Below are positions 1 through 47,232 of a stretch of DNA of 47,232 nucleotides, one piece after another. The DNA lies in the NCBI GenBank assembly GCA_024277375.1, contig JAJRVD010000002.1:1-47232 (forward strand). The letters are read 5' to 3'. The DNA is from Candidatus Omnitrophota bacterium (GTDB lineage: Bacteria; Omnitrophota; Gorgyraeia; Tantalellales; Tantalellaceae). A program made the position numbers and the translations under genes. The notes beneath the pieces are model-generated. The model did no database searches. It was not told the DNA's origin and worked only from the letters and a program-made list of their open reading frames with translations. The first letter of the stretch is position 1; the number at the start of each line of letters is the position of its first letter.

Positions 1-109
1 AACCATTAGGGTATGCCATTTTTTTATTTTTTCAAAGACCTTATGCCAGATCCTTCGACTCGGGCTTCGCCCTCGCTCAGGATGACACTTCGAAAGTGCC
101 CACAATATG

Positions 110-301
110 TTACACTATCTCCTCAGGCTTTGTAGCCGTGGTAGTGCAGTGCTGGAGCAATGTTTCCCAAACTTTCAGTTTATGATCATTCAGCCATATG
201 CCAATAGGAGCGGCCTCCTGTATAAATGGAGTGGAGTTGACTATGACCAAAAGCGCCAGACAAGTTGCTATGGTTTTAATTAGACGATTATTTCGGTGCA
301 T
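110..301 (-). CDS. Small secreted or membrane-anchored hypothetical protein
   Basis: This is a 63-residue protein that I do not recognise. Two positive residues near the start (RNNRLIK) are followed by a hydrophobic stretch (TIATCLALLVIV), which fits an uncleaved signal anchor or a signal peptide. The rest is a short polar tail. It is probably a real gene despite its size. On the minus strand a GGAGG lies 8 bases before the ATG, and a good sigma70-type promoter (TTGACT, 17-base spacer, TAGAAT) sits about 45 bases further upstream. It is transcribed away from the tRNA-Gly/rex unit. No function can be assigned; the alternative is a chance ORF downstream of a promoter for something else. Confidence 0.5.
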   Translation of the reverse strand: MHRNNRLIKTIATCLALLVIVNSTPFIQEAAPIGIWLNDHKLKVWETLLQHCTTTATKPEEIV

Positions 302-344
302 TTAATAAGCCTCCGTACAGGTTTTATGTCATTTCAGTTGAGCT

Positions 345-373
345 ATTCTACCAAAAACACACAATAAAGTCAA
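345..373 (-). promoter_or_regulatory. Sigma70-type promoter for the small minus-strand gene
   Basis: Read on the minus strand, TTGACT is followed by a 17-base spacer and TAGAAT. It points toward the 63-residue ORF, with a leader of roughly 40 bases. The spacing and both hexamers are close to consensus. Confidence 0.55.
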
Positions 374-423
374 CAAAAACTTAGTTCCCCACGCTGAGAA
401 ACTATCCATAAGGGAACAGTATA

Positions 424-483
424 GGGACGCCATAGGGGACAGCCTCCTTTTGGCCAAAAGGAGGCTGTCCCCTATGGCGTCCC
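424..483. repeat. 60-bp perfect palindrome
   Basis: Both 30-base arms match perfectly with no loop, centred on GGCC inside TTTTGGCCAAAA. The arms contain GGGGACAGCCTCC and its complement. It lies between two divergent promoters. No T-run follows, so it is not a classical terminator. It resembles mobile REP-type palindromes. The similar 45-bp element near 45,900 shares the style but not the sequence. Confidence 0.8.
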
Positions 484-516
484 CTATGCAATTGTTTCAA
501 TGCTTCGTTATATGGG

Positions 517-544
517 TTGACATATTCCCTAAAATATGTATATT
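517..544 (+). promoter_or_regulatory. Sigma70-type promoter for tRNA-Gly and rex
   Basis: TTGACA is followed by a 16-base spacer and TATATT. Transcription would begin about 10-20 bases before the mature tRNA 5' end. No other good promoter is visible before rex, so rex probably shares this transcript. Confidence 0.65.
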
Positions 545-564
545 AGTCTCTACGGTCTATGAGA

Positions 565-638
565 GCGAGCGTAGCACAATGGTAGTGCAGAAGCCTTCCA
601 AGCTTCTGACGTGGGTTCGATCCCCATCGCTCGCTCCA
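565..638 (+). tRNA. tRNA-Gly (anticodon TCC)
   Basis: The cloverleaf folds cleanly. The acceptor GCGAGCG pairs with CGCTCGC, the D arm is GCAC/GTGC, the anticodon arm is GAAGC/GCTTC with loop CTTCCAA, and the T arm is GTGGG/CCCAT with loop TTCGATC. The anticodon TCC reads GGA/GGG glycine codons. The 3' CCA is encoded. The long ORF drawn from 450 through this region is therefore not coding here. Confidence 0.95.
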
Positions 639-695
639 CTAAATTATCGCGCATTATTTGACTTTGATCGTACTTTACGTGATATCGGGTTGTCT

Positions 696-1343
696 ATGAA
701 GGATAAGAAAAAAATACCAGAGCCGGCTATACCGCGTCTTTCTCTATATTCCAGGGCTCTTCATGCCGCTGGAAAGATAGAGTTCATCTCCTCAGAGGAG
801 TTAGCTTCTCTTGCCGGGGTTAAGGCTGCCCAGGTTCGCCGTGACTTGACGTATTTTGGTCAATTTGGCACTCCCGGCAAAGGTTATAATGTAAAGAAAC
901 TACATGGACAGATAGTTCGGATACTCGGCGGCGATAAAGAATGGAACGTCGCGCTGGTGGGTGTAGGTAATTTAGGTGCCGCTTTTCTTCATTTTGAAGG
1001 GTTTCGTCAGCGCGGGTTTAATATTGTTTGCGCTTTTGACCGCGACGAATCTAAGGTAGATAAAGATTTTGGAACGGTTAAGGTCCAGTCCATAAGCGAC
1101 TTACAGGAGACCCTGAAAAAGGGAGATATAAATATCGCGATCGTAGCGGTTCCCGGAGGGGCCGCCGAGGAAGTTATGAATGCACTTAGCGATGCGGGCA
1201 TAAAAGCGATACTGAACTTTACATCCTTTAGGCCGCAACTGCCGAAAAAGGTACAAGTTTTGAATATGAATTTGACAATTGCGTTGGAGCAGTTGGCATA
1301 CTTTTTGACAAAGGAAACGAAGGACAACGTTTTTTTTGTGTAA
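696..1343 (+). CDS. rex: Redox-sensing transcriptional repressor Rex
   Basis: Rex senses the NADH/NAD+ ratio and releases its operators when NADH is high. The first ~80 residues form the winged-helix DNA-binding domain, with the family pattern around AAQVRRDLTYFGQFGTPGKGY. A Rossmann fold follows, with the nucleotide-binding loop VGVGNLGAAF at about residue 88. The length of 215 aa is typical. The longer ORF from 450 runs through the tRNA gene, so I place the start at the first ATG after it, although no strong ribosome binding site is visible there. A TGTGA-N6-TCACA element just after the gene suggests that Rex controls the heme operon downstream. Confidence 0.93.
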   Translation: MKDKKKIPEPAIPRLSLYSRALHAAGKIEFISSEELASLAGVKAAQVRRDLTYFGQFGTPGKGYNVKKLHGQIVRILGGDKEWNVALVGVGNLGAAFLHFEGFRQRGFNIVCAFDRDESKVDKDFGTVKVQSISDLQETLKKGDINIAIVAVPGGAAEEVMNALSDAGIKAILNFTSFRPQLPKKVQVLNMNLTIALEQLAYFLTKETKDNVFFV

Positions 1344-1360
1344 CCTCGTGATAAAATTCA

Positions 1361-1378
1361 CTGTGATATTTGTCACAA
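1361..1378 (+). promoter_or_regulatory. Rex-like operator before the heme operon
   Basis: The inverted repeat TGTGA-TATTTG-TCACA has the half-sites and 6-base spacer of the known Rex consensus TTGTGAANNNNTTCACAA, matching 11 of 14 defined positions. It ends one base before the sirC start codon, so bound repressor could block transcription or initiation. It lies right after the rex gene itself. Confidence 0.6.
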
Positions 1379-1379
1379 T

Positions 1380-2018
1380 ATGAAAAATCATTATCCGATA
1401 AACTTAGATCTGGAAAAGAAGCGATGCATTGTGATCGGCGGTGGTAACGTGGCTGAACGCAAGGTTAAGCGCCTCCTGGATTGCAATGCGGTAGTTACGT
1501 TGATAAGTCCGGAGGTTTCTTCCGGGATAATCCGACTTCGCAAAACTAAAAAAATTAAAGTTGAAATGCGGCGGGTTGCCCTAAAAGATCTTAAGGGCGC
1601 GCAGTTGGTTATTTCCGCTTCTGATGACAGGAAGGTAAACGCTTCGGTATCTGATTATTGTCATCGCAATAACATATTGATAAATGTTGTGGACTCGCCA
1701 AAAGAATGCAACTTTATTTTACCTTCGATCGTGACCCGAGGAGACCTCAGTATCGCGATATCTACAGGTGGAGTAAGTCCAGCTCTTTCTAAAAAGATCA
1801 GACAGGACCTTGAGAAAAGGTTTGGCATTGAGTACGCTAAGTTTTTGAGATTGATGAAAAAGGCGCGGCCAAGGGTAATTAAAGGGGTAAAGAACGCGGG
1901 GTCGAGAAAAACAATTTTTGAAAAAATTGTTAAGTCCAACATTTTAGTGTTGATAAAGAAGGGTAGAGAAAAAGACGCAAAACAAAAAATGGAACGTATT
2001 TTAAAAAATGATAAATAG
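1380..2018 (+). CDS. Precorrin-2 dehydrogenase / sirohydrochlorin ferrochelatase (SirC/Met8-type)
   Basis: This enzyme oxidises precorrin-2 to sirohydrochlorin with NAD+ and in many species also inserts iron to give siroheme. The N-terminal Rossmann motif is IVIGGGNVAERKVKRLL (about residues 18-34), and a CysG N-terminal-type domain continues through SPKECNFILPSIVTRGDLSIAISTGG. At 212 aa it matches stand-alone SirC/Met8p proteins and lacks the methyltransferase half of CysG, which is encoded separately as CobA-HemD. No CbiK/SirB chelatase is visible nearby, so this protein is the best candidate for iron insertion as well. It overlaps the next gene by 11 bases (ATGATAAATAG), indicating translational coupling. 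Confidence 0.9.
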   Translation: MKNHYPINLDLEKKRCIVIGGGNVAERKVKRLLDCNAVVTLISPEVSSGIIRLRKTKKIKVEMRRVALKDLKGAQLVISASDDRKVNASVSDYCHRNNILINVVDSPKECNFILPSIVTRGDLSIAISTGGVSPALSKKIRQDLEKRFGIEYAKFLRLMKKARPRVIKGVKNAGSRKTIFEKIVKSNILVLIKKGREKDAKQKMERILKNDK

Positions 2019-2472
2019 ACTAACAGATTTTTCTTCAGGGTTCGGAAATGCGTATTTCGTTACGCACCTTATCGCTATTGTTGCCAGCTATGCTGTGTTT
2101 TTTGTGACGTTCTCTGCGGCGGTTCTATATTTGGTGCAGGATAATAACTTGAAGCGTAAACATCTGGGCGCGATGTTCAATAGATTGCCGGATCTATCTT
2201 TGTTAGACAAGCTTACTTATAGATCAATTGAGTTGGGGTTTCCTATTCTGTCAGTGGCTATCATTGCCGGATTTCTTTTACAGAAAGATATTTCGGGTTC
2301 TTACTGGAATTGGAATACCAAGGAAGTATATTCGGTAGTTTCATGGCTTCTTTACGCTGTAACACTACACGTGAGGTTGTCATCCAAGTTGCGCGGGAAA
2401 AAGGTAGCGCTTTTATCAATTTTGGCGTTTGGTATAATTGTATTCAGTTTGTTCGTCGGATGTGGGGGATAA
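2008..2472 (+). CDS. Half-size HemX/CcsA-like membrane protein
   Basis: An integral membrane protein of 154 aa with about five hydrophobic segments, homologous to the C-terminal half of CcsA/HemX. The key region SYWNWNTKEVYSVVSW aligns with the WGxYWSWDPKETWSLISW motif of the true CcsA later in this window, and TLHVR aligns with YLHVR. The tryptophan-rich heme-handling motif is degenerate (WDP replaced by WNT). HemX proteins often sit next to hemA and affect GluTR level or heme homeostasis. The usual length is about 270 aa, so the N-terminal half is missing. Its stop overlaps the hemA start (TAATG). The role is inferred from position. Confidence 0.75.
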   Translation: MINRLTDFSSGFGNAYFVTHLIAIVASYAVFFVTFSAAVLYLVQDNNLKRKHLGAMFNRLPDLSLLDKLTYRSIELGFPILSVAIIAGFLLQKDISGSYWNWNTKEVYSVVSWLLYAVTLHVRLSSKLRGKKVALLSILAFGIIVFSLFVGCGG

Positions 2473-3545
2473 TGAACTTGTTTGTTTTGGGCATAAATCA
2501 TAAAACGGCTCCCGTCAACGTAAGAGAAAAACTCTCTTTCAGCGATCAGGAGATCGTTGAGGCCAATAAAAAGCTCGTGTCAAAGACTTCATTGAACGAA
2601 GGGTTGATCCTCTCAACATGTAACCGCGTGGAAATTTATGGAGTTTCGAACGATCCGGATGCCGACCATTTTGGGGAGATAAAAGGGTTTTTAAGTGATT
2701 TTCACCAGTTGGATCCCGAATGTTTTGAGGATAGACTTTATAACTACAACGGTGATAGGGTGATTAGGCACTTGTATAGGGTTGCTTCCGGGCTTGACTC
2801 GATGGTGATCGGAGAGATGGAAATATTAGGGCAGGTTAAAAAAGCTTACCATGTCGCTAAGGAAAGTAAGACTACGGGAAAGATATTGCATAGATTGTTT
2901 CAGAAAACTTTTACGACAGCAAAGAAGATCAGAACTGATACCGCTATTACCAGGGGATTGGTTTCCGTAAGTTCGGTCGCGGTTAAACTGGCCGGAAAAA
3001 TATTGGGAACTTTAGTGGACAAAGAAGTTCTTGTCGTTGGTGCGGGGCAGATCGGGGAACAGTTGATGATGTTCCTGAAGAAGAATGGGATAAAATCTAT
3101 TTTAGTGGCCAATCGGACGTTTGAAAAAGCACAGGAATTAGCCGTAAAATTTAACGCGACCGCTGTAAAGTTTGAGGATTTCAAAGAGGGACTGGTAGAG
3201 TCTGATATTGTTATTGCTTCGACAGGAGCGCCTCATTGCCTGATACGAAAACAGGACGTTTCCGAATTTATGCCGCGCCGCCGGCAAAGACCGCTTTTTA
3301 TCATAGATCTGGCAGTTCCGCGTGATGTTGAGTCAGAAGTCAATGACATAGATAACGCGTATTTGTATGATATCGATGATCTTCAGGGAATAGTGGAAAA
3401 AAACATAGAATTAAGAAAGAATGAGCTAGAAAATTGTGACAAAATCATAGCAGATTCATGTGATAAGTTTCTGCATTGGCTGCAAGTCGAGAAGGCAATA
3501 AAGAATGACGAAAGATACGTTGATAATAGGGTCGCGTTCAAGTAA
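2472..3545 (+). CDS. hemA: Glutamyl-tRNA reductase, C-terminally short
   Basis: HemA reduces glutamyl-tRNA(Glu) to glutamate-1-semialdehyde with NADPH, the committed step of heme synthesis. The catalytic cysteine is in LILSTCNRVEIYG (about Cys50). GLDSMVIGEMEILGQVKKAY follows near residue 107, and the NADPH-binding loop VLVVGAGQIGEQL lies near 185. I chose the ATG overlapping the previous stop, preceded by GGGGG, rather than the 54-codon-longer ORF start, because MNLFVLGINHKTAPV is the family N-terminus. At 357 aa it is shorter than the usual 410-450 aa. It ends soon after the linker helix (FLHWLQVEKAIK), so most of the C-terminal dimerisation domain is absent. It overlaps hemC by 41 bases. 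Confidence 0.93.
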   Translation: MNLFVLGINHKTAPVNVREKLSFSDQEIVEANKKLVSKTSLNEGLILSTCNRVEIYGVSNDPDADHFGEIKGFLSDFHQLDPECFEDRLYNYNGDRVIRHLYRVASGLDSMVIGEMEILGQVKKAYHVAKESKTTGKILHRLFQKTFTTAKKIRTDTAITRGLVSVSSVAVKLAGKILGTLVDKEVLVVGAGQIGEQLMMFLKKNGIKSILVANRTFEKAQELAVKFNATAVKFEDFKEGLVESDIVIASTGAPHCLIRKQDVSEFMPRRRQRPLFIIDLAVPRDVESEVNDIDNAYLYDIDDLQGIVEKNIELRKNELENCDKIIADSCDKFLHWLQVEKAIKNDERYVDNRVAFK

Positions 3546-4425
3546 ACTGGCGCTTACTCAGACTCGTTTAATAAAAGATGCCATCGAGGCGGTATTTCCG
3601 GAGTTGAAGGTAGCGATCAAAACTATCAAAACAACCGGATATAAGATCCTGGATGTTCCGTTAAGCAAGATTGGTGATAAGGGGCTCTTTACTAAGGAGA
3701 TCGAAGAGGCGCTCCTGGCAAATGAAGTTGATCTCGCGGTTCATAGCATGAAAGACCTGCCGACTAAATTGCCTGAGGGCTTAGTGATCGGAGCGGTTAC
3801 GAATAGAGAAAATTCTTGCGACATACTGGTTTATTCCGAAGGCTATACTCTCGAGACATTGCCTCAAGGCGCTAAAGTAGGAACGAGTAGTCTTCGCCGC
3901 CGCGCTCAAATTCTTAACAAACGAAGTGATCTTGAGATCCTTGATCTTAGAGGGAATTTGGATACACGTGTTCGCAAACTTGAGCAAGGTCAATTTGACG
4001 CCATAATCCTGGCGTATGCAGGCGTGAAGCGTCTGGGGCTTGAGGTGAAGATGTCGATTATATCGGTTAGCGATATGTTGCCTCAGGCGGGACAAGGCGC
4101 GTTGGGGATCGAGATAAGGGAAAATGATCCTGATGTCAGCAGGATAGTTGACGTTTTAAATGACGCGAAATCGCGTCTTTGTGTTGAAGCGGAACGCGCG
4201 TTGCTTGCTGTGTTGGAAGGCGGATGCCAGGTTCCTATCGGAATGTCTGCCCGAATAGAGGATGAAATGATCCTTATTTCAGGTGGTGTGTTTTCATTAG
4301 ATGGGAAAAACGCCGTGCGAGATGAAATAGATGGCGACAAAAAGGACGCGTCTGGTTTAGGCGAAGAGTTGGCAAAAAATTTGCTAGACAAGGGCGCGGG
4401 AGAGATCTTAGAGGAGATCAGATAA
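3505..4425 (+). CDS. hemC: Hydroxymethylbilane synthase (porphobilinogen deaminase)
   Basis: HemC joins four porphobilinogen molecules into hydroxymethylbilane on a covalently bound dipyrromethane cofactor. The family motifs are IIGSRSSKLALTQT at the N-terminus, DLAVHSMKDLPT, GTSSLRRRAQI, LDLRGNLDTRVRKL and LEGGCQVPIGMSA. The cysteine of the last one (about Cys241) carries the cofactor. The length of 306 aa is normal. The start lies within the hemA 3' end, and only two bases separate the stop from cobA-hemD, so the genes are one transcriptional unit. Confidence 0.96.
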   Translation: MTKDTLIIGSRSSKLALTQTRLIKDAIEAVFPELKVAIKTIKTTGYKILDVPLSKIGDKGLFTKEIEEALLANEVDLAVHSMKDLPTKLPEGLVIGAVTNRENSCDILVYSEGYTLETLPQGAKVGTSSLRRRAQILNKRSDLEILDLRGNLDTRVRKLEQGQFDAIILAYAGVKRLGLEVKMSIISVSDMLPQAGQGALGIEIRENDPDVSRIVDVLNDAKSRLCVEAERALLAVLEGGCQVPIGMSARIEDEMILISGGVFSLDGKNAVRDEIDGDKKDASGLGEELAKNLLDKGAGEILEEIR

Positions 4426-4427
4426 TA

Positions 4428-5933
4428 ATGCCAAAAACAGTATATTTAGCGGGAGCCGGACCGGGAGATGAGCGGTTGATAACGGTTAAAGCACTCGACC
4501 TCATAAAAAAGGCCGATTGTATAGTCTATGACTACCTTGTCAATCCTAATTTGCTGCGATTCGCGAAAAAAAAGTGTGAACTTATATACGTGGGCAAGAA
4601 AGCGAAAGCACATACATTAACGCAAGAGAAGATCAATGAACTTTTGGTGCGAAAAGCCAAAAAGCATGATATGGTGCTTCGCTTGAAAGGTGGAGATCCT
4701 TACATCTTCGGAAGGGGAGCGGAAGAGGCTCTTCATCTCAAGAAAAACAAAATTAATGTTGAAGTTGTTCCGGGCATAACAAGCGCTATCGCGGTTCCGG
4801 CATACGCGGGAATATCGCTTACTCATAGAACGGCGAATTCTACAGTTGGCTTTATTACGGGGCACGAAGATCCTACAAAGGATATCTCCAGTATCGATTG
4901 GGACGCGCTTTCGAAGGCTTTAGGGACAATGGTGTTTTTGATGGGGGTTGGCAACCTGCCTAATATAACAAAGAAACTGATCGCGAGCGGGAAATCCAAA
5001 AAGACTCCTGTAGCTCTTGTTCGGTGGGGAACTACCGCTAAACAGGAAGCAGTCACAGGCACGCTGGGAAGTATTGTACAGATAGCGAAGAAAAATGGGA
5101 TTAAACCCCCCGCGATAATTGTTGTGGGAGAGGTTGTGAAGCTTAGGAAAACATTGAACTGGTTTGAGGAAAAACCTCTTTTTGGTAAAAGAATAGTAGT
5201 TACTCGTACTCGCGTGCAGGCAAGTGGCTTGTCGGAAAAATTTATCGAGTTGGGCGCAGAGGTTGTTGAGGTCCCGACGATCGAGGTCGTATCACTAAAG
5301 GCGGACAAAAAGGTTAAGGCCGCCTTTAAGAGGTCTGAATATGATTGGATCTTTTTTACAAGCCAGAACGGCGTTAAGGATTTCTCGGACATGTTGGACC
5401 GGATCGGAAAAGATAGTCGTATTTTTGGACGATCTAAAGTTTGCGCTATTGGCTCTGAAACGGCAAAAAGTCTGGCCAAAATTGGGATAAAGCCGGATTA
5501 TGTTCCCGGCGAATTTCGTGCCGAGGCGATAATTGATCATTTTAAGAAGAAACGTATGGCAGGTAAAAATGTGTTGATCTTGCGCGCGAAACAGGCGCGC
5601 AATGTATTGCCTGACGGACTTAAGAAATTAAAAGCGCTGGTTAAGGTCGTTGATCTTTATGATACACGTACTCCTAAAGAAAGCGACGGGCGGCTAAAAG
5701 ATATTTTTAACGATAAGGTGGACATGGTTACTTTTACCAGTTCGTCGACCGTTAAGAATTTTGTTAAACTCGCGGGGAAAAATTATAAAAAAATGGTCAA
5801 AGGCGTAAAGATAGCATCTATTGGACCGATCACGTCCAAGGCTATAAAGGAAGCGGAGTTGAGTGTTGATGTTAGAGCAAAGGTCTATACCATAAAAGGA
5901 TTGGTAGAGGCCATAGTAAAGAAGATAAAATAG
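4428..5933 (+). CDS. cobA-hemD: Uroporphyrinogen-III C-methyltransferase / uroporphyrinogen-III synthase fusion
   Basis: This is a bifunctional cytosolic enzyme. Residues ~1-245 are a SUMT domain that methylates uroporphyrinogen III to precorrin-2 with SAM; VYLAGAGPGD, LRLKGGDPYIFGRG and GITSAIAVPAYAGI are diagnostic. Residues ~250-501 are HemD, which closes hydroxymethylbilane to uroporphyrinogen III, beginning at LFGKRIVVTRTR and including a FTSQNGVKDF segment. Fusing the two steps channels tetrapyrrole toward siroheme, which fits the Ahb genes downstream. Such fusions are common in anaerobes. The gene ends in TAG, followed at once by a small hairpin repeat. Confidence 0.95.
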   Translation: MPKTVYLAGAGPGDERLITVKALDLIKKADCIVYDYLVNPNLLRFAKKKCELIYVGKKAKAHTLTQEKINELLVRKAKKHDMVLRLKGGDPYIFGRGAEEALHLKKNKINVEVVPGITSAIAVPAYAGISLTHRTANSTVGFITGHEDPTKDISSIDWDALSKALGTMVFLMGVGNLPNITKKLIASGKSKKTPVALVRWGTTAKQEAVTGTLGSIVQIAKKNGIKPPAIIVVGEVVKLRKTLNWFEEKPLFGKRIVVTRTRVQASGLSEKFIELGAEVVEVPTIEVVSLKADKKVKAAFKRSEYDWIFFTSQNGVKDFSDMLDRIGKDSRIFGRSKVCAIGSETAKSLAKIGIKPDYVPGEFRAEAIIDHFKKKRMAGKNVLILRAKQARNVLPDGLKKLKALVKVVDLYDTRTPKESDGRLKDIFNDKVDMVTFTSSSTVKNFVKLAGKNYKKMVKGVKIASIGPITSKAIKEAELSVDVRAKVYTIKGLVEAIVKKIK

Positions 5934-5958
5934 ATTCCCGATAAAAATATTCGGGAAT
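5934..5958 (+). repeat. Short hairpin repeat ATTCCCGA...TCGGGAAT
   Basis: An 8-bp stem with a 9-base AT-rich loop begins directly after the cobA-hemD stop codon. A near-identical copy, with the same trailing GACACG, follows the hemL stop at 12,045. No T-run follows, so it looks more like a dispersed repeat or an mRNA-stability hairpin than a terminator. Confidence 0.7.
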
Positions 5959-5972
5959 GACACGGGGGAATA

Positions 5973-7130
5973 ATGATAAATTGCACAAGATTGCTTTGCG
6001 GGGTAGCGGGTTCAAATGATGATATACGTTACAAAAAGGGGAAACCCGCCGACACCAACAGACCCATCGTTGTCTGGAATTCGACAAGAAAATGTAACCT
6101 TAAGTGTATACATTGTTACATTGACGCGACTCCATCAGCGAGTGCGGGCGAGCTCACGACTGTCGAAGCTAGAACGATGCTTGACGATTTGGCGGATTTC
6201 GGAGCACCGGTATTTCTCTTCTCAGGAGGGGAACCGTTCATGCGGGATGACCTTTATGAACTTGGGAACTACGCTAAGGGCAAAGGCCTTAGAACTGTTA
6301 TCTCTACGAACGGAACTATGATAACAGATGATGTTGCCAAAAAAATACGTGACACCGGTTTTTCATATGTGGGAATAAGCCTGGACGGCCTTGAAGATGT
6401 TAATGATAAATTCAGGGAACAGAAGGGCGCGTTCAAAAAGACATTGGAAGGCATAAGAAATTGCAAGAAGAACGGTGTTCACGTTGGGTTAAGATTCACT
6501 ATCAACAAACATAACTTCAGGGATATCGCGGGTATCTTCGACCTGATCGAGAATGAAGGCATTCCGCGCACATGTTTTTATCATCTGGTTTATTCCGGGC
6601 GTGGAACTGATATGGTAAAGGATGACCTTACTCATTCTGAAGCTCGCGATACAATGGATCTTATTTTTGATAGGAGTGAGGATATAGTTGCCAGGAAACA
6701 AGATACAGAGATACTAACCGTAGATAATCATGCTGACGGTATTTATCTGTATCTTCGACTGAAGAAAAAGGATCCTAAGCGCGCCGCGGAAGTATTAGAA
6801 CTTCTTCGCATTAATGGCGGGAATAAATCCGGCATAGGTATCGCTAATGTGGATAATCTGGGCGAGGTACACGCGGATCAGTTTTGGAGGCATTATTCTT
6901 TTGGAAACGTAAGAAAGAGAAAGTTTAGTGAGATATGGATGGATGAAAGTGACGAATTGTTGAACGGTCTGCGTCACAAAGTGCCTCTATTGAAAGGTAA
7001 ATGCGGAAGATGTAAATTTAAAGACGCGTGTGCCGGTAATTTCAGGGTCCGAGCCGAAGCGGTATACGGTGATATCTGGCAGGAAGATCCGGCATGTTAT
7101 TTGACGGAAGAAGAGATATTAAATGGGTAG
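5973..7130 (+). CDS. ahbC: AhbC-type radical SAM enzyme, 12,18-didecarboxysiroheme deacetylase
   Basis: AhbC removes the two acetate side chains of 12,18-didecarboxysiroheme to give Fe-coproporphyrin III. The radical-SAM cluster motif CNLKCIHC is at about residues 41-48, followed by FSGGEP and VGISLDGLEDVND. The HLVYSGRG segment is typical of the AhbC/NirJ group. A C-terminal SPASM-like cysteine region (CGRCKFKDAC ... DPACYL) would bind an auxiliary Fe-S cluster. The length is 385 aa, and GGGGG precedes the ATG. The assignment over NirJ of heme d1 synthesis rests on the neighbouring hemB, ahbD, ahbA and ahbB and the absence of other nir genes. Confidence 0.88.
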   Translation: MINCTRLLCGVAGSNDDIRYKKGKPADTNRPIVVWNSTRKCNLKCIHCYIDATPSASAGELTTVEARTMLDDLADFGAPVFLFSGGEPFMRDDLYELGNYAKGKGLRTVISTNGTMITDDVAKKIRDTGFSYVGISLDGLEDVNDKFREQKGAFKKTLEGIRNCKKNGVHVGLRFTINKHNFRDIAGIFDLIENEGIPRTCFYHLVYSGRGTDMVKDDLTHSEARDTMDLIFDRSEDIVARKQDTEILTVDNHADGIYLYLRLKKKDPKRAAEVLELLRINGGNKSGIGIANVDNLGEVHADQFWRHYSFGNVRKRKFSEIWMDESDELLNGLRHKVPLLKGKCGRCKFKDACAGNFRVRAEAVYGDIWQEDPACYLTEEEILNG

Positions 7131-7166
7131 AGATTGCTTCGTCGCCTGCGGCTCCTCGCAATCAGG

Positions 7167-7277
7167 CTGTGTCGTAATTCGTTTTGCGGGTGGCCGCATA
7201 CAATATCTTGTAGGGGTTCGATTTATCGAACCCGATATAACGGGCTTGATGAATCAAGCACCTACATTATGACACAG
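7167..7277 (+). repeat. MITE-like repeat, copy A1 (inside a composite palindrome)
   Basis: A 111-bp element with terminal inverted repeats CTGTGTCGTAAT / ATTATGACACAG. Two inner palindromes, GGGTTCGAT..ATCGAACCC and GGGCTTGATGAATCAAG.., can form hairpins. It lies within a second repeat, ATTGCTTCGTCGCC..CTCCTCGCAAT on the left and GTCATTGCGAGCGAA..GAAGCAATC on the right, so the whole block is a nested palindrome between ahbC and hemB. Five other copies occur in this window. Confidence 0.85.
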
Positions 7278-7373
7278 TCTAAATGACAACTCTTTCTGTC
7301 ATTGCGAGCGAACAACGTGAGCGAAGCAATCCCAAAAAACGGTATACGAAATATGAGATACGGAATACGAATT

Positions 7374-8378
7374 ATGGCTTTTCCAGAAGACAGGATGAGA
7401 GATAAAAGAATAACTGAGGAAACGAGGCGGAAGTACCGTGAAACCGGTGAACTTTCCCCTAAAGACCTGGTTATGCCTATTTTTGTTAAAGAAGGTATTT
7501 CTAAAAAAAATGAGATCTCTTCCATGCCGGGCATTTATCAGTTCCCTTTTGAAGATGTTGCCGCTGAAGCTCAGCGAATTTTAGATGCCGGTGTTCCGGC
7601 TGTTATTTTGTTTGGTATACCCGAGAAGAAAGATGAGACGGGATCGGGTTCTTATGCTGAAAATGGAGTAGTTCAGAAAGCTATTCGAATTATAAAGGAG
7701 AAGGTTCCTGAGATTACTGTTATTGGTGATGTGTGTATGTGTGAATATACTTCGCACGGTCATTGCGGGATACTTAACAAGTCAGAAAGCAGGGGTCGGG
7801 AGTCAGAATATATAGTTGATAATGATGCGACAATAGAGATTTTGGGGAAAATTGCCGTTTCTTATGCTAAGGCGGGAGCGGACATTGTCGCACCATCAGC
7901 TATGATGGATGGTCAGGTTAAGGCCATAAAGGATGCGCTTACGGTGAATGTTTATCCTGATGTTAAAATAATGTCTTACTCTGCAAAATATGCTTCCGCT
8001 TTTTACGGACCCTTCCGGGACGCGGCAGAATCTCCTCCGCGATTTGGAGACAGGCGAACGTATCAGATGGATCATTACAACTCTGACGAAGCAATTCTTG
8101 AGTCTGCGATGGACATAGAAGAGGGTGCGGATATTTTGATGGTGAAGCCGGCCTTGGCGTATCAGGACATTATATGCCGGTTAAAAAAAGAACTTAATTT
8201 CCCGCTTGCTTGTTATTCGGTTAGCGGAGAGTACGCGATGTTCAAGGCGGCCGCTGCTAAAGGTTATTTAAATGAAGAGAAGGTGGTTTTAGAATCCCTT
8301 GTAGGATTAAAACGCGCGGGTGCGGACACGATTATAACATACTACGCGGTAGAGGCGGCGAAATGGCTCACGAAATAG
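7374..8378 (+). CDS. hemB: Porphobilinogen synthase (delta-aminolevulinate dehydratase)
   Basis: HemB condenses two 5-aminolevulinates into porphobilinogen. The zinc-binding triad is DVCMCEYTSHGHC (about residues 119-131), indicating the Zn-dependent class. The Schiff-base lysines are in SYSAKYASAFYGPFR (about 203) and LMVKPALAYQD (about 257). The ORF opens at 7302 inside the CATTGCGAGCGAA repeat. I prefer the ATG at 7374, which gives MAFPEDRMRDKRIT and aligns with normal HemB N-termini (334 aa). In-frame ATGs at 7353 and 7395 are possible, and no strong ribosome binding site decides. The 3' end overlaps the AhbD ORF. Confidence 0.94.
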   Translation: MAFPEDRMRDKRITEETRRKYRETGELSPKDLVMPIFVKEGISKKNEISSMPGIYQFPFEDVAAEAQRILDAGVPAVILFGIPEKKDETGSGSYAENGVVQKAIRIIKEKVPEITVIGDVCMCEYTSHGHCGILNKSESRGRESEYIVDNDATIEILGKIAVSYAKAGADIVAPSAMMDGQVKAIKDALTVNVYPDVKIMSYSAKYASAFYGPFRDAAESPPRFGDRRTYQMDHYNSDEAILESAMDIEEGADILMVKPALAYQDIICRLKKELNFPLACYSVSGEYAMFKAAAAKGYLNEEKVVLESLVGLKRAGADTIITYYAVEAAKWLTK

Positions 8379-8380
8379 AA

Positions 8381-8423
8381 CGTCATCCTGAGCGAGGTCC
8401 GAAGGACCGAGTCGAAGGATCTC
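8381..8423 (+). repeat. GTCATCCTGAGCGAG..GAAGGATCT repeat at the ahbD start
   Basis: A member of the dispersed TCATCCTGAGCGAGCGAAGCGAGCCGAAGGATCT palindrome family, with a clean copy at 24,841. It lies between the hemB stop and the AhbD radical-SAM core. If translated, it would supply the AhbD N-terminus (RHPERGPKDRVEGS). Alternatively its AAGGATCT end may act as the ribosome binding site for a downstream ATG. Confidence 0.75.
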
Positions 8424-8431
8424 AATTAAGA

Positions 8432-9478
8432 ATGATAGCCTGGGAGCTCACGCGGAGTTGTAATCTGTCGTGCGCGCATTGCCGCGCTTCAAGTGAGAGT
8501 GGTCCTTATGAAGGTGAGCTCACAACGGAAGAGTGCTTCAAAGTAATTGATGATATAACGACAGTAGCGAAACCTATTGTGATCTTGACCGGCGGTGAAC
8601 CACTCCTGCGTGAAGATGTTTTTGAGATCGCCAAATACGGGACAGAGAAGGGTCTGAGAATGGTTATGGCTCCGAACGGAACGCTTCTTACTCCTGAAAA
8701 TGTAAAACGATCAATTGAGGCGGGAATAAAGAGAATATCGATCAGTTTGGATGGACCGGACGCGGCTACTCATGACGATCTAAGACAAGTTCCGGGCGCG
8801 TTTGACGCGGCGATCAAAGGTATTTCCGCCGCCCGTGACGGCGGATTGGAATTTCAGATAAATACGACGGTTACTAAGCGTAATGTTACGCTTTTACCTG
8901 AGATGTTGACATTGGCACGAGACTTGGGGGCTAAAGAACATCACATATTTTTGCTTGTTCCGACCGGGAGAGGCAAAGAAATGGAAGAGGACGAACTTAC
9001 CCCGGAAGAATATGAAGATACCCTTAAATATCTCAGTGAAGAAGGGGACAATACGAACGTAGCTATACAGGTAACCTGCGCGCCGCATTTTAAACGTATT
9101 ATGCTGCAAAGTCATTCGAAGATGGCAAAAACCATTCGTGGCAGGGGCTGTATGGGCGGGATAAGTTTTTGTTTTATCTCTCATGTCGGAGATCTTCAAC
9201 CCTGCGGCTATCTTGAGCTTGATTGTGGCAATGTAAAAAGAGAGGGATTCAAAAAAGCCTGGGAAGGATCTGACGTCTTTAACAATTTGAGAAATCCGGC
9301 CATGTATAAAGGTAAGTGCGGGATATGCGAGTTCAAGAATGTTTGCGGTGGGTGCCGCGCGAGGGCGCAAGCCAAATATGACGATTACCTGGCAGATGAA
9401 CCATATTGTGTGTATGAACCAAAGAGGTGCGATAGTTCTGATGGTGAAAAAGCAGAGATCGCTGAGTGCGATAGATAA
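8432..9478 (+). CDS. ahbD: AhbD-type radical SAM heme synthase
   Basis: AhbD decarboxylates the two propionates of Fe-coproporphyrin III to vinyl groups, producing heme b anaerobically. The radical-SAM motif CNLSCAHC begins at residue 10 from this start, within MIAWELTRSCNLSCAHCRASS. TGGEPLLR, ISLDGPDAATHD and the C-terminal cysteine set CGICEFKNVCGGCRARA follow, the last suiting an auxiliary Fe-S cluster. The ORF could open at 8363 (371 aa), but the extra 23 residues are encoded by a dispersed DNA repeat. I chose the ATG at 8432 with AAGGAT upstream; either start is possible. It overlaps ahbA by 38 bases. Confidence 0.88.
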   Translation: MIAWELTRSCNLSCAHCRASSESGPYEGELTTEECFKVIDDITTVAKPIVILTGGEPLLREDVFEIAKYGTEKGLRMVMAPNGTLLTPENVKRSIEAGIKRISISLDGPDAATHDDLRQVPGAFDAAIKGISAARDGGLEFQINTTVTKRNVTLLPEMLTLARDLGAKEHHIFLLVPTGRGKEMEEDELTPEEYEDTLKYLSEEGDNTNVAIQVTCAPHFKRIMLQSHSKMAKTIRGRGCMGGISFCFISHVGDLQPCGYLELDCGNVKREGFKKAWEGSDVFNNLRNPAMYKGKCGICEFKNVCGGCRARAQAKYDDYLADEPYCVYEPKRCDSSDGEKAEIAECDR

Positions 9479-9911
9479 AAAGATAATTAACAGGTTGCAA
9501 AGAGACATTCCTTTTGTGAAGAAACCATGGAGCGCGATCGCTCGTGAACTTGAGATAGATGAAGCGCGGCTCTTGAAGCGGATCGGACTGTTAAAGAAGA
9601 TCGGAGTGATCCGAAGGATAAGCGCAACTTTTAATCCGCAAAAAGTGGGATTTACCTCAACACTTGTAGCCGCGAAGGTCGCGTCGCGAGACATTGATAA
9701 AGTCGCTAAAAGGATAAACGCTTACGAGGAGATAACACATAACTATAAAAGAGATTCGGAATACAATCTTTGGTTTACGCTTGTAGCGCGGAGCAAGAAT
9801 AGAATTTCGCAAGTGTTGAGAGAGATAAAAAGGGACAATAAGGAAATCAAGAAGTTAGTGAATTTGCCCGCGAAACGTTTGTTCAAGATCGGGGTTAAAT
9901 TTAAGGTGTAA
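9441..9911 (+). CDS. ahbA: Siroheme decarboxylase subunit AhbA (Lrp/AsnC-like)
   Basis: AhbA and AhbB together decarboxylate the C12 and C18 acetates of siroheme. The N-terminal helix-turn-helix is of Lrp/AsnC type (IDKKIINRLQRDIPF ... GVIRRISATFNPQKVGF), and the C-terminal AsnC/RAM-like half carries ITHNYKRDSEYNLWFTLVA, typical of AhbA. This start gives 156 aa, the normal size. The ORF drawn from 9339 merely extends into ahbD. AhbA rather than AhbB is chosen because of the THNY..NLWFTL signature. A direct transcriptional role is unlikely in this context. Confidence 0.85.
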   Translation: MVKKQRSLSAIDKKIINRLQRDIPFVKKPWSAIARELEIDEARLLKRIGLLKKIGVIRRISATFNPQKVGFTSTLVAAKVASRDIDKVAKRINAYEEITHNYKRDSEYNLWFTLVARSKNRISQVLREIKRDNKEIKKLVNLPAKRLFKIGVKFKV

Positions 9912-9964
9912 GAGGGGATCTCTTCGTCGTCATTTGTTTCGCAAATGAGCTCCTCGCAATCAGA

Positions 9965-10076
9965 CTGTGTCACGACATAACGGGCTTGATTCATCAAGCC
10001 CGTTATGTCGGGTTCGATAAATCGAACCCCTACATTACATTGTATGAGGCTATCCGCAAACCGAATTACGACACAG
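9965..10076 (-). repeat. MITE-like repeat, copy A2 (inverted)
   Basis: A 112-bp copy in the opposite orientation to A1, bounded by CTGTGTC and GACACAG. It is again nested in the CTCCTCGCAAT / AATGAC..CATTGCGAGCGAAG repeat. The flanks read GCAAT[CAG..CTG]AATGAC, consistent with a 3-bp AAT target duplication. The 3' arm of the outer repeat runs up to the ahbB start. Confidence 0.82.
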
Positions 10077-10138
10077 CCTGAATGACGGCTCTTGCTGTCA
10101 TTGCGAGCGAAGTGAGGGAAGCAGTCTCTAAAGAAACC

Positions 10139-10597
10139 ATGAATAATATTGACAAAAAGATCATCAGTTTACTTGCGCAGGATATCCCGTTGGTGGAGCG
10201 GCCTTTTGAGGCGCTTGCGAGCAAGCTTGGCACGCAAGAAGCGGAACTCATAAAAAAGTTGAAAGCATATAAGAAAAGCGGTCAGATGCGAAAACTCGCC
10301 GCGGTTTCTAACCACAGGAAGATCGGGTTCAAATATAATGCTATGGTCGTGTGGAATATTCCTGAAGATAAATCTGAAAAAACCGGAGAAATAATGGCTA
10401 CTTTTAACGGGGTAAGCCATTGTTATCAGAGAAGTAAATTCCAAGGCTGGAAATATAATCTGTATACCATGATACATGGGAAGACAAAAAAAGAATGTTT
10501 TGATCTGGCGGCTAAAATCGCGAAGAAGACAGGTTTTGAAGATAATATGGTGCTTTTTTCGTCAAAGGAGTACAAAAAAACCGGCGTTAAGTACTAG
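10139..10597 (+). CDS. ahbB: Siroheme decarboxylase subunit AhbB (Lrp/AsnC-like)
   Basis: This is the partner of AhbA in siroheme decarboxylation. The N-terminal helix-turn-helix starts MNNIDKKIISLLAQDIPL. The AhbB-type segments AAVSNHRKIGFKYNAMVVW and VSHCYQRSKFQGWKYNLYTM follow; the histidine and tyrosine in them are the kind of residues used to bind siroheme in this family. The length is 152 aa from this ATG. The first 19 codons of the longer ORF (from 10,082) are encoded by the GTCATTGCGAGCGAAG repeat and are probably not translated. It follows ahbA with one MITE in between. Tandem ahbA-ahbB is the usual arrangement. Confidence 0.86.
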   Translation: MNNIDKKIISLLAQDIPLVERPFEALASKLGTQEAELIKKLKAYKKSGQMRKLAAVSNHRKIGFKYNAMVVWNIPEDKSEKTGEIMATFNGVSHCYQRSKFQGWKYNLYTMIHGKTKKECFDLAAKIAKKTGFEDNMVLFSSKEYKKTGVKY

Positions 10598-10622
10598 AAT
10601 TACGTAGGAGCCGCTTCCAAGG

Positions 10623-10724
10623 CTGTGTCGTAATGTAGGGGCTTGATTCATCAAGCCCGTTATATCGGGTTCGATAAGTCGAACCCCTGTAATATGTTGT
10701 ATGCAGCCATGACTTGTGACACAG
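10623..10724 (-). repeat. MITE-like repeat, copy A3
   Basis: A 102-bp copy with CTGTGTCGTAAT at one end and GACACAG at the other, oriented like A2. One end is slightly degraded (TGCAGCCATGACTTGTGACACAG). It separates ahbB from hemL and ends 33 bases before the hemL start. Confidence 0.82.
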
Positions 10725-10757
10725 CCCGGAAGGAGGAGAACCTTAAAGAGGTATATT

Positions 10758-12044
10758 ATGAAACATGCAAAATCGAAAAAATATTTCAAAGAGGCCAAAA
10801 AGGTGATTCCCGGCGGGGTAAACAGTCCCGTTAGGGCTTTTAAAGCTGTTGGGGGATGTCCTGTATTTATTGACAAGGCCAAAGGCGCGTACATTTACGA
10901 TGTTGACGGGAATAAATATATTGATTACGTTCTTTCCTGGGGACCGATGATACTCGGGCACGCTAATGATAAAATTTTAAAGCCTGTCAGCAGGCTTCTT
11001 AAGAATGGAACAAGTTTTGGCGCGCCGACTCGCAGAGAGGTTGAGCTTGCCCAACTTGTAGCGAAAGCATATCCTTCGATCGAAAAGGTAAGGCTTACTT
11101 CTTCCGGAACTGAAGCAGCAATGAGCGCGATAAGATTGGCAAGAGGATATACCGGACGGGACAAAATAATTAAGTTTGAAGGATGCTATCATGGGCATTA
11201 TGACAGCCTTTTGGTCAAGGCTGGCTCAGGTGCCGCGACTTTTGGGGTGCCATCTTCGGCGGGTGTTAATGCAAGTTTTGCCAAAGATACCATAACACTT
11301 CCTTATAATGATTTAGAAAGCGTTAAAAAGGTGATCAGGAAGGAAAAAAATAAAATAGCCTGCTTGATTCTAGAACCGATTCCTGCTAATATGGGGGTTG
11401 TTTTACCGGAGCGAAATTACTTAAAAGCACTGCGGAAGATAACGGAAGAAAACGATATTATTCTGATCTTTGATGAAGTAATAACAGGTTTTAGAGTCGC
11501 GTTGGGCGGCGCGCAAGAGATATACAATATAAAACCGGATCTAACCGTCTTGGGCAAGATCATAGGCGGAGGGTTTCCAATAGGAGCTTTTGCCGGTAAA
11601 GCGAAGATCATGAATTGTTTGTCTCCGGACGGATCGGTTTACCAGGCGGGAACTCTTTCAGGTAATCCGATCGCGGTGGAAGCGGGAATAAACACCATAA
11701 AAGCATTAAGGAACAAAAAAGCCTACAAACAACTCGATCGCAAAGGGGAACTGTTCGAAGATGGGTTGCGAAAAATATCGGACAGGACGGGAACCAAAAT
11801 AGTGATCAACAGATTCGGTTCATTGCTTACCGTGTTTTTTACAACGCAGGGAAGCGTAAAGAATTATGCAGACGCGGCAAAGTGTGACGCGGCAAAGTTT
11901 GGCAAGTATTTCGGAGGGATGTTGGATCAAGGCGTATATTGCGCCCCTTCACAGTTTGAGGCGAATTTTTTGTCAGTGAAACACACGGTTAAAGATATAG
12001 AGAGAACTTTAGAGGCAGCGGAGAAAGTGTTAATGGGAGTATAG
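10758..12044 (+). CDS. hemL: Glutamate-1-semialdehyde 2,1-aminomutase
   Basis: HemL converts glutamate-1-semialdehyde to 5-aminolevulinate using PLP. The N-terminal PGGVNSPVRAF and YIDYVLSWGPMILGHA, the TSSGTEAAMSAIRLARG phosphate-binding segment, and the PLP lysine region DLTVLGKIIGGGFPIGAF (about Lys266) are all typical class-III aminotransferase features. The length is 428 aa. I chose the ATG at 10,758, preceded by AAAGAGG, rather than the ORF start at 10,716. With hemA, hemB and hemC it completes the C5 pathway to hydroxymethylbilane. It ends in TAG, followed by the second copy of the TTCCCGA hairpin. Confidence 0.95.
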   Translation: MKHAKSKKYFKEAKKVIPGGVNSPVRAFKAVGGCPVFIDKAKGAYIYDVDGNKYIDYVLSWGPMILGHANDKILKPVSRLLKNGTSFGAPTRREVELAQLVAKAYPSIEKVRLTSSGTEAAMSAIRLARGYTGRDKIIKFEGCYHGHYDSLLVKAGSGAATFGVPSSAGVNASFAKDTITLPYNDLESVKKVIRKEKNKIACLILEPIPANMGVVLPERNYLKALRKITEENDIILIFDEVITGFRVALGGAQEIYNIKPDLTVLGKIIGGGFPIGAFAGKAKIMNCLSPDGSVYQAGTLSGNPIAVEAGINTIKALRNKKAYKQLDRKGELFEDGLRKISDRTGTKIVINRFGSLLTVFFTTQGSVKNYADAAKCDAAKFGKYFGGMLDQGVYCAPSQFEANFLSVKHTVKDIERTLEAAEKVLMGV

Positions 12045-12069
12045 ATTCCCGATAAAAACATTCGGGAAT
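12045..12069 (+). repeat. Short hairpin repeat, second copy
   Basis: ATTCCCGATAAAAACATTCGGGAAT directly follows the hemL TAG, as in the copy after cobA-hemD. Twenty bases separate it from the napC-like start. The stem is 8 bp and no T-run follows. Confidence 0.7.
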
Positions 12070-12089
12070 GACACGTTGGAGGATAGCAT

Positions 12090-12914
12090 ATGTTTATAAA
12101 AATTGTTGTTGAGAATTGGAAAAAGCTGTTCATCGCGATAGGCGTTTTATTCGTTATATTCATTGTCGTCTCGGCCGCTTTGATCCATTTTACGGAAAAG
12201 CCCGAATTTTGTAACACATGTCACCTTATGAAGCCCTACCATAAAGCATGGACAGAGTCGGCTCATAAGGATGTTAGCTGTCTTAAATGTCATATTGAGC
12301 CGGGTTTGAAATCGCATATTAAGGGGAAGATAGACGGTTTGATGCAGGTTCTGGAATATGCATCAGGTAGATACTCTGAAAAACCTGTAGCGACAGTACG
12401 GGATATTTCTTGCTTGCAAGAGGGTTGCCACGAGAAAGAGTCTCTTAGAAACAAGAAAATAATGTTCAAGGATAAGGTTGAATTCCATCATAAAACACAT
12501 TGGCAGGAACATCCCGAGCTAGGTAAGAACATAAGTTTAAGATGTGCTACGTGTCACATGTGGCTTACCTTTGATAAGCATGTAGCGGTTGATGAGAATA
12601 CTTGTTTTATTTGTCACTTTAAGACGGTACCAGTTGAAATGATCACCGAGCAATGCACTAAATGTCATACCGGGATAAGCGAGACTGAGACGCATCGGGA
12701 GTATATGGCCGAGGGGATGCATTGCGCGGATTGTCACGACACGATAAAGACCACAGACGCACCCGTCCTAAAGCAGATGTGTTATTTTTGCCATGCCGAT
12801 CAGGATAAGCTGAATAAAATAGATGACAGGGAACTGTTGCATCAAAAACATATACCTGACAACAATGCTGATTGTATAAGTTGTCATGAATTGATAGCGC
12901 ACGGGAAGGAATAA
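12090..12914 (+). CDS. NapC/NirT-type membrane-anchored multiheme cytochrome c
   Basis: This is a predicted inner-membrane quinol dehydrogenase passing electrons to periplasmic cytochromes. One N-terminal transmembrane helix (LFIAIGVLFVIFIVVSAALI) is followed by EFCNTCHLMKPYHKAW, the NapC/NirT signature, and a periplasmic domain. It has eight CXXCH motifs plus one CLQEGCH (CX4CH), nine potential hemes, more than the four of classical NapC. Length 274 aa; GGAGG precedes the ATG. A colinear paralogue with the same nine-motif order forms the C-terminus of the giant membrane protein downstream. It heads the redox run after hemL. Confidence 0.88.
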   Translation: MFIKIVVENWKKLFIAIGVLFVIFIVVSAALIHFTEKPEFCNTCHLMKPYHKAWTESAHKDVSCLKCHIEPGLKSHIKGKIDGLMQVLEYASGRYSEKPVATVRDISCLQEGCHEKESLRNKKIMFKDKVEFHHKTHWQEHPELGKNISLRCATCHMWLTFDKHVAVDENTCFICHFKTVPVEMITEQCTKCHTGISETETHREYMAEGMHCADCHDTIKTTDAPVLKQMCYFCHADQDKLNKIDDRELLHQKHIPDNNADCISCHELIAHGKE

Positions 12915-12940
12915 GTTCTAACAAGAAGAAGGGGGTTAAT

Positions 12941-13474
12941 GTGAAGAAGAATGTTTTAGCGATTATGGTCGTGGCGGCCTTATTGGGTGTATCGACCCTT
13001 GTTTTTGCTGAAGGCGGTCACCAGTACATTGGCGTAAAGAAGTGCTCTATGTGTCATAAGTCCGCGTCAAAAGGTAACCAGTATGGTCAGTGGTTGGGTA
13101 CAAGACACGCAAAAGCTTATGAGGCTTTAGGTAGCGCGGCGGCTAAGGAAGCAGCGGCAAAATCCGGAGTTACCGGCAATCCACAGGAAGCACCCGAGTG
13201 TTTAAAGTGTCATGTGACCGGCTATGGAGCGGACGCGAGCCAGCTGGGAAAAGGTTACAAGAAAGAAGATGGCGTACAGTGTGAGGCTTGTCATGGTGCC
13301 GGCGGCGATTATTGGAAGATGAGTACAATGAAAGATAAAGCGGCAGCTGTTGCCGGTGGCCTTGTTATTCCGTCTAAAGAAGTATGTGTGAAATGTCACA
13401 ATGAAGAAAGTCCGAATTTCAAAGGGTTCAACTTCGATGAGTATAAGGCTAAGATAGCGCACCCGAGATCGTAG
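12941..13474 (+). CDS. Periplasmic tetraheme cytochrome c554-like protein
   Basis: A small exported electron carrier. It has a Sec signal peptide (KKNVLAIMVVAALLGVSTLVFA) and then four CXXCH motifs: CSMCH, CLKCH, CEACH and CVKCH. The pattern QYIGVKKCSMCHK with a following QWLGTRHAKAYEAL resembles the cytochrome c554 family. Length 177 aa. The start is GTG with GGGGG upstream. Its place between two NapC-like proteins suggests that it shuttles electrons from a quinol-oxidising cytochrome to periplasmic or outer-membrane acceptors; this is inferred. Confidence 0.85.
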   Translation: MKKNVLAIMVVAALLGVSTLVFAEGGHQYIGVKKCSMCHKSASKGNQYGQWLGTRHAKAYEALGSAAAKEAAAKSGVTGNPQEAPECLKCHVTGYGADASQLGKGYKKEDGVQCEACHGAGGDYWKMSTMKDKAAAVAGGLVIPSKEVCVKCHNEESPNFKGFNFDEYKAKIAHPRS

Positions 13475-13493
13475 TTAGAACCGTCATTGCGAG

Positions 13494-13579
13494 GGCTGCA
13501 TACAACATAATGTAGGGGTTCGATCCGTCGAACCCGATATAACGGGCTTGATGAATCAAGCCCCTACATTATGACACAG
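13494..13579 (+). repeat. MITE-like repeat, 5'-truncated copy A4
   Basis: It retains the two inner palindromes and the GACACAGTCTGAATGAC end, but the CTGTGTC end is missing and the element begins near GGCTGCATACAACAT. The GAATGAC flank creates the ATG from which the ORF track begins the next gene. Confidence 0.75.
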
Positions 13580-13608
13580 TCTGAATGACGACAAAAAAAG
13601 GAAAAATT

Positions 13609-16600
13609 GTGAATAGGATAGGTCATATTTTAGGGTTGGTCTTCGCGACGATCTTGCTGTTTGCGTCGAAAACGTTTCTTTTGCTCAACCCGATAGTGTC
13701 AGCGGGTTTTTTGTTGCTTGTCAGCATGTTCTATGTTGTTTGTACCGTTGTTTCCAAAAGATCACTGTTTTTGTATCCCGTAATGTTTTTTGGGGCACTG
13801 GCTTATTATTTGTGCCTATACGGTGCGGGTATATCGTATATATGGTATCCCGCGCATTCCTTTGTGCTTATCGTCCTTTTAGCGATAGCGAAATATATCG
13901 CCGGATCCAGAGGAAAAAGGGAGTATTCGAATGCTTTTCGGAAAGGCATTAATACGACGGTTGCTTTTTTTACCTTTTGGGCGTTGAGCTTTGCCAGAAC
14001 ATATTGGGGTTCTGATCCCATGGTGTATGTTCTGGCCTTTTTTTGTTACGCTGTTTTTTATCGTGTTCAGAACCGTCTTGATCCGGAAAGACGAAATCTT
14101 ACCTATGTATGGATCTTTTATGGAATAGTCGGAACTTTGGCGCTAGCGGGTATGCAGATTTTCCCTCCATTGGTCAAAACCGCGTTATTAGTGCTTTTGG
14201 TTTTTGCGCTTGCCCATAGGAGTATAAAAGTTTACAAGAAAGGTGGATACTTCGCGACTATGCCGTTTCTGATCGGGATTCTTGTAAGTACATTTTTTGC
14301 GTTTGTCTTTTTTTCCCGTCAGTGGAATGTGTTAGCAATTACATTTCTTTTTAGTTCTTTAGCGTTTTGGTACGTATACAAGGCTATTAAAGAAGAAATT
14401 GTTGGTGACCATATCAGCAATGCCGGCGAAAAATTTTTGATGATCGTTTTTAAGTCAGGTTTTATTCTATTGCCCGTGGTGTTTTGGGGCATTCTTTTAT
14501 CCAAAGGTTTTCCTCCCGGATACTTGAACATAACACTATCGCTTGTTTTTGCATTATTCTTCGCGAAGCTGACGCGTTCACCGTATAAAAGCTTGTTCAA
14601 GAAGAGGAACCACTATGTGTATCTGTCTGGCATGTTCTTTACGGCGCTGGTCTATTTGGTGGTGTTTTCGTTTGAGCGGTTTATATCTAGAGAGTATCTG
14701 TTCCTTTTTACCCCGGTGTGGATGGCGGTCTTGCTCAGTATTGCTGATTTTTTCAGGAAAAATGAAGACTTAAAAAGAGCAAACTCGATCATTGATGTCG
14801 CTTTTTTGCCTATCGCGATAAACGCGATACTCCTAATGACACTTAATGTTTTTAATCCAACGTTGGGCATGATCTTGTCGGGCATAACCATCGTAACGCT
14901 TTTTATGTTTTTGGCAATATTAAGGAGCCATATAGTTTTCTATTCGTTCTCACTGGCCTCCTGGTTCGCTTTGTATAGTGTGCTTCGATCTGTATCCGCT
15001 TCGACACAGGTCTTTGTATTATCCTACATGACGGTCGCGCTTGCCTGCGCTCTGTCCGGGTATCTGCTGACAAGGAAGAAGAATGTTACATCAAACGTAT
15101 TTAACTTTTCACTCGTATTGTATTCTTTGACCGCGATACAATTGGTCCCCGTAGGGTCAAGCTTGCGTTTGGTCGTTCTGTGCTCTATGGCGATAGTGTA
15201 TTTACTGCTGGGGGCTCTTTTGAGCTTGAACAAAAAGACTGATGGCCTTTTCTCGAAAATCGGACATTTCTGCGCGGGTATGATAATTTTTAGTGTTCTG
15301 TCCGATAAGTCATTCAATCAGGCGATATATGCCAGTTTTGCTTTGGCTGTAGCGTATTTGTTGCCGCTACTCTTGCATAAAAGAGAGAAATACGCGTATC
15401 CCGCGAGTCTTTTCGCGGCGCTGGGATATCTTCTTTTATTGATCAAAATATGCCCGTCCAATTGGGTCATGTTCGCATATCTACCGTTAATAGCGGTGTT
15501 TCTTTTTCATCGGAAGGCACCGGCGGCACGTACATCAGTCTATTTTTCCTCAGTCGCTATTGCTTTCTGGGCGCTGACCTCCAGTGCCCTAGTCCCGATT
15601 TTCGCGGCTGGGTCCTCAATTTTGTATGGTATTGTTTTTATTTTGTTCGACAGAAAAGCGGTCTCTTTTACTGCAACATTCGCGAGTTTTTTGTTCTTGG
15701 GAGTTTATTTTCTCCTTAACAGTTTTTTTCCGACAGAACAAGCTATTATGTTCTTTTGCGTGGTTACCTTCATACTTTTTGTCGGTGGTGTTCTCTCGAG
15801 GAATGTTGAGCGTATTAAACAATGGAGTAGTGCTTTTACGATCGCCGGGGTCGCGTTTCTTTTTCTTGCCGCGGTTATCTCAGCATTTGCCGGAGCGATT
15901 ACGGCAACTAAAACCGTTGTTGTTCTCTCGAGCGTCGCGTTTGTTCTGACCGCGTTAATATTCCGTAAGGAAATTTTTCTTTATCTTCTAACCTTAAATA
16001 TGGCGTTATTGTTTTTCAATTTTGTGCAAACTTCAGGGACGGTGTTTACTCAAGATTTGTTTGTATACTTCGTGTACGGAACTCTATTGATCGGGGCGTT
16101 TTTTGTCATACCTTATGTAAAGCGGTTGCGCAGGTATGATCGTGTTTTTACGATGTTCACGATCGCCAACTGGAAGGGTATACTTGTTTATTCTATTCCG
16201 GTATGCGTTATCCTTGTGATCACCTTGATGTTATACGCTGTCAAGATCACCGAGCATCCTCAATTTTGTAGTTCTTGTCACTATATGGATGACTATGTTG
16301 AATCCTGGGAGCATTCTAATCACAAAGATGTTAAGTGCGTTGATTGTCATTATGAGCCCGGAGTGAAAGCGATCGCGATAGGAAAAGTAGAGGGGCTTGT
16401 TCAGCTGGTGAAATATATGACCCATACATATGGTTCCAAGCCATGGGCGGAGGTTAGAGATAAAAGTTGTTTGCGTGAAGGCTGTCATGACAAGATGGAC
16501 AGAAAAAAGCCGGTAATATTCGAGAAGGGAATACCGTTCGCACATTCAACACATCTGGATAATCCGGCTCAAAAACATACTCTCAGGTGTACCACTTGTC

Positions 16601-16626
16601 ATGGTCAGTCAGACGATGAGGCGTAA
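13609..16626 (+). CDS. Giant polytopic membrane protein fused to a NapC-like cytochrome, cut by in-frame TAA
   Basis: About 850 residues of almost continuous hydrophobic helices (likely more than 20 transmembrane segments) make a domain I do not recognise. They are followed by a NapC/NirT-like segment, HPQFCSSCHYMDDYVESW, with CVDCH, CLREGCH and CTTCH. The reading frame then meets TAA, but the same frame continues with five more heme motifs that match the stand-alone NapC paralogue one for one. The full product would be about 1,117 aa with nine hemes; as read it keeps four. I prefer the GTG start with AAAAGG upstream; the ORF-track ATG at 13,585 lies in repeat-derived DNA. It sits directly upstream of hdrCBA, suggesting a membrane entry or exit point for Hdr electrons. 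Confidence 0.8.
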   Translation: MNRIGHILGLVFATILLFASKTFLLLNPIVSAGFLLLVSMFYVVCTVVSKRSLFLYPVMFFGALAYYLCLYGAGISYIWYPAHSFVLIVLLAIAKYIAGSRGKREYSNAFRKGINTTVAFFTFWALSFARTYWGSDPMVYVLAFFCYAVFYRVQNRLDPERRNLTYVWIFYGIVGTLALAGMQIFPPLVKTALLVLLVFALAHRSIKVYKKGGYFATMPFLIGILVSTFFAFVFFSRQWNVLAITFLFSSLAFWYVYKAIKEEIVGDHISNAGEKFLMIVFKSGFILLPVVFWGILLSKGFPPGYLNITLSLVFALFFAKLTRSPYKSLFKKRNHYVYLSGMFFTALVYLVVFSFERFISREYLFLFTPVWMAVLLSIADFFRKNEDLKRANSIIDVAFLPIAINAILLMTLNVFNPTLGMILSGITIVTLFMFLAILRSHIVFYSFSLASWFALYSVLRSVSASTQVFVLSYMTVALACALSGYLLTRKKNVTSNVFNFSLVLYSLTAIQLVPVGSSLRLVVLCSMAIVYLLLGALLSLNKKTDGLFSKIGHFCAGMIIFSVLSDKSFNQAIYASFALAVAYLLPLLLHKREKYAYPASLFAALGYLLLLIKICPSNWVMFAYLPLIAVFLFHRKAPAARTSVYFSSVAIAFWALTSSALVPIFAAGSSILYGIVFILFDRKAVSFTATFASFLFLGVYFLLNSFFPTEQAIMFFCVVTFILFVGGVLSRNVERIKQWSSAFTIAGVAFLFLAAVISAFAGAITATKTVVVLSSVAFVLTALIFRKEIFLYLLTLNMALLFFNFVQTSGTVFTQDLFVYFVYGTLLIGAFFVIPYVKRLRRYDRVFTMFTIANWKGILVYSIPVCVILVITLMLYAVKITEHPQFCSSCHYMDDYVESWEHSNHKDVKCVDCHYEPGVKAIAIGKVEGLVQLVKYMTHTYGSKPWAEVRDKSCLREGCHDKMDRKKPVIFEKGIPFAHSTHLDNPAQKHTLRCTTCHGQSDDEA

Positions 16627-16962
16627 CATCTGTCTGTAACAAAGAGCGCCTGTTTTGTATGCCATTTCAAAGACAAAGAAGCCAATCAGACGTCTAATTG
16701 CGGAACATGTCATGGAATGCCGGATGCTCATAAGGAGTTCATTGAAGATACCACTAACGTAGATTGCATGGCCTGTCATGAGGGGATTACAGAAGGAAGC
16801 GGCAAGGTAGAGGCTTTTTATTGTTTGTTTTGCCATGGCAAAAAGGATGTTCGAAAGAAGATCTCTATTGAAGAGATGCACCAAAAACATGTTACGGATA
16901 ATAAAGTCGAATGTTTTCAGTGCCACGGTGTCGTGAAACATGGACCCGGGGAGGGAATATAA
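16627..16962 (+). pseudogene. Downstream part of the polytopic-NapC fusion after the TAA
   Basis: This stretch is in the same frame as the preceding ORF and carries CFVCH, CGTCH, CMACH, CLFCH and CFQCH. These correspond in order and spacing to the last five heme motifs of the napC-like gene at 12,090. The ORF track sees only the part from an internal ATG. It has no signal peptide of its own, so if translated separately it could not be exported or matured. It is either the inactivated end of the upstream gene or the readthrough portion of one protein. Its stop is followed within two bases by the hdrC start, so the operon structure is intact. Confidence 0.8.
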
Positions 16963-16963
16963 T

Positions 16964-17611
16964 ATGAAATGGGAAATATCGGATAAAGCAATGGAGTCCA
17001 GCTTTGTTCAAGAGGTTGAAAAGAGAAGCGAACAGAACGTTTCGTCTTGCTATCAGTGCGGGAAGTGTTCGGCGGGGTGTCCTATTTGCCAGGATATGGA
17101 TTTTTCCCCCAATCAGATACTTCGTCTTATTCAGATGGGGTTAAAAGATGAGATACTGGCAAGTTCGTCCATATGGATGTGCGCTTCTTGTCAGACCTGT
17201 ACAACAAGATGTCCTTTGAAGATAGACTTGGCAAAGATAATGGACGCTTTGCGGATAATTTCACATATGCAGGACCATCAGAAAAAGTTCAAACCGAAAT
17301 CTTTTGTGAAAGACCTTGCCGGACGAACATATGACAGTTTGCTTAAAACTCTCGATATGGATGTTACCTCTAACCTGAAAGTTTTTGCCAAGGTTTTTCT
17401 GGAAAGTATACGGCAATATGGAAGGCTTTCGGAAGTCGGCCTGATCTTGAACTACAATATCAATAGCGGATTTTTGTTCTCTAACGTTAAGAATTGTCCC
17501 GCGTTTCTTTCGAGGGGCAAACTGAAGATAAAACCGGCCGATCTTAAAAGGATCGACAAGGTAAGACGAATATTTGAAAAACTAGCTGAACTAGAGAAGG
17601 AAGAATTATGA
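16964..17611 (+). CDS. hdrC: Heterodisulfide reductase subunit C-like (HdrC)
   Basis: An electron-transfer subunit with two [4Fe-4S] clusters. The first motif is CYQCGKCSAGCPIC (from residue 29) and the second CASCQTCTTRCP (about residue 77). HdrC passes electrons between HdrA and HdrB. The length of 215 aa is typical of HdrC with a helical tail. The start at 16,964 has GGGGAGGG upstream; the track start at 16,940 overlaps the preceding gene. It ends four bases into hdrB, so translation is coupled. In bacteria such Hdr modules commonly serve electron bifurcation rather than methanogenesis. Confidence 0.92.
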   Translation: MKWEISDKAMESSFVQEVEKRSEQNVSSCYQCGKCSAGCPICQDMDFSPNQILRLIQMGLKDEILASSSIWMCASCQTCTTRCPLKIDLAKIMDALRIISHMQDHQKKFKPKSFVKDLAGRTYDSLLKTLDMDVTSNLKVFAKVFLESIRQYGRLSEVGLILNYNINSGFLFSNVKNCPAFLSRGKLKIKPADLKRIDKVRRIFEKLAELEKEEL

Positions 17612-18495
17612 AGTATGCCTATTTTCCGGGATGCTCACTACACGCGACAGCGGAAGAATACGCCCGATCAAGTGTCGCGGTTTGCGAAAAACTCGGTATT
17701 GAACTAGAAGAGATCGAAGATTGGTTGTGTTGTGGAGCTACACCCGCGCATATTACTAATCATCTAGCGTCTATTGCTTTACCTATAGCCAGTTGCGCGT
17801 GGGCTGAAAAGCAAAAGCTGGATGTTCTTACCTGCTGCGCGGCATGTTCCAGCAGGCTTAAATTGGCAAATCAGGAAGTGAAAGAAGATCCTGAGCTTCG
17901 CGCTAAGGTGAATAAAATTATTGAAGAGGACTATAAAGGAAATATAGAGGTACATCATATACTGGAAGTCCTCTCAAAAAAGGTGGGGTTCGAGAATCTA
18001 AGAGAACAGATCGTAAAGCCGCTCAATGGATTGAAGGTAGCTTGTTATTATGGCTGTCTTTTAACGAGGTTGCCTGAGCCTTTGCGGCTGGACAATCTTG
18101 AAGACCCCATGGTTATGGATGATCTCGCGACGGCAATGGGCGCGGAAGCGGTTGACTGGCCGTATAAAACCGAATGTTGCGGAGCTAGTCTCGCGGTTAT
18201 ACAGGAGCAAACAGTATTAAGGCTCGCTAATGACATTTTAACCATAGCTGAGGATAGCGGAGCCGAATGTATTCTTGTAGCCTGTCCTTTGTGTCAGTCT
18301 AACCTGGATCTGATGCAGTCGGGAGTAAATAAAAAATACAATAAAAACTTCAATATTCCGGTGTTTTATTTTACTCAACTTTTAGGGCTGGCGATGGGCA
18401 TAGATAGAGAGAAGCTGGCGTTATCAAAATTAATCGTTAACCCTTTCCCGCTTTTGGCGGAGAAGGGGTTCATAGAAAAAGAGGCGTATCTATAA
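17608..18495 (+). CDS. hdrB: Heterodisulfide reductase subunit B-like (HdrB)
   Basis: This is the catalytic subunit that reduces a disulfide at non-cubane [4Fe-4S] clusters. Two CCG domains are visible. The first has Cys9, WLCCGA (Cys41-42) and CCAAC (76-80). The second has CYYGCLL near 148, TECCGAS near 193 and CPLCQSNLD near 230. The length of 295 aa is normal. The bacterial substrate is unknown; in Flox-Hdr complexes a small disulfide such as a DsrC-type protein has been proposed, but no dsrC is visible here. AAGGAAG precedes the ATG, and the stop overlaps the hdrA start (TAATG). Confidence 0.93.
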   Translation: MKYAYFPGCSLHATAEEYARSSVAVCEKLGIELEEIEDWLCCGATPAHITNHLASIALPIASCAWAEKQKLDVLTCCAACSSRLKLANQEVKEDPELRAKVNKIIEEDYKGNIEVHHILEVLSKKVGFENLREQIVKPLNGLKVACYYGCLLTRLPEPLRLDNLEDPMVMDDLATAMGAEAVDWPYKTECCGASLAVIQEQTVLRLANDILTIAEDSGAECILVACPLCQSNLDLMQSGVNKKYNKNFNIPVFYFTQLLGLAMGIDREKLALSKLIVNPFPLLAEKGFIEKEAYL

Positions 18496-21215
18496 TGGCT
18501 AGAATAGGCGTATTTGTATGTTGGTGTGGTTCTAATATCGCGGAAACGGTTGATTCCGAAGGCGTAGGGGAATATGCCGCGAAGTTGCCGGGCGTTGCAG
18601 TCTCAATGGATTACAAATATACATGTTCGGACCCCGGACAGAAAATGATAATCGAGGCTATCCGGGAGCATAAACTGACCGGAGTTGTTGTCGCTTCATG
18701 TTCTCCGCGTATGCATGAGACTACCTTTAGACGAACTGTTGCCGGTGTGGGGTTGAATCCCTATTTGCTTGAGATGGCAAATATACGGGAGCATTGCTCA
18801 TGGGTGCATCATGACAAGGAAGCAGGCACAGAAAAGGCAAAGATATTGGTTCGTATGATGGTAGAAAAGGTGAAACATAATCATAAGTTATATCCTATCA
18901 AAGTACCTGTGACAAATAGAGCTCTCGTAATCGGCGGGGGTATTGCCGGCATACAGGCCGCGTTGGATATCGCGAAGGAAGGTCATGAAGTAATAATTGT
19001 GGAAAAACAACCATCAGTGGGTGGGCATATGTCGCAGTTGGATGAAACTTTTCCAACGTTGGATTGTTCTCAGTGTATATTGACTCCCCGTATGGTAGAA
19101 ATAATCCAGGATAAAAATATAAAACTCTATGCCTACTCGGAAGTCGAATCGGTAAGCGGTTTTATCGGCAATTTCAAAGTAAAGATCCGCCGCAAAAGTC
19201 GCTACCTGAAGGAGAGTGAATGTACCGGTTGTTCTGATTGCGAAGAACCATGTCCGGTAGAACTTAAGAATGAATTTAACGAAGGTTTGGATACCCGCAA
19301 AGCTATTTATCGTCCATTTACACAGGCTGTTCCGAATTCATTTCTTATCGAGAAAACAAAAGAACCGGCCCCGTGTAAAGTGGTTTGTCCTATAGGACAG
19401 AATGTGCAGGGTTATGTAGCTTTAATGTCTAAAGGTAAATTTAAGGAAGCACTTAAAGTTGTGCGCGAAACCAATCCGTTCCCGTCGGTTTGCGGGAGGG
19501 TTTGCACCCACGTTTGTGAAACCGCGTGCAACAGGAGCCGTATAGATGAGCCTATTTCAATAGCGTCACTAAAAAGAGTTTTGGGAGACTTTGAGGCCGC
19601 CAATCCGGAGCTTATAACATACGCGAAACCTGAAGAAACAAAATCTGAAAAAGTTGCTGTTGTCGGCGCCGGTCCTGCCGGACTTGTATGTGCTTATGAC
19701 CTGGCAAAAGCGGGATATAAAGTTAAAGTGTTTGAATCTACACCCGTGGCGGGCGGGATGCTCTATTTAGGTATACCGGAATATCGGCTTACTCGCGATG
19801 TTATTGCCAGGGAGGTAAAGGCTATCCAGGATATGGGTGTTGAGATAGAACTGAATTCGCCGGTTGATGACGCGCAAGAACTCTTGAAAAAGGGATATAA
19901 AGCTGTTTTTCTCGGTATTGGTTGTCAAAAAGGAAAAGACCTTGGAATAGAGGGTGAAGATGCCGAAGGCTCTACGGACGCTGTCGCGTTCTTGAAAAAG
20001 GTGAACCTCGGAGAAACAACTAAAGTAGACGGTAATGTTATTGTTGTAGGTGGTGGTAACTCCGCTATCGATGCCGCGAGAAGCGCGCTTCGACTGGGGG
20101 CTAAGCAGGTAAAGATAGTTTACAGACGCTCTAAAAAAGAAATGCCCGCCGATCCGAGAGAAGTTGAAGATGCTGAGAAAGAAGGCGTGAGCATAGAGTT
20201 TCTTTCCAATCCGACCAAAGTAATAACTGAAAATGGCAGGATAACCGAGGTAGAGTGTTTAAGGATGGAACTCGGTGAACCTGACGGATCCGGGCGAAGA
20301 AGGCCTGTGCCCGTAAAAGGATCTGAATTTATTATCAAATCAGACCTCTTAATAAGAGCTGTAAGCCAGGCTATGGAACAGGATTTTGATAAGTCCGAAA
20401 ATATTAAATTAAGCAGGTGGAAAACTGTTGATGTAGATCCGTTGACACTGGCGACTTCAGTCGATGGAATATTTGCCGGCGGCGACGGTGTTAATGGACC
20501 GGAAACCGTAGTTAGAGCAATGGAAGACGGATATATCGCGGCAGAATCTATAAAGAGGTTCTTAACTTCCCGAGACCTGAAAGAAGGGCGTAACTTTCCT
20601 GCTCATAAGGTCACCGAAGAACCGGCAGAGAGGCTTTTTGAGGGAGTTGAAAAAGCCTCGAGAGTAAAAATACCTGAAATATCGATTGAGGACAGAAATA
20701 ACTTTAAAGAGGTAGCGAGTGTTCTTTCCGATGAGGACGCGATCAAGGAGGCTAAAAGATGTCTTAATTGCGGGATATGTTCCGAATGCGGGGAATGCGG
20801 CAAAGCGTGTGAAAAGGATCTGATAGACCATAATATGGAAGATGAGATCGTCGAAGAAGATGTGGGCGCTATTGTTGTCGCGACGGGATATGATCTTATG
20901 GACCCATCGGTATATGAAGAGTACGGCTACAAAAAATATCCGGATGTATTGACCAGTTTAGAATTTGAGAGAATGGTAAGTGCCTCCGGGCCGACAAACG
21001 GAAAGTTAATAAGGCCTTCAGACGGACAAACACCTAAAAATGTGGTTTTTGTCCAATGTGTCGGATCCCGGGATGAAGATAAAGGGTATCCGTATTGTTC
21101 AGGGATATGCTGTATGTATACGGCAAAGCATACGATGCTTTTTAAACATAAAGTTCCTGACGGAAAAGCTTTCGTTTTCTATGTCGACGTTCGAGCTTCA
21201 GGGAATAACTATTAG
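18495..21215 (+). CDS. hdrA: HdrA with inserted GltD-like domain, cut by in-frame TAG
   Basis: HdrA carries the FAD at which electron bifurcation occurs. The N-terminal domain is followed by the FAD loop ALVIGGGIAGIQAA (about 143-156) and the HdrA motif CSQCILTPRMVE. A ferredoxin-like CTGCSDCEEPCP is near 242. From about 294 to 740 a complete GltD/NfnB-like NAD(P)H module is inserted (CGRVCTHVCETAC, VAVVGAGPAGL, VIVVGGGNSAIDAARSA). HdrA sequence resumes with CLNCGICSECGECGKAC, VFVQCVGSRDE and PYCSGICCMYTAKH. The frame stops at TAG after FYVDVRASGNNY, yet the remaining HdrA C-terminus follows in the same frame. The full product would be 1,122 aa. Confidence 0.88.
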   Translation: MARIGVFVCWCGSNIAETVDSEGVGEYAAKLPGVAVSMDYKYTCSDPGQKMIIEAIREHKLTGVVVASCSPRMHETTFRRTVAGVGLNPYLLEMANIREHCSWVHHDKEAGTEKAKILVRMMVEKVKHNHKLYPIKVPVTNRALVIGGGIAGIQAALDIAKEGHEVIIVEKQPSVGGHMSQLDETFPTLDCSQCILTPRMVEIIQDKNIKLYAYSEVESVSGFIGNFKVKIRRKSRYLKESECTGCSDCEEPCPVELKNEFNEGLDTRKAIYRPFTQAVPNSFLIEKTKEPAPCKVVCPIGQNVQGYVALMSKGKFKEALKVVRETNPFPSVCGRVCTHVCETACNRSRIDEPISIASLKRVLGDFEAANPELITYAKPEETKSEKVAVVGAGPAGLVCAYDLAKAGYKVKVFESTPVAGGMLYLGIPEYRLTRDVIAREVKAIQDMGVEIELNSPVDDAQELLKKGYKAVFLGIGCQKGKDLGIEGEDAEGSTDAVAFLKKVNLGETTKVDGNVIVVGGGNSAIDAARSALRLGAKQVKIVYRRSKKEMPADPREVEDAEKEGVSIEFLSNPTKVITENGRITEVECLRMELGEPDGSGRRRPVPVKGSEFIIKSDLLIRAVSQAMEQDFDKSENIKLSRWKTVDVDPLTLATSVDGIFAGGDGVNGPETVVRAMEDGYIAAESIKRFLTSRDLKEGRNFPAHKVTEEPAERLFEGVEKASRVKIPEISIEDRNNFKEVASVLSDEDAIKEAKRCLNCGICSECGECGKACEKDLIDHNMEDEIVEEDVGAIVVATGYDLMDPSVYEEYGYKKYPDVLTSLEFERMVSASGPTNGKLIRPSDGQTPKNVVFVQCVGSRDEDKGYPYCSGICCMYTAKHTMLFKHKVPDGKAFVFYVDVRASGNNY

Positions 21216-21863
21216 CAGTTTGTCAGGCGTGTTGTTAAGGAGAAAAAGGCAATATATTTACGCGGTAGGGTAGCGAAAGTATTTCCTCTGGGACCAAAGC
21301 TCATTGTTAGAGGTGCCGACACTCTAAGTGGAGGGCAGATCGAGATAGAAGCGGACATGGTAGTTCTGGCTACGGCTGTGACGGCGGCTCCAGGAGCGGA
21401 TAAGCTTGCGCAGACATTGAAAATTTCCTATGATGAGCATAATTTTCTTTCGGAAGCTCATCCGAAGTTACGTCCGGTTGAGACTAATACCGCGGGTATA
21501 TTTTTGGCGGGTACATGCCAGGCTCCCCGGGATATTCCTGAAACTGTCGCTCAGGCATCGGGTGCCGCGGCAAAGGTATTGGGTATAATTCATGGTAATG
21601 AACTGGAAAGAGAGCCCGCGACCGCGATCGTGGACGAAACCAACTGCAACGCGTGTTTCGACTGCGAGAAAGTATGCGCTTATAACGCGGTAGAGGAAAA
21701 AGAGATCAAAAACAGAAAAGGTGAACTAATAAAAGTTGTTGCCAGTATAAACCAGGGGATGTGTCAAGGGTGCGGGGCATGTGCCGCGTCCTGTAGATCC
21801 GGATGCATAGATGTTCAGGGCTTTACGGATGAACAGATATACGCGGAAATATTGGCAAGTTAA
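21216..21863 (+). pseudogene. hdrA: C-terminal part of HdrA after the TAG
   Basis: It is in frame with the upstream HdrA and begins QFVRRVVKEKKAIYLRGRVAKVF, the normal continuation of the HdrA FAD domain. It ends with two [4Fe-4S] motifs, CNACFDCEKVC and CQGCGACAASCRSGC, which link HdrA to HdrC or MvhD. The ORF track shows only the part from an internal ATG. Without it HdrA lacks its two C-terminal clusters, so the break would disable the complex unless the codon is read through or is a sequence error. No ribosome binding site is evident at the join. Confidence 0.85.
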
Positions 21864-21876
21864 TTCAGCATTCGGG

Positions 21877-22062
21877 CTGTGTCGTAATTCGTTTTGCGGA
21901 TGGCCGCGTACAATATGTTTGTGGATGGCCGCGTACAATATGTTTGCGGATGGCCGCGTACAATATGTTTGTGGATGGCCGCGTACAATATGTTGTAGGG
22001 GTTCGATTTATCGAACCCGATATAACGGGCTTGATGAATCAAGCCCCTACATTATGACACAG
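21877..22062 (+). repeat. MITE-like repeat, expanded copy A5
   Basis: A 186-bp copy bounded by CTGTGTCGTAAT and GACACAG, longer than its relatives because a 25-bp internal unit is present four times. It lies between hdrA and the mvhD-like gene, so the hdr-flx transcript would contain this hairpin-rich insert. Confidence 0.87.
21896..21994 (+). repeat. Four tandem 25-bp units within MITE copy A5
   Basis: The unit G(C/T)GGATGGCCGCGTACAATATGTTT is repeated four times, with C and T alternating at the second base (units 1 and 3 against 2 and 4); the last unit is one base short. The C/T alternation suggests that a 50-bp pair was duplicated. Other copies of the element hold one unit. Confidence 0.9.
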
Positions 22063-22086
22063 TTTGAATGACGGAACAGGAGAAAC

Positions 22087-22560
22087 ATGAAAAAGTGGGA
22101 ACCTAAAATAACAGCGTTTTTATGTAACTGGTGTTCTTACGCGGGCGCGGACCTGGCGGGGACAAGCAGATTTGAATATCCAACCAACATAAGGATCATC
22201 CGCCTACCATGTTCCGGAAAGGTGGACCCCTTGTTTATAGTGAAGGCTTTCGAGAACGGATCGGACGGCGTACTTGTCTCAGGGTGTCATCCGGGGGATT
22301 GCCATTATACGAGTGGCAATTATCACGCGCGAAGAAAATTCGCTATGTTCCGTAAACTAATTGAGTTTTATGGAATAGATATTAAGCGGATCCAATTTTC
22401 GTGGGTTTCCGCCGCTGAAGGCGGGAAGTGGGCAGAGGTAGCTACTCAGGTTACAGAGGACATCCGAAAACTGGGTCCGTATGAGCCGTTCAAGAAGGAA
22501 GCTGTTGTACAGGGATGCAGTGTACATCCGATGAATAATGAAAAGGGAATATTAAACTAA
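22087..22560 (+). CDS. MvhD/FlxD-like iron-sulfur subunit
   Basis: A small [2Fe-2S] protein of the MvhD family. In methanogens it connects a hydrogenase to HdrA; in bacteria, as FlxD, it connects NAD(P)H-oxidising Flx subunits to HdrA. Conserved cysteines lie in FLCNWCSYAGAD, RLPCSGKVDP and VSGCHPGDCHYTSGN, followed by NYHARRKF as is usual for the family. Length 157 aa. AGGAG precedes the ATG. No hydrogenase large or small subunit is visible in the window, so an Flx-type partner set is more likely than Mvh. Confidence 0.9.
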   Translation: MKKWEPKITAFLCNWCSYAGADLAGTSRFEYPTNIRIIRLPCSGKVDPLFIVKAFENGSDGVLVSGCHPGDCHYTSGNYHARRKFAMFRKLIEFYGIDIKRIQFSWVSAAEGGKWAEVATQVTEDIRKLGPYEPFKKEAVVQGCSVHPMNNEKGILN

Positions 22561-22571
22561 ATGGGGATAAA

Positions 22572-23375
22572 ATGAGTAAAATACTTAAAAAAGAAGTTTT
22601 GAGTCCGGATGTAAAGTTGTTTGTTGTCGAAGCTAAAGAAATAGCTAAAAAGGCCGAACCCGGTCAGTTTATTATACTTATGGTTTCCGAAGAAGGAGAG
22701 AGGATTCCGCTCACTATAGCGGATTTTTCCCGGGATGATGGGACTTTGACTCTTGTTGTTCAGGAAGTCGGTGTAACTACAAAAAAAATGGGCAAGCTTG
22801 AAGAGGGAGATGATATCCCTTACATCGTGGGACCTTTGGGGAAGCCTTCAGATGTAGTCAAAAGGGGTCTTATTGTTTGTATTGGCGGAGGGATAGGAAT
22901 AGCGCCTATATACCCTATTGCCAGAAAACTTAAAGAACTTGGAAATGAAGTGATCTCGATAATTGGCGCTCGAACCAAAGACATCCTTTTCTGGGAAGAA
23001 AAAATGGGAGAAGTGAGTAGCGAGCTTATCGTGACAACCGATGATGGCTCATACGGTAAAAAAGGTTTTGTAACACAGGTTTTGCAGGGGATTATTGATA
23101 GTGGTCGCGAAATAAGCGAAGTTATGGCGATAGGTCCGGTGCCGATGATGAAGGCGGTGTCGGATCTGACAAAGACATATGGGATAAAGACGGTAGTCAG
23201 TTTGAATCCCATAATGGTAGACGGAACAGGCATGTGTGGAGGATGTAGAGTTGATGTTGATGGCGAAAAGAAGTTCTGTTGTGTAGATGGTCCTGAATTT
23301 GACGCGCATTATGTAGATTTTGAAGGGCTTATTCAGAGACAACAGGCATATAAAGAAGAGGAACAACAAGGCTAG
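22572..23375 (+). CDS. nfnA: NfnA-like FAD/NAD(P)-binding ferredoxin reductase subunit
   Basis: NfnA is the small subunit of the electron-bifurcating transhydrogenase NfnAB (NADH, ferredoxin and NADP+); the same fold occurs in SudB. An N-terminal FAD-binding beta-barrel (PGQFIILMVSEEGERIPLTIAD) is followed by the NAD-binding GGGIGIAPIYPIARKLKELG. The C-terminal [2Fe-2S] region is GTGMCGGCRVDVDGEKKFCCVDGPEFDAH. Length 267 aa. It overlaps no coding sequence but lies 11 bases after the mvhD-like stop, with GGGG before the ATG. It pairs with the nfnB gene that follows. Confidence 0.9.
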   Translation: MSKILKKEVLSPDVKLFVVEAKEIAKKAEPGQFIILMVSEEGERIPLTIADFSRDDGTLTLVVQEVGVTTKKMGKLEEGDDIPYIVGPLGKPSDVVKRGLIVCIGGGIGIAPIYPIARKLKELGNEVISIIGARTKDILFWEEKMGEVSSELIVTTDDGSYGKKGFVTQVLQGIIDSGREISEVMAIGPVPMMKAVSDLTKTYGIKTVVSLNPIMVDGTGMCGGCRVDVDGEKKFCCVDGPEFDAHYVDFEGLIQRQQAYKEEEQQG

Positions 23376-23388
23376 GAGAAGTGTAATC

Positions 23389-24786
23389 ATGGAAATAAAG
23401 AAAACTCAGCAGGATATGCCAAGACAAAAACCGGAAGAACGAAAAAAGAACTTCAATGAAGTGGCTTTGGGCTATACTGAAGATATGGCGCTTTCAGAGG
23501 CAGCTAGATGTATACAGTGCAAAAAACCGCTTTGTGTTGACGGGTGTCCGGTTGAAATAGATATTCCCGGATTTATTCAGCTTATTAAGGATAAGGACTA
23601 TATGGGCGCGGCATTGAAAATTAAGGAAAAAAATTGTCTTCCCGCCGTTTGCGGGAGAGTTTGTCCTCAGGAAGATCAATGTGAACTGAAATGTGTGCTG
23701 GGGATAAAGGGAGAGTCGGTATCGATAGGACGTTTGGAAAGATTTGCCGCGGATTTTGAGATTGAGCAAACTAAAGGCACGCCATTCAAGCGGCATGCCA
23801 TTTCTTCAGGCGCTAAAAAGATCGCCATTGTCGGGTCTGGTCCATCCGGACTTACAGTCGCGGCGGAACTTGCGCATTTGGATTATAAGGTTACGATCTT
23901 TGAAGCTTTTCATAAGGCAGGAGGCGTGCTCGTTTATGGTATCCCGGAATTTAGATTGCCTAAGTCAATAGTCGAAAGAGAAGTAGAATATGTAAAAAGT
24001 CTGGGAGTTGAATTAAAGACAAACTGGATCATCGGTAAAATCAAAACAATAGACGATCTTCTTGATAACGGGTTTGCCGCCGTTTATGTTTGCACAGGAG
24101 CCGGACTTCCATATTTTATGGAAATACCCGGGGAGAACAGTATTGGTGTATATTCCGCGAATGAATTTCTGACAAGAAGCAATCTGATGAAGGCATATAA
24201 ATTCCCCGAATACGATACTCCGATCAAACATGGTAAAAAAATAGCGGTTATAGGCGGGGGGAACGTCGCTATGGACGCCTCAAGGACCGCGTTACGCCTG
24301 GGTGCCGATAATGTGTATTTAATTTATCGCAGGTCCATGGAGGAGATGCCCGCTCGTGAAGAAGAGATAGAGAACGCCCAGGAAGAAGGAATTGATTTCA
24401 GGCTTCTAACCAATCCTATAGAGATTTTAGCGGATGAGAAGGGCAAAGTAAGAGGAATTAAATGCATAAAAATGGAACTGGGTGAACCGGATGATTCGGG
24501 AAGACGCAGACCCGTTCCAATTGATGGATCCGAGTTTGAGGTCGAAGTGGATACAGTAATAATGTCGATAGGAAACGGAGCAAACCCGCTGATATCCTCG
24601 ACTACGCCTGATCTTGATACGAATAAATGGGGGAATATTATTACAAAAGATGAATCCGGCCAGACTTCTAAAAAAGGAGTATTCGCCGGAGGAGATATTG
24701 TTACCGGCGGCGCGACTGTGATCCTTGCCATGGGGGCGGGTAAAAAAGCCGCGGAAGCAATTGATAAATATCTATCTTGTGAATAG
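23389..24786 (+). CDS. nfnB: NfnB/GltD-like NADPH-binding flavoprotein
   Basis: This is the large NfnB-type subunit, carrying FAD, two [4Fe-4S] clusters and an NADP(H) site. The N-terminal cluster region is CIQCKKPLCVDGCPVEIDIPGF and CGRVCPQEDQCELKC. The FAD loop is IAIVGSGPSGLTVAAEL and the NADP loop IAVIGGGNVAMDASRTALRLGA. Length 465 aa. I chose the ATG at 23,389, with AGGAG upstream, over the longer ORF that overlaps nfnA. The GltD insert of HdrA is its paralogue, so this locus encodes two copies of the same NAD(P)H module. Confidence 0.92.
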   Translation: MEIKKTQQDMPRQKPEERKKNFNEVALGYTEDMALSEAARCIQCKKPLCVDGCPVEIDIPGFIQLIKDKDYMGAALKIKEKNCLPAVCGRVCPQEDQCELKCVLGIKGESVSIGRLERFAADFEIEQTKGTPFKRHAISSGAKKIAIVGSGPSGLTVAAELAHLDYKVTIFEAFHKAGGVLVYGIPEFRLPKSIVEREVEYVKSLGVELKTNWIIGKIKTIDDLLDNGFAAVYVCTGAGLPYFMEIPGENSIGVYSANEFLTRSNLMKAYKFPEYDTPIKHGKKIAVIGGGNVAMDASRTALRLGADNVYLIYRRSMEEMPAREEEIENAQEEGIDFRLLTNPIEILADEKGKVRGIKCIKMELGEPDDSGRRRPVPIDGSEFEVEVDTVIMSIGNGANPLISSTTPDLDTNKWGNIITKDESGQTSKKGVFAGGDIVTGGATVILAMGAGKKAAEAIDKYLSCE

Positions 24787-24876
24787 TTGATAGTGAATAG
24801 TGAATGGTTGATAGTGAATGGCAGGGGCGCGATCCCCCTTGTCATCCTGAGCGAGCGAAGCGAGCCGAAGGATCTA
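24785..24876 (+). repeat. Intergenic repeat cluster (GTTGATAGTGAAT and TCATCCTGAGCGAG families)
   Basis: First comes a direct repeat, TTGATAGTGAATAGTGAATGG followed by TTGATAGTGAATGG. After GGGGCGCGATCCCC comes the palindrome TCATCCTGAGCGAGCGAAGC / GAGCCGAAGGATCT. These fill most of the 124 bases between nfnB and the next gene. No promoter is obvious. Confidence 0.7.
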
Positions 24877-24910
24877 AATTATAATAGTGAGTGTAAAAGG
24901 TGGACAGTAT

Positions 24911-25717
24911 ATGGAAAATAAACTACAAGAAATAGCGAAAAAACTTTTGACTGACGGAGAAGTTGATCTCGTAATAGGTTACGGGGCGGATACCGATAGG
25001 TTTATTGAGCCTGTATTTATTACTAAGCCGGATGAGGCGAAAAAACTTCTGTGGAACAAAAAATGTTTTAATAATCTGGCAGTGTACTTAACGAAGGATG
25101 TAGTTAAACACGCGAATAAGGTGGGGATAATTGCCAAAGGCTGCGACATAAAAGCTATTGTGGGGCTGATCCAGGAAAGCCAGATAGATAGAGATAAAGT
25201 CGTTATACTTGGTATCTCATGCGATGGTGTCGGAGAGCCGCTTCTAAAAAAATGTAACGGTTGCGATGTGAATACCCCTAAACTATACGATCATTTGATC
25301 GGAGACCCTATTGAGTCGACTCTGCGGGAAGACAAATACGCGGAGGTAGAGGACTTTGAAAGAAGAAGCGGGGAAGATAAAAAGGCGTTTTGGGACAAAG
25401 AACTTGCCAAGTGTATAAAATGTTATGCTTGCAGGGCCGCGTGCCCTTTGTGTTATTGCGCCAAATGTGTTGTTGAGAAAAATATACCACAATGGGTGCC
25501 GACAAGTCCACATAGTGCCGGTAATTTTTCATGGAACTTTATAAGGAGTTTTCATCTTACCGGTCGATGCGTTGGCTGCGGGGAATGTGAAAGAGTGTGT
25601 CCTGTAGGGATACCACTGGGTCTTATCAATAAAAAGGCGGCTTTGGAGGTAAAAAGCGCCTTTGAATATGAGGCTGGTTATGACTACGAGGTTGAGCCGC
25701 CGCTTACTTGTTTTTAA
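24911..25717 (+). CDS. FlxC-like 4Fe-4S dicluster protein
   Basis: The N-terminal half resembles FrhB/FdhB-type proteins (IAKGCDIKAIVGLIQE, VILGISCDGVGEP). The C-terminal half carries two [4Fe-4S] motifs, CIKCYACRAACPLCYCAKC and CVGCGECERVCPVGIP. Similar proteins accompany Hdr in bacterial Flx-Hdr clusters and in formate dehydrogenase/Hdr complexes. Length 268 aa from an ATG with AGGTGG upstream; the ORF-track GTG start adds 8 residues. Neighbouring FlxB- and FlxA-like genes support an Flx assignment, but exact orthology needs a phylogeny. Confidence 0.78.
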   Translation: MENKLQEIAKKLLTDGEVDLVIGYGADTDRFIEPVFITKPDEAKKLLWNKKCFNNLAVYLTKDVVKHANKVGIIAKGCDIKAIVGLIQESQIDRDKVVILGISCDGVGEPLLKKCNGCDVNTPKLYDHLIGDPIESTLREDKYAEVEDFERRSGEDKKAFWDKELAKCIKCYACRAACPLCYCAKCVVEKNIPQWVPTSPHSAGNFSWNFIRSFHLTGRCVGCGECERVCPVGIPLGLINKKAALEVKSAFEYEAGYDYEVEPPLTCF

Positions 25718-25743
25718 AAAAATGATAATGAGGACTTTATAAG

Positions 25744-26718
25744 ATGAAGAAAACATTAAAAGAAATATTCGACGCGTTAAGGACAAAAAATTATAGAGTA
25801 GTTGCCCCCGTTAGAGATGGTAATAAAATATTTTTCACAGAAGTTAGTTCCCCGGATGAAATAACGCTTGATTATGTTAATTCTGAGATCGCCGCGAAAG
25901 AATGGCTGTTTCCACGCACTGAGGTGGTAATGAAGTTCGATAACTTAGCGACAGAAAACGTAGAAATAAGTGACGATATTGAAAATCAAACTGTTGAGAC
26001 TCTAACGGCCATTATTGGAGTCCGACCCTGCGATGTGAAAAGTCTTCTTATCCTGGATAAAGTGTTTTCCTGGGATTACAAGGATGCCTTTTACCTGAAT
26101 AGACGTGAGAATACTGTGCTGGTAACGCTCGGATGTTCGAAACTCGGGGATGGTTGTTTTTGCGATAAAGTCGCCCTTGATATGAGCTCACAAGAGGGTT
26201 CAGATGTTTTTCTCGCGCAAAATGGTGACGGTTCATTTGAAATGAGCGTGGTTTCTGATAAAGGCGCGGAAATTTTTCCGGGAGAGAAAATTGTTCCTGA
26301 GGAGCAAAAAACGACCGGGGACGCTTTTGACAAGAAAAAGATAAAAGCGTGGCTTGACGGTAATTTTGAGGATGAGATCTGGGATAAAATGGCGCTTAAG
26401 TGTCTTAGTTGTGGTGCATGCGCTTATGTGTGCCCCACATGTCATTGTTTTGACGTGATCGATGAAGCATCCATTTCTGAAGGATGCAGGCGAAAGAATT
26501 GGGATTCCTGCGGTTTCGGGCAATTTACAATACATGCGTCAGGGCATAATCCCCGACCATCGCAAAAAGAGAGATTTCGCAACAGGATACTGCACAAGTT
26601 TAAGTACTATGTAGATAAGTTTGATGAGACAGCCTGTGTGGGGTGCGGTCGGTGCAGAAAAGTATGCCCGGTGAATATGAATTTGCGGGACATAGTAGGC
26701 GCGATAGAAAAGAAATAA
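25744..26718 (+). CDS. FlxB/AsrA-like 4Fe-4S dicluster protein
   Basis: The family resembles anaerobic sulfite reductase subunit A and the beta subunits of sulfhydrogenases. An N-terminal domain includes IIGVRPCDVKSLLILDKVF and LGCSKLGDGCFCDK. Two C-terminal [4Fe-4S] motifs follow, CLSCGACAYVCPTCHCFD and CVGCGRCRKVCPVNMN. Length 324 aa. Such subunits carry electrons from a flavoprotein partner (the next gene) to Hdr. No siroheme-binding AsrC is present, so sulfite reduction is unlikely and the Flx role is preferred. Confidence 0.83.
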   Translation: MKKTLKEIFDALRTKNYRVVAPVRDGNKIFFTEVSSPDEITLDYVNSEIAAKEWLFPRTEVVMKFDNLATENVEISDDIENQTVETLTAIIGVRPCDVKSLLILDKVFSWDYKDAFYLNRRENTVLVTLGCSKLGDGCFCDKVALDMSSQEGSDVFLAQNGDGSFEMSVVSDKGAEIFPGEKIVPEEQKTTGDAFDKKKIKAWLDGNFEDEIWDKMALKCLSCGACAYVCPTCHCFDVIDEASISEGCRRKNWDSCGFGQFTIHASGHNPRPSQKERFRNRILHKFKYYVDKFDETACVGCGRCRKVCPVNMNLRDIVGAIEKK

Positions 26719-26740
26719 CGTTGGGAAAGACAGGAGACAT

Positions 26741-27574
26741 ATGGATAATTTATATAGATCTAATTTAGCTAAGATAGTAAAAGTGACGGACGAAACCCCG
26801 GACGTTAAAACCTTTAAACTTGAATTCGTGGATGAAAAATTCAGAGATTCATTCGACTTTAAAGCCGGACAGTTCGGGCTTTATGGGGTTTTTGGCGAAG
26901 GCGAATCAACTTTTTGCGTCGCGTCGCCTCCTACACGCAAAGGGTATATCGAGTGCAGTGTAAAAAAGACCGGAAGAGTTACGGACGCGTTGCACAATCT
27001 TGACGAGGGAGCGGTGATAGGGTTTAGAGGCCCTTATGGCAATAGTTTTCCTATAGAGGATATGAAAGGGAAAAATATTGTATTTATAGCCGGTGGTATC
27101 GGGTTGGCTCCTGTCAGATGCATTATATGGAACTGTCTTGACTTGCGTAAGGAGTTCAAGGACATAACGATAATATACGGATCTCGCAGTGTGGATGACC
27201 TAGTGTATAAGGAAGAACTTAAACAATGGGAAGAGATGTCCGATGTGAAATTGGTCAAAACTGTTGATCCCGGAGGGGAAACCGATGATTGGAATGGCGA
27301 AGTAGGTTTTGTTCCCACAATAGTGGAGAAAGTCGCGCCTGGTGCTGAGAATTCTATCGCGGTTATTTGCGGCCCTCCAATAATGATAAAGTTCACGTTG
27401 CCCGTTCTGGATAAGTTGGGATTTGAACCGGAGAGTATAATTACCACCCTTGAAAATAGAATGAAGTGTGGTCTTGGGAAATGCGGACGATGTAACGTGG
27501 GAAACGTTTATGTGTGCAAAGATGGTCCTGTATTTACATATAAGGACCTTAAAAAAATGCCCGAGGAGTTTTGA
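26741..27574 (+). CDS. FlxA/AsrB-like FAD- and NAD(P)H-binding subunit
   Basis: Predicted NAD(P)H dehydrogenase module of the Flx-Hdr complex. A ferredoxin-reductase-type FAD domain (FKAGQFGLYGVFGEGES) is followed by the nucleotide-binding GGIGLAPVRCIIWNCL. The C-terminal [2Fe-2S] cysteines are in NRMKCGLGKCGRCNVGNVYVCKDGP. Length 277 aa. AGGAG lies before the ATG. It ends with TGA, six bases from the resB start. It resembles sulfhydrogenase gamma and AsrB; the context with hdrCBA and the MvhD-like gene favours FlxA. Confidence 0.85.
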   Translation: MDNLYRSNLAKIVKVTDETPDVKTFKLEFVDEKFRDSFDFKAGQFGLYGVFGEGESTFCVASPPTRKGYIECSVKKTGRVTDALHNLDEGAVIGFRGPYGNSFPIEDMKGKNIVFIAGGIGLAPVRCIIWNCLDLRKEFKDITIIYGSRSVDDLVYKEELKQWEEMSDVKLVKTVDPGGETDDWNGEVGFVPTIVEKVAPGAENSIAVICGPPIMIKFTLPVLDKLGFEPESIITTLENRMKCGLGKCGRCNVGNVYVCKDGPVFTYKDLKKMPEEF

Positions 27575-27576
27575 AA

Positions 27577-28623
27577 ATGAGTATAAAACGAAGTAAAGGA
27601 TGGAAGTTCTTTTCATCAATAAAGTTAGCGATATGGCTTTTGGCTTCGATCGCTACCGTTTCTATAATCGGAACATTGATATTACAGAACAAAAGCGCGG
27701 CCGAATATATTTCAAGATACGGACATTCTACATACAAAGTGTTTTCAGCAATGGGGTTTACTCATGTTTACTCGGCATGGTGGTTTATCCTTCTTCTGGG
27801 GCTTTTATCGCTAAATCTCACAGTGTGTTTATTGAATAGATTTTCTCTGAAGCTACGTTCATTAGGGACAACAATTGCGCATTTAAGTGTATTGGTTATC
27901 TTTGCGGGGGCATTGGTCGGAATGTTCTTTGGTCAAAAGGGCTTTGTAAAAATTTATGAAGGGCAGAGTATAGGCTCTTTCGAGTCCCATGGCAAAAAAG
28001 TGTCACTAGATTTTTCAGTGAGGCTGAACGATTTTATTTACGAGGAAAACATAAGTCCGGATGAGAAGATCGTGGTTTCCTCAGAAGACGGCTCAGTGCT
28101 GGAGGAGGTTTCGGTTGAGATTGGAACGGAAGCAAAGATCCCCCATACGGAAAATAGCATTAAAGTTTTGCGATATGTCCCGGATTTTATTTTGGATGTT
28201 TCTACCAAGAAAGTTGTTTCTCGTTCTTCCGAGCCCAGGAATCCCGCGGTGGAGATAGAGTTAAACACAGCCGGAGAGACTAAAACCCTTTGGGTTTTTG
28301 CCAGATATCCGGATATACACAATACGGTTGTGGGGGGGGTGAAGATTAAGTATGTGTGGGCATACAGACGCCCCAAAGATTTTATAAGCAACCTAACTGT
28401 TATAAAAGATGGCAAAGAGGTTTTAAAACAAGACGTTAGAGTGAATTGTCCTCTTAAGTTCGGTGGATATACTTTTTTTCAGTCCAGCTATGATAAAACA
28501 AACCTCGTTTGGACCGGCCTTCAGGTAGTAAAAGATCCCGGAGTGCCCATTGTCTATCTGGGTTTTGTATTGCTGGTACTGGGGTTAGGTATCAGATTTT
28601 ATGTTAATCCAATGATCAAATAA
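27577..28623 (+). CDS. resB: Cytochrome c biogenesis protein ResB (CcsB)
   Basis: With CcsA this forms the System II heme exporter and cytochrome c synthase. N-terminal transmembrane segments (IKLAIWLLASIATVSIIGTLIL, WWFILLLGLLSLNLTVCLL, LSVLVIFAGALVGMFFG) are followed by a periplasmic domain of about 200 residues and a final helix near the C-terminus (VYLGFVLLVLGLGIRFYVNP). Length 348 aa. GAGGAG lies 8 bases before the ATG; the track's TTG start is two codons earlier. Its presence among the cytochrome genes indicates co-expression of the maturation machinery. Confidence 0.9.
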   Translation: MSIKRSKGWKFFSSIKLAIWLLASIATVSIIGTLILQNKSAAEYISRYGHSTYKVFSAMGFTHVYSAWWFILLLGLLSLNLTVCLLNRFSLKLRSLGTTIAHLSVLVIFAGALVGMFFGQKGFVKIYEGQSIGSFESHGKKVSLDFSVRLNDFIYEENISPDEKIVVSSEDGSVLEEVSVEIGTEAKIPHTENSIKVLRYVPDFILDVSTKKVVSRSSEPRNPAVEIELNTAGETKTLWVFARYPDIHNTVVGGVKIKYVWAYRRPKDFISNLTVIKDGKEVLKQDVRVNCPLKFGGYTFFQSSYDKTNLVWTGLQVVKDPGVPIVYLGFVLLVLGLGIRFYVNPMIK

Positions 28624-28639
28624 GGTAAGGGAGAAAAAG

Positions 28640-29431
28640 ATGAACCCTCTATATCTCAATGTTAGTTTCGCGGCATGTTTATTAGCGGCTGTTTTTTACG
28701 CTGGTAGCTTGTTTTTTAAGAACAAGTCCTTTGCTTTTCTTGCCAGGCTCTCGGCCTTGGCGGGTGTTATAGGGCTACCTCTCTATATTGGTGTACGCTG
28801 GCATATTGCTCAAAGGCCGCCTTTGAGCAATATGTTCGAGTCTCTTGTCGTTTTTGCCTGGGCCATATTGATAGCTGTCATTATAACGGATCTCAAGTAC
28901 AAAATAAAAAGTGTTACTCTTTGCGGGGCTTTTATGGCGGTAATTGCGCTGGGATACGCGTCCTTACTAAATAAGGAGATCGTGCCGCTTCTTCCGGCGC
29001 TAAAAAGCAACTGGCTTACCATCCATGTGTTAACGTGTTTCGTCGGATACGCGGCATTTACCGTGTCTTTTGTAGCCAGCATAGTATATCTTGTTCAGGT
29101 AAAGTTTACAGCTCAGGCCAACGCGAATGTAGAGAAGCTGGACTCTCTGAGCTATAATATGATAGCCTTCGGATTTTTATTTTTGACCTTGGGGATCATC
29201 ACCGGCGCGGTGTGGGCTAATTCCGCATGGGGAACTTATTGGAGTTGGGATCCAAAAGAGACGTGGTCTCTTATTTCATGGTTTGTTTACGCGATTTATT
29301 TACATGTTCGACACACAAAAGGGTGGCGGGGCGCGAAGGCCGCGTGGCTTTCTGTTTTAGGATATTTATCGGTCCTTTTCACATATTTCGGTGTAAATTA
29401 TTTATTGTCCGGATTGCATAGCTACGGATAA
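28640..29431 (+). CDS. ccsA: Cytochrome c biogenesis protein CcsA (ResC)
   Basis: This is the polytopic heme-handling partner of ResB in System II cytochrome c maturation. About eight transmembrane segments are visible. The tryptophan-rich heme-binding motif WGTYWSWDPKETWSLISW is intact, with flanking histidines (TIHVLTC, YLHVRH). Length 263 aa. GGGAG precedes the ATG, and it lies 16 bases after resB. This complete WWD motif contrasts with the degenerate one in the half-size HemX-like protein of region 1. Confidence 0.94.
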   Translation: MNPLYLNVSFAACLLAAVFYAGSLFFKNKSFAFLARLSALAGVIGLPLYIGVRWHIAQRPPLSNMFESLVVFAWAILIAVIITDLKYKIKSVTLCGAFMAVIALGYASLLNKEIVPLLPALKSNWLTIHVLTCFVGYAAFTVSFVASIVYLVQVKFTAQANANVEKLDSLSYNMIAFGFLFLTLGIITGAVWANSAWGTYWSWDPKETWSLISWFVYAIYLHVRHTKGWRGAKAAWLSVLGYLSVLFTYFGVNYLLSGLHSYG

Positions 29432-29441
29432 GAGGGGAATT

Positions 29442-30239
29442 ATGAAAAAGTTTTTCGCGCTTTTATTTATTTTTTGTTTTGGTATGACAGGGCTATCACA
29501 CACTGATGAAGCGAATTTCAGAAAGAAGTGTCAGACTTGTCATAAGAGAGTATTGGGCGAATGGGACGCGGCAAAGGTTGTTCACTTCCCGTACGCTGAG
29601 GGTAGTTGTGAATCGTGCCATTCATCAAAACATAAAAAGTTCACGGGAGAAATAAATGAACTTTGTTTGATATGTCATGACTTGGACGACGCGGTGCTTA
29701 AAAAGTCACATTTTAACGCGAACGTAGAGGGAGTCGCGTGTACGAGTTGTCATTACACCCATGGCTCGGACAGAAAAGCTATGTTCAAAGAATCTGTTCA
29801 TGAACCGTTTTCTTCCGGTATGTGCGACGCGTGCCATGAGGTTACACCGGAGGGAAAATTAAAACAACTGGATGGAATGAACGATATTTGTCTGACCTGC
29901 CACGATGGCATTGTCGCGAAGGACGAAAAGGTTATCCATCCGGCGTTCGAGATGCTGGAATGTACAAATTGTCATAATCCGCATACATCACCCGATATTA
30001 AACTTTTAAAGAAGCCTGTAAGTGAAGTGTGCTTTGAGTGTCATGAACCGATGGTGGCAAAAAAACATCCATATGATGTGACTCCTTCGAAAAAAATTAT
30101 AAAAAATGAGGCGCTTTTTGCGCATGGAGGGCACGTTACATGTGTAAGTTGCCATAAGCCGCATGCTTCAAAGCTTCCAGTGCTTTTGAAAGAGTCAATA
30201 GATAATCGGGAATTATGCTATAAGTGTCATAAAAAGTAG
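29442..30239 (+). CDS. Periplasmic 10-heme cytochrome c
   Basis: An exported multiheme cytochrome with a signal peptide (KKFFALLFIFCFGMTGLS) and ten CXXCH motifs, from CQTCH to CYKCH. Several have the CxxCHxPH pattern (CTNCHNPHTSP, CVSCHKPHASK) seen in doubled-CXXCH cytochromes that fold as heme wires. Length 265 aa. It follows ccsA by 10 bases and is the last gene of the hdr-flx-ccs run. It probably links the inner-membrane NapC-like proteins to the outer-membrane conduit downstream; the partner is inferred. Confidence 0.87.
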   Translation: MKKFFALLFIFCFGMTGLSHTDEANFRKKCQTCHKRVLGEWDAAKVVHFPYAEGSCESCHSSKHKKFTGEINELCLICHDLDDAVLKKSHFNANVEGVACTSCHYTHGSDRKAMFKESVHEPFSSGMCDACHEVTPEGKLKQLDGMNDICLTCHDGIVAKDEKVIHPAFEMLECTNCHNPHTSPDIKLLKKPVSEVCFECHEPMVAKKHPYDVTPSKKIIKNEALFAHGGHVTCVSCHKPHASKLPVLLKESIDNRELCYKCHKK

Positions 30240-30266
30240 GGCGATTGTACTTACTACCATTTTTTA

Positions 30267-30295
30267 TTGCCTTGTAGTAAAAAATGTGATAAAAT
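30267..30295 (+). promoter_or_regulatory. Sigma70-type promoter before the NHL/cytochrome cluster
   Basis: TTGCCT, a 17-base spacer and TAAAAT lie in the 86-base gap before the NHL gene. A weak inverted repeat (TTACTAC..GTAGTAA) overlaps it and may terminate the upstream operon. This would make the conduit genes a separate transcription unit. Confidence 0.5.
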
Positions 30296-30325
30296 TTAAT
30301 AAATTTCAGGAGGAATGGTTCAACT

Positions 30326-31348
30326 ATGAAGAGATATAGATACAAATGTTTCAGTAAAGCGTACGAGTTAGTGAAATTATTCACAGTGACAAAGTTCACA
30401 GTGACTTTATTCACAATGCTGATGATTTTATTCGGGCACATCGGCACATATGAATCACTGGCCGAGGAAACAACCTCTTTGGACGGTTACAAATTTTTAT
30501 TTGAGATAACCTCCGACGATAGTGATGTCGGTGCTCTTAATCAGCCGGTTGATCTCGATGTTGCAGATGGCCAGATTTATGTAGCAGACACTATAAACAG
30601 CCGTATTGTTGTTTTTGATGATAAGGGCAATGTGGAAAATGTTTTTGGAAAAAGAGGTACGGGTGCGGGTGAATTGAAGGCACCAATGGCGATAGCCATT
30701 GACGAGGGGAACAACAAGGTCTATGTAGCGGACTCTTCAAATTATCGCATTCAAGTGTTTAAGACTAATGGCGATTTTATTATGTCGATAGATCCTAATA
30801 AAGAAATCAAGGGCTCAGCGAAAAAGGTTCGGCCAATCGGTGTCGCCGTTGCAACAAATGGTAATATTTATGTTTCTGATGTCGATAACAATTTTATCCG
30901 AGTGTATTCCCCTAAAGGGAAGTTTATCTTTAAGTTCGGTGGTTTCGGTGCGGAGAATGGAAAGCTTTGTGTACCTGTGGGGATATCAATAGATGAGAAT
31001 GATAGTGTGTATGTCGTTGATATGAGTAATTCTCGACTTCAGGTTTTCGATAAAGATGGAAATTTTGTTATGAATATTGGGTCACGGGGCGATATTAAAG
31101 GTTCTTTTGGAAGTCCTAAAGATGTCTGTATTGATGCGGCCGGAAGAATATATATTTCTGACGCAATGAATTTGGTTGTACAAATTTTTGATAATGATGG
31201 CAATTTTGTAGGTGTTATCGGCGCGGAGAAAGATGTTGATAAGCAGTTTGCATCTCCGTTTGGATTAGCGGTTAAGGGCGAACGCCTTTATGTGATCGAT
31301 AGATGGAGAAATAGTGTAAGAGTTTTGGGAACCAAATTTCAAAATTAA
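30326..31348 (+). CDS. Exported six-bladed NHL beta-propeller protein
   Basis: Six NHL-type blades are readable, each with a VDLDVADGQIYVADTINSRI-like core, for example IYVADTINSRIVVFD, VYVADSSNYRIQVF and VYVVDMSNSRLQVFD. The N-terminus is a long hydrophobic signal (TVTLFTMLMILFGHIGTYESLAEE). Length 340 aa. AGGAGG lies 12 bases before this ATG. The N-terminal segment is encoded by three tandem 15-bp repeats that also look like operators, so a start at 30,416 is an alternative. NHL proteins often accompany multiheme cytochromes in conductive envelope clusters, probably as scaffolds. No enzymatic motif is visible. Confidence 0.83.
   Translation: MKRYRYKCFSKAYELVKLFTVTKFTVTLFTMLMILFGHIGTYESLAEETTSLDGYKFLFEITSDDSDVGALNQPVDLDVADGQIYVADTINSRIVVFDDKGNVENVFGKRGTGAGELKAPMAIAIDEGNNKVYVADSSNYRIQVFKTNGDFIMSIDPNKEIKGSAKKVRPIGVAVATNGNIYVSDVDNNFIRVYSPKGKFIFKFGGFGAENGKLCVPVGISIDENDSVYVVDMSNSRLQVFDKDGNFVMNIGSRGDIKGSFGSPKDVCIDAAGRIYISDAMNLVVQIFDNDGNFVGVIGAEKDVDKQFASPFGLAVKGERLYVIDRWRNSVRVLGTKFQN
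30371..30415 (+). repeat. Three tandem 15-bp palindromic units, Rex-operator-like
   Basis: The units are GTGAAATTATTCACA, GTGACAAAGTTCACA and GTGACTTTATTCACA, with no gaps. Each has the form GTGA-N6-TCAC, the half-site spacing of a Rex operator; the first matches 12 of 14 consensus positions. They are in frame with the NHL gene and encode VKLFT-VTKFT-VTLFT in its signal region. Confidence 0.75.
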
Positions 31349-31366
31349 CCTAAGGGGGTAAATCGA

Positions 31367-32437
31367 ATGAAAAAGGTTCTAGTTTTATTAATGGCGATTG
31401 GTGTAGTTGTGGCCTGTTGTGGTAGCGCGGAAGCTGGTATTGCGAATACAAAACATGATATGTATACCTCGGGGAAAGGCACCGATCCAAACGTTTGCGG
31501 TTATTGTCATATGCCTCACAATGCCGCGGGGGACAAAATATGGTCTACTTGGGCTAATGAAGCTCAACTTACGTCAGGGCCATCAAGTACGGTAGGTAAT
31601 ATGTGTTATACCTGTCATGACGGAACTATAACCAACAAAGGACAGAACTCTGTTTTTAATGATGCTTTACAGCAGCATAAGACAGATGCCGGTAGTGATT
31701 GCAATATATGTCATACCGTGCATGATAACACAAACGGTAAGTTCTTAGGTGTAGTCAAAACTAACGGGACGTACTGTGAAACCTGCCATGGCGCAAATCA
31801 GCATGTAAATGCTACATATCTTGGCGACCATACAGCCGGTTCCGAGCATCCGAATCGAAGTGCCGGTGGCGAGGATTGTACCGGGTGCCATAAGATGCAT
31901 GGCGCTGCCGCATATGTTGATCCAAACTCAAGCATTACGCATCCGATTCTTTACATGGACAATACGGATTCCGCTATGTGTGTAGATTGTCACGGGAACG
32001 CTAAGGTTCAGGCGACAACCGGAGGGAATAAACATCCGGTTAATTTAGCAACTGCCGGTACCTGGGGAAAAATGGATTGTGAAAAGTGTCATGATGTTCA
32101 TCAGCCAAACAATTCGGGACGTACAGCCATTTTGGCGGAAGACAATACCGATTCGGCATACTGTATGACTTGTCATCAGCCCGTGGCAACTACTAATGGG
32201 CCAAAGATCGGTGACCATACACATCCGGCGGGAGTTGCTTTCACGTCAGTAGGCACTACTCCGTCAGGTAGCGACATTGATGATGACAATGCAAATGGTG
32301 TGGATTATGCCGGGAACTCCGCAAATTTGGTTTGCGAAAGTTGTCATTCAGTACATAGAAAAGGTGTTGCTTCTCCGCTATTACGTGTTACGGACGCAGG
32401 TGGTGCTTTGTGTGCTAACTGTCACGCTAATAAATAG
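31367..32437 (+). CDS. Exported 10-heme cytochrome c, OmcE-like N-terminus (first of a tandem pair)
   Basis: A signal peptide (KKVLVLLMAIGVVVACCGSAEA) precedes IANTKHDMYTSGKGTDPNVCGYCHMPHNAAG and CYTCHDGT. This N-terminal layout resembles OmcE-type cytochromes, some of which polymerise into extracellular filaments. It has ten CXXCH motifs in 356 aa and many extra histidines for axial ligation. An acidic loop, SDIDDDNANGVDY, may bind calcium. Its RBS is GGGGG. The next gene is a close paralogue with the same motif order. Extracellular filament formation is an inference only; a periplasmic or cell-surface carrier is equally compatible. Confidence 0.86.
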   Translation: MKKVLVLLMAIGVVVACCGSAEAGIANTKHDMYTSGKGTDPNVCGYCHMPHNAAGDKIWSTWANEAQLTSGPSSTVGNMCYTCHDGTITNKGQNSVFNDALQQHKTDAGSDCNICHTVHDNTNGKFLGVVKTNGTYCETCHGANQHVNATYLGDHTAGSEHPNRSAGGEDCTGCHKMHGAAAYVDPNSSITHPILYMDNTDSAMCVDCHGNAKVQATTGGNKHPVNLATAGTWGKMDCEKCHDVHQPNNSGRTAILAEDNTDSAYCMTCHQPVATTNGPKIGDHTHPAGVAFTSVGTTPSGSDIDDDNANGVDYAGNSANLVCESCHSVHRKGVASPLLRVTDAGGALCANCHANK

Positions 32438-32499
32438 ATCTGAGTGTTAGTGCTTTATTTATAGCGTTATATCGGTTGTTAATTTACCCCCTGTTCATG

Positions 32500-32530
32500 G
32501 GCCTCACGGGCATAAAATGCCCGTGAGGCC
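32500..32530 (+). terminator. Strong hairpin between the paired 10-heme cytochrome genes
   Basis: GGCCTCACGGGCAT-AAA-ATGCCCGTGAGGCC forms a perfect 14-bp stem with a 3-base loop, followed by TTTGC and AT-rich DNA. The short T tract suggests a partial terminator or an mRNA 3' stabiliser, which would make the first cytochrome more abundant than the genes downstream. Confidence 0.65.
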
Positions 32531-32545
32531 TTTGCAAAATTTATT

Positions 32546-32568
32546 GTAGGGGCACAGCGTGCCCCTAC
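32546..32568. repeat. GTAGGGGCAC..GTGCCCCTAC palindromic repeat
   Basis: Perfect 10-bp arms with a 3-base loop. Related copies lie at 38,052 and 46,566. This copy ends 14 bases before the second paralogue's start codon, which has no obvious Shine-Dalgarno sequence. Confidence 0.8.
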
Positions 32569-32582
32569 TTTGTGCCATAGAT

Positions 32583-33749
32583 ATGAAAAAAATACTGTCC
32601 ACACTATTTATAGTATTCGTTTTGGCCGCTGAGCCTGTTTTCGCGGGCGTAGCCGGGTCTAAGCATGACATGTTTGCCCAAGGGAAGGGCACCGATACGA
32701 ACATGTGTAGCTACTGTCATGTGCCGCATAACGCCGCGGGGGAAAAGATATGGTCCTTTTGGCCTAATGAAGCGAGGCTTACCCCCGGATACACAAATCC
32801 GAACCAACCGTGGTATCTGACGACCGGCGCTATTTCAGATATGCCGATAGAAAATATGTGCTTCAGCTGCCATGACGGGACTGCGGCCGGAGGAGAAAGT
32901 GAAATGGGGCTCACCGAAACACAAACTGTTTTTTACAATCGCAATCGTCACAAAACATGGGGTAGCGGGGATTGCGACATATGTCATACGGTTCACGATA
33001 ATACAAACGGTAATTTTTTGATAGTGCCTGCTACACAAAGCGCCGAAAGTGAAATGCCGACGTATTGTGAGACTTGTCATGGAGCGAATCCTTATCCCGG
33101 AGCCGGATCCTACGGAAATATGCTGGCAGGATCACAGCATCCATATAAGGATGCCGGATGGCTACTGAACGGATCCTGTAATTCCTGTCATACAATGCAC
33201 GGCGGCTCGGATTATACAACCACTGGAATAGCCCATCCAATATTAAAGACATCTAACGCGGATTCGGTGTATTGTGAAATGTGCCATAATCACGAACAAA
33301 AGACAACGGGAGGGAATAGACACCCGGCAAACTTATCTGCGGCAGGGGGCTGGGGAAAAGTAACCTGTGAATCCTGTCATGACCCCCATCAACCTGATAC
33401 TAACGATTCAGGGAAGCCGTTCATTTTGCTTGACGAGAATATAGATTCCGGGTTTTGTACAAACTGTCATGATGCTACATCAGAAACAAATGGCCCGATG
33501 ATCGGTGGAGGGCACCCGGTTAATAGGCCGTTTACAGTAAATCCCACTGATCCGCTCAAGGCACCCGCGGGAAATACAATCGATGATAATACCGATGGTA
33601 TCATTGATTATCCGTTAAATACCGCAAGCATGGTATGTGAAAGTTGTCATTCTGTCCATAGAAAGGGGATTGATGTCCCGGCATTGCGCGATACGAAGGG
33701 GAACAGCGCATCCTGTATAAATTGTCACGGCAACACAACCGGACCATAG
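32583..33749 (+). CDS. Exported 10-heme cytochrome c, OmcE-like N-terminus (second of the pair)
   Basis: This is a paralogue of the preceding cytochrome: SKHDMFAQGKGTDTNMCSYCHVPHNAAGEKIW parallels TKHDMYTSGKGTDPNVCGYCHMPHNAAGDKIW, and all ten CXXCH motifs occur in the same order. It has a signal peptide (KKILSTLFIVFVLAAEPVFA), 388 aa and a longer insert between hemes 1 and 2 (TPGYTNPNQPWYLTTGA). The acidic loop NTIDDNTDGIIDY is also kept. I use the ATG at 32,583; the track start eight codons earlier lies in repeat-adjacent DNA. It probably shares the location and role of its neighbour, with divergent loops allowing different partners. Confidence 0.86.
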   Translation: MKKILSTLFIVFVLAAEPVFAGVAGSKHDMFAQGKGTDTNMCSYCHVPHNAAGEKIWSFWPNEARLTPGYTNPNQPWYLTTGAISDMPIENMCFSCHDGTAAGGESEMGLTETQTVFYNRNRHKTWGSGDCDICHTVHDNTNGNFLIVPATQSAESEMPTYCETCHGANPYPGAGSYGNMLAGSQHPYKDAGWLLNGSCNSCHTMHGGSDYTTTGIAHPILKTSNADSVYCEMCHNHEQKTTGGNRHPANLSAAGGWGKVTCESCHDPHQPDTNDSGKPFILLDENIDSGFCTNCHDATSETNGPMIGGGHPVNRPFTVNPTDPLKAPAGNTIDDNTDGIIDYPLNTASMVCESCHSVHRKGIDVPALRDTKGNSASCINCHGNTTGP

Positions 33750-33757
33750 GATCTGAA

Positions 33758-35197
33758 ATGCGGCACAAATTAACGATATTGTTCTTAGCGGTTATACTAT
33801 TCTTTGCTTCCGGCCAGGCCTTCTCTGAGCCTCATGGCAATGGTGAGCCCTGCGCCACGTGTCATGATCTTCATCACAATGATGAATATAAACAACTGAA
33901 AATGGAAGCTATTCTGAGCGGGAAGGTATCCTGTTTTGCCTGTCACTCGGTCAAGTCGGACGCAGGCGCGCCTGATACGGAGCAAGAATTCATGATGTCT
34001 CAGTCCCATCTCCCCCTCGCTGATAGCAAAGAATGTCTTGTATGCCATGACCTGGGAGAAAAACATATGGATGGTCGTCTTGACAGTTGGCCGTCGCTTG
34101 AACTTAAGGATCCGGATCCAAAAGATTCTCATATATACTCCGGGGCTAAGATAAATAATTTCTGCTTAAGCTGTCATGATAATTCTCCGGTCACACTGGG
34201 CGATCCTCCGCAAACTCCCATAGATCTATCAAGCGCTTACGAATTCACCGGGCATGGTAAGATCGATATTGATCAGCCCTGTACGGCTTGTCATGAGCAC
34301 CATGCTTCTATGACAAAGCCCCATATGATCCGTGACATTATTAATAATTCGACGGTCATTGGCAATGATAACAGTGTTTGTTTCGCTTGCCACTCATATT
34401 CCAGCGAAAGTTATCCGGGAAAGATAATGTATCAATCTTCCGAACATGGGATGCGGGAAAAGTTGTGTATAGATTGTCACAATCCGCATGGGGACAATAA
34501 GGATCTCTGCTATCTGTGCCATAATGCTAAATATTCAGCACACTACAGCTCAAAACGAGATAAGCTTTGTGTCGACTGCCATAACCCTCACAAAAAAGAC
34601 GACTTAAAAATGACCATAGAGGACGAGGAAAAGCTATGCTTCCTTTGTCATGTCGAGTTGGAAAAAGAATTCGGCAATGTGAGAGACGGGGTATCAGGCG
34701 TCTACACTCATCACAAAGTTGATGATGAAGAATATGGCGGCGGCAAAGTGGAATGCTTTGATTGTCACAATCCACATTCTGTAACAAACATGAACATCGT
34801 TAGCGAGCCCGGCTCTTCCGGATGGAGCATGCCGCCACGCGCGTTCCCTAAGGATTCATATTCGTTTAAGACTGACATGTATGACGAGTTTTGTTTGAGC
34901 TGTCACGACGGTTCATCTTTTTCGGCGGCGGATATCAAAACCGAGTTGAGTTTTAATTCAACGCTTGAGAGCGAATTCACCGAAGACGGCGCGACCAATC
35001 TCCATAAGGCACACAAAGACAAAGGGTACGGTTGTCAAAACTGTCATGACGCGCATTCATCGAGAGGAACAAGTGGGATCAAACGCGGCGCTCTTTTGCA
35101 TGAAAAAATACGAATTAACAGTTGGAGCGAAAGCGGGAAATATAATGAAGGTAAAAATTCTTGCTCAAGCTCGTCTTTGGGGGCAGGATGCCATTAA
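33758..35197 (+). CDS. Exported 13-heme cytochrome c
   Basis: The signal peptide (RHKLTILFLAVILFFASGQAFS) is followed by thirteen CXXCH motifs over 479 aa, many as CxxCHNPH (CIDCHNPHG, CVDCHNPHK, CFDCHNPHS). The protein ends in NSCSSSSLGAGCH, where a Cys pair and a final histidine could form a non-canonical CX8CH heme site. The start chosen lies just after the previous stop; the ORF-track start overlaps it. Immediately downstream is an outer-membrane barrel, so this protein may be the cell-surface or periplasmic cytochrome of a porin-cytochrome complex. Confidence 0.85.
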   Translation: MRHKLTILFLAVILFFASGQAFSEPHGNGEPCATCHDLHHNDEYKQLKMEAILSGKVSCFACHSVKSDAGAPDTEQEFMMSQSHLPLADSKECLVCHDLGEKHMDGRLDSWPSLELKDPDPKDSHIYSGAKINNFCLSCHDNSPVTLGDPPQTPIDLSSAYEFTGHGKIDIDQPCTACHEHHASMTKPHMIRDIINNSTVIGNDNSVCFACHSYSSESYPGKIMYQSSEHGMREKLCIDCHNPHGDNKDLCYLCHNAKYSAHYSSKRDKLCVDCHNPHKKDDLKMTIEDEEKLCFLCHVELEKEFGNVRDGVSGVYTHHKVDDEEYGGGKVECFDCHNPHSVTNMNIVSEPGSSGWSMPPRAFPKDSYSFKTDMYDEFCLSCHDGSSFSAADIKTELSFNSTLESEFTEDGATNLHKAHKDKGYGCQNCHDAHSSRGTSGIKRGALLHEKIRINSWSESGKYNEGKNSCSSSSLGAGCH

Positions 35198-35232
35198 TTG
35201 AAGGTGCTGGGTGATCGATTATCAATTTTCAT

Positions 35233-36999
35233 ATGTGTGTGTTCAGGAATATTATTGTCGTCATATTTCTATGTGCGGTTGTCTGCATGTCGGCGGCTTC
35301 GTCTGCCTCTTCCGAAAGGCTTAACATGAAGGCTGAGACTGAATATGGTCTAAGCGATTTTTATCGCTCCCCGGAGCCGCCGGAAGGTTCCACCGGAACC
35401 CACCTTTCACAAGACTATAGATTGTACTTAGAGGGCGGGATATTCAAGCAGGGCATGCTCGACGCGATGGTCGGAGCGGAACTACAGGACAAGTACGGAA
35501 CCAGGGATTTCAATACTGAAAATAAAGTACGTTTTGATTATGGCAAGTGGCTTAGAATTGAAACTTTATCGAAGCAGGAGATCGATGAAGATATGTTTTT
35601 TGCCGGTTCGATCCAGCCGCAATCACCGATACGTACCGTTACAAATAAATATTCGGGGAAGCTTAAAATAGACAAAGTTACAACGGTGGATTATGTTCTC
35701 GAGGATAGAGAGAGAAGGGATCTTCTCCTTGGAACCGTTACGGGAGAAGAAACAGAAACAAAGACACTTAAATTCAAAAGAAGGGCGCGTGGCTTGACCA
35801 TAAGCGGAAAATACAGGCAACGGGATTTTAAGGACCTATTAGGGACGCGCAGTGATATAGCCTCGAAGGATATTGGAATGGAAATCTTTTATCGACCAAA
35901 AAACTACATCAGTATTCTGGCAGGGTTTGACGACGAAACCGACGAGGACGTTGACAAGGGCACGGAACTACATTCCAGAAACTCCAGGATGGAGCTTGCT
36001 CTTAAGCCCGTTCAGGGGCTGAAGATCCGCGACCGCGTAACCTTGCGACAAGATGATGACTCCAAAACCGGAGAAAATATTATTAACGTATCTAATGAGA
36101 TCATAATAAATTTTGACCCGAGAAAAGAGACTACTTTTGAACTTGCGTACAAGAGGTCAGAAGAAGACAAAGAAAGGAATGTGGACATTATCTCAACAAC
36201 GGATGAGACAAGATTCAAAATGCGTCTCATACCCATAAATGGAGTTACAGTGCAGTCGGGAGTCGAGATTACCGATAAAGTAAGTTCATCGTCCGCTGAA
36301 AATCTCCTAAATACAAAAGTGTATACTGATCTGACGCTCGAACCGGTTAAAACAACAAAGATCGGGGCCAACATTTCAAATACGTCACAAAAGAACACTT
36401 TCACCTCTCAAGTTATATCCAATACAACGGCTATGTCAGCTACGCTGCAATACAGGCCCAGGGGGCGTTTTTATTGGTTTCTTCAGGGAAATACCTCGAT
36501 AACGGATAATCCATCAACAGATTCATTTACGCGGACAGATACGGTAAGTTCCAGCCTGAACATGGATCCTTTCTCGTTTCTGGATATATCTTTCAGGACA
36601 AGCGGCCAACGAACGACGGGGTCGTCTGGATCGGGAGATTCCAATAGGCTTTTGAACTCAATTGAGTTAAGCATGAAGCTTTTGAATAATATGAATTTTT
36701 CCGCTGAATATGAAATGATCAATTCTACCGGAGCAAGCTCGACAAACGAGAGTCTTGTAGACTTGTCGTTGTTCTATCATTTGACAAAAATGGATTTTTC
36801 GTTAAGATACCAGATACGTGATATATCGGGATCGGCCACAACGGGAAAAACTTTGATCTTGAGCGATTTAAAGTATAGAATAAGCAAAAACATTGTTTTT
36901 AGTGTCAGGTTTTCTATGACTGATTATTCGGATCAGGTGGATTCTTTTAACAGCTACGATACGACATTGATAGAAAGCTTACTTTCTATGAAATTTTAA
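35233..36999 (+). CDS. Outer-membrane beta-barrel, candidate porin of an electron conduit
   Basis: A 588-aa exported protein with a signal peptide (IIVVIFLCAVVCMSAASSASS). The rest has no long hydrophobic helices but has alternating polar/apolar strands throughout, for example MSATLQYRPRGRFYWFLQG and MDFSLRYQIRDIS. It ends in phenylalanine (LLSMKF), typical of BamA-assembled barrels. It is flanked by 13-heme and 11-heme cytochromes, as MtrB/OmbB-type barrels are in porin-cytochrome complexes. I see no CXXC near the N-terminus of the kind found in MtrB, so it may be a different barrel family. The start lacks a strong ribosome binding site. Confidence 0.78.
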   Translation: MCVFRNIIVVIFLCAVVCMSAASSASSERLNMKAETEYGLSDFYRSPEPPEGSTGTHLSQDYRLYLEGGIFKQGMLDAMVGAELQDKYGTRDFNTENKVRFDYGKWLRIETLSKQEIDEDMFFAGSIQPQSPIRTVTNKYSGKLKIDKVTTVDYVLEDRERRDLLLGTVTGEETETKTLKFKRRARGLTISGKYRQRDFKDLLGTRSDIASKDIGMEIFYRPKNYISILAGFDDETDEDVDKGTELHSRNSRMELALKPVQGLKIRDRVTLRQDDDSKTGENIINVSNEIIINFDPRKETTFELAYKRSEEDKERNVDIISTTDETRFKMRLIPINGVTVQSGVEITDKVSSSSAENLLNTKVYTDLTLEPVKTTKIGANISNTSQKNTFTSQVISNTTAMSATLQYRPRGRFYWFLQGNTSITDNPSTDSFTRTDTVSSSLNMDPFSFLDISFRTSGQRTTGSSGSGDSNRLLNSIELSMKLLNNMNFSAEYEMINSTGASSTNESLVDLSLFYHLTKMDFSLRYQIRDISGSATTGKTLILSDLKYRISKNIVFSVRFSMTDYSDQVDSFNSYDTTLIESLLSMKF

Positions 37000-37035
37000 T
37001 GTATACTTTGTAAAATGACAAAAACTCGAAATATC

Positions 37036-37164
37036 GTAGGAGTGGCCTCTGGCCGCGAACACTTTTCAGGCCTTTCCCCGAGATCCTCCACTCGACTTCG
37101 CTCGGGACGGGCTGGTCTCGGGATGACCTCTAGGCTGATGCCCTTCGGTCTCGTTTTGCTCAGG
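37036..37164 (+). repeat. Repeat block upstream of the 11-heme cytochrome
   Basis: It contains GTAGGAGTGGCCTCTGGCCGCGAACA (second copy at 38,904), then CTCGACTTCGCTCGGGA..GGGATGACC and CGGTCTCGTTTTGCTCAGGATGACA, pieces of the TCATCCTGAGCGAG family. The block remains open in the frame of the cytochrome and may supply part of its signal peptide. Confidence 0.7.
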
Positions 37165-38037
37165 ATGACAGGGCTTGCCATGTCTGTTCTATTAATTTTA
37201 TCGTGTTTTTATGTTAACGCCTTTGCTTCTGATGAATGTTGGGATTGTCATCCGGTTGAAACAGATAGCGCTGATCTTACGGTACACTTCGATCGAGACG
37301 CCCAATGCGACATGTGCCATGGCGATCCGGAAGAACATCTGACCCAGAGAGACAAAAGTGACAATATAATTAACCCCGCCAGCCTGGGGAGAGCAAGATC
37401 AAATGCCGTTTGTTTGAGGTGTCATGAGGAAAAAGATAAAGACATAAGAGAGCGTTTTTCAGCGGTGACAAATGGTCACGATGATTTGAACTGTTTCGAC
37501 TGTCATGAAGCACATATGAAGGTCCCGGCGACACTTGATGACCTGGACAACTTTAAAAAGAATATGTCGGTAGATTGCGCAGGGTGCCATGAAGACATCT
37601 ACAATGTTTTTTATTCTTCCTCACACGGAGAATCTAACCTGACCTGTTCCGATTGCCATAAATTGCATGACATTCATACAATAAGCCAGGAGGTCGAACA
37701 GCAGATAGAACGCTGTCTTTTTTGTCATCCGACACAGGATTTGGAATTTAAATATCCGAATGTGCATCCGTTGCGCGAAAGACAGATAAAGTGTACAAGT
37801 TGTCATAATCCTCATAGTAGCGAGCACGATTTGATGCTTAATGAGGATGGGGATGATCTTTGTGAATTGTGTCATGCGGATATTGTTATAGCAGGGGGAC
37901 AACATCCTGAGTCGAGGAATACAAATCACTCGCGAAGTACGGTTAAATGCGGGGATTGTCACAAACCACATGGGGCAAATTTTGAGATGTTATTGATACA
38001 TAGTCCGGATACGATATGTACCACATGTCATAATTAG
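37165..38037 (+). CDS. Exported 11-heme cytochrome c, MtrA/DmsE-like
   Basis: It carries eleven CXXCH motifs, from CWDCHPVE to CTTCHN. The periodic arrangement with CFDCHEAH, CSDCHKLHD, CTSCHNPHSS and CGDCHKPHG resembles decaheme MtrA/DmsE-type wires that sit inside an outer-membrane barrel. The signal is MSVLLILSCFYVNAFA. The start is uncertain: in-frame ATGs at 37,123, 37,138, 37,165 and 37,180 all lie in or beside repeat DNA, and the longer ones add positive residues useful in a signal peptide. From this start the length is 290 aa. Its position right after the barrel supports a porin-cytochrome pairing. Confidence 0.82.
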   Translation: MTGLAMSVLLILSCFYVNAFASDECWDCHPVETDSADLTVHFDRDAQCDMCHGDPEEHLTQRDKSDNIINPASLGRARSNAVCLRCHEEKDKDIRERFSAVTNGHDDLNCFDCHEAHMKVPATLDDLDNFKKNMSVDCAGCHEDIYNVFYSSSHGESNLTCSDCHKLHDIHTISQEVEQQIERCLFCHPTQDLEFKYPNVHPLRERQIKCTSCHNPHSSEHDLMLNEDGDDLCELCHADIVIAGGQHPESRNTNHSRSTVKCGDCHKPHGANFEMLLIHSPDTICTTCHN

Positions 38038-38051
38038 GTATGGATAAAATG

Positions 38052-38079
38052 GTAGGGGCGCGGCGTGCCGTGCCCCTAC
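38052..38079. repeat. GTAGGGGCGCGGC..GCCGTGCCCCTAC palindromic repeat
   Basis: 13-base arms with one wobble pair, lying between the 11-heme cytochrome and the lipoprotein gene. It belongs to the same family as the elements at 32,546 and 46,566. Confidence 0.8.
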
Positions 38080-38099
38080 ACAATTAAAAGGAGTTAGAG

Positions 38100-38891
38100 A
38101 TGTTCTGGAAATTAAAGAAGACCAAACTATTAAAGCTTTTCACTATCCACTGTTTACTAAGCACCGTAGTGCTCTCAGGCTGCGCCGGAGGGCCATCCAG
38201 CTACTTTCGCAAAGAGGAACTGCCACCTGAAGCATACGTAAGGGTAGGTACAATACCTCTCGTGAATTTGGCTGCCCATAGAGACGCGGACAAAAAGGTT
38301 GTGTACTCACTGCTGACGCAGCTTTTAAGGACAAATTATTTTGACGTTGTGGAAATGGGCGAAGTCGACAAGGCGATAAAAGACGCTAAGGTACGAAAAG
38401 ATGCGGCACTGTCCAATGATAACATAATCAGGATAGGTCAACTTACGGGTGCGGATGTCCTTTTGATGGGCGCGGTTAAGGAGTATAAGATCGATTCAAG
38501 TACAATGTTGGGTGAAAAAGTATTCGTTCCGGAAGTTTCGATAAGCTTGCGCTTGGTCTCAACTAAAGACGCGTCGATCATATGGGCCGCTAATCATCAC
38601 CGCCGCGGCGATGACAGGGTTACGGTTTTCGGGTTGGGGAGGATCGATTCTATAAGTCTCTTGACGGATGTCATCGTTACCGATAGCGTTAGAGCCTTGA
38701 CTCGCGCAATGAAAAACCGCCAGGCGGCCTTGCGCGCGTTTAAGCACAGTCAAACAATGGTTGTCCCGAAGAAAGAGGTTACACGGGCAACAACGACCAG
38801 AAAAAGCGCTCCAACTACAAAAAAGTCAGGACCAAGAACCACAAAGGAAAAATATAAAGACGCATATCAGCAGATAAAAGCACAATATTGA
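38100..38891 (+). CDS. CsgG-like outer-membrane lipoprotein
   Basis: A signal peptide ending in the lipobox VVLSGC predicts a lipid-anchored protein. The mature part (VGTIPLVNLAAH ... LLRTNYFDVVEMGEVDKAIKD ... IGQLTGADVLLMGAVKEYKI ... SLRLVSTKDASIIWAANH) has the pattern of CsgG/GNA1162-type proteins, which assemble secretion pores in the outer membrane. The C-terminal tail is basic and Thr/Ser/Lys-rich (TRATTTRKSAPTTKKSG). Length 263 aa; AAGGAG precedes the ATG. In this cluster it could help export the surface cytochromes. That is inference, since CsgG-like folds have several roles. Confidence 0.72.
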   Translation: MFWKLKKTKLLKLFTIHCLLSTVVLSGCAGGPSSYFRKEELPPEAYVRVGTIPLVNLAAHRDADKKVVYSLLTQLLRTNYFDVVEMGEVDKAIKDAKVRKDAALSNDNIIRIGQLTGADVLLMGAVKEYKIDSSTMLGEKVFVPEVSISLRLVSTKDASIIWAANHHRRGDDRVTVFGLGRIDSISLLTDVIVTDSVRALTRAMKNRQAALRAFKHSQTMVVPKKEVTRATTTRKSAPTTKKSGPRTTKEKYKDAYQQIKAQY

Positions 38892-38903
38892 ACAGTAAAT
38901 GGT

Positions 38904-38930
38904 CGTAGGAGCGGCCTCTGGCCGCGAACA
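38904..38930 (+). repeat. GTCGTAGGAGCGGCCTCTGGCCGCGAACA repeat
   Basis: It matches the copy at about 37,036 nearly base for base, with an inner GCGGCC..GGCCGC palindrome. A degraded relative (CGTAGGAGCCGCTTCC) occurs after ahbB near 10,602. Confidence 0.7.
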
Positions 38931-38958
38931 GAAAAAACAAATACTAATCGTCAATAGA

Positions 38959-39069
38959 CTGTGTCTTAATGTAGGGGCTTGATTTATCAAGCCCGTTATA
39001 TCGGGTTCGATGAATCGAACCCCTACAATATATTGTATGCGGCCATCCGCAAAACGAATTACGACACAG
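38959..39069 (-). repeat. MITE-like repeat, copy A6
   Basis: A 111-bp copy oriented like A2 and A3, with ends CTGTGTC and GACACAG. The right flank continues as ATTGCGAGGAG, the same outer repeat that surrounds copies A1 and A2. Confidence 0.85.
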
Positions 39070-39166
39070 TCCGATTGCGAGGAGTGAACACAACGACGAA
39101 GCCGAGGGACACCGTTCCCGAGGTCATCCTGAGGCCAGAGGGCCTCAGGGGAGCAATCTCTAAAAA

Positions 39167-39586
39167 ATGAAAATATTTGTAGCCATATTAATTTTACTTT
39201 CTACCGTCGGCCTGACCTTGTATTGCACCAGCCAGGACGGCCGGGATCCTGACGGTTGTCTGGGCTGCCATATGGACGCCTTTCAAAATATACAGTACTT
39301 ACATCCCCTGGTAAGGCAGGGGGAATGCACAGTGTGTCATATCGAGTATGATATTGAGACCCATCAGGATTCCGGAGATGTGACGTTTGATGTTTGTGTG
39401 GAGTGCCATAATGATGAAAACCTTGGGCGCTCTCATTCTGTCGGCCCCGGTGTTTTGGATCCAAATACGGGTGGTACGATGACCTGCACTTCTTCTTGTC
39501 ATTTTCCACATGGGTCTGATAATAAGTTTCATTTGTCGTTTCGCGACAAAGCTGATCTGTGTCGTAGTTGCCATGCTGAATTTTAA
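39167..39586 (+). CDS. Small exported 5-heme cytochrome c
   Basis: It has a hydrophobic N-terminus (KIFVAILILLSTVGLTLYC), which could be a signal peptide or an atypical lipobox, then CLGCH, CTVCH, CVECH, CTSSCH (a CX3CH variant) and CRSCH. The histidine-rich spacers could supply distal ligands. Length 139 aa. The ATG lies in AAAAAATG just after repeat DNA (GGGGAGCAATCTCT), so translation signals may come from the repeat. It is followed 13 bases later by the HAMP protein. It probably belongs to the electron-conduit set. Confidence 0.8.
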   Translation: MKIFVAILILLSTVGLTLYCTSQDGRDPDGCLGCHMDAFQNIQYLHPLVRQGECTVCHIEYDIETHQDSGDVTFDVCVECHNDENLGRSHSVGPGVLDPNTGGTMTCTSSCHFPHGSDNKFHLSFRDKADLCRSCHAEF

Positions 39587-39598
39587 GGGAGGGATGTA

Positions 39599-40180
39599 AT
39601 GTCAAATAACGTTATAGCTAAACGCAGAAGATTTTTTTTAAAAGACTCATCACAACCAACGCTTATTCTCAAAGTTTATATGATGTTACTTGTGGTTATG
39701 TGTTCCTCCGGAGGGGTGTTTTATTTTATAGGGAATAAGAATCTGACCCAGGAATTTTTCAAAGCGCACTCTGTGATCGAAACTACGATGCAGCTATTGT
39801 TGCCCGCGTTAGTTGCAGTTAACCTCATCGCGCTTTTAGTGGCGTCCTTTTTGGTGATCTCGTTTTCTCATTCTATCGCGGGTCCGGTTTATAGATTGAA
39901 AAACTTATCCGGAAGGATCGCGAAAGGAGACTTGACCGTTGTGGTCAAGTTTCGAGAGAAAGACGCAATTCAGGAGTTGTCAAAAGTCATAAATGATATT
40001 ATAATGGGTTTAAATTCACGTCTGAAAAATCTTGAGGGATCTCTAACGGAGCTCGGGAATTTGTCTGATAAAGTGGAGAACATGAATGCGCTTTCTCCTG
40101 AAGACCTGGCAAACCTCAAGGATAGAATTCTGACGGTAAGTTCTGAACTGGAAGAGAAGATGAAAGAATTTAAACTGTGA
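39599..40180 (+). CDS. Two-helix membrane protein with HAMP domain, no output domain
   Basis: Two transmembrane helices (LILKVYMMLLVVMCSSGGVFYFI and LLLPALVAVNLIALLVASFLVI) flank a short extracytoplasmic loop. A HAMP domain follows (IAGPVYRLKNLSGRIAKGDLTVVV) and then a C-terminal coiled coil. There is no kinase, cyclase or chemotaxis signalling domain, so the protein ends where an output module would start. Length 193 aa; GGGAGGG precedes the ATG. It could sense envelope redox state together with the 5-heme protein or act as a coupling scaffold. Either is inference. Confidence 0.75.
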   Translation: MSNNVIAKRRRFFLKDSSQPTLILKVYMMLLVVMCSSGGVFYFIGNKNLTQEFFKAHSVIETTMQLLLPALVAVNLIALLVASFLVISFSHSIAGPVYRLKNLSGRIAKGDLTVVVKFREKDAIQELSKVINDIIMGLNSRLKNLEGSLTELGNLSDKVENMNALSPEDLANLKDRILTVSSELEEKMKEFKL

Positions 40181-40263
40181 TCACTACCATTAGGTAAATA
40201 CCCCTACATTTGATTACAATCAGAAAACCAGTTACATTTTTTCATCTCAAAACAAGCTTTTTA

Positions 40264-40292
40264 TTGATTTACAATAGCATTTATGTTATAAT
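40264..40292 (+). promoter_or_regulatory. Sigma70-type promoter for the giant protein gene
   Basis: TTGATT, a 17-base spacer and a perfect TATAAT lie about 55 bases before the start codon, in AT-rich DNA. It begins a transcription unit separate from the cytochrome cluster. Confidence 0.6.
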
Positions 40293-40347
40293 AAATCAAC
40301 AAAAAGTAAATAAATCTACCAATAGTACAAATACGAAAGGGTGATAT

Positions 40348-40869
40348 ATGCTGAAAATGAAATTTCCACTCCTCAAAATTTTCACTATTTTTCTTTGTTG
40401 TATTTTTCTGTTCAACACTGCAACACAAGCTCTTGACTTTTCAACACAAAATTTAAATGCGCCTTTATCATCAGGTGAAAGTGGTTTGATTGAAGCCTCT
40501 GGGGCTCTTACGTCAAACATATCGCTCAAAGCAGATGCCACGTTCCGCAATTTTACGTTATTTCTCGCGAAAAATCTTTTAGCGGACGGAAGGGATGATA
40601 CAGAGGTAAGGAAAATAGTAAGCGATTTCATCTCCGAGCTTACTTCGGAGTCCGCATTGTTATTCTTTGAGCTAAAGATGCAGATAGATTTCTCTGGAAT
40701 ACGTGAAGCTGGTGGGATCACATATATTCCTTTTCTAACATCTGGCCCAGATAGACAAAACATTCCTGGATCTATATCCATATCCAAGGCTAATAATCCG
40801 CTGATCAAGCAAGACCCGCGTTGGCAGCGTTATAATACGTATGCAGCTTTAGTGCAGTCGAGAGATTAG
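40348..40869 (+). CDS. N-terminal part of the giant secreted protein, ending at in-frame TAG
   Basis: It begins with a signal peptide (KFPLLKIFTIFLCCIFLFNTATQA) and then an unrecognised domain starting LDFSTQNLNAPLSSGE. The frame stops with TAG after ALVQSRD and continues in the same frame as RIIPSKDMSG into the 1,645-residue ORF. GTG-rich AAAGGGTG lies before the ATG, and a promoter with TATAAT lies upstream. As read it is a 173-aa exported protein. It is more likely the front end of one very large protein, because the downstream ORF has no signal peptide or ribosome binding site. Confidence 0.75.
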   Translation: MLKMKFPLLKIFTIFLCCIFLFNTATQALDFSTQNLNAPLSSGESGLIEASGALTSNISLKADATFRNFTLFLAKNLLADGRDDTEVRKIVSDFISELTSESALLFFELKMQIDFSGIREAGGITYIPFLTSGPDRQNIPGSISISKANNPLIKQDPRWQRYNTYAALVQSRD

Positions 40870-40890
40870 AGAATAATTCCATCCAAGGAT

Positions 40891-43800
40891 ATGAGCGGAG
40901 CCTCCGCGGAAGGTGACTCTAATGCTGAAGTACTAAACCGGATAAATGAAGGCAAGGTTGTTGAGATAACTTTTGACGAAAATAATAATTCTTTAGCTGC
41001 GAACAAAGTACGTTTTTATGAAGGATATGTGCCCGGAGAAACTGCCCCGAAAGATTATCTCGGCGAAAATATGGATGTTAATCAGTTGCTAGTAGGTTCC
41101 GAACGTGGTGTGTTAAAAAAGTGGATCAAAGAACATTATGTGTTGAACAAGCCCCTAAAGTTCAGGGTAATTTTAGGTGAAACTTCTCTAGGTTGGAATA
41201 CCGATTTTGAACATTCCTTTATTGCTCATGCCGGGATCAATGATGGGGTTATTTATCTTGGCTCCGCGTTCTTGAGTTATCTTATGCGGGTTGAAAATAC
41301 TTCACTTAGAGAAGAGGTTCTGGATAAAGATGAATATATGCATTGTCTGGGAATGGGGCATGGTTCTAGCGCAGAGTATGATGAGAGGCGGGCTCTGGTC
41401 GAGCGGGCGCTTAGTCCGCTCGAACGGATAAAACAGGCATTTTTAGACGAGGATGTGTATCGGATAAAGGATGAGCTAGAGACAAGGTTACGTGCCTCGA
41501 AGCTTGATATTCCAAATATCCTTAGTTTTCTTTCTCTGGCTAATGACGTGGCATTAAGCCAATTTACCGCGCCTGTTGAGGCGCGATACGCCATTAAAAA
41601 AGCTGTTTCCATTATGGATGAAGCCGATCAACAAAAGTTGAAGAGTGTACTATCTTCTTCGGCGGCAAAGCAATATCGAGATTTGAGAGTTGTCAGCGAA
41701 TTGCTGATAATGATGGGGGACTACACGCGGCTAAGAGACTTTATAAGAATACACGCACCGGAACTTAGGGGGCGTTCCATATGGCAGGTAACACCTGAGG
41801 GCTATTTCGCTGCCGGTGGATTAGGCAGAGTAATGCAATATTACAATGCTTCAATTGCGAAATTATGCAAAACGTATGATATAGAATTCGGTATAATCGA
41901 GCCTCATTATCAGAAACGCAAAAACAGAGAGAAGGACTCGAATAAAAAATATGTGGATCTTAGGTATGACGAGGATCTAACCCACAACCTGCGGGACATA
42001 AAAAACATCGCTGAATTTCAGGTTGATGTTGGAGATAAAAGGATAACCGCTGTCGTCAAGGAGGCGACTAATGAATTTGGGGTTAGAATATTTACGATAA
42101 GAGACAAAGAAGGATTTTATACGCATTCGCTATATAACTACAGAGATAATGCCTTTGAAAGAGATCCTGAAATTCCCACATGGGATGAATTTTCTAGCTT
42201 TTTCTCAAAAGCCTCTGTTGAGTTAATGAAATGGAAGGACGCGCAGAAAAAACACAAAAAAGTTACCCCCTACAAGGCTCCGGTAGTATGGTGGAATGAT
42301 TCACAAACGGCCCTTGTACCGGTTGAAATGAGAAAGGGTGCTGACGCAGAAAAAAGAAAGAAAGAAGAAAATCCCGAGTACAAAAGCAATACATTTTATA
42401 AAGATGCCATAGTGTGCGGAACTACACACACCTACAAAAATAGACGGGATATATATTCCCTTGAGAACAAAGAGGGAAAGTTGCATGCGGAGTCAGCGAT
42501 GCGGTTTTTGGGTATTCCCGAAGAATATTGGGATTACTTTAAACGTGAAAAGATCATCGATGAGGGAACCGCGCGAGAAAAACCCATTATGGTATATGAT
42601 CTGGCTTCCGGGGGGCTCCGACTTTCGGACGCACAATTCGCCGTATCTAAAATACACAGGGACGAAGTAGCGCCATATGACGCTGCGGGTATGGGCTCGG
42701 AAAATATGAACCTTATTGGTATTGCGAATCGTGACCATATAGCGCAAACAGCAAAGTACTGGTGGAGAGCGCTGAGAGAGCTTTATGGGGAAAAGGTTGA
42801 TGTTTGGAGGCCTACAACTGAGCAGATCCGAGCCGGTAAAAAACTTTCCAAGAAGAAACTTCGGCTAAAACCAAGACAGATATATCATACGAGTTTTGAT
42901 GTGCCCCCGAGTGGGCAGCTTCTTGATGAGGATAAGCCCGTAATCTCGTATTCAGGTAGAGAGGTGGATGAAAAAGCGGGGATGAAACGGGCACTTACAC
43001 TTGAAAACATAAAATATTACGTCAAGAATGGAGCACAGGTCATTATTTATGGGAATATACAGAATTACCCCGAAAGCCAGACATTAGGTTTTCAACTGGC
43101 GAATTTGGCTGCTGAAATTAAAGCTTGGTCTGACGAAGACTATAATATCAAAGGTAGGTTTATCTTTGTTCCGAATTTTGATCTAGACCAGCAGCGGCAG
43201 ATGCAGGCCGCTACGGACGTACAAATTAATGATTCAGATAGAAAGACCGGAGCCGGCGAACGAACTGAAACAAACCCAAATGCTGTTGCTGCGATTCTTG
43301 TAACTATTTTTGATGAAGGTCTTCTTGCTAGGTTGGGGTTAACCCTGGACCTGAATGTTCCGGGTGTTGGTGAAACTCTACGCCCTGAGATGCCCGCTCT
43401 GGACCCCATATATCAAAGTGAGGAATTCAATAAAAAAGCTGAGAGAGCGTATAGAAGGGCCATCGCTAAGGTGCTGGGTTTTGATAGCGATGATCCATCG
43501 AATTGGTCGGAAAGTCTGTCTTTCTATCATGATACCTCGGCTCGTATTGCTCCGGTCTCGGACGCGATGTTTACATCCATGGAATATCTGTGGCAATTTG
43601 GTAGTGCTATTAGAAAAAAGGAAGCAAAAATAAAAGCGAGGGAAATGGAGAAGGATTTAAACGAAAAAGAAATTATGGAAAAAGGGCTGATGGAACAGTT
43701 GTACAAGATAGATGAGGAGACACATCCCGAGAAATATCTCATATACAAAATTACAGACCTTGTGTTGAAGGGCAAAAGCGAGGAGTCGCTTCTTAAATTT

Positions 43801-45828
43801 TTTACAACTGTTCATTTTCAAAAACTCGGAAAAAACATGAATATCCCCGTTACTTTTCTTAATAACCTTATTGATGCGTACTCTAAAGATAAAAGCAAGA
43901 GGGCCTATATAAAAAGTTTTATGCTGAACTTTTTGAAGAAAACAAAAAAGTTATCTGAAAACAAACCCGATTCAGTGCAATCCGCTAGAGATATTCAGAT
44001 AATGACAGGACATGCGTTAACAGTACTTTCATGGATAGAAAGAGATGTCCGAGGAGCGATGGAGATTCGCCTTACGGCTGATGACGAGCGTATGGTTCAA
44101 AACGAAATGCGTGGCCGAAGCTTCATAGACATTAAGAGTTTACCGGATGGCATCATACATGTTGAAACCGAGGGTGCTGTGGGTTTCCATAACAGAGGAT
44201 GGGAAGGGTGGAAGAAAGTCAGGAGTGTCATCCATAACATTTTTGTAAGCGACAAAAAGCTGATGAATGCCGCTCAAGAAAAGCTTGTTATGTACTTAAT
44301 GCTACATGGTTTTATTGAAGTGCCGCATATTTTAAGGAAGGCTACACAAAAAGACGATCCTGACATTAGCACGATACATGAAACCTGCTTCATTGAAGAC
44401 CAATTTGCAGGTTCCTCTCAGACGACAAGTACGGGTGTAGGACATTTTCAGGGACATAAACTTGACATTAAGCATGTTACCGAAGGAGAGGGTGTTCAGG
44501 TCAATGTATTATATGACCAAAATGGCGAGATCGTAGAAGTGTTGACTCAACGTATTAAGCCCGGAGATTGGTGTTTGGCATTACCCGGATATGTCGATTA
44601 CATGATAAATCTTGGTGGGTTGAGATTTAATGATCTTTCAGTTCGTCTTAATGATGATGACATGTATAAGTTTAGTCCAAAGCTTTTTGATGTTATTGGT
44701 GTTCAGCCAAACGCCAAAGAGGTGTCCTCAAGGTTAAAGGCGCTCGGGACTGCTGTTAAGGAACGGGTTGTGAGTGCCCCATATATTGCCATAAAACAAA
44801 AGGGTGGCGCCGTAATAGTTAAAACTGACGACAAAACAGAAGCAGCATCTTCGTATGAAACTAAAGCACTTAAGATGAATGAGATTAAATTTGTGGAATC
44901 AATGCCGAATACTCTCCTGAATATGTACCGAAATTTTTTGACTCCGGAAAACCTTTACGCGAAAGTAGTAAATGAATTTGCTGTCGAACATAAAAACGCA
45001 ATAGAAAGATCCACGCTTCTTAACGCAAAGTCAGCCAAGGAAGCAAAGATTGGAGAGGAGATACCAGATAAAGCAGCTTCTCTTGGAAAGATCGAAGATC
45101 TCATCTCATATGTCGATGATAACGCCCTGTTTATGCAGAGTATTACTGACCCGGAACGAGAGGATCCAAAACTCATACGAATCGCTGTCGAGCAAATTGA
45201 AGCGATTGGAGTTGATACAGTATGTGGTTTCCTTAACGAAATGCAGGCCCCGGATACCAACGTCTATTTACAGCTGTTTTCCGCTCAAAATAAGGTTGCG
45301 AACATTAATTATGAGGAGTACAAAATAGCGCACAAAAAATTACCTCAAGGATTTAAAAACGATAAATGCAATACCGTAACTTTAGTGCCGATATTTAAGA
45401 AGGATGAGTTTGCTACAGGCGGTAATAAATCAGGAGGAAATCCTCAATGGCAAATAGGGGATATTGACCCCATCAGATCGATTCTCTATCCTGCGGGACT
45501 TAACTATGACAAAATGGGGTTAATAAGAAGCATCTCCGAGGGAGTAAGACTTTCCGAGATCTCAAGGAATGCCGATTATGACGTCGGACATGAATTTGTA
45601 TCTTTCACTTGGGCTCAGATAAAAAATATAGTTTTGACCCTGGGTGGAGATATTCGTGATTTTGATCTAACAAAGGAAGATCTTATCACCTTGGCGAGAA
45701 GTGAGGACATTTCAGAAATTGTAACTGTTTTAAATAAATTAGCAAAGCTGTTGCCGATTCTACCAATAAATGTGGAGGAGTTAAAACAAGTTTATGCCCG
45801 GGCAAAAGAAGCCTGGATTCGCGCATAA
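40891..45828 (+). CDS. Giant protein with glycogen synthase/phosphorylase-like and cupin-like domains
   Basis: A 1,645-aa ORF. Near residue 300 IWQVTPEGYFAAGGLGRVMQYYN resembles the GGLG loop of GT5 glycogen synthases. Around 770-790, FVPNFDLDQQRQMQAATDVQIND with KTGAGERTETNPNA resembles the phosphorylase/synthase C-terminal lobe. Around 1,190-1,240, TGVGHFQGHKLDIKHVTEGEGVQVNVL and KPGDWCLALPGYVDYM look like a cupin, possibly of the glucose-6-phosphate isomerase type. An early DEYMHCLGMGHG may be a degenerate HExxH-type site. With the upstream signal peptide the whole would be secreted, which is odd for such enzymes. The substrate is unknown. Confidence 0.7.
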   Translation: MSGASAEGDSNAEVLNRINEGKVVEITFDENNNSLAANKVRFYEGYVPGETAPKDYLGENMDVNQLLVGSERGVLKKWIKEHYVLNKPLKFRVILGETSLGWNTDFEHSFIAHAGINDGVIYLGSAFLSYLMRVENTSLREEVLDKDEYMHCLGMGHGSSAEYDERRALVERALSPLERIKQAFLDEDVYRIKDELETRLRASKLDIPNILSFLSLANDVALSQFTAPVEARYAIKKAVSIMDEADQQKLKSVLSSSAAKQYRDLRVVSELLIMMGDYTRLRDFIRIHAPELRGRSIWQVTPEGYFAAGGLGRVMQYYNASIAKLCKTYDIEFGIIEPHYQKRKNREKDSNKKYVDLRYDEDLTHNLRDIKNIAEFQVDVGDKRITAVVKEATNEFGVRIFTIRDKEGFYTHSLYNYRDNAFERDPEIPTWDEFSSFFSKASVELMKWKDAQKKHKKVTPYKAPVVWWNDSQTALVPVEMRKGADAEKRKKEENPEYKSNTFYKDAIVCGTTHTYKNRRDIYSLENKEGKLHAESAMRFLGIPEEYWDYFKREKIIDEGTAREKPIMVYDLASGGLRLSDAQFAVSKIHRDEVAPYDAAGMGSENMNLIGIANRDHIAQTAKYWWRALRELYGEKVDVWRPTTEQIRAGKKLSKKKLRLKPRQIYHTSFDVPPSGQLLDEDKPVISYSGREVDEKAGMKRALTLENIKYYVKNGAQVIIYGNIQNYPESQTLGFQLANLAAEIKAWSDEDYNIKGRFIFVPNFDLDQQRQMQAATDVQINDSDRKTGAGERTETNPNAVAAILVTIFDEGLLARLGLTLDLNVPGVGETLRPEMPALDPIYQSEEFNKKAERAYRRAIAKVLGFDSDDPSNWSESLSFYHDTSARIAPVSDAMFTSMEYLWQFGSAIRKKEAKIKAREMEKDLNEKEIMEKGLMEQLYKIDEETHPEKYLIYKITDLVLKGKSEESLLKFFTTVHFQKLGKNMNIPVTFLNNLIDAYSKDKSKRAYIKSFMLNFLKKTKKLSENKPDSVQSARDIQIMTGHALTVLSWIERDVRGAMEIRLTADDERMVQNEMRGRSFIDIKSLPDGIIHVETEGAVGFHNRGWEGWKKVRSVIHNIFVSDKKLMNAAQEKLVMYLMLHGFIEVPHILRKATQKDDPDISTIHETCFIEDQFAGSSQTTSTGVGHFQGHKLDIKHVTEGEGVQVNVLYDQNGEIVEVLTQRIKPGDWCLALPGYVDYMINLGGLRFNDLSVRLNDDDMYKFSPKLFDVIGVQPNAKEVSSRLKALGTAVKERVVSAPYIAIKQKGGAVIVKTDDKTEAASSYETKALKMNEIKFVESMPNTLLNMYRNFLTPENLYAKVVNEFAVEHKNAIERSTLLNAKSAKEAKIGEEIPDKAASLGKIEDLISYVDDNALFMQSITDPEREDPKLIRIAVEQIEAIGVDTVCGFLNEMQAPDTNVYLQLFSAQNKVANINYEEYKIAHKKLPQGFKNDKCNTVTLVPIFKKDEFATGGNKSGGNPQWQIGDIDPIRSILYPAGLNYDKMGLIRSISEGVRLSEISRNADYDVGHEFVSFTWAQIKNIVLTLGGDIRDFDLTKEDLITLARSEDISEIVTVLNKLAKLLPILPINVEELKQVYARAKEAWIRA

Positions 45829-45881
45829 TACAGCAATCCCTCGGGGCTACGTATTAATTATGTCTCGATGGCGCTGAATCA

Positions 45882-45926
45882 TCAGGGGTGTCCCTTTGGG
45901 GCCAGGCCCCAAAGGGACACCCCTGA
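45882..45926. repeat. 45-bp palindrome TCAGGGGTGTCCCTTTGGGGCC
   Basis: Perfect 22-base arms around a single central A. It lies 54 bases after the giant gene and may act as a hairpin at its transcript end, although there is no T-run. It resembles the 60-bp palindrome at 424 in design (long, loop-free, GGGACA-containing). Confidence 0.82.
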
Positions 45927-45966
45927 GCACAATGAACGTCCAATATCACCCGCATTCTAAGAATAT

Positions 45967-45995
45967 TTCAATTTATCCAGCAATTCCTGTATAAT
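45967..45995 (+). promoter_or_regulatory. Probable promoter for the nitroreductase gene
   Basis: A perfect TATAAT lies 17 bases downstream of a weak TTCAAT. The -10 box is about 70 bases before the start codon. A small GGAG..CTCC hairpin follows in the leader. Confidence 0.45.
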
Positions 45996-46067
45996 TGTAA
46001 TGTAATCAAGCTTTGTGGAGGCGTAAGCAATGCTCCTCTACAAAATTCACAAAGGAGAAGTAATATC

Positions 46068-46562
46068 ATGGAAACATTTGAAGCTATAGGGAAAAGGGTG
46101 AGTACCAGGGAATACGCGGATAAGCCTGTTGAGAGGGCACTGCTGGAAAAACTTGTAGATGCCGGGATGCGTGCGCCATCGGCTCGAGCGGTTGAGCCAT
46201 GGAGGTTTGTGGTCGTTACTGAAAAAGATGCGTTAGAAAAACTTGGCCAAATAGCTGACCATGGTCCTTTTATTGCTGAGGCGGCGGCATGCATAGCAGT
46301 CTATTGTGAAGACACTAAATATTATCTCGAAGATGGCTGCGCGGCCACAGAAAACATTCTTCTCGCCGCGGCGGATATTGGCATTGGAACTTGCTGGGTT
46401 GCGGGGGATAAAAAAGCCTACGCCTCGGAGGTAGATAATTTACTAAAAGCACCGCAAAATTTTATGCTAATTAGCCTTATCGCGCTAGGTTGGCGAAAAT
46501 CCGAAAAGCAGCAACGCAAAAATCGAGATCTTGATGAAGTCCTGTTTTGGGAATCGTTTTAA
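46068..46562 (+). CDS. Nitroreductase-family flavoprotein
   Basis: A predicted FMN-dependent NAD(P)H oxidoreductase. The N-terminal FMN-binding pattern is RVSTREYADKPVERALLEKLVDAGMRAPSARAVEPWRFVVV. The central DGCAATENILLAAADIGIGTCWV is typical of the family, and LISLIALGW precedes the tail. The length of 164 aa is on the short side, as in many anaerobe members. AAAGGAG lies before the ATG. The substrate cannot be predicted. It stands alone with its own promoter, and a palindrome follows between it and the convergent gene. Confidence 0.9.
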   Translation: METFEAIGKRVSTREYADKPVERALLEKLVDAGMRAPSARAVEPWRFVVVTEKDALEKLGQIADHGPFIAEAAACIAVYCEDTKYYLEDGCAATENILLAAADIGIGTCWVAGDKKAYASEVDNLLKAPQNFMLISLIALGWRKSEKQQRKNRDLDEVLFWESF

Positions 46563-46565
46563 ATG

Positions 46566-46599
46566 TTTGTAGTGGCACGGCGCGTCGTGCCACTACAAA
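46566..46599. terminator. Palindrome between convergent genes, likely bidirectional terminator
   Basis: TTTGTAGTGGCACG pairs with CGTGCCACTACAAA over 14 bp with a 6-base loop. It sits exactly between the stop codons of two convergent genes. It is also a variant of the GTAGGGGC palindrome family, so a repeat may have been recruited as terminator. Confidence 0.65.
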
Positions 46600-46600
46600 A

Positions 46601-47047
46601 TCACATATACAGAAAGATAAGGCGTTCTTTTTCTCTTCCTATCTCCGCCATTACCTGATAAATTTGCGCGTTAATATACGGGTTCGCTCGCCCGAAGCTT
46701 TTCCAGTGGACAAAATACTTTTCTATTCGGGAAAGAAGCTTCTTTATCAATTCGTCCAATTGCCCGCCTTCCGCAGGGAGGTCCTCTGACAGGCTTTGTA
46801 TGGTATTGTTATAGTCATTTATGAGTACATTGATTTTTTGTATGGCAGGTTCATAGTCTATAAAGGAACCCTGGAATTCGTCGTAAATCTCCCGCACGCG
46901 GAGCGTCGTGTCCTCCGAAAGATTTATTAAGTCCAGTATAACCGCTCTTTCAATGTTCTCCGGAGTAGTTCCCAGGGTAAACGTTTCAGGGTGAGACTCG
47001 CAAAATCCAACCAATGATAAAAATATCACTAAGCACAGTGTTTTCAT
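46601..47047 (-). CDS. Small exported hypothetical protein
   Basis: An unrecognised 148-aa protein. The N-terminus MKTLCLVIFLSLVGFC is a signal peptide, possibly with a non-standard lipobox. The mature part is acidic and helical (NIERAVILDLINLSEDTTLRVREIYDEF ... LDELIKKLLSRIEKYF). The track start at 47,098 adds 17 residues, but a promoter (TTGGAT, 16-base spacer, TATAAT) overlaps that extension, and no Shine-Dalgarno sequence precedes this ATG. The -10 box is six bases from the ATG, so the mRNA may be leaderless. Confidence 0.6.
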   Translation of the reverse strand: MKTLCLVIFLSLVGFCESHPETFTLGTTPENIERAVILDLINLSEDTTLRVREIYDEFQGSFIDYEPAIQKINVLINDYNNTIQSLSEDLPAEGGQLDELIKKLLSRIEKYFVHWKSFGRANPYINAQIYQVMAEIGREKERLIFLYM

Positions 47048-47053
47048 GTACAT

Positions 47054-47081
47054 ATTATACCATGAAATAATATTTATCCAA
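47054..47081 (-). promoter_or_regulatory. Promoter of the small exported protein, giving a leaderless start
   Basis: On the minus strand TTGGAT is followed by 16 bases and a perfect TATAAT. The predicted transcription start coincides with the ATG of MKTLCLV. Confidence 0.45.
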
Positions 47082-47104
47082 AAAATTAGGAAAAACAAGT
47101 AGTG

Positions 47105-47230
47105 TCAAGATAATTGGGCACTTTCATGTTCCAGTTCTTTGATCTCTTCCCCCATGGGGGAAGACGGCGCACCTGTTGGTTGCTTTACGGTATCTATATA
47201 TTGAATTATCCCATACACCCAATAACCCAC
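47105..47230 (-). CDS. C-terminal end of a gene running off the window
   Basis: On the minus strand a frame is open from the window edge for 41 codons to TGA. It encodes VGYWVYGIIQYIDTVKQ, then PTGAPSSPMGEEIKELEHES. The hydrophobic start and acidic tail look protein-like, but the piece is too short to identify. Two other frames close sooner. Confidence 0.35.
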   Translation of the reverse strand: MGYWVYGIIQYIDTVKQPTGAPSSPMGEEIKELEHESAQLS

Positions 47231-47232
47231 AC

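Follow-up and report, generated by a model that had tools for sequence, protein, structure and literature searches.

The type III HdrA proteins of soluble heterodisulfide reductase consist of the HdrA core and a GltD-like domain situated in the ferredoxin-domain region; nine such sequences, all archaeal, have been described (PMC12054007). A GxGxxG motif was reported for the inserted domain, and NADH was proposed as the electron donor or acceptor (PMC12054007). The hdrA gene considered here, which encodes an electron-bifurcating enzyme, lies in a window of 47,232 nucleotides, the whole stretch of DNA analysed, from the draft genome of a Candidatus Omnitrophota bacterium. It carries a GltD domain inside HdrA, the feature that defines type III in PMC12054007, and the insertion is likewise in the ferredoxin-domain region of the core. 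Judged by its domain content, this is a type III HdrA on a bacterial contig, whereas those described so far come from archaea. The reading frame is interrupted by a single TAG, and the relevant features are as follows.

18495–21863, forward strand: hdrA reading frame (HdrA with an inserted GltD-like domain), 1122 amino acids on read-through, supported by domain and model matches.
19368–20729, forward strand: inserted GltD/Nfn-like pyridine nucleotide oxidoreductase domain, about residues 292–745; the homologues compared lack an equivalent here.
21204–21206, forward strand: hdrA codon 904, Asn (AAT) in a column that is Lys in every aligned homologue.
21213–21215, forward strand: in-frame TAG, hdrA codon 907, where homologues have Glu or Asp; fits a single G>T change in a Glu codon.
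21216–21860, forward strand: open stretch of 215 codons past the TAG, encoding the remainder of the FAD domain, then the C-terminal ferredoxin domain.
21642–21806, forward strand: C-terminal 4Fe-4S dicluster domain of HdrA (Fer4_7 match, residues 1050–1104).

The inserted domain has two nucleotide-binding motifs, GAGPAG and GGGNSA. The latter has the form GxGxxA as against the GxGxxG of PMC12054007, which may refer to either of the two. No match to the insert was found at any of 80 bacterial HdrA homologue loci. The neighbours of hdrA on the contig are hdrC, hdrB, an mvhD/FlpD gene and Nfn-like genes, and a 25-base tandem repeat in 4.1 copies (21893–21994 of the window) is situated directly 3' of hdrA. 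In two of the closest homologues, L067:1043-6008 and L068:201-5250, HdrA is split in the same region that carries the insert: its N-terminal half carries a fused NuoE-like domain, the two halves are separated by a NuoF-like gene, and the C-terminal half follows a NuoG-like N-terminus (names are from translations). This region of HdrA seems to be a point where NAD(P)H modules are exchanged. Contig C104 of the same genome (L062:8684-18390) contains further hdrA genes, including one fused, double-HdrA-like frame of 1087 codons.

Read through the TAG, positions 18495–21860 encode a 1122-residue protein of the HdrA family with X at position 907. HdrA models match on both sides of the stop, the HdrA2 model in the N-terminal part and the methanogen HdrA models at residues 760–1119; the best of the latter are NF040770 and NF041891, although the whole-protein scores are below their curated cut-offs. 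The TAG is followed by the codon CAG, and exactly 215 codons are open up to the TAA at 21861. This part of the frame has strong coding potential under a periodic Markov coding model and contains two CxxCxxCxxxC motifs, CNACFDCEKVC and CQGCGACAASC. The sequence-only reading had described a seamless HdrA frame around the TAG, 215 open codons past it and two [4Fe-4S] motifs in the missing part, and all of this holds. A protein ending at residue 906 would lack one half of its FAD domain as well as the two final clusters, and therefore the truncated HdrA would be expected to be inactive. The open frame extends far beyond chance, yet about 30 comparable stops, this TAG included, occur in the third of the genome that was sampled.

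The column of codon 907 is occupied by Glu (61) or Asp (27) in close homologues from many phyla, with no stop among them. After removal of duplicate local contexts, Glu is seen in 37 and Asp in 17 of the 54 distinct stretches, again without a stop, in agreement with the earlier expectation of Glu at or near this site. Lys occupies this column in a divergent HdrA paralogue from this genome. The closest homologue, L067, reads NYEQFVRRV here, with Gln next to the Glu position and no stop. Hence the Gln encoded by the CAG after the TAG appears to be inherited. The sequence-only reading had taken this CAG as a hint of readthrough, and the hint is not supported by the Gln of L067 or by the 30 stops, around which no common sequence context, downstream or otherwise, was found. 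Programmed readthrough via the CAG context was rejected on the latter ground. Three codons upstream, Lys904, invariant in homologues, is replaced by AAT; this fits a second G>T change within 10 bases upstream of the TAG, A>T being also possible.

The survey of other stops covered 714 kb in stretches, about one third of the 2.07 Mb draft genome. Candidates were required to have coding sequence on both sides according to the periodic Markov coding model, and were then judged by homology and inspection. It yielded 30 comparable in-frame stops: 16 TAA, 13 TAG and one TGA. Two of them lie within the window in addition to the one in hdrA.

16624–16626, forward strand: in-frame TAA in an NrfH-like multihaem cytochrome, with CxxCH motifs continuing past the stop.
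40867–40869, forward strand: in-frame TAG that splits a giant secreted-type protein; related genera encode this protein in one uninterrupted frame.

NCBIfam models span the stop in BamA, formate-THF ligase, RsmI, RsmE and QEGLA. Other interrupted genes, named by sequence inspection and orthologue matches, encode IF-2, ArgRS, Dxs, NadE, FolC, ScpA, ProA, a UvrD-like helicase, PEP carboxykinase and a 2-oxoacid oxidoreductase. The 5 kb contig C5 (L253) has two in-frame TAA stops, at 1492 and 2557, in what is apparently one long gene. Composite queries, that is, 120-residue segments, were searched in the genome itself and in up to 25 relatives. The stop was recovered at the own locus in 16 of 16 cases from the first set and in all 11 cases searched from the second. 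In the relatives, orthologues are intact except for matches that overrun the segment end, where terminal stops are expected; almost all of the few stops reported there come from such matches, which were not viewed one by one. As a control, 391 kb of sequence from two relatives was scanned with the same coding-model method, which produced weak candidates and no strong one.

Codons for Glu, Ser and Gly become stops through G>T or C>A, while those for Lys, Gln, Trp and Leu are also one step from a stop. At the 12 sites where the original residue is best determined by orthologue comparison, it is Glu (8), Ser (3) or Gly (1), and never Lys, Gln, Trp or Leu. Under equal single-base changes, the chance that these three residues account for all 12 sites is about 2e-6. 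Outside this set, Lys is the only residue seen at the site in a TPR protein, in a single relative. A likelihood fit on 21 sites assigns about 18 events to the G>T/C>A class (2dLL 13.2 against equal rates), at a rate about eight times that of the next class, and the hdrA stop falls in this class with a share of 0.99. The C>T class, which would include changes in CAA and CAG, receives no events. At about seven of the 21 sites the relatives have Ala, Pro, Val or Asp, none of them one step from a stop, and therefore an intermediate residue has to be assumed. TGA (1 of 30) is rarer than expected under a simple G>T/C>A model (P about 0.01). Invariant columns were compared for additional G>T missense changes, in a comparison of low power and partly against paralogues; the AAT at Lys904 of hdrA is among the departures, and in the neighbouring hdrB, hdrC and mvhD, all with open frames, there are none or almost none.

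The simultaneous loss of IF-2, ArgRS, BamA and the others is not survivable for a living cell. The essential genes that are hit cannot all be dead, and therefore either the bases are wrong or suppression is efficient; the G:C>T:A signature and the absence of a detected suppressor favour wrong bases. As about 30 similar stops exist, essential genes included, the TAG in hdrA is most likely a base error and neither a truncation nor a special reading of the stop. We put the probability that the assembled consensus is in error at this base, and that the living gene has no such stop, at roughly 80%. The consensus of the draft genome would then contain scattered G:C>T:A changes, one of which would have converted the Glu codon of hdrA to TAG, and these changes would have arisen in the DNA or in the data rather than in cells. 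A likely chemical cause is the oxidation of guanine to 8-oxoG in DNA of thin coverage, by analogy with the G>T artefacts from oxidised DNA documented in human exome data (PMC12390751). The two cases are alike in the G:C>T:A class and in the changes being scattered and not common to relatives; they differ in that the artefacts of PMC12390751 come from human exome data, whereas those suggested here are deduced from an assembled draft genome sequence alone. Of the three explanations that the sequence-only reading had considered possible, nonsense mutation, sequence error and readthrough, it is thus the sequence error that is favoured, by the stops in many essential genes, their absence from relatives and the G:C>T:A signature, and the other two are disfavoured.

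A real, recent nonsense mutation in the sampled population, leaving a non-functional 906-residue product, is unlikely. The remainder of the hdrA frame is clean, as expected of a recent event, and the other HdrA genes on contig C104 might stand in for the lost one, but the other stops, roughly 29 and many of them within essential genes, would be left unexplained, and the adjoining hdrB, hdrC and mvhD are open and show no or hardly any departures at invariant columns. Bacterial nonsense pseudogenes resemble this locus in having a single stop in an otherwise clean frame, and differ from the present set in that here the stops are too many at one time, affect essential genes and are skewed to G:C>T:A. 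The stop might also be real with translation restarting downstream, so that HdrA would be made as two polypeptides. No start codon occurs within 47 codons of the TAG; an in-frame ATG is available at 21357, but the 47 codons before it are strongly coding, no ribosome-binding motif is seen upstream of it, and no homologue is broken at the position of the TAG, the only split ones found (L067 and L068) being broken elsewhere. We regard such a split gene as highly improbable.

That the stops are real throughout the genome and are read by a UAA/UAG suppressor tRNA or through broad leaky termination is very unlikely, although 29 of the 30 are TAA or TAG in frames that are otherwise clean, essential genes among them, and the shortage of TGA fits a suppressor reading UAA and UAG. 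The genome is 95.7% complete, and no CTA or TTA anticodon is present among the 37 tRNA genes found; since tRNA-Phe, tRNA-Asn and tRNA-Ile are missing from the assembly as well, the tRNA list is incomplete. A genome with in-frame UAA/UAG stops in essential genes, on the order of 90 by extrapolation from the sampled part, tolerated through a suppressor tRNA encoded in the unassembled few per cent, is a shade less probable again. RF1 is present, 352 of 447 long ORFs terminate in TAA or TAG, the interrupted residues vary (Glu, Ser, Gly), and the stops share no context and are absent from related genera. The empty C>T class, the one that ordinary mutation would supply, also speaks against suppression. 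Reassignment of TAG was rejected, since TAG commonly terminates genes: 130 of 447 long ORFs (29%) end in it. The least credible option is that the TAG at position 907 encodes pyrrolysine or has some other dedicated reading. An in-frame TAG with a conserved frame beyond it is what such a reading would need, and pylT/pylS and suppressor tRNAs had been suggested as the place to look; but along with the missing anticodons, the PylS search of the genome gave only two sub-threshold matches (31 and 24 bits, where the cut-off is 178, a value passed by one control genome in a set including M. acetivorans), the homologues have Glu or Asp, and other genes are interrupted likewise by TAA and TGA. Finally, a mutator arising by loss of MutY or MutM was rejected: neither is above the cut-off here, but the same is true of most related genomes, which have no such stops, and thus this loss leaves the difference unexplained.

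If the stops were real, this would be a notable bacterial case of tolerated nonsense codons. On the preferred reading, a consensus base error, the bases need to be checked for errors before any apparent pseudogene or recoded stop of this draft genome is taken for biology, and a simple test, combining stops in essential genes, the class of base change and comparison with relatives, could screen other draft genomes. As for the organism itself, it probably makes full-length HdrA.
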